Positions 1-39,856 of a stretch of DNA of 39,856 nt are shown in pieces. The notes beneath the pieces are model-generated. The model saw only the letters and a list, made by a program, of their open reading frames with translations. It was not told the DNA's origin and did no database searches. This DNA is from Symploca sp. SIO2E9 (GTDB lineage Bacteria; Cyanobacteriota; Cyanobacteriia; Cyanobacteriales; Coleofasciculaceae). How positions within the stretch are numbered: the first letter of the stretch is position 1; every line of letters begins with the position of its first letter. Position numbers and translations under genes: made by a program. The DNA lies in contig JAAHGS010000049.1 of NCBI GenBank assembly GCA_010692645.1, positions 1-39,856 of the forward strand, in the 5' to 3' direction.

Positions 1-200
1 CGGAACCCTGGTAGCATAAATCCTAGATCTTGTATAAATGTGGAAGTCGTTAAGGCGAGAACTCGAAAAACATCGCTTCAAACGCCGCCGGACAGTCGGT
101 GTATGCTTTCTGAGGGCAAGTTCATAAGAATCCCCGTGTTCGCGTAGCGTGCCCGAAGGGCTTAGAAAGAATCCTCGTTGCTCTACTCGCGAGGAGTGTC
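1..200 (+). mobile_element. Probable right end of an IS200/IS605-family (TnpB-type) element
   Basis: This stretch has no convincing intact gene. It ends in the sort of structure found at the right end of cyanobacterial IS200/IS605 elements: two similar motifs (GAATCCCCG near 137 and GAATCCTCG near 169), a short palindromic stretch (GCCCGAAGGGC near 151-161), and a hairpin TCCTCG/CGAGGA (172-177 with 190-195) followed by GAGTGTCAA. In TnpB elements the matching region is the 3' end of the guide RNA. The transposase gene itself would lie upstream, outside the window. Family assignment rests on appearance only, and the exact boundary is a guess. Confidence 0.35.
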
Positions 201-317
201 AAAAAGGGTGTCTACAGGGAGATTGAGACTTTAAGGGGAGATAATGCCATTGTTTCTCCTCAGTTGGGAGCGCTCACTCTGACTGCTGCTGAGGTATTTG
301 CAGCTGCACATACTTAG
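201..317 (+). pseudogene. 3' remnant of an unidentified gene cut by the insertion element
   Basis: Just after the hairpin of the insertion end, one frame reads about 38 protein-like residues to a TAG stop, beginning KKGVYREIETLRGD and ending LTAAEVFAAAHT. It has no start codon and runs back into the insertion end, so it looks like the tail of a gene interrupted by the element. I do not recognise the family. Chance is a real alternative for so short a stretch. Confidence 0.3.
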
Positions 318-549
318 GAATTAAGTAATAAGTATTGCGATCGCAAGTGCAATTTTATCCCGATTTCCTAGATGCCTGCTATACACTAATCCCCCTGTCA
401 CCGCCTCACCGCCTCTCCGCCTCATCAGCATCTGTCGCCAACATCAATGAAATCGGTATTAGCTAAGATATTAACTGAGTAAACTCTCAAGTGGGCAATT
501 ACCAAGGGTGCAGTGACAGAATTGATATAATCATCGGGAATACTTGCTG
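318..549. other. Intergenic region upstream of the kinase
   Basis: There is no coding signal. It contains a HIP1 octamer near 337 and a run of CCGCCTCNCC-type pyrimidine repeats near 400-425. No clear promoter or Shine-Dalgarno sequence for the kinase was found. Confidence 0.5.
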
Positions 550-1932
550 ATGGTCTGGAAAGAGGGACAGGAATTACAAGCTGGTAAATACATAGTTGGA
601 GATGTACTCGGACAAGGTGGTTTCGGGATTACTTACCAGGCGCTGCACACTACCCTCAACCAGCAGGTGGTGATTAAAACTCCCAATGAGCATCTCAAAC
701 GTGACCCAGACTACGATAAGTATGTAAGACGCTTTATCAAAGAGGCGCAGTTAATTGCTCAGCTCTCACAAGACCCTCATCCTCATATTGTGCGAGTCAG
801 TGATTTGTTTCAAGAAGCTGAAACTCACTGTCTGGTGATGGAATTTATTCCAGGGAAAAGTTTGTTTGAGTTAGTGGGGCAACAAGGGGCTTTGCCAGAA
901 GCAGAGGCTCTAAACTATATACGCCAGATTGGCGATGCTCTGGCATTTGTGCATCAACAGGGATTAGTTCATCGAGATGCCCACCCTGGTAATATTATGC
1001 TGCGCGGTAAGGGTAAGGCAGTCCTAATTGATTTTGGTATTTGTGGAGAGCTAGTTCCTACTACAGTTAGCTCAATGCATCCAGGGCATGGTGGATTTGC
1101 TCCCATTGAACAGATGAAAGGCGATCGTCAGCCGACTGTGGATATATATTGTTTGGCTGCTACTCTTTACTATACGGTGACTGGTGAACGTCCTACAAGT
1201 TCGTTTGATCGTAAAGCATTTGATATAGAATTACCTCCACCAAAACAGTTAAATTCAAATATAAGTAAAAGGCTAAATCAAAGTATTGTTAGAGGAATGG
1301 CACTAGAGGCAAAAGAACGCCCTCAGTCGATGCAACAGTGGTTGAAGTTGCTAGAAGCACCAAAAGTAGTAATTCCACCTCCAGTGTTTAAGTTGCCGAA
1401 AGCACCGAAAGTAGTAGTTCCAGCTCCAGTTAAGAAAACTTATAGACAAGAGATAGTTTGGCCATCACCTAAGAAATCCCCTGCCTTACCTCCTAGAAAA
1501 CCAGATACTCGACAAACTAGAACCATTCCCTGGATTTGGCTGGTGCTATTGTTAATATCTTACTTATCTATAGGCAGCTTCTTAACTGAGGCTAAGGTTC
1601 TGGTTGTGGTTTGGGCTTGGGCTGTGGCTGGGGCTTGGGTTATGGCTGGGGCTGTGGCTGAGATTGTGACTATAATTTTTGCTATGATTTTTGCTATGTT
1701 TTGGTTTTTAGTTGTGGCTGTGGCTGTGGTAGGGACTTGGGCTGGGGCTGTGGCTGTGGTTGGAGCTGTGACTGTGGCTGTAGCTGGGGCTGTAATTGCC
1801 ACAAAGTTAGGAAAATCCTTCAGCAAGTCTCAAACCTTTGTGATTCTCAGTGGGACTTCCATTTTAGGGCTGACTTTGGGATGGTTGGTGCAGCATTCAA
1901 TTGAAATACTCAGTAACTCAATTGGTAGTTGA
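550..1932 (+). CDS. Membrane-anchored Ser/Thr protein kinase (Hanks type)
   Basis: A eukaryote-like protein kinase that phosphorylates Ser/Thr on unknown targets. The catalytic domain fills about residues 14-268 and looks intact: glycine loop GQGGFG (21-26), VIK lysine 43, a likely helix-C glutamate 65, HRD (141-143) with N148, DFG (161-163), and APIEQ (184-188) in place of APE. A Pro/Lys-rich linker follows (about 270-325), then a first membrane segment beginning IPWIWLVLLL. Next comes a very low-complexity stretch of Val, Ala, Gly and Trp, and a last hydrophobic helix near the C terminus. The kinase should face the cytoplasm. The ATG at 550 is chosen over a TTG two codons upstream. The linker repeats a motif (APKVVIPPPVFKLPK, then APKVVVPAPVKK). 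The repeated DNA under the membrane part is described as a separate feature. No partner gene is adjacent. Confidence 0.9.
   Translation: MVWKEGQELQAGKYIVGDVLGQGGFGITYQALHTTLNQQVVIKTPNEHLKRDPDYDKYVRRFIKEAQLIAQLSQDPHPHIVRVSDLFQEAETHCLVMEFIPGKSLFELVGQQGALPEAEALNYIRQIGDALAFVHQQGLVHRDAHPGNIMLRGKGKAVLIDFGICGELVPTTVSSMHPGHGGFAPIEQMKGDRQPTVDIYCLAATLYYTVTGERPTSSFDRKAFDIELPPPKQLNSNISKRLNQSIVRGMALEAKERPQSMQQWLKLLEAPKVVIPPPVFKLPKAPKVVVPAPVKKTYRQEIVWPSPKKSPALPPRKPDTRQTRTIPWIWLVLLLISYLSIGSFLTEAKVLVVVWAWAVAGAWVMAGAVAEIVTIIFAMIFAMFWFLVVAVAVVGTWAGAVAVVGAVTVAVAGAVIATKLGKSFSKSQTFVILSGTSILGLTLGWLVQHSIEILSNSIGS
1590..1800 (+). repeat. GCTGTGGCTGGGG-like simple repeat encoding transmembrane residues
   Basis: Inside the kinase gene the DNA is built from variants of GCTGTGGCTG, GGGGCTGTG and GGGACTTGG. 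The frame used encodes strings of Ala, Val, Gly and Trp, so the repeat itself forms hydrophobic, membrane-like segments. The same bases give an open frame on the opposite strand (1560-1826) and a second forward frame (1701-1904). Both are compositional artefacts. Such a tract should be prone to slippage, changing the number of membrane residues. Confidence 0.75.
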
Positions 1933-2100
1933 AAATGCATTGACATTAGATCTAGTCTGCTATCGCAGATTAAAGAATATAAATTGCGATCGCAACTAAT
2001 ACGCAATTTATACTCAGATCTTGCACCAATCTATTCACCGCCTGGGGTTCAAACCCCAGCCTCATAGCTTAAGTCCTCTCAAAGAGGACTAAACGCTTGT
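1933..2100. other. Intergenic region with hairpins
   Basis: It contains a HIP1 octamer near 1986, the hairpin CTGGGGTTC/AAACCCCAG near 2042-2059 and the hairpin AGTCCTCT/AGAGGACT near 2072-2090. Either could help end the kinase transcript, but neither is followed by a T run. No gene is seen. Confidence 0.45.
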
Positions 2101-2218
2101 TATATAACACTTCTCAAATTGGTGAGATACAAACTTCTTGGTTTTAGGGAGCAGGGAGTAGGGAGCAGGAAGCAGGAAACAGAACTAGGTGTATCTCAGT
2201 TATTCGAGAAACGCTATA
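2101..2218 (+). repeat. MITE-like element, family A copy 1
   Basis: A non-coding element of about 118 bp with imperfect terminal inverted repeats. The left end reads TATATAACACTTCTCAAATT and the right end, inverted, TATAGCGTTTCTCGAATAAC. Both continue into TGAGATACA. The core is a run of GGGAGCA/GGGAGTA heptamers. Near-identical copies lie at 3377-3485 (opposite orientation) and 29199-29315. No transposase is inside, so any movement would need one acting in trans. Confidence 0.75.
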
Positions 2219-2491
2219 AATAGATCTGAGTCCATTTTAATGGACTTTGGCTATTAGCCCAGAAATTGATTTCTGGGCGGTTAAAGTAGCTTTCCAACTA
2301 GGTGATTAAAAGTATATGATTCATAGCAATAATCTTAATTATAAAGTCCATAAATAGTCAGACATAAATTTTGTTCGCTGTATTAATAAATATTACTTGT
2401 CCTCAAACCCTTGCTACTCCCTACTCCCTATTCCCTGCTCCCTCTTCCTCATAGTTAACTTTAATTATGTCCGACTACTTAGTTGAGTATT
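2219..2491. other. Intergenic region upstream of Uma2 gene, with pyrimidine heptamers
   Basis: It holds two hairpin-like stretches (AGTCCATTTTAATGGACT near 2229-2246 and GCCCAGAAATTGATTTCTGGGC near 2257-2278) and a CTACTCC/CTATTCC/CTGCTCC heptamer run near 2408-2450. The second hairpin is long and GC-capped. No gene is seen. Confidence 0.5.
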
Positions 2492-3067
2492 ATGACAGCC
2501 TACACTATTAATCTACAATCTGTTCTGGAGATGACTGATGACCAGTTTTATAAACTATGTCGTGCCAATCCAGATATTAAACTCGAACGCAATCTTCGGG
2601 GAGAGCTGATTATTATGTCACCAACAGGCGGTGAAACAGGAAACCGTAACATTGAAATTGCAGGTGAATTTGTCTTCTGGAATCGACAAATTAAACTCGG
2701 TAAACTCTTTGATTCATCTACTTGTTTTAAACTAAAAGCTGGAAGCGATCGCTCTCCTGATCTTGCCTGGGTAAAACAAGAGCGTTGGTATCAACTCACT
2801 CCTGAACAAAGAGAAAAATTTCCCCCAATTACACCAGATTTTGTCTTGGAATTAATGTCACCTAGTGATTCCCTAACCCAGGTTCAAGCAAAAATGCGGG
2901 AGTACATGGATAGTGGGGTAAAATTGGGCTGGTTAATTGAGCGCAAAACACGCAGAGTTGAGATTTATCGCCAAGGGCAAACTTTAGAGGTTTTGGATAA
3001 TCCAGCAATTTTATCTGGTGAAGAAATCTTGCCTGGATTTGAATTAAATATGGAAATTGTTTGGTAA
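2492..3067 (+). CDS. Uma2 family protein (DUF820, PD-(D/E)xK fold)
   Basis: About 191 residues, typical for the Uma2 family, which is greatly expanded in cyanobacteria and has a restriction-endonuclease-like fold. The usual landmarks are present in order: an N-terminal region ending GELIIMSPTGGETG, then SPDLAWV with the conserved Asp, PDFVLELMSPSD with the conserved Glu, a helix ending KMREYMDSGVKLGWLI, and a final beta-rich part (VEIYRQGQTLEVL, then LPGFEL). The cellular role of these proteins is unknown. The ATG is chosen over a TTG three codons earlier. It stands alone between two repeat-filled gaps. A second, divergent family member lies at 15266-15832. Confidence 0.9.
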   Translation: MTAYTINLQSVLEMTDDQFYKLCRANPDIKLERNLRGELIIMSPTGGETGNRNIEIAGEFVFWNRQIKLGKLFDSSTCFKLKAGSDRSPDLAWVKQERWYQLTPEQREKFPPITPDFVLELMSPSDSLTQVQAKMREYMDSGVKLGWLIERKTRRVEIYRQGQTLEVLDNPAILSGEEILPGFELNMEIVW

Positions 3068-3290
3068 GATGATTAATAAGTAATAAGTAATAAGTAATAA
3101 GTAATAACTAGAGATTTTATCGAAATTAATATGGATCAAATACCCCACCGTCTATACGGTGCCTAAAATTGGTTGGGGTCAAATCCCCATCCAATTTGTC
3201 TCCGCGTCGACCTGTCGACCTGTCCCCGCGTCTTTAATTCTTGCTTATAATAAATAAAGTTATTTATATAAAATATTTAGTTAGTCGATA
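3068..3290. repeat. AATAAGT tandem heptamers and hairpins after Uma2
   Basis: Five copies of a TAATAAG heptamer run from 3074 to 3108 directly after the Uma2 stop. Beyond it are the hairpin CACCGT/ACGGTG (near 3148-3163), a TTGGGGTC/ATCCCCATCC stem near 3170-3195, and GTCGACCTGTCGACCTGTC, which resembles the GACAGG-type repeats at 4085 and 20230. No gene is seen. Confidence 0.6.
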
Positions 3291-3380
3291 AATTATCTTT
3301 GGTGGGTTACGGCGCGGATAGGAAAACTATATTAGATTTCATAAATTATGACCCACGCCTAACCCACCCTACAATATATA
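3291..3380 (+). repeat. 90-bp palindromic dispersed repeat, copy 1
   Basis: About 90 bp beginning AATTATCTTTGGTGGGTTAC and ending TAACCCACCCTACAATATA. The ends pair (GGTGGGTTA with TAACCCACC), so it could fold as one long hairpin. A second copy lies at 6139-6228 with only scattered base differences. The element runs straight into MITE-like copy 2. A short open frame through it is not a gene. Confidence 0.75.
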
Positions 3381-3485
3381 GCGTTTCTCGAATAACTGAG
3401 ATACACCTAGTTCTATTCTCTGCTCCCTACTCCCTGCTGCCTAAAACCAAGAAATTTGTATCTCACCAATTTGAGAAGTGCTATA
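3377..3485 (-). repeat. MITE-like element, family A copy 2 (inverted)
   Basis: A reverse-orientation copy of the element at 2101-2218, with ends TATAGCGTTTCTCG and GAGAAGTGCTATA and a shorter heptamer core (CTCCCTACTCCCTGCTGCC). It fuses end to end with the 90-bp repeat before it. That suggests one element landed at the edge of the other. Confidence 0.75.
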
Positions 3486-3527
3486 TAATATTTTCCTATC
3501 GCTACTTTTGCCAATATTTAATAACAG

Positions 3528-3728
3528 TTACTCTGCTAATTCTTCTAGTGTGAAATTCAGAAGATCACACAATTGTTTCATCTGTTTTGGAGCTAGTTTA
3601 GGGATATGTCTACCATATTCCCAGTTTTGCACAGTGGTTACAGTCACGTCCAGTTCTAAAGCAAGTTGCCGCTGTGTAAAATTGAGTGATTCTCTTCTCT
3701 GTTTAATCTTGTCTCCAAAACTAGTCAT
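3528..3728 (-). CDS. Small XRE-family helix-turn-helix regulator
   Basis: A 66-residue protein that is almost entirely one HTH_3 (Cro/C1-type) domain: KIKQRRESLNFTQRQLA, then LDVTVTTVQNWEYGRHIPK, ending in the usual LCDLLNFTLEELAE helix. It has no sensor or toxin domain and no clear partner gene on the same strand. It is transcribed away from the small gene at 3891. The gap between them contains a perfect inverted repeat (3772-3799) about 45 bp upstream of its start, which is a good candidate for its own operator. Confidence 0.85.
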   Translation of the reverse strand: MTSFGDKIKQRRESLNFTQRQLALELDVTVTTVQNWEYGRHIPKLAPKQMKQLCDLLNFTLEELAE

Positions 3729-3771
3729 TTTTTTCTAATCTCCAATCGACTTTAACCAATTTGACTGAGTT

Positions 3772-3799
3772 GACCTTTACGTCGTATATTGTAAAGGTC
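3772..3799. promoter_or_regulatory. Perfect 9-bp inverted repeat, candidate XRE operator
   Basis: GACCTTTAC and GTAAAGGTC are separated by 10 bases, so their centres lie about two helix turns apart, as expected for a dimeric HTH protein. It sits between two divergent genes, upstream of the XRE regulator. There is no T run, which argues against a terminator. Confidence 0.5.
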
Positions 3800-3890
3800 T
3801 GATCAAACTCAGAGCAGAAGCCAGTGCATAGTGGGATACCAACCTATAGGCACTGGCTCTGGTTCCAAAATAGATGGAGACAATTTAATT

Positions 3891-4115
3891 ATGCCTTATC
3901 GAGAACGCCTTCAGCCTTGGGTGCTGGTTCGCTTGCTTCCCAAGATGCAAAATATCAGGGTTGCGAGGTTCCGTAGCCGTTCTGATGCAGAAGGTCATTT
4001 ACTAGCTTACCGTCGGTTGATGCCAAATGATCAATTTATAGTAATATTTGACCCAGTTTTACCCATAGAGCATCAACTCAAGACAGGGAGACGCGGAGAC
4101 AGGGAGACGCGGTGA
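3891..4115 (+). CDS. Small conserved hypothetical protein
   Basis: About 74 residues from the ATG beginning MPYRERLQPWVLVRLLP. An in-frame GTG at 3831 would add 20 poorly conserved-looking residues. The sequence is basic, compact and SPOR-like in feel (RFRSRSDAEGHLLAYRRLMP, then QFIVIFDP). I recall similar short unnamed proteins in cyanobacteria, but the function is unknown. The last ten or so residues (KTGRRGDRETR) are encoded by the GACGCGGAGACAGG repeat that starts at 4082, so the original stop codon may have been lost when the repeat arrived. Confidence 0.6.
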   Translation: MPYRERLQPWVLVRLLPKMQNIRVARFRSRSDAEGHLLAYRRLMPNDQFIVIFDPVLPIEHQLKTGRRGDRETR

Positions 4116-4175
4116 CACGGAGACAGGGAGACACGGAGAATTAAAATTCCACGCAAAATTTCGTTCACCTCTTAA
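4082..4175 (+). repeat. GAGACGCGGAGACAGG repeat plus flank shared with 20172-20243
   Basis: Tandem variants of GGGAGACGCGGAGACA run to about 4138, followed by AATTCCACGCAAAATTTCG and CACCTCTTAA. The same module occurs in reverse orientation at 20172-20243 (TTAAGAGGGGTGAACGAAAT, then TTTTGCGTGG, then TCCGCGTCTCCGTGTC). It is therefore a dispersed element and not just a local expansion. Confidence 0.65.
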
Positions 4176-4412
4176 AAACTCTATGAAACCCTCCTCATCT
4201 CGGGGAGGAATTCAGTAATTTCTGAATCTATAGCAGTTTTGATTTGAATGAAGTACAACACCTCTTAGCTCTCGGATAAAAGTCGGTTTAGAGCAATAAA
4301 TTCTCCCCCTCTCCCCTTCTCCCCGTCTCCCCCTCTCCCCGTCTCCCCCTCTCCCCTTCTCCCCGTCTCCCCCTCTCCCCATCATCTAAAAAGCACCCTA
4401 ATTTCCTATCCT
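4176..4412. repeat. Intergenic region with CTCCCC tandem repeat
   Basis: From about 4302 to 4381 the top strand is a pure pyrimidine tract of CTCCCC(C/G/T)TCTCCCC units. Similar tracts occur at 6301-6350 and, degenerate, near 9735-9755. A TATAGCAGTTTTGATTTGAA half-element near 4230 resembles the left end of the TATAGC repeats but has no visible partner. No gene is seen. Confidence 0.6.
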
Positions 4413-4787
4413 ATGACTAGCTTATTTCGCCGCCTTCAACCTGCTGCCAAATTCCGCATCAGTAAGCGCCAAGTTGCCCGGTTTCTCAGAATTCCTGAAT
4501 CTTTAATTGTCAAAATCGAATTCTGGTTTTGTGTTCTCTTTGTTCATCGTCGAGATAGAGGAGGGCAATTTGTCAGCTATCGCCAACTGCAACAGTGGCA
4601 AAATGCTGTTGCCTGTCAACTACAAAAATGCTCAACATGGCAGGAAATAAAGCAGTTGTGGAGTGCGATCAAAGTTGACTACAAGAAACATAAAAAACAA
4701 TACAATGATTCTGTATTGCCTTTTCTGAAAGGTATGAAGAATAAATTGCAAGCGGCGATGCCTAAACCATTTCTTGATTATCCGTGA
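4413..4787 (+). CDS. Hypothetical protein
   Basis: About 124 residues, rich in Lys, Arg, Gln and Trp, with a basic N-terminal helix (KFRISKRQVARFLRIPESL) that could bind nucleic acid, a hydrophobic stretch (IEFWFCVLFVHRR), and an amphipathic C-terminal half. The RISKRQVARFLRIP segment looks faintly helix-turn-helix-like, but I cannot place it in a family. It is encoded alone. The open frame on the opposite strand is a shadow. Confidence 0.55.
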   Translation: MTSLFRRLQPAAKFRISKRQVARFLRIPESLIVKIEFWFCVLFVHRRDRGGQFVSYRQLQQWQNAVACQLQKCSTWQEIKQLWSAIKVDYKKHKKQYNDSVLPFLKGMKNKLQAAMPKPFLDYP

Positions 4788-5003
4788 AAGTAAGGTGAGA
4801 ATGCTCTGAGAGGGCATCGCGCATCGTACAATTAGTTTTGCGATCGCATGCATTTTTTTTGAGTCAGATGAGCTATGAGTATAGCTTGAGGTTTTGTTAT
4901 GATTAGAGCTGGGAAGAATTTACAAGAAGCCTTCAGCAGGTTTCACACCTTTGAGAGCAAGATATCATAAACTCAAATAGAGACACCTCAAGGTTTTAAG
5001 TCA

Positions 5004-5462
5004 ATGAGCTTAAAAGATAGAATTTCAGAAGACATCAAAGCGGCAATGAAGGCAAAAGATAAACCTCGCCTAGAAACTGTTCGCAGCATTAAAAAAGCGT
5101 TGCTAGAAAAAGAAGTCAGTCTTCGCCCTAGTGGGCAAGAGACTCTTACCGAAGCGCAAGAAATCGAACTCTTGGCGCAGCAAGCCAAACAGCGCCGTGA
5201 TTCCATAGAACAATACCGTCAAGCTGGGCGCGATGACTTAGCGCAACAAGAAGCCCAAGAGTTAGCCATCATCGAAGAATATTTGCCTGAGCAACTCTCA
5301 GAGGAAGAAGTCAATGACATCATTGATGAAATCATTACCCAAACCGGAGCTGCATCGGCAAAAGACATGGGTAAAGTCATGGGACAAGCGATGCAACGTC
5401 TCAAAGGTAAAGCCGAAGGCAAAAAAATTCAAGCCCTTGTTAAGGAGAAACTCAATAGCTGA
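5004..5462 (+). CDS. yqeY: GatB/YqeY domain-containing protein
   Basis: About 152 residues, the normal length of YqeY proteins, which share a helical tRNA-binding-type domain with the tail of the GatB subunit of the tRNA amidotransferase. The sequence has the usual layout: N-terminal MSLKDRISEDIKAAMKAKDK and LETVRSIKKALLEKE, a central helix with QRRDSIEQYRQAGRDDLAQQE, the EYLPEQLSEEEV turn, and a C-terminal MGKVMGQAMQRLKGKAEGK motif. The exact role is not settled, and a link to tRNA amidation is inferred from the family. It stands between two unrelated genes, apparently as a single unit. Forward and reverse short frames inside it are shadows. Confidence 0.92.
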   Translation: MSLKDRISEDIKAAMKAKDKPRLETVRSIKKALLEKEVSLRPSGQETLTEAQEIELLAQQAKQRRDSIEQYRQAGRDDLAQQEAQELAIIEEYLPEQLSEEEVNDIIDEIITQTGAASAKDMGKVMGQAMQRLKGKAEGKKIQALVKEKLNS

Positions 5463-5556
5463 ACATAGTCTTGAACTGTCATCCAGTTGTCAGAAATCAA
5501 TTTTCTGACTGTGCTATCCTGTATTCTAATCAACATCAGGGAGCTAGATTAATATC

Positions 5557-6033
5557 TTGTCAGGCTTTTTCAACCAAGCCTACTTTCGGCAACTTACTCA
5601 GTACTTGCTGGGACTTGTCTTTCGTCACCCCGTCACTGGCACTAACATCGTACCTATATTGAGCGACGGCAGCATAGTCCTAGTGAGGCGGTGTGATACT
5701 GGACTCTGGGCGCTGCCAGGTGGTATGGTCAAGTGGCGTGAAGATCTCCCCACTACACTCAAGCGGGAACTAGCAGAAGAAACAGGCTTGGACTTAGTTA
5801 GTATTCAACGCCTGGTTGGAGTTTATTCCTCGCCAGAGCGTGATTCAAGAGTCCATTCAATTTGTGTAGTGGTTGCAGTCCAGGCAAAAGGGAATATCCT
5901 AGTTCAAGATACCGGAGAAATTAGTGAAGCTAAAGCCTTTAGTCTAGATACCTTGCCTAAAAAGGAGCAGCTTTCTTACGATAATTTTCAGCAATTACAG
6001 GACTATTTAAATAGTTCGACTGCTGTCGCTTAG
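5557..6033 (+). CDS. Nudix hydrolase
   Basis: About 158 residues with a complete Nudix box around residues 56-78: G56, five residues, E62, seven residues, R70-E71, then E74-E75-x-G77. This family hydrolyses nucleoside diphosphates linked to another group. The substrate cannot be told from the sequence. The N-terminal YLLGLVFRHPVTGTNIVPIL is typical of cyanobacterial members. The start is a TTG with CAGGGAG about 18 bases upstream. No better ATG precedes the conserved part. It may be co-transcribed with yqeY, about 95 bp upstream. Confidence 0.88.
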   Translation: MSGFFNQAYFRQLTQYLLGLVFRHPVTGTNIVPILSDGSIVLVRRCDTGLWALPGGMVKWREDLPTTLKRELAEETGLDLVSIQRLVGVYSSPERDSRVHSICVVVAVQAKGNILVQDTGEISEAKAFSLDTLPKKEQLSYDNFQQLQDYLNSSTAVA

Positions 6034-6138
6034 ACTTTTTAGGTTGGGTGAAACCTGACTTTAAGCAGAATAGGTGTTGGGTTTCGTTGCCTCTTCGGCT
6101 CTCCAGAGCTCTTGGTGGAAACTGTACATCGTACTACA

Positions 6139-6228
6139 AATTATCTTTGGTGGGTTACGGCGCTGATAGGAAAACAATACTAGAATTCACAAATTATGAC
6201 CCCCGCCTAACCCACCCTACAATATATA
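6139..6228 (+). repeat. 90-bp palindromic dispersed repeat, copy 2
   Basis: It matches the copy at 3291-3380 in the same orientation, including the GGTGGGTTACGGCGC left arm and the CCTAACCCACCC right arm. It lies between the convergent Nudix and secreted-protein genes, where the hairpin could act as a bidirectional terminator. Pyrimidine CTCCCC repeats follow at 6301-6350. A 118-residue open frame across this region is not a gene. Confidence 0.75.
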
Positions 6229-6365
6229 AAATTTTATTATCACCACATGTACGGGAGAGCCGACCACACTTTCGCGCAACCCAACCTACAAGTACTAACA
6301 TCTCCCCTCTCCCCTTCCCCCCATCTCCCCATCTCCCCCTCTCCCCTTCCCTCTTCAAACCTCCC

Positions 6366-6866
6366 TCAATTCAAAAATACCTGTCCTGTTTCTTGCACCG
6401 ATAAGACACTTTTATCGGTGTCAAAATCAGTGCCTCGTTGCAAAATAACCTGCAATTCACCGACTTTGCTAGCTCTAGTTATTACCTTAATAGGTCCTCG
6501 ATCCGGACGATAGAAACTTATATCAATAGGCGCTTCCAAGTTCTTCAATGTCTGGCTTTGCTCAACTTCCAAATTCAGCTGACTATCTTGTCCTAGTACC
6601 CCATAAGTTACCTTTGTCCCAGTTTCGTTAACCATGATGATATTTAGTTTAGCCTCAGACATGCTGACAGTAGTGACAGGTGACTGTAGTTGTTCCACAG
6701 GCGGTGTAACAGTAGGGGGAGGTTGCATCTCCTCAAGTAATTGCTCTGGCAAGAGTTCAGCGTCACTCTCTGGTCTAACTTCAGCTGTAGCAAGTGTATT
6801 ATCTAGAAGTACGGCAGCGTTCATAATCAGAACACTAGCTAACAGGGTACGGTTAAAGGAATTCAT
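6366..6866 (-). CDS. Secreted hypothetical protein
   Basis: About 166 residues from the ATG that gives a clean signal peptide (MNSFNRTLLASVLIMNAA, with a likely cut near TLATAEV). An upstream in-frame start would add 17 residues before the signal. After a Pro/Glu-rich linker (LLPEQLLEEMQPPPTVTPPVEQ) comes a beta-rich domain (LNIIMVNETGTKVTYGVLG, then ISFYRPDRGPIKVITRA). It is probably exported to the periplasm or surface. I do not recognise a family. A perfect 9-bp stem lies inside its 3' coding part (6396-6420). Confidence 0.65.
   Translation of the reverse strand: MNSFNRTLLASVLIMNAAVLLDNTLATAEVRPESDAELLPEQLLEEMQPPPTVTPPVEQLQSPVTTVSMSEAKLNIIMVNETGTKVTYGVLGQDSQLNLEVEQSQTLKNLEAPIDISFYRPDRGPIKVITRASKVGELQVILQRGTDFDTDKSVLSVQETGQVFLN
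6396..6420. repeat. Perfect inverted repeat inside a coding 3' end
   Basis: CACCGATAA and TTATCGGTG flank a 7-base loop inside codons about 10-18 before the stop of the secreted protein. It could fold in either transcript. No T run follows, so a terminator role is not supported. Confidence 0.5.
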
Positions 6867-6983
6867 AGTTGAGTTTTTAATAAAGCACTGCTCAAGACTT
6901 ACTTTATATTGAAACAAGTTTGTCTACCTCTTCTGGCACTCAAAGAGTCAGAAAATGATCTGGCACATCAGTGTGATAGCTTA

Positions 6984-7097
6984 TATAGCAACGGACATAT
7001 CAGTTAGGACATTCTATTTTGATTCAAAGGGAGCAGGGAGCAGGGAGTAGGGAGTAGGAAACAAGGAAGTGTCCTAATCATAGTGGCGACGGCTATA
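6984..7097. repeat. MITE-like element with TATAGC ends and TTAGGACA subterminal repeats
   Basis: About 114 bp. The left end is TATAGCAACGGACATATCAG followed by TTAGGACATTC. The inverted right end is TATAGCCGTCGCCACTATGA followed by TTAGGACACTTC. The core is a GGGAGCA/GGGAGTA heptamer run (about 7029-7056). The outermost bases and the core match family A, but the subterminal sequence differs, so it looks like a sister family. It lies in the 627-bp gap upstream of the secreted-protein gene. The rest of that gap (7098-7493) shows nothing recognisable. Confidence 0.6.
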
Positions 7098-7493
7098 GCT
7101 GGAGAAGTTCACTTTAAATTACTTCATACTGTAAACAGTAATTAACCAAAAATGTAAAGTTAAATTTCATCTGCTTGTATTTTTAGTTGAAGGTGGTAAA
7201 TTAGGAATTGAAGCGAAGAAGCTTCTCGGACAGATACTATCAGATCAACCAATCAGGTCAACCTAATTTATGAGATAGGAGGGTAGAGAAAACTGTTTAA
7301 TCTAGCATCTGTCTCCATAACTAATAGCAGCACCCATCTAGAAGACTGATATTTCCTATGCTAGTAAATGGGGAGCAATGTAACTGAAGGGTCTAATTCA
7401 GTGCAGCTCTGTTTATGAAATGCTAAATTCAGGAAATCACTCAGTGAGGCTAAGCTTGGGTGCTGCTGTTGTTTTAAGAATTTAGTGATTTGA

Positions 7494-7895
7494 TCATGCT
7501 TCCGAATCAAAGCGATAGACAATATCCGCAAACGAGTCTGTGGCGAATGCATAGAGGAACTGGAGTGGTTTGCTATCAGTGTTCCTCAGACTGTGTAGGG
7601 CATTCCCTGGGATATATATAGCAGTACCCGCTTTGACCAAATGTTCCTTCTCCCCCAAGAACATAACTCCAGTTCCTTCTAAGATATAGTAAACTTCAGA
7701 CTGAGCGTGTTGATGAGGATGGAGAACTCCACCTGGAGGAATAACCGCTAATCCTAAAGTTAAATCTTGACTAGCAGTGCAATTGCTACTAATTAGAGTT
7801 TTCCAGGATACATTGCCTCGCTCTATCTCCTGTTGAGGTAACCATGTTTCCCAATTCAAAGCATCAGTGTGAACAATGCCACTGTCCTGATTCAT
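7494..7895 (-). CDS. Cupin domain-containing protein
   Basis: A single-domain cupin of about 133 residues. Motif 1 is H59-P-H61-Q-H63-x3-E67 followed by YYILEGTG. Motif 2 is PGNALHSLRN with H101. These residues normally bind one metal ion. Small cupins include isomerases, dioxygenases and lyases, and nothing here picks a substrate. The ATG at 7895 is chosen because AGGA lies six bases before it. Earlier in-frame ATGs at 7985 and 8000 would add a tail that does not resemble a cupin. The neighbours are not obviously related. Confidence 0.82.
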   Translation of the reverse strand: MNQDSGIVHTDALNWETWLPQQEIERGNVSWKTLISSNCTASQDLTLGLAVIPPGGVLHPHQHAQSEVYYILEGTGVMFLGEKEHLVKAGTAIYIPGNALHSLRNTDSKPLQFLYAFATDSFADIVYRFDSEA

Positions 7896-8136
7896 TTGAG
7901 TTCCTAGCGTAGAATACCGTTGATTAACCCTATCCTTCTTTAAGGTGGGGAGGAGATGCGCAGCATTTTCCAATGCGCGAAACATTATCGAATGTAGCAC
8001 GCCTCTATTGTAGAATAAAATAGAAAGATAGCGAGGAAAATCGGCAGGGGTAAAGGGTGGAAGGAATCGACTTCAAGCCATGTAGTAGGTTAGGGAGTGT
8101 CAATGATTAACTTGAGCAAAAATACAGTTATAGACA

Positions 8137-8883
8137 ATGGCTCAACTTCCCAATACTCTAGAAGAAGCGATCGCCCAAGCTAAAGAAGCTACTCAAGCTG
8201 CTCTCAATGATGGTTATACCAGAGTGCAAGTGGAGTTAGTCTTCCCAGAAATTGCCCTGCAAGCCCAGTCTATCTCACAGGAATTTATTCCCATCTTGGA
8301 AGAGTATGGTTCTGGTTTGAAACTTTTCTTTCCTGATACTGGTGCTGCCGCCCTGGCGCGTCGGGATTGGGGCGAGACAGTATATAAAGTTAGCGATATT
8401 GGCACTAGTCGCTCTCCAGTAGAAACTAGAATTAAGCCAGAAGACAAGGCCTTCTTGATAGTTTCCCCTTCAGCGGTAGAGGTTGCTCAAGTGGAGAAGT
8501 TATGCAATCTTGCTGGTGATCGTCCCTGTGTATTGCTCAATCCCCAAATGGAGGATATCTCAGTTGTCGGTATTGGTTACGCGGCACGTCAGTTACGCGA
8601 TCGCTTCCTGAGTACGCTAGAATCTTGTTACTACCTCAAACCACTTGCCGGTGCAGCTCTCAGGCGTTTTTATCCTGGTTCTTGGGAAGTTTGGTTAGAA
8701 ACTGAAGAGGAATATCAATTAATTGCCCAACAACCCAACAAACCTACAGGAGAAGTTCTTGACCAAATCATTCTCAAGGCTACCAGCCCTGGAAGCGATG
8801 CTGTCCAAACTTCAGCAGTTGCGCCCCAAAAAACTGGGCTTTTTAACAGTATCGGGCGCTTTTTAAAGGCATTGAGTAGCTAG
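8137..8883 (+). CDS. DUF1995 family protein
   Basis: About 248 residues, matching the DUF1995 family shared by cyanobacteria and chloroplasts. A plant member, LPA3, is linked to photosystem II assembly. Landmarks include LPNTLEEAIAQAKEATQAAL at the start, RVQVELVFPEI, LIVSPSAVEVAQVEKL, a CVLLNPQMED segment, and YYLKPLAGAALRRFYPGSWE near the end. It is probably soluble, with no signal peptide or membrane helix. The last 35 residues are a Ser/Ala-rich linker plus a short amphipathic helix (TGLFNSIGRFLKALSS). The plant role is known for relatives only. Its transfer here is inference. Confidence 0.85.
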   Translation: MAQLPNTLEEAIAQAKEATQAALNDGYTRVQVELVFPEIALQAQSISQEFIPILEEYGSGLKLFFPDTGAAALARRDWGETVYKVSDIGTSRSPVETRIKPEDKAFLIVSPSAVEVAQVEKLCNLAGDRPCVLLNPQMEDISVVGIGYAARQLRDRFLSTLESCYYLKPLAGAALRRFYPGSWEVWLETEEEYQLIAQQPNKPTGEVLDQIILKATSPGSDAVQTSAVAPQKTGLFNSIGRFLKALSS

Positions 8884-8925
8884 TTCTTGAAGCATGAGCA
8901 ATGAACCATGAATCATGAACTACTT

Positions 8926-8954
8926 TAATAGAACTTGTGTTTGTTGTTCTATTA
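8926..8954 (+). terminator. Hairpin after the DUF1995 gene
   Basis: A perfect 9-bp stem (TAATAGAAC with GTTCTATTA, loop of 11) begins 43 bp after the stop codon. The stem is AT-rich and no T run follows, so this is only a candidate. Confidence 0.35.
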
Positions 8955-8987
8955 GAACCTTCCCTCTTCTAGTAAGATGGAAAGAAA

Positions 8988-9088
8988 TATAGCAATCCTA
9001 TTTGATTTACGAACACCTGGCTGCTACACCCCTGTATTAGCGAGATTTTGGCTCTCTCGGTGTTTAGATCTCATTTAGGATTGCTATA
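8988..9088. repeat. MITE-like element with TATAGCAATCCTA ends
   Basis: About 101 bp with good terminal inverted repeats: TATAGCAATCCTATTTGAT on the left and, inverted, TATAGCAATCCTAAATGAGA on the right. It lacks the heptamer core of the other TATAGC elements. It lies between the convergent DUF1995 and DUF2780 genes and could act as a terminator for both. Confidence 0.65.
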
Positions 9089-9125
9089 GAACTATCAACT
9101 ATGAACCAAGATGATCGAAAGAATG

Positions 9126-9509
9126 TCAACTCAAGATATTTTCCAAAAGACTTGTAACTTCATCCCCTCCTTGATTTTGAAGGTAGGAGAGGATAATAGG
9201 TACAAATTGACCTACCATTCCACCATCCAATCCTAGTTGGGAAAAACCCCCTGCCAAACTAACAAGATTTCCTATACCAGCAGCTTCGCCTCCCATAGCT
9301 GAAGCTAATCCTCCTAACGCGCCTAGCATACCTCCAGCTTGGGGAGCCTCTTGGAGCATATCACCTATGCCTGGAACATACTGGGCTACTGTGGAAAAAG
9401 TATCTTCTCCCAGCTTCTCCTTTGCCAACTGGAAAATGAGCCCTGCTCCTCCCATTGCTTGTGATTCCTGCACGCCAAGATTTTGGGTCAACAGTTGAAT
9501 TAGTTCCAT
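9126..9509 (-). CDS. DUF2780 family protein (VcgC/VcgE-like)
   Basis: About 127 residues, Gly/Ala-rich, with the layout of DUF2780 proteins: an N-terminal helix LIQLLTQNLGVQESQAMGGA, then LGEDTFSTVAQYVPGIGDML, a Gly/Ala-rich hinge (AGGMLGALGGLASAMGGEAAG), and a C-terminal helix with VGQFVPIILSYLQNQGG. The role is unknown. There is no signal peptide. A weak Shine-Dalgarno (AAGGGG) precedes the ATG. Confidence 0.75.
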   Translation of the reverse strand: MELIQLLTQNLGVQESQAMGGAGLIFQLAKEKLGEDTFSTVAQYVPGIGDMLQEAPQAGGMLGALGGLASAMGGEAAGIGNLVSLAGGFSQLGLDGGMVGQFVPIILSYLQNQGGDEVTSLLENILS

Positions 9510-9720
9510 AAGTATCCCCTTGAGTTTTTTTGATTTTATCTGTCAACGAGAATATCGTAATCTAATGCGCATTTAATACCAAGTTGCTCCTTAAAGAGAT
9601 AAACTGTCGTGTATCTAAATAGCACTTTAGACCGTTTCCAGAAATGCTCCGAGGCTCTGAGTCAGGAGGAAGAAGGATAGGGAAGTGTGGGAGGTGTGGG
9701 AGGATTTTTGTATACAGTCA
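9510..9720. other. Intergenic region
   Basis: No coding signal. A purine-rich run (GGAGGAAGAAGGATAGGGAA, then GTGTGGGAGG units) near 9667-9705 is the only notable feature. Confidence 0.45.
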
Positions 9721-9960
9721 TTATCCCCTTGTTTTCCCTCTCTCCCCTCTTTCACCACTCCTCTGCTCCCAGAGTTCCTCTGCATGAAGCAGTTGTTGAT
9801 CTAGACTAAAAGCAACCGATGTTGCTGCCCTAATGCTATGGTCATAAGTAATCAGAATGCAATTCAATTTCCCCCTGGTGACCTGTGGAGTGATTAGCCA
9901 CCCCTTACACTCTTGAATTTAAAGGTTTTCGCCTCGATGCCTTGTCGTACACTTGCCACC
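9721..9960 (-). pseudogene. Frameshifted remnant of an unidentified gene
   Basis: On the minus strand one frame reads a short protein-like piece (KVLVASVRQGIEAKTFKFK) that hits a stop. From about the same point a shifted frame continues as QECKGWLITPQVTRGKLN, CILITYDHSIRAATSVAF and SLDQQLLHAEELW before falling into repeat-coded Gly/Arg/Glu. Read together, the two pieces look like one continuous protein with a single frameshift and a lost start. I do not recognise the family. It lies directly downstream of the two-gene unit at 9987-14675, on the same strand. Confidence 0.4.
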
Positions 9961-9986
9961 AGTACCTTCGCTAGTTTAGACCCAGA

Positions 9987-11306
9987 TTAGATAACTTTGC
10001 TGTTGACAATGCTTAATAATCTTAAAAATTCATTAATATCCTTAGAATTAGTAAAAGTTTTATTGGAGAATACTGATCTATAAGATATTATTTTTGTTTT
10101 CGCTCCTGTTTTTTCATTGGTCTCACTTTTAACTGAATCTATCATGAAAAACTCACGGCTTGTAAATTCAGGAGATGGATGTTGGAAGCTTATAAAAGGA
10201 TGAAGGGAAAGAAATTCGTTTTTCCAATTAGCCAGATATACTTTGTTTTCAAATAAGTTAACTTGAGAAGCAAATGAATTACGATTTGAGGGAATAGTAG
10301 AACTCATTAAGCTATTTGTGTCATATTTATACCATGGTGTGTATTCATTTAAATTTTCATGATATTTAAGCCATAGATTACGCTTATCTTCATCAATTTG
10401 GGTATTTTCTATAATCAGTAAAGGATAACGGGAAAGAAAACATAATCTATCTTTAAACTGATTAAATCTCGGTCTAATTTTATCTGCAAGCGATGCTCTA
10501 AAACTTGGTTCATAAGTATTTAAACTATGTCCATACTGATTGCGCAAGCAAAGAAAATAATCAAAATATTCTATAGTTTCATTGAAAAAAAAATCTTTGA
10601 TTTCCGGCACGAATAAATTTTTATTTACTTCTTTATTTAATTTAACTAATATTTTTAATGCTCTCAACCAACCTCCAAGGGTATAATTCCCAAAATCTAT
10701 TTTTTGTTCGATACTTCCAATTTTTCGGTAGGCTATGTCTGCGAAGAGAATTGCAGTAAGATATCTTATACTAATTTCAACAAAATTCAGCATTTTGAGA
10801 ATCTTTTCACTATCGGAAGCTACCTCAATTAAATGAAGTAAATAAGCTAATGGATAAGGCAAAGGTTTTTCTTTAACCCAATCAACTATGGAATTATACT
10901 TAGTATAAAGTTCAAAGGAATCTTCTTTTTTTCCACAGAAATCAAAACCAAACCCTAGATTTCTTATATTATCACGAAATTCATAAAAATATTGCTCGTT
11001 ATATTGAGATCTAAGTAAAATATAAAGAGAACGATGACTGTATTCAGATAGTTGCTCAATAATCTCTGAGGCATATTTTACAGAACTATTTTTATCTTGA
11101 GGATTTTCTGCAAGTTTATAATCTAAAATGATTGCGTCAATAGGATGATGTTCAATAAGATCTATAGCTTCATCTAGATTACTAGCAGTTAATAATTGGA
11201 GTTCTTGGTGTTCTACTTTCTCGGCAAGATTACACATCTTATTATAAATATCATCCCTATGAAATTTCTCATCCTCTACAATAAGAATTGTTAATTTTAA
11301 AGTCAT
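9987..11306 (-). CDS. Response-regulator receiver fused to a HEPN-like putative RNase domain
   Basis: A 439-residue protein. Residues 4-145 form a receiver (REC) domain: acidic pocket E11-D12-E13, likely phospho-acceptor D62 in AIILDYKL, and a lysine (126 or 127) in FCGKKE. Residues about 150-295 are all helical and carry R255-N256-x3-H260 (CLRNQYGHSLN), the R-x4-6-H signature of HEPN RNases, preceded by long helices (KMLNFVEISIRYLTAILFAD, GGWLRALKILVKL). The C-terminal 140 residues look beta-rich, with no known motif. The usual DNA-binding output domain is absent. The ATG directly follows the stop codon of the ATPase/kinase gene, so translation is probably coupled and that kinase domain is the natural phosphodonor. 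Expected role: an effector switched by phosphorylation, perhaps cutting RNA during stress or phage attack. The receiver is clear. HEPN is a motif-based call, and the RNase role is inference. Confidence 0.8.
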   Translation of the reverse strand: MTLKLTILIVEDEKFHRDDIYNKMCNLAEKVEHQELQLLTASNLDEAIDLIEHHPIDAIILDYKLAENPQDKNSSVKYASEIIEQLSEYSHRSLYILLRSQYNEQYFYEFRDNIRNLGFGFDFCGKKEDSFELYTKYNSIVDWVKEKPLPYPLAYLLHLIEVASDSEKILKMLNFVEISIRYLTAILFADIAYRKIGSIEQKIDFGNYTLGGWLRALKILVKLNKEVNKNLFVPEIKDFFFNETIEYFDYFLCLRNQYGHSLNTYEPSFRASLADKIRPRFNQFKDRLCFLSRYPLLIIENTQIDEDKRNLWLKYHENLNEYTPWYKYDTNSLMSSTIPSNRNSFASQVNLFENKVYLANWKNEFLSLHPFISFQHPSPEFTSREFFMIDSVKSETNEKTGAKTKIISYRSVFSNKTFTNSKDINEFLRLLSIVNSKVI

Positions 11307-14300
11307 TTACAAATCCACCTTCTGTTCAGTTAACCTTTTAAAGGTCATTATTTGTACGGTGCCGCTATTTCGACCCTGGTAAATAGTTCTATTGAAATCT
11401 ACAAAAATTTTTGCTTCATTTTTAGCCATCAAATTAGCAATATTCATGCATCCTTTCCCATGTTTTTTAGGAACTTTCTCTTTACTAGAAAATGACCTTT
11501 TATATATTAAATTTTTGTGATTATCAGAAATCCCAATACCATTGTCTATTAATTCTATTGTTAATGATGAAGGATTATTTTCAGCTAATTTAACTGTAAT
11601 GCATCCTTTATAATCATAAAATTTAACTTTCTTTCTTTCTTTTTTTGCCTTGTCAATAGCATCTATTGAATTATCAAAAATATTTCGGAAAATAATTTTA
11701 ATTTGGTTATCATCTGCATATATCTCAATATTTTTTAAATTTTCATCTATAGAAAAATCTATATTTTTATGTAAACGAGTTTGCCTCATATTAGATAAAA
11801 TACTATACAAATTTATATTCTTAAAGTTAGCCTCTCTAATCATAGCGTCGTAGTTATCCAGTATTTCCAAAGTTTCATTTCTTTGTCCTTCAAATTGAAT
11901 GAGGACTTTTTTAAAGTCTGATGATATTCGTTCTATTTCTATTTGTAGCTCATCAAAATTACTTTCTAAAAATTTAAAAAATTCTTTATGCCAGTAAAAC
12001 AAGATATCTATAGCCTCACTACTTGGAGTTTTTAAAGAGGATTTATTATGACTAATGAATCGATTGGAAAATCTATTTTTCATGCTGTGATATATATATT
12101 TTAAATATTTAGTAAAGTAAACTCTAGGTTGAATAAAATCTTTTATGGTTTCAATATAAACTAAATTTTGTTGCCTTTCTAAGAATGAATTTTTAAAGTT
12201 TGATAATTTTTTCAGAATAATATTTTGTAATTTTTCAAGATTGTTATTGCTAGGTCTATTAACATTTTTTAGGTCATGGTGCAGATTTTCATAAATGGCT
12301 GTTTGAGATGGTTCGTATTGAATTAAATTTCGTATATCGGCAATGATATTGGAGATACTAGTATCTCCAATAAAATTAAGCTCTTTATTCATCTCTTGAA
12401 AAAATTCAAAGTCTTGAAAAAATCTAAACTGTATTTTTAATGCATCTAATCCCTGTTCTAGTATTTCAAACACAGATTCAACAATTTGTGGATTTTTGAG
12501 CGTTCCAAAATGAAGTATTCCACCAAACTCTGTCGGGTCTTTCATTACGAAAACACAGTGTCCCAAATCTTTTAATCCTAGAACTAAGGCAGAATTATGA
12601 GTGACAAAGGTAGTATAGATACCTTTTTTTGTTACTTCTTCAATAGTAGGAATAAGAATTTTTGCAATTGCAGCATTATCTAAATTATCTTCTGGTTGAT
12701 CGATAACAATCATCTCTGCTTCAGTCATTATCGATAAAATCGTTATAATTATTCCTGTTTTTTGACCATAAGACAACTTTTTGAAAGGTCTATAAATATT
12801 GCCCTGTCTAAGTTCAATATCTACAGAAAAATCAATAAATTGATCTATAGTATTAGGATTTTTTTCATCAACAGTATCTGTAATTTTGCTGAGCTTGTTC
12901 ATCATAAATCCAATTGAAGCTTTATAAGATCTTAAAGTTTTTAAATAATCATCCAAATCTTGATTGTGTATCAATTCATTATAATTATGAATAATATCTT
13001 TTGATAATTCTTCATATCTTATAGAATCATTTTCTAAATTAGATGTATGATTGGTATTGTCTTTCGTGCTATAGGTGAATTGAATCTCTTGCTCTTTAAT
13101 AAAACTTAATTTGTTTTTTATTAGATCACAGTATTTTCTTTTCTCTTCTATGAAATTAGACTGCTTGTTTAAAAAACTCTTTAATGCCCTATTAAGGCTT
13201 TGAATAGCCTTATTCCATATGTACAAACCATCTATTTCTGTGGCTATTTCATAAACTATTGATAAGCGTTTTTCTAAAATTTCTAATATCTCATCTACAG
13301 AAGATTTTCTAGTAATGTCATTTTGTGCTTTTATAGTATGAATTTTTCTTTGAAGAGATTCATAAATAAAGCCAAGGTATAAAACATCTAACCCTGTTGA
13401 TTTTGACTTCATTAAATCCAACAAAGAATTTTGGGTTAGTGGTATTCTTTCTCGATTAGATTTTTTCAAGTCGTCTTCAATTTTGTTAAGTACCTGTATA
13501 GTTTTTGTACTATCATTTAATAATTGTTTGAGGCTTTTAATATCTTCTTTCTTCTTTAAGAGCCATTCTTCTATGTCTTGTTTGTCTAGTTCTAATTTAA
13601 TAAAAACTTCTTCTTTTTCATTGAATTTAAATTGATTTGATGAATCTTTATTTGTTTTCGTTCTTTTTTTTAGATTTTGATAATCTTGAACTAACTGTTT
13701 TAAAAAATCAAATAACTCATCGTTTTTAGACTTAATTTCAGGATTCAATTCTTCTAAAACTTGATTTATAACTACATCATTTTGATGCTCGATAATATGC
13801 TGTATACGACCTTGATTAAAAACTAAAACATCAGGAAAAATTGATTCCAAATCTTCTTTTTCTGGTTTTATCCATCTATCCTGATTTCTTTCAAACAAAG
13901 ACCAGCTATGTTTTTCTGGATCTGCGTAAAATACATATAGTTTACGTGAGCTTTGGTTTTTATCGTAAAAATAACAAGCATATTTTTTAACACTTTTTTG
14001 CTTCAACATCTCCGCAGCTATAAAACTTCCAGAATTGTGAAAATCTTGTCTTGCTGTCGGAGCTATTTTTAATTTTGTGTTGCTTTCTGTTTCTATATTT
14101 AAGGAATTAACTATTAATGAGAGCAGATTTATGATAGTTGATTTTCCTGAACCACGGTCTCCAATGAAAATATTTATATTTGATTGAAGCGAAAGTACAA
14201 AAGGATCATTTTCATTTTCTCCTTGAAGAAAGCCTCCCAAAGAAACGATTCCTAATATAGGAATACCTGAATTTTCTCCAAGTGATGATGATTTCTCTAT

Positions 14301-14675
14301 TCTTTGATACCAGTCATCTAATAAATCGATTAAATCTTCTGGTTCATCATTTTCATAAACTAAAGGAGTTTTTCTGTGATTTTCATATATTAGTTTTTGC
14401 TTATGTTCTTCTTCAGTTTGCCTGAGCTTATGATTGTTTATTTCTGTTTCTTTTATTTTCTTTAATTTATTGCGGTTCTTACTTGTTAAAGGAATAACTT
14501 TATCTACAGATATTTGATTGTCTTTAAGTATTTTATCTATTTTTTTTCCTGTTACACCCAGTTCCTTCCCTAATTCAAAGAGAGGCTTGAATTTAAGCGT
14601 TTTGTAATTTTTTTCTACTTCAGAAGAGTCAGAAGAGTTATATTGTTGCTGGTTTCTTTGGCGTTTTCTAGACAT
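11307..14675 (-). CDS. TrlF-like ABC/SMC ATPase fused to a GHKL (histidine-kinase-type) ATPase
   Basis: About 1122 residues. Residues 27-75 (FKPLFELGKELGVTGKKIDK) resemble the IF2-N/helical DNA- or RNA-binding fold. Residues about 120-740 form an ABC-type ATPase: Walker A GDRGSGKST (172-180), signature LSYGQK (634-639), Walker B VIDQPEDNLD (657-666) and switch His 693. A long coiled-coil insertion separates the halves, as in SMC, RecN and TrlF-like proteins. After a helical linker, residues about 985-1115 are a GHKL domain: N-box RNIFDNSIDAI, G1 IDNGIGIS, F-box RSFSS and G2 HGKGCMN. No canonical H-box lies at the expected distance before the N-box. An HHDLKN at about 799-804 is the nearest look-alike. 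The ATG at 14675 is chosen because GAGGT lies five bases upstream. A start four codons earlier has poor spacing. The gene is AT-rich. Its stop touches the start of the receiver-HEPN gene. Likely role: sensing a nucleic-acid structure and signalling to that effector. Confidence 0.85.
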   Translation of the reverse strand: MSRKRQRNQQQYNSSDSSEVEKNYKTLKFKPLFELGKELGVTGKKIDKILKDNQISVDKVIPLTSKNRNKLKKIKETEINNHKLRQTEEEHKQKLIYENHRKTPLVYENDEPEDLIDLLDDWYQRIEKSSSLGENSGIPILGIVSLGGFLQGENENDPFVLSLQSNINIFIGDRGSGKSTIINLLSLIVNSLNIETESNTKLKIAPTARQDFHNSGSFIAAEMLKQKSVKKYACYFYDKNQSSRKLYVFYADPEKHSWSLFERNQDRWIKPEKEDLESIFPDVLVFNQGRIQHIIEHQNDVVINQVLEELNPEIKSKNDELFDFLKQLVQDYQNLKKRTKTNKDSSNQFKFNEKEEVFIKLELDKQDIEEWLLKKKEDIKSLKQLLNDSTKTIQVLNKIEDDLKKSNRERIPLTQNSLLDLMKSKSTGLDVLYLGFIYESLQRKIHTIKAQNDITRKSSVDEILEILEKRLSIVYEIATEIDGLYIWNKAIQSLNRALKSFLNKQSNFIEEKRKYCDLIKNKLSFIKEQEIQFTYSTKDNTNHTSNLENDSIRYEELSKDIIHNYNELIHNQDLDDYLKTLRSYKASIGFMMNKLSKITDTVDEKNPNTIDQFIDFSVDIELRQGNIYRPFKKLSYGQKTGIIITILSIMTEAEMIVIDQPEDNLDNAAIAKILIPTIEEVTKKGIYTTFVTHNSALVLGLKDLGHCVFVMKDPTEFGGILHFGTLKNPQIVESVFEILEQGLDALKIQFRFFQDFEFFQEMNKELNFIGDTSISNIIADIRNLIQYEPSQTAIYENLHHDLKNVNRPSNNNLEKLQNIILKKLSNFKNSFLERQQNLVYIETIKDFIQPRVYFTKYLKYIYHSMKNRFSNRFISHNKSSLKTPSSEAIDILFYWHKEFFKFLESNFDELQIEIERISSDFKKVLIQFEGQRNETLEILDNYDAMIREANFKNINLYSILSNMRQTRLHKNIDFSIDENLKNIEIYADDNQIKIIFRNIFDNSIDAIDKAKKERKKVKFYDYKGCITVKLAENNPSSLTIELIDNGIGISDNHKNLIYKRSFSSKEKVPKKHGKGCMNIANLMAKNEAKIFVDFNRTIYQGRNSGTVQIMTFKRLTEQKVDL

Positions 14676-14727
14676 TTCACACCTCATAGCTCCTGGGTTT
14701 GAGCCATAAATTATACTGTTGATTAAC

Positions 14728-14841
14728 TTAACATTGAAGCTTGGAACACTGTAAATACGCTAAATAATCCTTTAAATAATCAACAATTTTATTGGCTTCG
14801 CTCTTTCTTTTGTTAAGTTCGTTAATAGTATCAGCAAGCAC
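14728..14841 (-). CDS. Possible small ORF upstream of the ATPase/kinase gene
   Basis: A GTG-started frame of about 37 residues (beginning VLADTINELNKRKSEANK, ending AYLQCSKLQC) ends 52 bp before the ATPase gene, on the same strand. It is helical and charged with a Cys-containing tail. It looks protein-like, but no Shine-Dalgarno was confirmed. It might be a leader peptide, a small partner, or the tail of a decayed gene. Confidence 0.25.
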   Translation of the reverse strand: MLADTINELNKRKSEANKIVDYLKDYLAYLQCSKLQC

Positions 14842-15265
14842 ATCAAAACTTACAAGTGCTTAAAAACTCAGGTTAAGGCTATAACATAGTCACAGAAATA
14901 ACCTTAAACCTAGGTTTTAGCCCAATCGGTAGGAATCTTGTCTAGCAACTCTTACAAACCTAAAAGGTTTTAGCTGCAAAATCTACACCTCTTATATAAT
15001 TATAGTATATACCACCAAAAATTGAGTCAAACAAATACCTCAAATCCCCTCCCTGTAAGGCATCGAAGTAACTCAACGAAAAATATAGGGTTTTTGGGAT
15101 TTGACTAGTAGTGTCAATGAAAGTTTGAAAATACCCCTCAAACCTATACAGGATAATATTTAGGCTTTATTGACAAAGCTTGACCTATCTTTTTCTATAG
15201 AAAAAGCGTTATCTTTGTATATTCCAGCCTTTCCAGACTCCTTGTCACCCATGAAGCATTAAGCA
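14842..15265. other. Intergenic region upstream of the two-gene unit
   Basis: AT-rich with no convincing gene. The promoter of the unit presumably lies here. I see TATAATTATAGTATATACC near 14994-15012, which contains -10-like hexamers on both strands, but no confident -35 pairing. Confidence 0.4.
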
Positions 15266-15832
15266 TTAACTACCCTCAGGCAACCTCGCCTCCCCAAAAA
15301 CTTGCTGTGGAGTAATTTTCAATCCCTCAAACAGCGAATCTGTCATTAACACTGCTTGTGTATAGATTTGCGGCGGCGCATCCGGATAGAAAACAGTAAT
15401 ACTTCTCGCCTGCGCATCAACAACCCAAACCCGCAATATCCCTGCTTCCAGATAATCTGTTGCCTTCTGGGCTAATTGCCCAAATGTTTGTCCCGGTGAG
15501 ATAATTTCGATCGCTAATTCTGGCGGTATTGGACAAGCTTCATCCTTCATCACCTCTGCCGGCAGACGCTGATAAGAAATGTAGGTTAAATCTGGTGCTG
15601 GCACCCAGTCTTCACCTCTGCACTTTAAGGCTATTGCCCATTCTGGATAAACTTCACCTTGCCCCTGACACCACTGGTAAATGATCAATAAGAGAGTTCT
15701 TTGTAAAGCCGAATGAAAGCGTTTAGGCGACATTTTCGGTACTGCCTCACCCTCTAGCAACTCATAAGTCACATCTGACTCTGGCAATGCCAAAAATTCT
15801 GCTAGCGTTAATTGATTTTGAGTCTGTGCCAT
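15266..15832 (-). CDS. Uma2 family protein (DUF820)
   Basis: About 188 residues. Family landmarks are LTLAEFLALPESDVTYELLEG, MSPKRFHSALQRTL, a conserved Asp in VPAPDLTYIS, the Glu in PELAIEIISPGQT, and ATDYLEAGILRVWVVD near the end. This gives the restriction-endonuclease-like core with Asp and Glu in the expected places. The ATG is chosen over an in-frame TTG five codons upstream. It follows the HsdR-N-like gene on the same strand at a 16-bp gap, so the two may share a transcript. The function of Uma2 proteins is not established. It is clearly diverged from the Uma2 at 2492-3067. Confidence 0.9.
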   Translation of the reverse strand: MAQTQNQLTLAEFLALPESDVTYELLEGEAVPKMSPKRFHSALQRTLLLIIYQWCQGQGEVYPEWAIALKCRGEDWVPAPDLTYISYQRLPAEVMKDEACPIPPELAIEIISPGQTFGQLAQKATDYLEAGILRVWVVDAQARSITVFYPDAPPQIYTQAVLMTDSLFEGLKITPQQVFGEARLPEGS

Positions 15833-15848
15833 ATCTAAAAAACTCAAA

Positions 15849-16481
15849 TCATTTCACCGAAATCAGTGAACCAAGAAGTTTTAATATACTCAATACAGGA
15901 TACAACTCATTTTCACGAGTCTGGATATCAAAGGCTTTAGAATAAGCATACTCAGGGCATGCTTGTTGAACAAGCTTAAGGAAAACAAACTCTCGACCAT
16001 TGCTAATTAATCCAAAGGTATCTTTAACATAGTTAGGATTATTTAACATATAAAATAGAAGCTGGGGAAGTGCAGACATGACATCGATTTGAGTCCGCTT
16101 ACATTCAATCACCAATACCCAGAGGTCTTGTCTGAGAGTTAGAATATCAATATATCCTTTGATAATTTCACCATCATCTTCGAGACACAAATCTACCTCA
16201 GCCTCAGTTTTAATATCAAAATCCTTATTATAAAAATCAGCTAAATCCAGTAAAGGAGAAAGCACAACCATCTTTACAAGGTCTTCTAGCAGAGGGCGGC
16301 GTCTGCTTAAATTAAGATAATTTGTTTTAATCCGGTCTAAAGATTGCTTTTCTAAATCGCTGATTACTGGTAAATCTTCTCTCCACTCAGTAAAAAACTG
16401 CTCATCATCAACCAAAGTAAGGTTAAATTTATTTTCTAAGTCATAGAGGCTGAGGTTCTTAGCTTGAATAGTTTTAACCAT
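15849..16481 (-). CDS. Type I restriction R-subunit N-terminal-like protein (PD-(D/E)xK fold)
   Basis: About 210 residues. The core GYIDILTLRQDLWVLVIECKR holds the D, then ExK, signature of the nuclease fold found in the N-terminal part of HsdR. No helicase domain follows, so this is the stand-alone form common in cyanobacteria. It is not a full restriction subunit. Upstream EAEVDLCLEDDGEIIKG and downstream LPQLLFYMLNNPN and TFGLISNGREFVFLKL agree with HSDR_N-type proteins. No methylase or specificity gene is nearby. The role is unknown and could be nuclease or pseudo-nuclease. It lies between the mtn genes upstream and a Uma2 gene downstream, all on the same strand. Confidence 0.8.
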   Translation of the reverse strand: MVKTIQAKNLSLYDLENKFNLTLVDDEQFFTEWREDLPVISDLEKQSLDRIKTNYLNLSRRRPLLEDLVKMVVLSPLLDLADFYNKDFDIKTEAEVDLCLEDDGEIIKGYIDILTLRQDLWVLVIECKRTQIDVMSALPQLLFYMLNNPNYVKDTFGLISNGREFVFLKLVQQACPEYAYSKAFDIQTRENELYPVLSILKLLGSLISVK

Positions 16482-16533
16482 GATTATTCACTGCTGATTG
16501 CTAACTCCTAAACTTCTCTAACTCCTCTCACTC

Positions 16534-17193
16534 TTATCTTAACCACTGCCTAGATAACTCCTCTCGCACATCAAAAAAATCATTCCAACTCAAATATGAC
16601 TTGTCCTGTTGATCCAAGTACTTGCAAAGACGACTACGAGCAAATACTATGGGTGCAACTAGTGCCATGTTCAAATCCGTCACTGAATCCCCAATTGCAA
16701 TCTGTTCCTCAGCAGGATGTAGCGCCATCACCTGCACTTTTGCCACCAATTCTGTATCCCCCTCAAATTCACTTTTTATCCGCAGAAACTCATCTGTTGC
16801 CTCCACATCAACTGCGTAGATTGCCGCCACTCGCCCTAATAAAGACTCTCCCTCCTTACCAGCCTGACTCAACACCGTTTCCACCATGCCTCGTAAACCA
16901 CCAGAAACAACGATAAAAGGCACACCTTGACTATCTAGAAAGTCTATTAACTGTTCTAAGCCGGGGCGAGTCGGTTGGGATTGACTATAGGCAATAATCT
17001 CGGGATAAAGTGCTGAGGGAATCGACTCTAGTATTTGCCGCACTCCTGCTCGCAAAGTCAGTTGCCTAGCGTACATTTTAGGAATCAACTCTTGGCACAA
17101 CTCAGGAGCAAATTCCTTAAGCATTCCGACAAAGGTTTCTTGGGCAGTGATAGTGCCGTCAAAATCACAAAAAACAACTCGTTTAAGTTTCAT
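16534..17193 (-). CDS. mtnX: 2-hydroxy-3-keto-5-methylthiopentenyl-1-phosphate phosphatase
   Basis: About 219 residues of the HAD superfamily. It removes phosphate from the enol product of MtnW to give acireductone in the methionine salvage pathway. Motif I is DFDGT with D10 and D12 near the N terminus, motif II is VVSGG in FIVVSGGLRG, and motif III/IV is the IGDSVTDLNMA segment. Cys-Asp-Phe-Asp and the length fit MtnX. The ATG at 17193 is chosen over one four codons upstream because it gives the usual N terminus (MKLKRVVFCDFDGT) and a 4-bp ATGA overlap with mtnW, indicating an operon and coupled translation. It is soluble and cytoplasmic. Confidence 0.9.
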   Translation of the reverse strand: MKLKRVVFCDFDGTITAQETFVGMLKEFAPELCQELIPKMYARQLTLRAGVRQILESIPSALYPEIIAYSQSQPTRPGLEQLIDFLDSQGVPFIVVSGGLRGMVETVLSQAGKEGESLLGRVAAIYAVDVEATDEFLRIKSEFEGDTELVAKVQVMALHPAEEQIAIGDSVTDLNMALVAPIVFARSRLCKYLDQQDKSYLSWNDFFDVREELSRQWLR

Positions 17194-18356
17194 TTCACTC
17201 CCCACTTTTCCAAAGCATTGCGTAGTGGTCCAACTGGTAATTTTTCCACTTCCAAAGACTCACCTTGCTTAAGCCTTTCTAGGGCTTCAAAGAATGCCTT
17301 AACACCTGATGCTGGACCATCTGGGTGATCCATAATTCCAGTACCAGCGTTAAGAATAACATCCGGACCGTAATCTGCCAGCGCTTGCGGCACAACACCA
17401 GGATGAATACCAGCTGAAGGAACCGGAAAAACATCACGCGATCGCAAATTATCTCGAATCTTCGCTTCTTCTGCTTGCTCAAATGGTAAACTGCCATAAT
17501 GGGCAGGATAAAGCACAGCATCCGCCCCACAATGAGCCATCAAGGTTCCCAATACCACCGAGTAAGCCATGCCGTGATTAGGAGCAGCACAAATAGCACC
17601 AGCAAAAGCAGGGTGGGCAAAAATCGGTACATTAATTTCTGGCTCAACTGCCAGGGCTTCCAACACCGAGAAGCCATAGGTAAGAACATTTAATAGCAGT
17701 GCATTGGCACCTTCACGCACCAAGTAACGGGCTTTTTCAATTAATTTATCAGCACGACCAGTAATATTAATAGCATAGAGTACTGTGCGACCAGTTTGCT
17801 GCTTGACTTGCTCAATTACTCGGCGGCAGGCTTCTAGCCGCTTGATGGTTGGCGCTACCTCCAAATCGCCCAAAATTTCATCGTCTTTAATAATATCAAG
17901 CCCTGCACTAGCAACCTCCTGCAAAATGGTAGCGTGATCATCAGCAGAGAGTCCCAAAGCTGGCTTAAAAATTGCCATAATCAAGGGGCGCTCAAATACT
18001 CCGAGTCTTTCCCGAATACCAGCAATTCCCAACTTGGGGCGAGAGCCATAATTTTGAGGCAAACGCACTGCCATTACTTTTGCTGCCCCCGCCATGGAAT
18101 ATTTCCCAAAAATCATGGTTAGCAGGCTGGAGATATCTTTTTCTGTGTTGGCTTCTGGAAAGTCAATAGTAACTATGCTAGAGCCATTGGGTTCACTCAA
18201 GCCTTTGACAACCTTACCTAAATGGGATTTTAATACTTGCTCACGATGGGCAAAACGAGCATTCCAACTGCCAACAGTTTGCCCCACGGCAATTATTTGG
18301 GCTTGTTTTTCGGCATCAACACCAGGTGGAAAGCGATAGTCAACTTCAATTGTCAT
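17190..18356 (-). CDS. mtnW: 2,3-diketo-5-methylthiopentyl-1-phosphate enolase (RuBisCO-like protein)
   Basis: A 388-residue RuBisCO-like protein that enolises 2,3-diketo-5-methylthiopentyl-1-phosphate in methionine salvage. The large-subunit fold is clear: MAIFKPALGLS (K131), then AGLDIIKDDEIL, where K157 is the lysine that is carbamylated and D159-E160 bind Mg. The sequence lacks features of true CO2-fixing RuBisCO, and the linked phosphatase gene supports the salvage role. A four-base overlap couples it to mtnX downstream. Its start lies only about 27 bp from a headless NYN/OST-HTH remnant on the other strand, so its native promoter region may have been rearranged. Confidence 0.93.
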   Translation of the reverse strand: MTIEVDYRFPPGVDAEKQAQIIAVGQTVGSWNARFAHREQVLKSHLGKVVKGLSEPNGSSIVTIDFPEANTEKDISSLLTMIFGKYSMAGAAKVMAVRLPQNYGSRPKLGIAGIRERLGVFERPLIMAIFKPALGLSADDHATILQEVASAGLDIIKDDEILGDLEVAPTIKRLEACRRVIEQVKQQTGRTVLYAINITGRADKLIEKARYLVREGANALLLNVLTYGFSVLEALAVEPEINVPIFAHPAFAGAICAAPNHGMAYSVVLGTLMAHCGADAVLYPAHYGSLPFEQAEEAKIRDNLRSRDVFPVPSAGIHPGVVPQALADYGPDVILNAGTGIMDHPDGPASGVKAFFEALERLKQGESLEVEKLPVGPLRNALEKWGVK

Positions 18357-18382
18357 GTTCAGCAGAAATAATAGCTGTTTAT

Positions 18383-18721
18383 AAATTCATTTACACTGAA
18401 ATTTTAGAAGTACCAGAGAAAAATAGGGAAAACAACTCATCATCAACAAGCAACTTTGAAAATAGTAAAACTCTAGAATCTAACCGCAAACTCGTCAAAC
18501 TTCTCAAAGATGCCTATGAAGCCAAGGCAGGAGAGGATGGCTGGGCTAATTTAGGACTATTAGGAAACCAGCTAAATCAGTTCTCCTCATCTTTTGATCC
18601 GAGAAACTTTGGTTATAAAAAATTGGGAGACTTGTTTGGCAATGTAGACTTGTTCGAGGTAAAAGAAATTCCGCACAAGAAAGATCCTTTAGTCAAGGAG
18701 CTACTGGTCAAATTGAAATGA
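18383..18721 (+). pseudogene. Headless NYN/OST-HTH protein remnant
   Basis: The frame holds the end of an NYN-domain (LabA/DUF88-type) protein: KFIYTEILEV, which in full-length proteins closes the NYN nuclease domain, then a Ser/Asn-rich linker and an OST-HTH/LOTUS-like domain (LVKLLKDAYEAKAGEDGWAN to DPLVKELLVKLK). The NYN nuclease part is missing. The frame upstream runs antisense into mtnW, with an ATG at 18326 inside that gene. The gene therefore seems to have lost its 5' part by a rearrangement at about 18360-18383. A shortened, still translated OST-HTH protein is a less likely alternative. Confidence 0.65.
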
Positions 18722-18739
18722 TTTTTTACCTAATTAACC

Positions 18740-19294
18740 TTAGACGGCGGCCACTTTGGGAAAGCGAATGGCTGTACCCGTGTACTCCGGTACCCAACCT
18801 TCAGTTGTAGTGAAATAGCGCACTGCTTTTACCCGTTGTGACGGCGTCAAATAAAACCAATGTTCGGTATTAGCTGGCACGTTGATATATTCTGCCGCTT
18901 GCACTGTTAATTCTACCTGAGATCCATCAGGACGCACAAACCCAAAAATACCCTCACCTGCAATAATGTAGCGCACTTCATCATCGGCGTGGGTATGGCA
19001 ACGATTGAACTTAGATAGCAGCGTGTCGAGATTAGGCACCTCTGGGTGCAAAACAATTAAGTCGCGAGACTCATAACCTGTAGTTTGCTTGAGTTGTTCA
19101 AAGTAGCCGTCAAGGGATTGAAGTACCTGCTCCTTTTCCTCATCACTGAGAGCATCTTTAGCTAGTAAGCTGTGAATTTCTGGAGTGTCCCCTATTGGCC
19201 AGCGATTGACCTCGACATTGAGAGGAGATAGTTCCCGTGCAATATCATCGAGTTGGGTATAAGTTACACCGTCTTCACTTCGCAAAATCGCCAC
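18740..19294 (-). CDS. mtnD: Acireductone dioxygenase
   Basis: About 184 residues of the cupin-fold ARD family. It oxidises acireductone to the keto acid precursor of methionine with Fe (or, with Ni, off-pathway products). The metal ligands are all visible: H100-x-H102-x3-E106 in CHTHADDEVRYI and H145 in TEHWFYL. It carries the step after MtnX. mtnX, mtnW and mtnD share a strand but are separated from each other by the NYN/OST-HTH remnant. MtnB is not in this window. It is cytoplasmic. Confidence 0.93.
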   Translation of the reverse strand: MAILRSEDGVTYTQLDDIARELSPLNVEVNRWPIGDTPEIHSLLAKDALSDEEKEQVLQSLDGYFEQLKQTTGYESRDLIVLHPEVPNLDTLLSKFNRCHTHADDEVRYIIAGEGIFGFVRPDGSQVELTVQAAEYINVPANTEHWFYLTPSQRVKAVRYFTTTEGWVPEYTGTAIRFPKVAAV

Positions 19295-19559
19295 AAAACA
19301 CCTCCAGATTGTAATTGCTTAGGCAGCTTGAACTCTTCTCGCGTTAAAACGACGAGGCTCCAAGGTGAACTTTCAACAATAGTAGCTAGTTTTGGAGGCA
19401 GATAGTATTCATGGTTCATGGTTCATTGTCCAATTGGGAAATAGTGTCTCATACCAACAACCAACCATAAACCATGAACCATGATCAGTTTAAGCTATCA
19501 AAGCAATCGCTCCTTTCATAGTAGACACTTTAGTGCCCTCAGCATTGATTATCAACTTA
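19295..19559. other. Intergenic region with ATGGTTC repeats
   Basis: It contains ATGGTTC heptamers in both orientations near 19412-19428 and 19470-19485, the same repeat type found near 8900 and 33634. No gene is seen. Confidence 0.5.
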
Positions 19560-19958
19560 CTACTTCTTGATATCGCGAGCCATTTTGCGAAACATGTCCA
19601 TACTCGAATCATTGCTAGCACTGGGACGTTTGGGTTCTTGCTGGTTTGCCTCAACTACTGGTTTCGTTTCAGGATTGGAGGAAGGAGCAACCTGCTGATT
19701 GTTGGAAAAGATTACCTTCTCGGTAGCAGAAGCTTTTCCTATAACTTCAGTACCCTTCGGATTACTCTTAGTCTTGGGAAAACTTTTCTTGACAGTGGTG
19801 GGAGTGCGCATGTACTCAATGTCGCCTAGAGTTTTGGCTTGATCCGGCTCAAGGAAGAACGCTTTCTGATTTTGCTCAGCTTCTGGCTGTTTCGTGTCCT
19901 CTGGCACCTCATCTACATACTTTGTCTGCAAGCCAAACAAATTGCTCAGGAATCCCAT
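19560..19958 (-). CDS. Low-complexity hypothetical protein
   Basis: About 132 residues. The N terminus MGFLSNLFGLQTKYVDEVP and the C terminus SSMDMFRKMARDIKK look conserved in character, while the middle is Lys/Gln/Pro/Ser-rich and probably disordered. There is no signal peptide or clear domain. The role is unknown. It is encoded divergently from menB. Confidence 0.6.
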   Translation of the reverse strand: MGFLSNLFGLQTKYVDEVPEDTKQPEAEQNQKAFFLEPDQAKTLGDIEYMRTPTTVKKSFPKTKSNPKGTEVIGKASATEKVIFSNNQQVAPSSNPETKPVVEANQQEPKRPSASNDSSMDMFRKMARDIKK

Positions 19959-20333
19959 GATTAACTTCTCTTGCCCTTAGGTGTTACTTTTATTAATTTA
20001 CATTAAAAAAAGCAAAGTTTTGTGTAGAAAATTAAAAAATTTAAAAATTACCAATTCACCCTCAGCAGTACCATCAAGCTTTGCCGGAGTATTCAGAGAC
20101 TTGTTGTGCATCTAAATTTCACTTTTGAGGAAAATCTCTGAGCTGATCATGGATAATCAGGCTTAGAACTGTTAAGAGGGGTGAACGAAATTTTGCGTGG
20201 GATTTGAATTCTCCGCGTCTCCGTGTCTCCGCGTCGACCTGTCTGCTTAATTATTTCCCCACGCCTTTTTTCGCTCACCCTGTTAAAAGTTCCTTATCCT
20301 GAACCAGAGACTTATTCAGCAAACCCTATTAAA
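19959..20333. other. Gap upstream of menB containing a dispersed repeat
   Basis: An AT-rich first part (19990-20050) gives way to the reverse copy (20172-20243) of the repeat found at 4082-4175. menB transcription probably starts downstream of or within that repeat. No other gene is seen. Confidence 0.45.
20172..20243 (-). repeat. Reverse copy of the 4082-4175 dispersed repeat
   Basis: TTAAGAGGGGTGAACGAAAT followed by TTTTGCGTGG, then CTCCGCGTCTCCGTGTCTCC. It is the inverse of the module ending the small gene at 3891. It lies about 90 bp upstream of menB. Confidence 0.6.
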
Positions 20334-21173
20334 ATGGTTATCCAAATCCACTGGCAAACCGCTAAAACTTACGAAGACATCTTTTATCACAAAGCCGACG
20401 GCATTGCCAAAATTACTATTAACCGTCCCCACAAACGCAACGCCTTCCGTCCCAAAACAGTATTTGAACTCTACGATGCCTTTTGTGAGGCTCGTGAAGA
20501 TTCGAGCATTGGGGTAATTCTACTGACAGGTGCTGGACCCCACACCGATGGTAAATACGCCTTCTGCGCTGGCGGAGACCAAAGTGTGCGTGGTAAAGCT
20601 GGGTATGTTGGAGACGATGGGGTTCCCCGCTTAAATGTTCTTGATTTACAACGCCTGATTCGCTCCCTACCCAAGGTGGTAATTGCCCTGGTTGCTGGAT
20701 ACGCAATTGGTGGTGGTCACGTGCTGCACTTGATTTGTGACCTGACCATTGCTGCTGATAATGCAATTTTTGGTCAAACTGGACCTAAAGTTGGCAGCTT
20801 CGATGGTGGATTTGGAGCTAGCTATCTCGCCAGAATAGTCGGTCAAAAGAAAGCGCGAGAAATTTGGTTTCTCTGTCGCCAGTATACAGCATCTCAGGCA
20901 CTGGCAATGGGTCTTGTCAACTGCGTTGTGCCATTGGAAGAATTAGAAGCTGAAGGCATCAAATGGGCAAACGAAATTTTAGCTAATAGCCCAATTGCCA
21001 TCCGTTGCTTGAAAGCCGCCTTCAACGCTGACTGCGATGGTCAAGCTGGTCTTCAGGAACTTGCCGGAAATGCAACCTTACTCTACTACATGACAGAAGA
21101 AGGGACAGAGGGGAAACAGGCATTCTTGGAAAAGCGACAGCCCAATTTTCGCCAATATCCCTGGCTACCCTAG
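20334..21173 (+). CDS. menB: 1,4-dihydroxy-2-naphthoyl-CoA synthase
   Basis: About 279 residues of the crotonase (enoyl-CoA hydratase) superfamily. It closes the second ring of phylloquinone/menaquinone from O-succinylbenzoyl-CoA. The MenB-type start ([20 protein letters not shown]) and the [11 protein letters not shown] loop are present, with [20 protein letters not shown] and [17 protein letters not shown] matching the oxyanion-hole and active-site segments. A tail ending FRQYPWLP is typical of MenB. The ATG at 20334 is used. An upstream extension to 20223 reads through the dispersed repeat and is not expected. In cyanobacteria the quinone serves photosystem I as phylloquinone. Confidence 0.95.
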
Positions 21174-21400
21174 TGCAGCCTCAAGTTGAACTAACTTCGC
21201 CATGAGAAATACTAAGTAATAATCTGGGGTGTAGTTCAAAGGTTTGATGAAATATTTCTAATCTCAAAAGTTTAGCTTTCACTACTTTAAATTTGCTAAA
21301 TATCCTACAGACTACACCTCAAGATTTTACCTTAACATTTGTTTCAAAAAACAAATAAACTCTTAATACCTTGTTAATCAAAAGGGCAAGTACAAAGAGT
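21174..21400. other. Intergenic region with an ACTACACC inverted repeat
   Basis: GGTGTAGT (21228-21235) and ACTACACC (21311-21318) are inverted, with related flanks, about 75 bp apart, between convergent genes. This might be another degenerate palindromic element. No gene is seen. Confidence 0.4.
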
Positions 21401-21718
21401 TTACACTAGTAAACTCTTAGACTCGACCTTGCTAGGGATGGAGGTAGACTCATCCATTGATGGTTTTGCTACAGAGCCTTCTGGAGAATAACTTCCAGAA
21501 ACTATCTCTTTGTTCATCGGTTGCCCATCCCGCCAAATCAGTTCTAGGCTCTCCCAAGCAGATGCAAAAGGCGAGATGGCTAAAGAACATGATTTCCAGT
21601 TAGATTGAACAGGCACATTGAGTTGACCACAAAAACCTCCACGCCGCCCTTCTGGTCGGTAATAGTGACAAAATCTACAGGTGGAAGTAGTAAGTGTTAA
21701 TGTCTTTGGTGTTTCCAT
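21401..21718 (-). CDS. Small Cys-rich hypothetical protein
   Basis: About 105 residues. The first 45 carry C14, C17, C30 and C44 in CRFCHYYRPEGRRGGFCGQL and NWKSCSLAISPF, which could bind zinc or an Fe-S cluster. The C-terminal half is Ser/Glu-rich and poorly structured. I recall similar unnamed proteins in cyanobacteria but no function. Confidence 0.65.
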   Translation of the reverse strand: METPKTLTLTTSTCRFCHYYRPEGRRGGFCGQLNVPVQSNWKSCSLAISPFASAWESLELIWRDGQPMNKEIVSGSYSPEGSVAKPSMDESTSIPSKVESKSLLV

Positions 21719-22124
21719 CAGAGCTTTTTCAAGAAAAACTTTTATGCCTTAATTCTTATAATCTTCATACTTAAACAAGTCATAATCTGGAGATGTTTAG
21801 TTTTTCTTTATATTTCCTTCACATATCTCAACTGTCACTTAAGAAAACTCAATAAAGATGATTGTTTGATTAAACCAACGTACTAACTTATAGTTAAAGA
21901 TGATGGGGATCAAGCAAAAGACTAAAAAACAAGCAAAATCTAGAGCAACAATTTAAAACAAGCACTAAGGCTTAAAAACATAATTTGAGCTTTGGGAAAT
22001 GACGTAAATTAGCGCAAGAGAGTGGCTGGCTGGTTTGATAGGTGCCCTGTTTAAAACTTGAGAAAGAGTCCAGAGAAAACGCAAAATAAATTCAATTATC
22101 TAATTTACAATATAATTTCCACAG
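21719..22124. other. 400-bp AT-rich gap
   Basis: It contains A-rich tracts (AAGCAAAAGACTAAAAAACA near 21912) and no convincing gene on either strand. It should hold the promoter of the Cys-rich protein gene, but no clear hexamers were identified. Confidence 0.4.
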
Positions 22125-22418
22125 CTAATCTTGCCACTCAGCAGTAGAAAAACGAATGTCAACTATTAAGTTTGGGAACTCGGCATTGAGCTTTTTCAAA
22201 ATAAAAGTTCGCCTAAACTTTAGTTCTTGTGCCCAAGCTGAGCTAGAAGTAGCAACATAAAGGACATCCCTAGATATTGAATGGGGTCGCGTATGTTGCG
22301 CCGCTGTATCACCAACAATTTGGGGCCAGCATTTGAGCAGGCGTCCAAACAGCTTTACACCTTCCAGATGTGGCTGATTCTCTAGCACACCTAGGACATA
22401 GTTTATGGATTTAAACAT
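22125..22418 (-). CDS. DUF721 (DciA-like) family protein
   Basis: About 97 residues of the DUF721 family, which includes DciA, a loader of the replicative helicase in many bacteria. The layout is present: MFKSINYVLGVLENQPHLEG, then LLKCWPQIVGDTAAQHTRP, and LYVATSSSAWAQELKFRRTF. An in-frame start 13 codons upstream looks non-conserved. Family membership is fairly clear. The helicase-loading role is only an inference for this short cyanobacterial form. Confidence 0.8.
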   Translation of the reverse strand: MFKSINYVLGVLENQPHLEGVKLFGRLLKCWPQIVGDTAAQHTRPHSISRDVLYVATSSSAWAQELKFRRTFILKKLNAEFPNLIVDIRFSTAEWQD

Positions 22419-22688
22419 TACTTTTTTTATTTCTAGACAACAGACTGATCGTGACATCCACCTGAGGTTGACCTTCCAGAACGCCCGACTTATAGCCCCC
22501 CAGACCCCCTCTAGTTAAAGGGCGTTACTTTGCTCCAGGTTGAAAGTCAAAGGTTAGTGGAACTTGTATGATACAATATCACCCTGTCAGCATAGTCAGT
22601 ACAAAACTTTAACCAGTGATTCTTTGGAATCCTCCACTATAATCTTCGATTCAGTGGGGTAGGATGTCACCAAAGTCGCACCCTGCTC

Positions 22689-24035
22689 ATGAGTAAAAAC
22701 AACTCGATTGAGTCCTATACAATTAATCCAGTTCTACAGGCTGCTTTGGCTAGCCTTGATGTGCAACTAGAAGAAGAATTAGCCCGCTACCGACGACAGC
22801 AAGCGGGACGCCCCGTGACTAGTCCTCGTGGTCTTGGTCGCAATCAGACCCGCAAACCACTGCAACTGATTTCCTTAGATAGTGAAACACAGGACAATCA
22901 GCAACCAGCCTCAGAAATGAGTAATGCAGCTCCCGAGATTTCAATTCCACTAAAACTATTGGATCTCAAACCAGAGGTTGTACCTATCCAAGAAAATTTC
23001 AGCGATGTCTCAAAGACTAGTGAACCAGATAACCAAACAGAAACTGGCTCTGGAACTGGCGAGATCAGGGTTCTCCCTTCTAACCTTAATCTTGCCGATA
23101 GCAGTGCTACTGAGACAAGCGAGAGTGAGCAACCGCCACCTCGCCCACCAAGAGCGCCTCTAGGAGGAAGTCTAGTTCACTCTGCTCCTGCCCAGACTCC
23201 TCCAGAAGATTATCTAGAATCCTCACAACAGTTGCTACAGAGTCTTGAGGAAGAAGAGGGTAGCAACAATTCCCCAGAAGACCTAACTAATAAAATGCCT
23301 AACCCCTTAGGGGTTGGTTTAGCCTTATTTTTGCTACTCTGTTGTGCTAGCGTGGCATACACAGTCTATGACCCATCCATTCTTGCTGATTTAGGTCTTG
23401 AGAGCTTCTTTGGTCAAAGTAGACTCAAAACTGCCCAAAACCCAGTACCAGCACCAGAAGATGGGAGCATACCTAATATTCCTAACCTAGCTTCTGAGGA
23501 ATTTCCAGATGTGAATAGAAATACCCTCTCTCTGTTGGAAGCGAGTCAAACGCCGACGCCGTCATCGGTTCCCCCGACTTCAGATTTGTCTAAACCTACT
23601 ACTACTGAGAGTGAACCTTCTAGTAATCTCAACCAGCCTGTGGCTAGAGGTTCTTCAAACTTATCTCAAGTACTCCTACCGCCGCCGCTACCGCCGACAG
23701 TGCTCCCCCCAGTAATAGTACCGCCAGCAAACAATTCTAATCCAGTTCAAGAAGAAACCCAGCAATCAACACCAAAACTAGAAGCTTCCCCTACTCCAGA
23801 GTCAGCTCTAGCCAGTCCTATCCCAACTAATGATAAATACTACTATGTCTTAATTGACTATGATGACGAGGGCACTTTAGATTCAGCTAGGGAAATTGTT
23901 CCTGATGCTTATGTGCGCAACCTCCCAGAAGGCACTAAGATTCAAATGGGGGCCTTTGACACAGAGGCTGATGCCGAAAGTTTGGTTACTCGACTCCAGC
24001 AAGAGGGAATTTCAGCTTCGATATATCGTCCGTAA
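22689..24035 (+). CDS. Membrane-anchored SPOR-domain protein
   Basis: About 448 residues. A charged N-terminal region (LDVQLEEELARYRRQQAGR) and a long Pro/Ser/Glu-rich linker precede one membrane helix (about 206-226, LGVGLALFLLLCCASVAYTV). A second Pro/Ser-rich spacer leads to a C-terminal SPOR domain (about 385-448; KYYYVLIDYDDEGTLDSAR to LVTRLQQEGISASIYRP). SPOR domains bind septal or remodelled peptidoglycan, so a role at the division site is inferred, with the SPOR end in the periplasm. The long spacer could span the periplasm. The gene lies upstream of pspA but about 250 bp away. Confidence 0.85.
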   Translation: MSKNNSIESYTINPVLQAALASLDVQLEEELARYRRQQAGRPVTSPRGLGRNQTRKPLQLISLDSETQDNQQPASEMSNAAPEISIPLKLLDLKPEVVPIQENFSDVSKTSEPDNQTETGSGTGEIRVLPSNLNLADSSATETSESEQPPPRPPRAPLGGSLVHSAPAQTPPEDYLESSQQLLQSLEEEEGSNNSPEDLTNKMPNPLGVGLALFLLLCCASVAYTVYDPSILADLGLESFFGQSRLKTAQNPVPAPEDGSIPNIPNLASEEFPDVNRNTLSLLEASQTPTPSSVPPTSDLSKPTTTESEPSSNLNQPVARGSSNLSQVLLPPPLPPTVLPPVIVPPANNSNPVQEETQQSTPKLEASPTPESALASPIPTNDKYYYVLIDYDDEGTLDSAREIVPDAYVRNLPEGTKIQMGAFDTEADAESLVTRLQQEGISASIYRP

Positions 24036-24287
24036 CGCATTCCCTTCACTAACCTTTCAGGTAATAGCCCTACGGGCATGCGCCAAAGGCTTAGAGTGAG
24101 GGCTTTTAGTAGCCCTGCTTGAATATGAAGTTCATTCTAATCTTTCCGATTTTTGGAGCTAGCCACTCTTGCTTAGGGATGCTTACTCCCGCCAATCTTT
24201 GGTAGCAAGATGTAGGTATTTAGAAGCGTTGAGATACGATGAGGTTAGAGATTCCCCCCCGACCCGCAACTTGAATGGAGAGCTGCT
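24036..24287. other. Gap before pspA with palindromic bits
   Basis: It holds small palindromes such as GCCCTACGGGC (24067-24077). GGAGAG lies about five bases before the pspA ATG. No promoter was identified. Confidence 0.4.
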
Positions 24288-24998
24288 ATGGGATTGATTG
24301 ATCGCATCGTGCGAGTAATCCGCGCCAACATCAACAGCCTAATCGATAAATCGGAAGATCCAGAGAAAATCTTGGAACAAGCCGTAGAAGATATGCAGCA
24401 GGATTTGATTGAACTGCGGCAGGCTGTGGCTCAGGCAATTGCTTCCCAAAAACGCACTGAGCGACAAGCAACTCAAGCTGAGTACCAAGCAGATGAGTGG
24501 TACAAAAAAGCTCAGTTGGCACTCTCGAAAGGCAATGAAAACTTGGCACGGGAAGCACTGTCGCGGCGAAACTCCTATCAAGAGACAGCAAAAGCGATGC
24601 GAGTCCAGTTAGAGCAGCAAAACGTTGTAGTCACCAAGCTCAAACAAAATATGCGGACGCTAGAGAGTAAAATCTCAGATGCAAAGACTAAAAAAGATTT
24701 ATACATTGCCAGGGCCCGCTCTGCTCAAGCATCCCAGAAAATTCAGGAAATGCTGGGCAATCTGGGCACTGGCAGTGCAATGAATGCATTAGAACAGATG
24801 GAAGATAAAGTAATGCAGCTCGAAGCCCAGTCTGAAGCACTAGATACCCTAGCTGGAGATCAACTCCAAAAGAAATTTGCTGCACTTGAAGGGGAAAATG
24901 ACATTGATGCCGAGTTGGCGCAGATGAAAGCTAACCTGACTCCAGGTATTCAACCTCCTCAACTACCTTCGAGTCAGACACCATCTGCCAACAAGTAA
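24288..24998 (+). CDS. pspA: PspA/IM30 family membrane-remodelling protein
   Basis: About 236 residues, almost all coiled coil, of the PspA/IM30 (bacterial ESCRT-III-like) family. The amphipathic N-terminal helix MGLIDRIVRVIRANINSLID is present, then EDPEKILEQAVEDMQQDLIE and LRQAVAQAIASQKRTERQ. The tail is Pro/Ser-rich (TPGIQPPQLPSSQTPSANK) and lacks the C-terminal helix H7 present in the next gene, so it is the PspA-like paralogue. Such proteins assemble on the inner face of the plasma membrane and protect it under stress. GGAG lies at proper spacing before the ATG. The symbol reflects family position. Confidence 0.9.
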   Translation: MGLIDRIVRVIRANINSLIDKSEDPEKILEQAVEDMQQDLIELRQAVAQAIASQKRTERQATQAEYQADEWYKKAQLALSKGNENLAREALSRRNSYQETAKAMRVQLEQQNVVVTKLKQNMRTLESKISDAKTKKDLYIARARSAQASQKIQEMLGNLGTGSAMNALEQMEDKVMQLEAQSEALDTLAGDQLQKKFAALEGENDIDAELAQMKANLTPGIQPPQLPSSQTPSANK

Positions 24999-25417
24999 AC
25001 TCTCAACTCGAGCTTAGAGTTCCGTGGCAACCAGCTAGCCTCTACCACAAATTTGCTGGAAGTTTTTAAACTGGATTAAAGACGTCTTGATCTTTAAAGG
25101 TTAGGGCGCTACTCACCCGATACTACAGTCGAGGGCTTAAGTAAATGACCTCGATCACAGAGGTAGATGAATCTCATCAAATCAGAGGACTTGATCAGCC
25201 TCAGTTCCTAGAGAACTATATTCTAAGGCTTGTTTGATGTGGGTAAACCCAACTTACCAGAGGCTTTTATGGGTGTGAGTGACTTAAACAAGCGAATTAG
25301 ACTTGAGACGGGACAAGATCATAATTGCTTAGAGATTTAATACCGCCCTAAGCAGATTGAGGCAGTAAGAGCCTGTTTGACACCTAATTTGTACATTCCG
25401 AGAGGATAGAGCGCGTA
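24999..25417. other. 419-bp gap between pspA and vipp1
   Basis: No gene is seen. GAGG/CCTC-rich stretches near 25140-25210 (GACCTCGATCACAGAGGTAG, ATCAGAGGACTTGATCAGCC) could form hairpins. The gap is long for co-transcribed genes, so vipp1 may have its own promoter here. GAGAGGATA lies about 12 bases before the vipp1 ATG. Confidence 0.45.
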
Positions 25418-26188
25418 ATGGGATTATTTGATCGCCTTAGCAGAGTTGTAAGAGCCAATCTGAACGATTTAGTCAGTAAGGCTGAAGATCCAGAAAAAAT
25501 TCTGGATCAGGCAATTTTTGATATGCAAGAAGACCTAGTACAACTGCGCCAAGCTGTTGCCAAGGCAATTGCTACTCAAAAGCGCACTGAGCAGCAATAC
25601 AACAAAAACCAATCAGAAGCCAACAACTGGCAGCAACGAGCCCAGTTGGCACTTCAAAAAGGAGATGAAAACCTGGCGCGTGAGGCACTAATTCGCAAGA
25701 AAAGCAATGCCGAAGTTGCAACCACCCTGGAGACTCAGTTAAAGCAGCAGACATCTCAGGTAGATACCCTCAAACGCAACCTGATTGCCCTTGAGAGCAA
25801 AATTTCTGAAGCCAAGACTAAGAAGGATATGCTCAAGGCTCGGGTGAGTGCTGCCAAGGCAAATGAGCAGTTGCAAGGTACGATTGGTAGATTAGGTACT
25901 GGCTCAGCGATGAGCGCCTTTGAGAGGATGGAAGATAAAGTCTTGGAAATGGAAGCTCGTTCCCAAGCAATCGGTGAGCTTGGTGGCAATGATTTAGAGA
26001 GCCAGTTTAAAATGCTTGAATCCGGTAGTGATGTTGATGATGAGTTGGCAGCAATGAAAAATCAGATCGCAGGTAGCCCTGAACCACAGGGAGCTTTGCC
26101 TGCCTCTAAGGGAAAAGCTTCTCCCCCTTCTGATTCAGCAGTTGACGACGAACTCGAAGCATTGCGAAAGCAAATTGATAATTTGTAG
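25418..26188 (+). CDS. vipp1: VIPP1/IM30 thylakoid membrane protein
   Basis: About 256 residues. Like the gene before, it is a PspA/IM30 coiled coil, but it has the features of VIPP1: MGLFDRLSRVVRANLNDLVS, DMQEDLVQLRQAVAKAIATQ, and a C-terminal extension after a Pro/Ala/Ser linker ending VDDELEALRKQIDNL (helix H7). VIPP1 forms rings and rods that shape and repair thylakoid membranes and is important in cyanobacteria. It arose with pspA by duplication, and the tandem arrangement is still visible. It acts on the cytosolic face of thylakoid and plasma membranes. Confidence 0.92.
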   Translation: MGLFDRLSRVVRANLNDLVSKAEDPEKILDQAIFDMQEDLVQLRQAVAKAIATQKRTEQQYNKNQSEANNWQQRAQLALQKGDENLAREALIRKKSNAEVATTLETQLKQQTSQVDTLKRNLIALESKISEAKTKKDMLKARVSAAKANEQLQGTIGRLGTGSAMSAFERMEDKVLEMEARSQAIGELGGNDLESQFKMLESGSDVDDELAAMKNQIAGSPEPQGALPASKGKASPPSDSAVDDELEALRKQIDNL

Positions 26189-26217
26189 GTATCTGCTCAT
26201 TTGCCAACCACTAACTG

Positions 26218-26245
26218 GCGCTCAGACCGCGTAGCGGTTGAGCGC
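26218..26245 (+). terminator. Palindromic hairpin after vipp1
   Basis: Nested arms GCGCTCA/TGAGCGC and CCGC/GCGG around GTA form a strong GC-rich stem 29 bp after the vipp1 stop. No long T run follows. The sequence also resembles dispersed cyanobacterial CGTAGCG palindromes, so it may be a repeat that happens to act as a terminator. Confidence 0.45.
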
Positions 26246-26337
26246 AGCTTGTATCTAAGTGCGACCACAACTCATAAGTTAATTAAAGAATTATACTTTG
26301 AGGTTGAGAATAATACTATTGAGTTGCGAAGTATGAC

Positions 26338-26359
26338 AAGATCTTGCTAGCAAGATCTT
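26338..26359. promoter_or_regulatory. 22-bp perfect palindrome upstream of the thioredoxin gene
   Basis: The half-site AAGATCTTGCT is followed directly by its inverse AGCAAGATCTT, with no spacer. It ends 40 bp before the thioredoxin start codon, in a good place for an operator or for a hairpin in the 5' leader. A regulator cannot be named. Confidence 0.5.
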
Positions 26360-26399
26360 TGATGTGACAGTATAAATATTCGTTTAAGCTGAGGATATC

Positions 26400-26726
26400 G
26401 TGAGTAGCACGGTTTGGATTACAGACGCCGAGTTTGAAATTGAGGTGCTAGAAGCACAACAGCCAGTTTTGGTGTACTTTTGGGCCCCTTGGTGCGGTCC
26501 TTGCCGACTGGTATCACCATCTGTTGATTGGGTAGCTGATACTTACAGCGATCGTCTCAAAGTTATCAAGATGGAAGTAGACGCTAATCCCAATGCACGT
26601 AGTAAATGTAAAGTGGAAGGTGTCCCAGCTCTAAGACTTTTTAAGAAAGGTGAGGTAACTAAGTCTCATGAAGGCGCAATTACCAAAAAAGCACTAGAAC
26701 AAATGCTTGCTCCTGATCTAGAGTGA
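26400..26726 (+). CDS. Thioredoxin-like protein
   Basis: About 108 residues, the standard single-domain thioredoxin length. The active site W-C-G-P-C is intact (C32 and C35 in FWAPWCGPCRL), and the cis-proline is in GVPALRLF. It starts with GTG, supported by GAGGA four bases upstream. The sequence differs from the most typical TrxA (for example SPSVDWVADTYSDRLKV). The target is unknown, and it is cytoplasmic. The aminotransferase gene begins 81 bp downstream on the same strand and may be co-transcribed. Confidence 0.9.
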   Translation: MSSTVWITDAEFEIEVLEAQQPVLVYFWAPWCGPCRLVSPSVDWVADTYSDRLKVIKMEVDANPNARSKCKVEGVPALRLFKKGEVTKSHEGAITKKALEQMLAPDLE

Positions 26727-26807
26727 GATTCTTAGGCAAGAGTGCTGAGGCACAAAATCGCGCACTGCTCACTATCTTATTTAGCAACCAGCACCCAGAC
26801 TAATCCT

Positions 26808-28013
26808 ATGGAGTTTGCCCAGCGTTTACAAGCAATGCAAGCCAATGTGTTTGCTGATATGGACCAAGCTAAGGCAAAAGCCCGAGCCTCTGGTAAAGAT
26901 ATTATTGACCTCTCGTTAGGTTCGTCAGATTTACCTGTATCAAAGCAGGTGATTGCTACCATCGAAGCTTCTTTGCACGACAAGAGCACTCACGGCTATT
27001 TGCTCTTTCACGGTACTCAAGCCTTTCGTCAAGCAGCTGCTACCTGGTATACCAAAAAATATGATATCCCAGTTGACCCAGAAACAGAGGTACTACCCCT
27101 GATTGGTTCTCAGGAAGCCACTGCCCATTTGCCCCTGGCAATACTCAATCCGGGAGACTTTGCTCTACTGCAAGATCCTGGTTATCCCTCTCACGCAGGT
27201 GGTGTCTACTTTGCCAATGGTCAAATCTACAGGATGCCCCTCCTGGCAGACAACGATTTTCTACCAGTATTTGAGGACATACCGAAACCAGTATTAGCCC
27301 AAGCGCGGATGATGGTATTGAGCTATCCTCATAATCCTACTAGTGCGATCGCACCTCTATCTTTTTTAGAGGAAGCAGTTGCCTTTTGCCGTCAGCATGA
27401 GCTAGTGTTAGTTCATGATTTTCCCTATGCAGATTTAGTTTTTCCAGAACAGAGCGAAAAACCCCTCAATCCAATAGCCCTTGCCCCCTCAATCTTGCAA
27501 GCTGACCCTGACAAAGAAGTTTCCATTGAATTGTTTTCTCTCTCCAAGTCTTACAATATGGGAGGCTTCCGTGTTGGTTACGCGATCGGCAATTCCCAAT
27601 TGATTGCAGCTTTGCGGCAGGTGAAAGCGATGATTGATTTCAATCAATACCGGGGGATTCTCAATGGTGCAATCGAGGCTTTGCTCGGTCCTCAAGATGT
27701 TGTAGAGTCAACTGTTGCAACCTTCCAAAAGCGGCGGGATGTTTTTGTTCAAGCGTTGAATCACATCGGCTGGAAGGTGTCAATGCCGTCAGCAACCATG
27801 TACGTCTGGGCAAAATTACCGCAACCTTGGGAACAAAATTCTGTAGAGTTCTGTACTGAGTTGGTTGCCCAGACTGGTGTTGCTGCCTCGCCAGGAGCGG
27901 GTTTTGGCAAAGCTGGTGAAGGATATGTGCGATTTGCCCTAGTCTGGGAACCAGATATCTTAGAAACAGCAGTGGAGCGAATTGCTGGGTTTTTACGTTC
28001 CTATAATCTTTGA
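26808..28013 (+). CDS. PLP-dependent class I/II aminotransferase (DapL/AspC-like)
   Basis: About 401 residues. The PLP lysine is K247 in LFSLSKSYNMGGFRVGYAIG. Other fold-type I landmarks are the substrate-loop start DLSLGSSDLP, PHNPTSA with N176, and HDFPYADLVF with D204 and Y207. It resembles the cyanobacterial group annotated as LL-diaminopimelate or aspartate aminotransferase, but the sequence alone does not fix the substrate. The ATG at 26808 is chosen because an in-frame start 22 codons upstream adds a non-conserved, hydrophobic-looking piece. The only close neighbour is the thioredoxin gene. Confidence 0.88.
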   Translation: MEFAQRLQAMQANVFADMDQAKAKARASGKDIIDLSLGSSDLPVSKQVIATIEASLHDKSTHGYLLFHGTQAFRQAAATWYTKKYDIPVDPETEVLPLIGSQEATAHLPLAILNPGDFALLQDPGYPSHAGGVYFANGQIYRMPLLADNDFLPVFEDIPKPVLAQARMMVLSYPHNPTSAIAPLSFLEEAVAFCRQHELVLVHDFPYADLVFPEQSEKPLNPIALAPSILQADPDKEVSIELFSLSKSYNMGGFRVGYAIGNSQLIAALRQVKAMIDFNQYRGILNGAIEALLGPQDVVESTVATFQKRRDVFVQALNHIGWKVSMPSATMYVWAKLPQPWEQNSVEFCTELVAQTGVAASPGAGFGKAGEGYVRFALVWEPDILETAVERIAGFLRSYNL

Positions 28014-28048
28014 TTTAGTACGGGAGTTCAGAAGCATAATTGTAATTT

Positions 28049-28699
28049 TTATCTATAGGGTGCATGCTGATAATACTTGGGAAATGAGTCAATCCGCACA
28101 TGGAGCCAGTAAACACCAAGCCCAGAAGTACTTACCCAAAGTGGATGAGGTTCTCGTGCTTGTAAGGTCTGTTCAAGAGTGTACCCAATAGTTCTCCAGA
28201 ACTTATCAATCTGTTTTTTTGGCGCACAACGCACAAACTTAGCGAGATGAGTATAATGTTGCTGTGGACCATTCTGGCAGGGTGCTATCAGTAAGGCATC
28301 TCCTCCCAAATTTGGAAATACTTTAACCAAATCCCTATTCATGCTGTCACCGATATGTTGAGCAAATGCATCCGGTTCTGGCAGTACATTTGCTAATTGA
28401 GGACTATTGAGAGTCACAAACTCGAATGTTTGCTCCAGCGTCTTTTGATTGATGGGTGGTGTTTCCCAAAAAAAGGCTGGATATGGGATTTTTGCTAAGA
28501 CTGTGGTGAATAGTTCACGAAACTCATCATCTTGCTGCCACAATTTGATTACTTCACTCCACTGCAAAATTGTCGAAGTTTTAGCAGAGATGATTTGTGT
28601 AATCTGAACTTTAAAGATTTGGTTTGGCTCTAGCTTAGTACTGTAAGCCTCAAATCGTCCTAGACTGGAGCAGACAAAGGGATGCATTTTATGAAACAT
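28049..28699 (-). CDS. Conserved hypothetical protein, probably DUF6940
   Basis: About 216 residues, probably cytosolic. It looks like the DUF6940 family, with a conserved-feeling end HPLWVSTSGLGVYWLHVRID and SFPKYYQHAPYR, and a central ALLIAPCQNGPQQHYTHLAK. The enzymatic role is unknown. The name is from memory and should be treated as moderate. It converges with the aminotransferase gene with only 35 bp between. A nearby ATG four codons in is an alternative start. Neither has a Shine-Dalgarno. Confidence 0.65.
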   Translation of the reverse strand: MFHKMHPFVCSSLGRFEAYSTKLEPNQIFKVQITQIISAKTSTILQWSEVIKLWQQDDEFRELFTTVLAKIPYPAFFWETPPINQKTLEQTFEFVTLNSPQLANVLPEPDAFAQHIGDSMNRDLVKVFPNLGGDALLIAPCQNGPQQHYTHLAKFVRCAPKKQIDKFWRTIGYTLEQTLQAREPHPLWVSTSGLGVYWLHVRIDSFPKYYQHAPYR

Positions 28700-28799
28700 T
28701 TTTAAGATGATTATAGCAATTCTCGTTTAAGTGAGGTGCATTACAATCGAATAATATGGATAATTAGGATACAAGTTATTTTTTAGGCATAGAAAAAAC
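28700..28799. promoter_or_regulatory. Divergent promoter region with a TATAGC half-element
   Basis: It separates two divergent genes and contains TATAGCAATTCTCGTTTAAG near 28711, like the left end of the TATAGC repeats. No partner end is visible, so this may be a decayed copy. Any promoters were not resolved. Confidence 0.35.
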
Positions 28800-29129
28800 A
28801 TGCTTTTAACACAGATTAACAAAAACATTGTTACTGTTATAAAACTTATCTCTACAGTGCTTATATTCAGTGCCATTGGACTGGAAATATGGAACCTTCA
28901 CGCTGCTTTGACTGAACAGAAAATACCAAATAGTCTCTATCCTATTTTCTGGGTAGGACGTTTTGCTATTGTGATGCATTTAATTGAGGGAAGTATAGCA
29001 GCTTTTTATGCCCCGTCAAAAAGAAAAATTCCAATTAAATACGGTGTTTATACATTTTTTATTGGCACAGTAGGTTTGTTAGAATTATTTGAAGAAAATG
29101 AAGTAATATCACCACATGACATCAATTAA
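28800..29129 (+). CDS. Small multi-pass membrane protein
   Basis: About 109 residues with about three hydrophobic segments (VIKLISTVLIFSAIGLEIW; IFWVGRFAIVMHLIEGSIAA; YGVYTFFIGTVGLLELF). The loops are basic on one side (APSKRKIPIKYG), suggesting a cytoplasmic loop there. I recognise no family. Confidence 0.6.
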   Translation: MLLTQINKNIVTVIKLISTVLIFSAIGLEIWNLHAALTEQKIPNSLYPIFWVGRFAIVMHLIEGSIAAFYAPSKRKIPIKYGVYTFFIGTVGLLELFEENEVISPHDIN

Positions 29130-29198
29130 AAAATAAGTGACTACTTTACAAAAAAGGGGTTTTTAAACCGGATTTAGTATTACTTATTATTTGGTACT

Positions 29199-29315
29199 TA
29201 TAGCACTTCGCTTTCTTAGTGAGATACAAACTTCTTGGTTTTAGGGAGCAGGGAGCAGGGAGTAGGGAGCAGGGAACAGAACTAGGTGTATCTCAGTTAT
29301 TCGAGAAACGCTATA
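29199..29315 (+). repeat. MITE-like element, family A copy 3
   Basis: It matches the copy at 2101-2218 in the same orientation, including TGAGATACAAACTTCTTGGT, the GGGAGCAGGGAGTA core and GAACTAGGTGTATCTCAGTT. The left TIR differs slightly (TATAGCACTTCGCTTTC). It lies between convergent genes. Confidence 0.75.
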
Positions 29316-29375
29316 TTACTTATTACTTCCCAGGTATTGGCGTCAACATTTAAGTAATCAATATAACTCCTTGGT

Positions 29376-30035
29376 TCAAGACTTCGGAAAGCGAGGCTGC
29401 CACGACTGATACCAAGAAAACCAAGCTTTCTCGAGAATTTGATAAGCCTCAGAAGGCGAAGTATCTTCTACAGGAATTGACAAATTTGTCCATAAACAAC
29501 GTCTGTCTCGCAATTGTACCTCGCCCATTAACCAAGGTAGGAGACGATTAAGCCGTAAATCATGACGATTGCCATTTTCAGTAAACTGTTGAGGTGTAAC
29601 CGTAGTCTTGCCGCGCGGGTTTATACAGCTGCTCAGATAGGCTCGTTGCTCATCAACTAACAAATAGTAGAAGCCTACTTCTTCTTGGTGTCGTATCTCA
29701 GTAGAAGCTGGAATGGCAGTGTATGTTTGTAGGAGTGTTTTGACATTTCCACTAGTGGGAACTAAATAACGCATCTCGATATCGAGAGACAAGTCTTTTT
29801 GTTGATATTGATAATTTCTACTCGTCATCAAGTTGGGCTGCCAGACAATCGGAGTAAACAGAGATTGACTAGGCAAAGACTGCCATTGTGTTAGAGGTAC
29901 TTCGGAAGGTAAAACAAAGGGTTTTGCTGTATATTCATTGGAGTTAGGAGCAACTATTAACTTTCCTAAAACTAAGAGAACTCCACTACAGGTTATTGTC
30001 AAAAAGGGAATTCTTAATCGTTTGGATAGTATCAT
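29376..30035 (-). CDS. Cyanoexosortase A system-associated protein
   Basis: About 219 residues with one N-terminal membrane segment (ITCSGVLLVLGKLIVA) and a globular outer part that ends LEKAWFSWYQSWQPRFPKS. Proteins of this kind sit next to cyanoexosortase A and are thought to assist protein sorting outside the membrane. They resemble EpsI-type partners of exosortases. It overlaps the exosortase gene by four bases and follows it, so the two form an operon with coupled translation. The family name comes mainly from that context and the fold-like layout. Confidence 0.8.
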   Translation of the reverse strand: MILSKRLRIPFLTITCSGVLLVLGKLIVAPNSNEYTAKPFVLPSEVPLTQWQSLPSQSLFTPIVWQPNLMTSRNYQYQQKDLSLDIEMRYLVPTSGNVKTLLQTYTAIPASTEIRHQEEVGFYYLLVDEQRAYLSSCINPRGKTTVTPQQFTENGNRHDLRLNRLLPWLMGEVQLRDRRCLWTNLSIPVEDTSPSEAYQILEKAWFSWYQSWQPRFPKS

Positions 30036-31003
30036 TTTTTCAAGTTTCCAATCATCCTCTGAGCTTTGGAAGACATCTTCGATGATGGGGAGATTGGTGT
30101 ATATAAACTCCTCACATCCTGGTGTATTCCTGTAACCGTCTCCGGTGAAGTTTCTCCCTGCCCTTCAATTTTTGCTTGCTGTTGTTGTAGTAACACCCAG
30201 CAGAATAAGCCGAATAGGATTACGGTAATCATGGGAAATATACCTGAACCATCCCCTCCATGCCAGTAATTAAATGCTTCCTCAGTGGGAAAGGAGGATA
30301 AAACTGCTAAGATTGCTACTCGCACACCATTGACGAAAAAAGCTAGGGCAATGGCAACCAGTGGAACGAGTATTTTTTGGAATCGATTGCTAGGAAACAT
30401 CATTAAAAAAATAACTGCTAGTCCTAATAAATGAGACATATTTTCTGTACCAGAACAGCCTGCAGCTACTTCGACAACGCCATTAGGCACATAAAGAAGA
30501 ATTCCATCTCGAAATACTTCCCAACCTGAGTACCAAAGTAGAAAACCTGAAAATTTAGCTGTCGGTAACGACAAATTAATGAAATGTGCCAGTAATGAGG
30601 GGGGTGGAGTTAGAAAAGCTAGTATGGTTAATTCCTGCCAGTATTGCTTTAATCCTTTAAAACCAGAAGCAAGTAAGGCAACAGCAAAGGCAGAGAGCAA
30701 AGGTGAGACATTGAGGAAGATATCATGAGCTGAGTGGAAGGAACTTTTGAGGAGTATTAAAACGATGATTGAGGCTCCGAAAAAGCTAGAAAAAACTCCA
30801 CTTTCTAGATTTAAACTGTGGCGTTTATCCCACACCATTGAGGAGGTAGCGATCCAAAATAGGATACTAGTGCCGGCTAAGCTATTACTCTCACCTCTCC
30901 AGGTGAGAGTCTGGTGAATGGCGATTAAACCGGCGGCGATGGCTAGGAGCCAAAAGGAGGGTATTTTTAAGTGCTTGCTGGTGGGTATGGAGATGGCTTT
31001 CAT
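30032..31003 (-). CDS. Cyanoexosortase A
   Basis: About 323 residues with eight or so hydrophobic segments, an integral plasma-membrane cysteine transpeptidase-like enzyme of the exosortase family, expected to process PEP-CTERM-type proteins. The catalytic triad is visible: C183 in VEVAAGCSGTENM, R228 in FVNGVRVAIL and H248 in FNYWHGGDGSG. The final 70 residues form a hydrophilic cytoplasmic tail. I saw no PEP-CTERM protein in this window, so its substrate must lie elsewhere. It is the first gene of an operon with the associated protein. Confidence 0.9.
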   Translation of the reverse strand: MKAISIPTSKHLKIPSFWLLAIAAGLIAIHQTLTWRGESNSLAGTSILFWIATSSMVWDKRHSLNLESGVFSSFFGASIIVLILLKSSFHSAHDIFLNVSPLLSAFAVALLASGFKGLKQYWQELTILAFLTPPPSLLAHFINLSLPTAKFSGFLLWYSGWEVFRDGILLYVPNGVVEVAAGCSGTENMSHLLGLAVIFLMMFPSNRFQKILVPLVAIALAFFVNGVRVAILAVLSSFPTEEAFNYWHGGDGSGIFPMITVILFGLFCWVLLQQQQAKIEGQGETSPETVTGIHQDVRSLYTPISPSSKMSSKAQRMIGNLKK

Positions 31004-31407
31004 TTTATTTTTAACGGTATCTCGAAAACCTTTATCCTTGCAGAATAGAGGCTTTGAATTATCCTCATTATCTACCTTATTTTTTTCCTCACTTTAGAAT
31101 GAGGATAATTCCAGCACCAGCAAAGGCTAAGGTTTGCAGCTTATTGAAAATTGATAATTTTGACTTGAACATCATTGGATAAAAAATTTTTGCTGGTTAA
31201 TACATGATTAATTAAAAAATTAGATATAATTAATCGTGTTCTGCTTGCAACTCTATCAAGTGATAGATGGTATGACAAGACTTTTGTGATATCTTTATTC
31301 AATATTTATAATCGCTTATATTCTGTTAATATTTAATATCTTTAGTTTGAAGAAAACATGAATTTTTCTCTTAAGATATATAAATAGTCAGTATAAAGGC
31401 AATTACT
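31004..31407. other. 404-bp divergent region between exosortase and oxidase genes
   Basis: AT-rich. It contains the spaced 14-bp inverted repeat described separately and a short CTATCA/TGATAG palindrome at 31253-31266, an operator-like site about 140 bp upstream of the oxidase start. AAAGG lies nine bases before that start. No gene is seen. Confidence 0.5.
31056..31111. repeat. 14-bp perfect inverted repeat with 28-base spacer
   Basis: GAATTATCCTCATT (31056-31069) and AATGAGGATAATTC (31098-31111). The spacing suits a stable stem-loop or the ends of a tiny palindromic element. It could insulate the two divergent genes. Confidence 0.55.
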
Positions 31408-32547
31408 TTGACAACTCCAATTAATCTCTTTGAATACGAATCAATAGCCCCTCAACATCTATCTCAAATGGCCTTGGACTATTACGCCAGTGGCGCTTGG
31501 GATGAAGTCACATTAAAGGACAACCGCACTTCCTATGAACATTTTAAACTCCGTCCCCGGATGTTAGTTGATGTCTCCGACAGAGATTTAAGTACACAAA
31601 TTCTTGGGCAATCCCTGTCAATGCCGATCCTCATTGCTCCTATGGCTTTCCAGTGCCTTGCTCATCCGGAAGGAGAACTAGCAACGGCTAAGGCAGCAGC
31701 TCAGTTAGGGACAGCAATGGTATTGAGTACTATGTCCACTAAGAGTTTAGAAGAAGTTGCTTTAACCTCGAAAAATTGCCAACAGGAGAGTTTCCGGAAC
31801 CAGGGAGGCATCGGAGAAAAATCATTAGTTTCCCATCCACTTTGGTTTCAGTTGTATGTACATCGCGAGCGTGCTCTTACTCGTACCCTGATAGAGCGCG
31901 CTGAGGCAGCTGGTTTTACTGCACTGTGTCTAACAGTTGATGCGCCAGTACTAGGACGTAGGGAAAGAGATAGCCGTAATCAGTTTACCCTACCGCCAGG
32001 GATGGAACTGGCAAATTTAGCAACTATGGCTGATTTGGAGATTCCTAAAACAGCTGGAGAATCTGGGCTATTTACTTATTTTGCCCAACAACTTGACCCA
32101 GGGCTTACCTGGAAAGATTTAGAATGGTTGCAATCTTTAACCACACTGCCAGTGGTAGTGAAAGGAATTTTGCGGGGAGATGATGCCTTGCGAGCTGTTG
32201 AATCTGGGGCAAAGGCAGTGATTGTGTCTAATCATGGGGGTAGACAATTAGATGGAGCGATCGCAACTATTGAAGCCTTAGCTGAGATTGTAGCAGCAGT
32301 GGGAGACCAAGCAGAAGTTCTCGTTGATGGCGGTATCAGGCGCGGTACTGATGTGCTTAAAGCTTTGGCGTTGGGAGCTAAAGCTGTTTTGGTAGGACGT
32401 CCGATTTTGTGGGGTTTAGCCGTTGGGGGAAGTGTCGGAGCGCAGCATATACTTGAACTGTTGCGGGATGAGTTGGGTGTGGCGATGGCTTTGAGTGGCT
32501 GTGCAAAAATAGAAGATATTGATGACAGTTTAGTGATCAGGCTTTAA
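31408..32547 (+). CDS. FMN-dependent alpha-hydroxy-acid oxidase (lactate/glycolate oxidase type)
   Basis: About 379 residues of the glycolate oxidase/lactate dehydrogenase (FMN) family. It oxidises an alpha-hydroxy acid and in cyanobacterial relatives favours L-lactate (the Nostoc LOX type). The start MTTPINLFEYESIAPQHLSQ resembles that group. The catalytic His is in IVSNHGGRQLDG and the flavin-binding region is VLVDGGIRRGTDVLKAL, GAKAVLVGRPILWG. It starts with TTG, supported by AAAGG upstream. A stretch of about 15 extra residues (NCQQESFRNQGGIGEKSLV) sits before the conserved WFQLYVH strand. It may be a species-specific loop. It is cytoplasmic. Confidence 0.88.
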   Translation: MTTPINLFEYESIAPQHLSQMALDYYASGAWDEVTLKDNRTSYEHFKLRPRMLVDVSDRDLSTQILGQSLSMPILIAPMAFQCLAHPEGELATAKAAAQLGTAMVLSTMSTKSLEEVALTSKNCQQESFRNQGGIGEKSLVSHPLWFQLYVHRERALTRTLIERAEAAGFTALCLTVDAPVLGRRERDSRNQFTLPPGMELANLATMADLEIPKTAGESGLFTYFAQQLDPGLTWKDLEWLQSLTTLPVVVKGILRGDDALRAVESGAKAVIVSNHGGRQLDGAIATIEALAEIVAAVGDQAEVLVDGGIRRGTDVLKALALGAKAVLVGRPILWGLAVGGSVGAQHILELLRDELGVAMALSGCAKIEDIDDSLVIRL

Positions 32548-32622
32548 AGTAACAAAATTACTGATTATTACGATCATACTCTTAACTAGAGAAAGTTGTG
32601 TAAGACTGAGAGCTGAAACTCA

Positions 32623-33528
32623 GTGAACACAAAAGGGGGTTCCACCTTGAGCGAATCAATAATTGAGTTACTTGATGAACTGCCAGCTAACAACCTCACC
32701 GTGAAGATGCTCAACGCCCTCGATTTTGTGGTGCCTGGTGAGTGGGAAAACGTTGTGGGCTGTGACAATACTATTGAAGCCGTCACCGGGGAAACAGATG
32801 CCGATGCGATTGGGCAAATACGCAATCGCATGATTGAACTCTACAATGACCGCAGTAATGGATACCAGGGAGCCATTTGGTATTACAAAACGGTAGATAG
32901 TGCTGACTCTGCCTTGGGTACAGCGGCGATGGCTAACAAAATTGGTGAAAAAATTGGCTTACTCGGCTTTTTGAATAAACTAACTCCCAAAGCCGATACT
33001 ACACAATCCTTTGACTTGTGTTTAAAACTCGTAGCCGAATTAATAGCCTACAGCAAACTTAATGGTCTTCCCATCCTCAACCCAGGGGAATTTGTCAGCG
33101 ACCTAAGTGATAATTATAGAGGTTCATCCCTGATGCGGATGGCTAGCTTAGTTTGTATTGATGGTCTTCTTCCTCTTGGTCCAGACTTTCTACAAAAAAT
33201 ACAGGATAACCTTGAGCAAGACGGGGAAAGTGGCTTGCAAGGAAATCCAGTCTTCGGAGCCATTAGCGACTCGATTCCGGGAGATGATAAAGTTGGCTTT
33301 ATTAGTGAAACCTTCGGTGCAGTTCAAGGTTGGATGGATAACTTAGTAAGTTCTGTTGGTTTAACGCCAGAAAGTATTTTCGACAGCATCGGTGGATTTA
33401 TCGAGTTTTCCGATGACAGTTTAGATTTTGTGGCAGCATTCCTTGATAAAGCAACTAATTACTATCGACATACAGGTATCCAAAGTGTTGCTCGGACTTT
33501 GATTGAACGAGCAGCTGAAGAAGTTTAG
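32623..33528 (+). CDS. Conserved hypothetical protein
   Basis: About 301 residues, acidic, probably soluble and mostly helical. No family was recognised. Segments include FVVPGEWENVVGCDNTIEAV, TGETDADAIGQIRNRMIELY and a long C-terminal helical part ending VARTLIERAAEEV. The start is uncertain: GTG at 32623, or a TTG eight codons later that has GGGGGT upstream. It follows the oxidase gene by 75 bp on the same strand and might be co-transcribed. Confidence 0.6.
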   Translation: MNTKGGSTLSESIIELLDELPANNLTVKMLNALDFVVPGEWENVVGCDNTIEAVTGETDADAIGQIRNRMIELYNDRSNGYQGAIWYYKTVDSADSALGTAAMANKIGEKIGLLGFLNKLTPKADTTQSFDLCLKLVAELIAYSKLNGLPILNPGEFVSDLSDNYRGSSLMRMASLVCIDGLLPLGPDFLQKIQDNLEQDGESGLQGNPVFGAISDSIPGDDKVGFISETFGAVQGWMDNLVSSVGLTPESIFDSIGGFIEFSDDSLDFVAAFLDKATNYYRHTGIQSVARTLIERAAEEV

Positions 33529-33554
33529 GAATTCACAAGCTCCATTGGGAATCG

Positions 33555-33593
33555 AAGTAATAAGTAATAAGTAATAAGTAATAAGTAATAAGT
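33555..33593. repeat. AATAAGT tandem heptamers
   Basis: Five or so units of AAGTAAT, the same heptamer as at 3074-3108. The end of the array forms one arm of the hairpin below. Confidence 0.7.
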
Positions 33594-33615
33594 TAATAGC
33601 AACTTATTACTTATT
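33580..33615. terminator. 15-bp perfect stem between convergent genes
   Basis: AATAAGTAATAAGTT (33580-33594) pairs perfectly with AACTTATTACTTATT (33601-33615) around a 6-base loop. It lies between the convergent genes ending at 33528 and 33663. The stem is AT-rich and has no clean T run, so a bidirectional terminator is plausible but not proven. Confidence 0.45.
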
Positions 33616-33633
33616 GTTGCCAGTTACCCGTTG

Positions 33634-33661
33634 AACCATGAACCATGAACCATGAACCATA
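33634..33661. repeat. ATGAACC tandem heptamers
   Basis: About four ATGAACC units end immediately before the stop codon of tamB. Other copies of the same heptamer are near 8900 and 19480. Confidence 0.65.
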
Positions 33662-33662
33662 C

Positions 33663-36600
33663 CTAAAACCGCGTTTCATACCTAAGTTGAAATTCATTAA
33701 ACTCAGAGTCGTAGATGATGTTGACGAAAGAATCGTCATCCACCTGACGGCTCCCTTCTACAACTACGCTCAAAGCAGGAGTGTTGTTGCTCTGACGGCT
33801 TTCCTGCAAGCTTGGGTACAACCGCAAATCTGTTAAACCAACTTCTCTTCCCGCCTCCCTAACTGTACGGTTAATACCGCTGGTGAAATCAGTAACAAGA
33901 TTACGTACAAAAGGTTTAATAATATATCGACTGGCAGCAAATTCTAAGAGTTTAGTTTCCTCGCCTTGCTCTAAATCTGTTATGGCATCTGTGGCGGTGG
34001 CAATAAATTCCTCTCCCAACAAAGCCAAAATTTCAGCCTCGCTCCTTGCAGGAGTACTTGTCAGTGTTACAATTGGTGCATCTAAAAGTCGGCTCTCTGA
34101 GCCAGTTTGGCTAATAGCTTGATAAATACAGCTTTCGAGGCGCTGTAATTCTTCGGGCATGAAAATACTGGCACTACCCTTTAAAGGCAGGAATGATGCA
34201 GTCTCTTGCTTTATTTTGCAGTCGTCTGATTCCCCTTGAGTAACTCCCAGCAGTTGGCTAGCCTCTCCCTTAATACTGAGGGTAATGTTAATTTTGTCAG
34301 CTCTAGCAGGGGTAACCACATCTTCGCGAATCTCAGTCTCTGTAGGTTCCAGACGCAGTTTATTTGGAGGTAAAGAGGCTACTGTCTCCATCTTGATATC
34401 TAGATTTGGATTAAATAATCCCTGTTGCGGTAAAAACACAATTTTGTGTTCATCAAAGCGACTCAAGAAAAACTGACTGCTAAATAAATCTACTGAACCA
34501 CGTTTTAACTCAATTGTCCCATCTGGCTGTAAATTGTCTAACGGACCATTGACTGTGACAGCGCCAGCAAGGCGAAATTTATATAAAGGCTGGTTACTAA
34601 TCCTGAATTTCTTGCCCAAAACTAATCTGAAATTATCAAATCTCGGCATTACGGCAAAATCTGAATTAGGGGCAGCACTGCTGCTACCATCCCCAGTAGC
34701 AGTTAACAAAGTAGTAGTATTGTCACTATTCCCTTTAGGAACAAACACTCGACCATTTTGCAAGCGAACCTTGCCAGAAATTACAGGGCTTAGTGCCGCA
34801 CCAGTAATTACTACTTTTGCATCAACTTCACCTTTATATAATCCCTCTAAATTCAGTTTTCCTGGCTCCATAGAAACTTTCAGAGGTTTAGATGAACCTG
34901 CCTCATCGACTTTCAAAGGCTCGAATAGTGGTAAGACTCCTGCTACCGAAAACTTACTTTCGGAAAACTCACCTTCGAGGTTTTCTACCTCAAGACGTTG
35001 ATTATTTAAAGCTATCTTACCATCAAGGTGCAGTGGTTCCGGATACACAGAACTCTTGAACACGGTATCTTCGAATGTAACCAAGCCAGTGGTATTAGCT
35101 ACTAAATCATTAACTAAAGTATCTGGTACTCCAGCTTCCAAATCTAGAGTGCCATTAGTATTTAACTCTACCTCAGCTTCTCCCTCAACCCACTTCACTT
35201 GTCCTTGGGTAAACGGTTCAATCAGAGCAATAGCTTCAGTACCCAGTTTTAAATATAAACTTAATTGATCATTTTGTCCTGGCTTAGTGGGATAGGGTAC
35301 TATTGCCTCTATTTGTATTGGTAAGGGCTCAGTTTTTGGTGAGGAGGGCTCATTTTTTGGTGAGGAAGGTTCAGTTTTTGGTGAAGAGGACTCAGAAGTT
35401 TGAAATTTCAGGCTAGCATCACTATAGCTGAATTCACCCTTAATTTCTTTTATAGACTGACAATCAATTTGGTGATGATCATCTGGCTGTACCTGTGTTT
35501 CTAAATCCTCACCTGCTTTCATCTCTGAAGCTGTTGCCTCAGGCCACTGACAATTGAAGCTGCCATCAACAAAAGCTATTTTTCCTTCTCTAACCTCGGG
35601 ATTACTTAGAGAGCCACCCAAGTTACCACTTATATTGAGATTACCTTGGAGATCAATAGGTATTTCAACAAAATTGCGCACCAAAGCTAGGGGCAGCTTT
35701 TCTACCTTGAAAGCCCCTGATTCCCGTTCTTCGGACAGTTCTCCTGCAAAATACAAGAGGGTATCGCCCATATTAACAGTTACTGGCTCTAATTTTATCA
35801 TTCCTTGAGCGATACTTCCCTGGGCAATAACCTCATCTATAGAAATCACCTGATTAGTATCGATTCCAGCTTCAGCTGAAGTTTCTGTAGTAACTAGATC
35901 CTGAGTAGGACGCCACTGCCAATTCTCACCATTGAGATTAAATGCAATCTTAGGTTCCGCTAAAGAGCCTGCCACCGTAATTTCCCCTGTATAGGCACCC
36001 TCAAGATTTAGCTGATTTAACTGTGTTGGTAGTGCCATTACCTGTGTGGTTTCAGCTGGCTCTGGAATTGTTGCTTGAATCTGCGATAACAGGTTCAGTT
36101 GCTGGGCAAGGGAATTTTGTGGAGAACCAATTGGTTTAGTTTGTACAGCAGCAGCACCTGCATCATCAAAATACTCTTGGTCCCTAGCTGGGGCTTGAAA
36201 ACTATAGTGACTTAAAATTGCTGTCAGATCTTGTAAATAGCCAGAAGCAATAGTTACCTTGCCATTAACTTCACTAGAATCAAGGTCTAAACCTGCTTCT
36301 AGCTCATATCGACTCTGCCCTAGTTCTAGAGAAGCTGAATTGAGTTGAGCAACACCATTGTCATAAGATAGGCTACCCTCAAACTTTTTGGCTTTAATAT
36401 AGCCTAGGGCAGGCTGGATAATTTCGATCTTATTACTGGTAGTGGCTAGGGTAAAAAGATTTATGCCTAGATTCCCTGTAACTTCGCCACTAACTGCTTC
36501 TGGAATACCAAACTCAACAGCAGGGGCAATCTTGAGCATGGCTAACTCAAAGTTTTGCACTGAGACATCGAGAATATCACCTCGACGTTTACCAGAAACA

Positions 36601-39383
36601 AATATGGGATTTTCACTTTCGGCTCCCTGTCGCAGTTCAAAAGAGAAAGGAAGGTAGGGCAAAATGCAATTAGGTGCAGGTGTATCTACTCTACGTCCTT
36701 GTCCTCTTTCGCCGATGTTCCTCTGCAATGCTTCTCCTTGACAGGGTTCAAGTTTAGCAGCAATGACATCTTTTTCTCCACGCAAATTAAGTGCTACCTC
36801 TTTCCCTGCCTCAACATTGAAATTCCCTGCTAGCACTGGCTCAAACTCAATATTATTGATCGCAAAATCCTCTAGATTGAGCTTACTACTCAAGTTCAAG
36901 TTGCCTGGTGCTAAGGGTGCTGATAGTAAATTTTTACCCACTAGACGACCATTAATATCAACTTCTCCAGTAACCTTGATATCCTCAAGGTACTCCTGAG
37001 TTTGGGCCAATTGACTAATTAGGAAACTCAAGGGTAGGCTCTTGGAATCGTAATGAGCTTTAAGGTCTAGTTCTGTCGAGACATCCCAGGGAAAATCTTT
37101 ACGCTTGTCGTTACTGAGTAGAACCACTCCCCTAGCATCGAGAGCTTGTTCTCCCATTTGTATTGATACCTTATCAGCTTTGACGATAGCTTCAGGACTA
37201 GACTTAATAAGTGGTTCAACAGGACCAGATAGATTTAACTTAGCATTAACAGCTGGTAGGGAAGCTTGGAGATTATCGCCTAAATCTATAACCTTTAACT
37301 CTCTTAATAATGATGATGAGTTAATCTCAGCAGCAGTGATGTCGCTTTGCCACTGACCACTATCTAGTTGAGCAATAATATTAACTGTGCCTTGAGCTAA
37401 ACCTGCTTGTAAATCAGCCTGAGCCAGTATATTTTGCAGGTCTAGATTGTTGATGTTACCTAATAACTTGACTTTTCCGTCAACTTGCGAATTTATAGGA
37501 ATTCCCAATTTAGCCAGTTGAAATTGGGAAGCGATCGCATCAATAGCTAAATTACCAGAATTTAATTTACCTTGAGCATTAACAATTCCACCTTCTACAG
37601 CTAGCCGCATTTTTGCTGAGGCGTCAATAGTTTCTGGCTCTAAGGAATTGAGCTTAGCAGCTAATTTAATTTCTCCTTGATCTAAGGTAATTGGCGCTGG
37701 TACTCCTAAGGATGCCAACTGAATTTGATTAATTGTGCCCAAGCCTTCTACAACACCAGCTTCTAACTTACCTTGTGCTGTGAGAGTACCTTTACCAATT
37801 TGCAGCTGAGTGTTGCGCAGCACTAAGGTATCAAAAGAATTGAGGACAACTTCCCCTGCACCGGAAACTGCACCTAAAGTAGAAACTGAGGCCTTAGGTA
37901 TCTGCCATTTGAGTAAAGCAGATGGTTGTTGGAGAGTACCTCGGATAGTAGTTTGGGCAGTAATCTTGTCGAGGGTAATTTCTGCTGGGAGACTATAGTA
38001 AGGAGCTGCGATCGCTTTAACTGGGAGTGAGGTATCAAAATCAAAGCTTAGGGGTATAGCTGTAGTCGTGGCATTTTCTAAATCTAGACGACCATAACCT
38101 GTAATTTGACCACCAGCAACTGGCTTTACCAACAAATTTGTCAGAGCAAACTGTCGTTTATCACCAGAAAAGCCAGCACCAATCTGAGCTAACTCTAATT
38201 TATCGATGCGGGTAACTTTGGTGCTATTAATTGTGCCCGTCATTACTGGCTCGGCGAGGGAACCATTAATTTGCACTTTGACTTGCATGTCTGTCTCTAC
38301 TGCAACTGGCGAGATGACAGGCACAGTTTTACCAGGATTCTCTTTGCTCAAGACCTTGAGATTTATCGCCGAGTTAAAACCTTCTGCCCAATTAGCAACA
38401 CCTCTGAGTGAGGTTTGAATATTGCCATAGCTAGCTTTAGTTTCTTCAATTAAAAGCTTCTGTCCTTGGAAACGCAGCAGTGCCTTAGCTTTAACAGGAG
38501 CAAGTAAATTTTCTGCTTGTGCCTCAATGTCGAGTAAGCGCAGTGTACCCAGAATCAATGGCATCTGTTGGAATGAAGGCAGGGAGATATCTAAGTTGGC
38601 ATCTAAGCCACCACTATTGAGATTGATAGGAGAATTAGGGATTAAGGTACTCAGTGGAGCTAAAGACAAGTTTTCTACTCTCGTAATCAGCTTACTCTCA
38701 CCTGTTTCTAGCAGAGTCTGACCCTTGATATTTACCTTACCATTAGCGATCGCTGCTCTTAGGTCGTACTTTAGAGGCTGATTATCGTCAAATACAATAG
38801 AGTTTATTTTACTGTCGAATTGGATAGCCAGGGGCGAAGTTTGACCTTGAGGGAGGAGCTCAATTTCACCCTTGTCGATGCGGATATTAGTATCTACAGT
38901 AATTGGGGGTGGTTCTCCCTCTGGAATTTCTAGGTCAAGGTTAAGCCATTTCCCTGTTTGATCTTGATCCGCGTATGCCTTGAGCCCTACTAAGGTGACG
39001 TTAAGGGGTAGGGAGCGTTTCCAGATTAAGGGCAGGAGATTAAAACCGACTTTGATAGTTTCTATAGAAATATTATCGGCATCGGTTGGGGTAGCTGGGA
39101 TAGAAGATGAACCCAATTCAATTCCATTGAGGGAAAAGCCTTTGACTTCTCCTATACGCACTTCCCGGTTTAAAAGTTTGCCGACTTCCTTTTCCAGTAG
39201 AGGGGGGAGTTGTTGATAAATTAATACTCTAGTTCCGATGTATCCTAAAGCACCAAGGGTAAGTGCGGCGATGCCTACGGCGATGATGTAGGGGCGTTTG
39301 ACCCATCTTAACTGAAAAATATTCCGACTCTGGGGTGGTTCGGAACTAGGATCAGGGGTCGTGTTGGGCGAGGAGTTGTTCAT
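33663..39383 (-). CDS. tamB: TamB-like translocation/assembly module protein (DUF490)
   Basis: About 1906 residues, a very long AsmA/TamB-type protein. One N-terminal membrane helix (about 31-56, IIAVGIAALTLGALGYIGTR) anchors it. The rest is repeated beta-strand material expected to form a lipid-carrying groove across the periplasm. The C-terminal DUF490 domain is present, ending in LRYETRF, a terminal aromatic like that of outer-membrane partners. Such proteins help outer-membrane assembly or lipid transport with an Omp85 partner. No partner gene is seen here. Near residue 1340 a threefold repeat (SSPKTEPSSPKNEP) makes a hydrophilic linker. Many short plus-strand open frames inside it are shadows. 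The start ATG is the natural one before MNNSSPNTTPDP. Confidence 0.9.
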   Translation of the reverse strand: MNNSSPNTTPDPSSEPPQSRNIFQLRWVKRPYIIAVGIAALTLGALGYIGTRVLIYQQLPPLLEKEVGKLLNREVRIGEVKGFSLNGIELGSSSIPATPTDADNISIETIKVGFNLLPLIWKRSLPLNVTLVGLKAYADQDQTGKWLNLDLEIPEGEPPPITVDTNIRIDKGEIELLPQGQTSPLAIQFDSKINSIVFDDNQPLKYDLRAAIANGKVNIKGQTLLETGESKLITRVENLSLAPLSTLIPNSPINLNSGGLDANLDISLPSFQQMPLILGTLRLLDIEAQAENLLAPVKAKALLRFQGQKLLIEETKASYGNIQTSLRGVANWAEGFNSAINLKVLSKENPGKTVPVISPVAVETDMQVKVQINGSLAEPVMTGTINSTKVTRIDKLELAQIGAGFSGDKRQFALTNLLVKPVAGGQITGYGRLDLENATTTAIPLSFDFDTSLPVKAIAAPYYSLPAEITLDKITAQTTIRGTLQQPSALLKWQIPKASVSTLGAVSGAGEVVLNSFDTLVLRNTQLQIGKGTLTAQGKLEAGVVEGLGTINQIQLASLGVPAPITLDQGEIKLAAKLNSLEPETIDASAKMRLAVEGGIVNAQGKLNSGNLAIDAIASQFQLAKLGIPINSQVDGKVKLLGNINNLDLQNILAQADLQAGLAQGTVNIIAQLDSGQWQSDITAAEINSSSLLRELKVIDLGDNLQASLPAVNAKLNLSGPVEPLIKSSPEAIVKADKVSIQMGEQALDARGVVLLSNDKRKDFPWDVSTELDLKAHYDSKSLPLSFLISQLAQTQEYLEDIKVTGEVDINGRLVGKNLLSAPLAPGNLNLSSKLNLEDFAINNIEFEPVLAGNFNVEAGKEVALNLRGEKDVIAAKLEPCQGEALQRNIGERGQGRRVDTPAPNCILPYLPFSFELRQGAESENPIFVSGKRRGDILDVSVQNFELAMLKIAPAVEFGIPEAVSGEVTGNLGINLFTLATTSNKIEIIQPALGYIKAKKFEGSLSYDNGVAQLNSASLELGQSRYELEAGLDLDSSEVNGKVTIASGYLQDLTAILSHYSFQAPARDQEYFDDAGAAAVQTKPIGSPQNSLAQQLNLLSQIQATIPEPAETTQVMALPTQLNQLNLEGAYTGEITVAGSLAEPKIAFNLNGENWQWRPTQDLVTTETSAEAGIDTNQVISIDEVIAQGSIAQGMIKLEPVTVNMGDTLLYFAGELSEERESGAFKVEKLPLALVRNFVEIPIDLQGNLNISGNLGGSLSNPEVREGKIAFVDGSFNCQWPEATASEMKAGEDLETQVQPDDHHQIDCQSIKEIKGEFSYSDASLKFQTSESSSPKTEPSSPKNEPSSPKTEPLPIQIEAIVPYPTKPGQNDQLSLYLKLGTEAIALIEPFTQGQVKWVEGEAEVELNTNGTLDLEAGVPDTLVNDLVANTTGLVTFEDTVFKSSVYPEPLHLDGKIALNNQRLEVENLEGEFSESKFSVAGVLPLFEPLKVDEAGSSKPLKVSMEPGKLNLEGLYKGEVDAKVVITGAALSPVISGKVRLQNGRVFVPKGNSDNTTTLLTATGDGSSSAAPNSDFAVMPRFDNFRLVLGKKFRISNQPLYKFRLAGAVTVNGPLDNLQPDGTIELKRGSVDLFSSQFFLSRFDEHKIVFLPQQGLFNPNLDIKMETVASLPPNKLRLEPTETEIREDVVTPARADKINITLSIKGEASQLLGVTQGESDDCKIKQETASFLPLKGSASIFMPEELQRLESCIYQAISQTGSESRLLDAPIVTLTSTPARSEAEILALLGEEFIATATDAITDLEQGEETKLLEFAASRYIIKPFVRNLVTDFTSGINRTVREAGREVGLTDLRLYPSLQESRQSNNTPALSVVVEGSRQVDDDSFVNIIYDSEFNEFQLRYETRF
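35320..35395 (-). repeat. 24-bp repeat inside tamB
   Basis: Units like TTTTTGGTGAGGAGGGCTCA occur three times in a row, giving SSPKTEP/SSPKNEP in the protein. The whole-codon period keeps the frame. It is a likely length-variable linker. Confidence 0.65.
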
Positions 39384-39675
39384 CCAGACATTGGGAAATG
39401 CGAAAAACCTTTTGAGAAAACAGTCAGAATTTGTTTTTGTCCTCGATAGATTATAAGTTTACCTCAATTTGTAAGCTTCTGTGCATCTGGCATTGCACTT
39501 TCCACCCTTTGAGTAAAACCATAAAATTTTCTCCATATCTCCCCCTCTATCTAAAAGATGCAAGTTAAATGTGTAACAACCTATCTGCAGTTCTACCAAC
39601 TCCAAAACCTGCATAAGCTGAGGGCTAATCGCTAAAAGTCTGGATTTAACTGTTTCACGATTCAAGCTGACGGTT
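39384..39675. other. Gap between tamB and the tnpB remnant
   Basis: A 90-codon minus-strand frame across this region (39459-39731) starts inside tnpB. I do not count it as a gene. A TnpB guide-RNA-like hairpin was looked for downstream of tnpB and not recognised. Confidence 0.4.
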
Positions 39676-39856
39676 TTACGCTGGACAACTCTGGAAAAAA
39701 GAGTCATACGCGATTGCGATGCCTTGAGCATTTATGTTCAAGGCAAAGGAGCCGTCCCTCAAAGCTCGAAGCATAATATTTCGAGCGCCGCCCCAGTCAC
39801 GGTCGTACACATGATGGCAGCTGGGGCATTTAAATGTTTTAGAACCACCTAGCTTA
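39676..39856 (-). mobile_element. tnpB: C-terminal part of an IS200/IS605-type TnpB
   Basis: The window ends inside this gene, so only 59 residues are seen. They read LGGSKTFKCPSCHHVYDRD, then WGGARNIMLRALRDG, and a tail ending YDSFFQSCPA. This is the second CxxC of the zinc ribbon and the last RuvC acidic residue (DRD) of TnpB, the RNA-guided nuclease of IS200/IS605 and IS1341-type elements. The residues after LRDG (SFALNINAQG onward) do not look like normal TnpB, so the 3' end may be truncated or read into host DNA. Confidence 0.85.

Follow-up and report, generated by a model that had tools for sequence, protein, structure and literature searches.

Within the window, that is, the whole stretch of 39,856 nucleotides from Symploca sp. 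SIO2E9 that was analysed, three small repeats carry inverted ends around a tandem heptamer core, which raises the question of what these elements are, what moved them and what the core does. The answer that we favour, with a probability of about 85% from comparison of sequences, is that they are IS630-type MITEs (non-autonomous elements of the IS630/Tc1-mariner type), whose tandem core would be a slippage spacer and probably also a junction at which arms are exchanged.

The copies at 2103-2218, 3377-3485 (inverted) and 29199-29315 are one homologous repeat family, here family A, as a preliminary description of this DNA had observed; pairwise comparison gave 88–96% likeness in ungapped stretches. 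The first copy had been placed at 2101, but it begins at 2103 with TATAAC, and in most other copies the alignment starts at query base 3. The features of the window are the following.

2103 to 2218, + strand: family A element, 116 bp including one flanking TA per side; left arm TATAAC-N14-TGAGATACA, right arm (on the - strand) TATAGC-N14-TGAGATACA; site empty in the congeneric genome G001
2146 to 2178, + strand: its heptamer core, GGGAGCA/GGGAGTA
3377 to 3485, - strand: family A element, 109 bp, inverted relative to the copy at 2103; empty target paralogue at 6145-6241
3414 to 3442, - strand: its heptamer core, located by counting from the start of the element and rich in C on the + strand
6145 to 6241, + strand: element-free paralogue of the site where the 3377 element was inserted
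6984 to 7097, + strand: family C element, arms TATAGC-N14-TTAGGACA, heptamer core like that of family A
7028 to 7058, + strand: heptamer core GGGAGCA/GGGAGTA of the family C element
8988 to 9088, + strand: family E element, TATAGC ends, arms alike at 23/30 bases, no heptamer core
29199 to 29315, + strand: family A element, 117 bp; left arm of a variant type, whose 15-base spacer ends in CTTTCTTAG
29243 to 29275, + strand: its heptamer core

Further copies, for which a search had been proposed, were found in the draft host assembly (7.75 Mb, 383 contigs). At least 41 family A matches were obtained at E<=0.001, a minimum, since scoring was limited to 40 of 273 candidates, and a 17-base arm motif with up to two mismatches had 49 matches, compared with 2 for the reversed pattern. 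From host loci 47 arm matches were gathered, with both ends present in 38. These full copies measured 102–138 bp in 36 cases; the remaining two, of 227 and 244 bp, had a second element nested inside the array (L032 and L050). The nine arm matches without both ends include L009, where the contig ends inside the array, and L055, which has no element. By reading, the other arm was lost at the end of the heptamer array in L014, L020, L034 and L044, and elsewhere in L026 and L053. Family A is therefore small, multi-copy and devoid of a transposase gene, as an IS630-type MITE should be.

The ends of family A are bipartite, TATAGC-N14-TGAGATACA on both sides, with two different spacers (ACTTCTCAAATTGG and GTTTCTCGAATAAC). 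Among sample copies in which the outer TATAGC was exact, the two arms agreed at 22–23 of 30 bases, and the terminal inverted repeats of roughly 30 bp in the preliminary description were thus right, if imperfect. The left-arm variant of the 29199 type occurred in 8 elements, all from the host, of a collection of 83 (53 from the host) in which a period-7 array and the box in both arms were required. When host arms were compared with those of the g7 genomes (720 ungapped pairs, at loci mostly picked by matches to host elements, and given little weight), likeness in the left arm was lower for the spacer (0.58) than for the subterminal stretch (0.76), and in the right arm the subterminal stretch (0.46) and spacer (0.49) were about equal.

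Target-site duplications, also proposed as a check, were read from empty sites, which for some copies show insertion at TA with duplication of the TA. At the 2103 site G001 has TTGTTATAAATAGA, whereas in the host the element stands there with a TA on either side. A 91-base repeat (3290-3380) bears the 3377 element at its edge, and the empty paralogue of that insertion site matched at 90.7% over 97 bases with no gap. That repeat also occurs at 6138-6228, the two being 93% alike, with GGTGGGT and ACCCACC near the ends. When reconstructed empty sites were compared with the host DNA searched, 13 of 38 passed the filter and seven were kept on re-reading (the window sites at 2103 and 3377, L003, L011, L013, L029 and L035); L049 was discounted as a self-match, and L018, L023, L028, L033 and L054 as largely simple repeats. 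The weaker retained sites in host DNA were L003 (79%) and 2103 (84%), and a convincing empty site was found for only about one fifth of the copies in the DNA searched. Against the relatives' DNA searched, 3 of 38 passed, the convincing one being the 2103 site in G001; the sites at 3377 and 6984 could not be read in that genome because the region differs too much. It was also seen, by eye, that the elements at L011, L013, L029 and L035 occupy the identical TA within copies of a different repeat and are found there in either orientation, implying at least two insertions.

A rival explanation is that these are structured intergenic repeats (REP/BIME-like or RNA elements) spread by recombination instead of transposition. 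In its favour, 31 of 32 placeable copies lay between mechanical ORFs, with six more at ORF edges. One strand of 3377-3485 moreover folds into a strong hairpin (z = -3.4; 0 of 200 shuffles equally stable). The TA duplication, the empty sites and the arms common to IS630 elements argue against this explanation, which we regard as very improbable. The position between convergent genes that had been noted for several elements applies to three of the five window elements (mechanical ORFs) but was not a trend of the family: 8 of 31 classifiable copies lay in such gaps, which hold 15% of intergenic bases, in a count that leaves out 7 of the 38 copies at the edge of or inside an ORF.

The assignment to the IS630 type comes from the arms. 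The IS630-family element L148, found in G042 (a genome of the host's order), is 1026 bp long with two overlapping frames, and its ends are TATAGC GGTTCTCAGATTGG TGAGATACACTA and TATAGC GGTTCTCAAATTGG TGAGATACAGTA. Compared with the element at 3377-3485, it agrees at best at 27/29 bases with the better arm and at 24/29 with the other. Pfam searches of L148 detected HTH_Tnp_IS630 and DDE_3 above the cut-offs, and its second frame alone scored 116.9 bits with the NCBIfam IS630 model (cut-off 100). A second IS630 element with two overlapping frames, L112 of G007, has two different spacers (GTTTCTAGGACTCA and AATTCTACGACTTG), both of which recur at 14/14 in one MITE of G007 itself (L290:2247); in G015, G018 and G019, too, some MITEs carry the L112 spacers, at 12–14 of 14 bases. 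Ends are thus common to MITE and IS630 transposon by way of elements of relatives, whose compared regions were chosen around matches. With TTAGGACG as their inner box, the IS630 elements L059, L125 and L128 were discarded as family A partners; they were kept for family C. In G007, another IS630 copy (L119, contig C285) is flanked by two closely similar heptamer MITEs.

The transposase with matching ends that the preliminary description had called for therefore exists in relatives (L148, L112), but in the host the family, protein and end-pattern searches found no intact partner, only transposase fragments. A search with PF13358 (DDE_3) gave three host hits, none with TGAGRTACA ends, and the host protein matches to the second L148 frame covered 36 and 52 residues. 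The one IS630 found in the host, L059, has other ends and one internal stop codon. The end-pattern search gave 32 host matches and none for the control; at the four places whose surrounding sequence was read, the arms were of MITE type and nothing matched the L148 proteins, and nearly all remaining places, judged from the matched letters only, continue MITE-like and not L148-like.

An IS630 transposase acting in trans could recognise the bipartite arm (TATAGC, 14-base spacer and TGAGRTACA box), cut the element out and integrate it at a TA, which would be duplicated. We infer that such an enzyme moved the elements, which probably move with a borrowed transposase, and that the partner has been lost from the host or lies outside the assembly. 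For ISY100 of Synechocystis, an IS630-family element, transposition has been described with 30 bp from either end, and the TA is duplicated (PMC2170065). The window elements resemble ISY100 and the IS630/Tc1-mariner group in TA target, TA duplication and short imperfect inverted ends; they differ in having no gene, whereas ISY100, as described there, is 947 bp with one ORF, and L148 and L112 have two overlapping frames (PMC2170065).

The cores of family A consist of tandem 7-base units (GGGAGCA/GGGAGTA and variants) and lie between the inverted-repeat ends, an arrangement that makes the elements minisatellite MITEs. All 36 uninterrupted cores were 7n+1 bases long, with n from 3 to 8 and n = 5 in 23 of them. 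These lengths suggest that the core varies by whole units, most simply via replication slippage. The earlier idea of a size-variable filler suits the length, which changes in steps of 7, but falls short in that the array is also common to different arm families and joins half-and-half elements.

Another view of the core is that it was selected as a G-quadruplex or purine tract, aiding transposition or acting on neighbouring genes. The G3N4 spacing is in keeping with this, as is a four-run G3 motif in 21 of 38 cores (two nested cores counted), and the Nostoc GGGGAYT heptamers have been studied for quadruplex formation (PMC4692102). The motif is missing from the other 17 cores, and a quadruplex as a strict requirement is accordingly not supported. 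In relatives, moreover, the units drift to GGTAAGA or GGCAAGA, which have no G3 runs and keep the period of 7, and TATAGC-ended families D and E (see below) have no such tract. Selection of this kind is accordingly judged unlikely.

Elements with TATAGC ends were sought in a host sample of 1.095 Mb, which comprised eight large contigs (partly not to their ends) and the window and was not random. There were 32 inverted pairs, some of them overlapping, whose arms agreed at 17/30 or more, and five first-order Markov controls averaged 1.2. Because equal spacing and an exact TATAGC are required, the scan does not pick up the copies at 2103 and 29199. Period-7 cores, a few of them weak, occur in families A (TGAGATACA), B (TGAGGTACA) and C (TTAGGACA, the window element at 6984). 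They are absent from family D, whose ends are like those of the IS630 element L111, and from family E (window 8988). Few pairs fell outside families A to E, and two of these were mixed (C101:71792 and C1:36642). Family C has ends similar to those of L059, L125 and L128 (TATAGC-N14-TTAGGACG). Since the cores of families A and C are alike and their ends are like those of different IS630 elements, one heptamer occurs in MITEs resembling at least two IS630 groups. The superfamily proposed in the preliminary description is supported in this form, as several TATAGC-ended arm families resembling at least two IS630 groups. The elements at 6984 and 8988 do share the TATAGC ends as it had said; that they differ inside is correct for 8988, which has no core, but overlooks that 6984 has the same GGGAGCA/GGGAGTA core between other arms.

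The array could instead be primary, a cyanobacterial short tandem repeat to which the arms are incidental surroundings. Period-7 arrays are indeed common in the sample, with 104 tracts compared with 60 for period 8 and 0–11 for every remaining period between 4 and 12. No arm of the TATAGC types searched adjoined any of 34 AAGTAAT arrays, and 34 of the remaining 41 period-7 tracts were likewise without one (both sides 1, one side 6). In addition, according to Rehm et al., G-rich heptamers in Xanthomonas and Nostoc generally showed no association with insertion sequences or transposable elements (PMC4692102). Arrays of strict GGGARYA units behaved differently in this one 1.1 Mb sample of one genome, adjoining a known arm in 22 of 29 tracts, compared with 52 of 5000 random places (arms on both sides 10, one side 42). 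Sixteen of these tracts had arms on both sides, six on one side, two of the six belonging to one element, and seven had none, so that the GGGARYA class is for the most part not free-standing. The inverted TATAGC ends without an array in families D and E are a further point against the primacy of the array, which we consider quite improbable.

For the IS630-type MITEs that we favour, the sharing of one array by several arm families suggests a further role for the core, as a patch of homology in which elements might recombine or switch template to give products with the arms of two families. Several loci have this form. In L044 a family A arm (score 41) is combined with a Y arm, Y being one end of a family X-Y that has heptamers like those of the other families and no TATAGC end beside the array. 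The seven X arms in the sample were followed by Y or diverged Y in six cases (by eye) and by a family C arm in one (C1:24042). L077 and L078, near-identical places in two contigs, with L078 at a contig start, join a family C arm (score 39) to an arm of TGAGGTAC type, for which the best match was weak (26). The draft assembly has many contigs, and some of these junctions could therefore be assembly errors. In G018, on a contig of 8.26 Mb, L281:8140 joins halves of two arm types: the left half scores 43/45 to one, the right 38 to another (next best 25), and the units shift from GGGAGCA to GGGAACA. These half-and-half elements are consistent with recombination, or a switch of template, within the array, and the core probably acts as an arm-exchange junction in addition to being a slippage spacer.

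A broader reading, which we hold only tentatively and think rather doubtful as a whole, is that the array is a modular junction across which small elements swap arms between families, including two IS630 groups and X-Y. By such exchange a core lineage could gain new transposase-recognition ends and outlive each transposase, and the GGGARYA repeats of this lineage would largely be cores or relics of such elements. The statement of Rehm et al. counts against this reading (PMC4692102). Arm exchange of this kind would offer a concrete way for non-autonomous elements to change the transposase that they use.

Cyanobacterial heptamer tandem repeats go by the name STRR; the present arrays share their tandem 7-base units, and the results tie a class of such heptamers to mobile elements in this lineage. 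The Nostoc GGGGA(C/T)T repeats are, like the window cores, G-rich tandem heptamers and mostly intergenic, but according to their authors they have generally no mobile-element association and few paired inverted repeats (PMC4692102); most GGGARYA arrays here, by contrast, sit between or beside MITE arms. BrickBuilt of Porphyromonas gingivalis is, like the window elements, a MITE containing a tandem repeat, with a 23-base unit and 19 occurrences in one strain (PMC4596501); the present elements differ in having heptamers common to several arm families, as well as half-and-half elements. Nezha is likewise a cyanobacterial miniature inverted-repeat element, a likeness taken from its title as cited in PMC10969869. 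No description of heptamer-cored IS630 MITEs in cyanobacteria was found among the titles and abstract starts listed first for each literature query, in a collection with few subscription papers, which is no proof of absence.

Outside the host, the exact arm pattern had no match in the genome contig collection, from which the host or very near records may be left out, and the exact subterminal pattern had three loci, all in MAG UBA11370. With two mismatches allowed, a 23-base subterminal pattern had 45 host matches and none in 291 other genomes, a draw from the phylum with one other member of the host's family. From these subterminal results the exact interior is narrowly distributed. Looser matches (E<=0.001) occurred in 28 of 57 genomes including the host, many of them covering the heptamers only. 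In a plasmid of Gloeothece verrucosa PCC 7822, 82% of the query was matched at 73.8% identity, and the matching stretch has arms as well as GGGAACA units.

Some other repeats were also seen. A second kind of small element has GGGTGA[AG]CGAAA ends, an octamer core (TCTCCGCG or TGGGCGTC) and, by eye, apparent target duplications of 8–9 bases; this end was present on one or both sides of 13 of the 60 period-8 tracts in the sample. Examples are C90:108723-108757 and C101:151001-151035, as well as the elements nested in L032 and L050, and a TTTTTTCGCTCACCC end of this kind lies upstream of window position 20302. Arrays of GGCAGRA heptamers that adjoin an inverted repeat like GTTGTGCATTTTTAATGCACAAC (C124:76536, C1:5823, C223:129143 and others) form another repeat family with a heptamer array. 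Finally, window positions 1561-1793, inside the ORF at 544-1932, contain degenerate repeats with spacings that are multiples of 6 bases.
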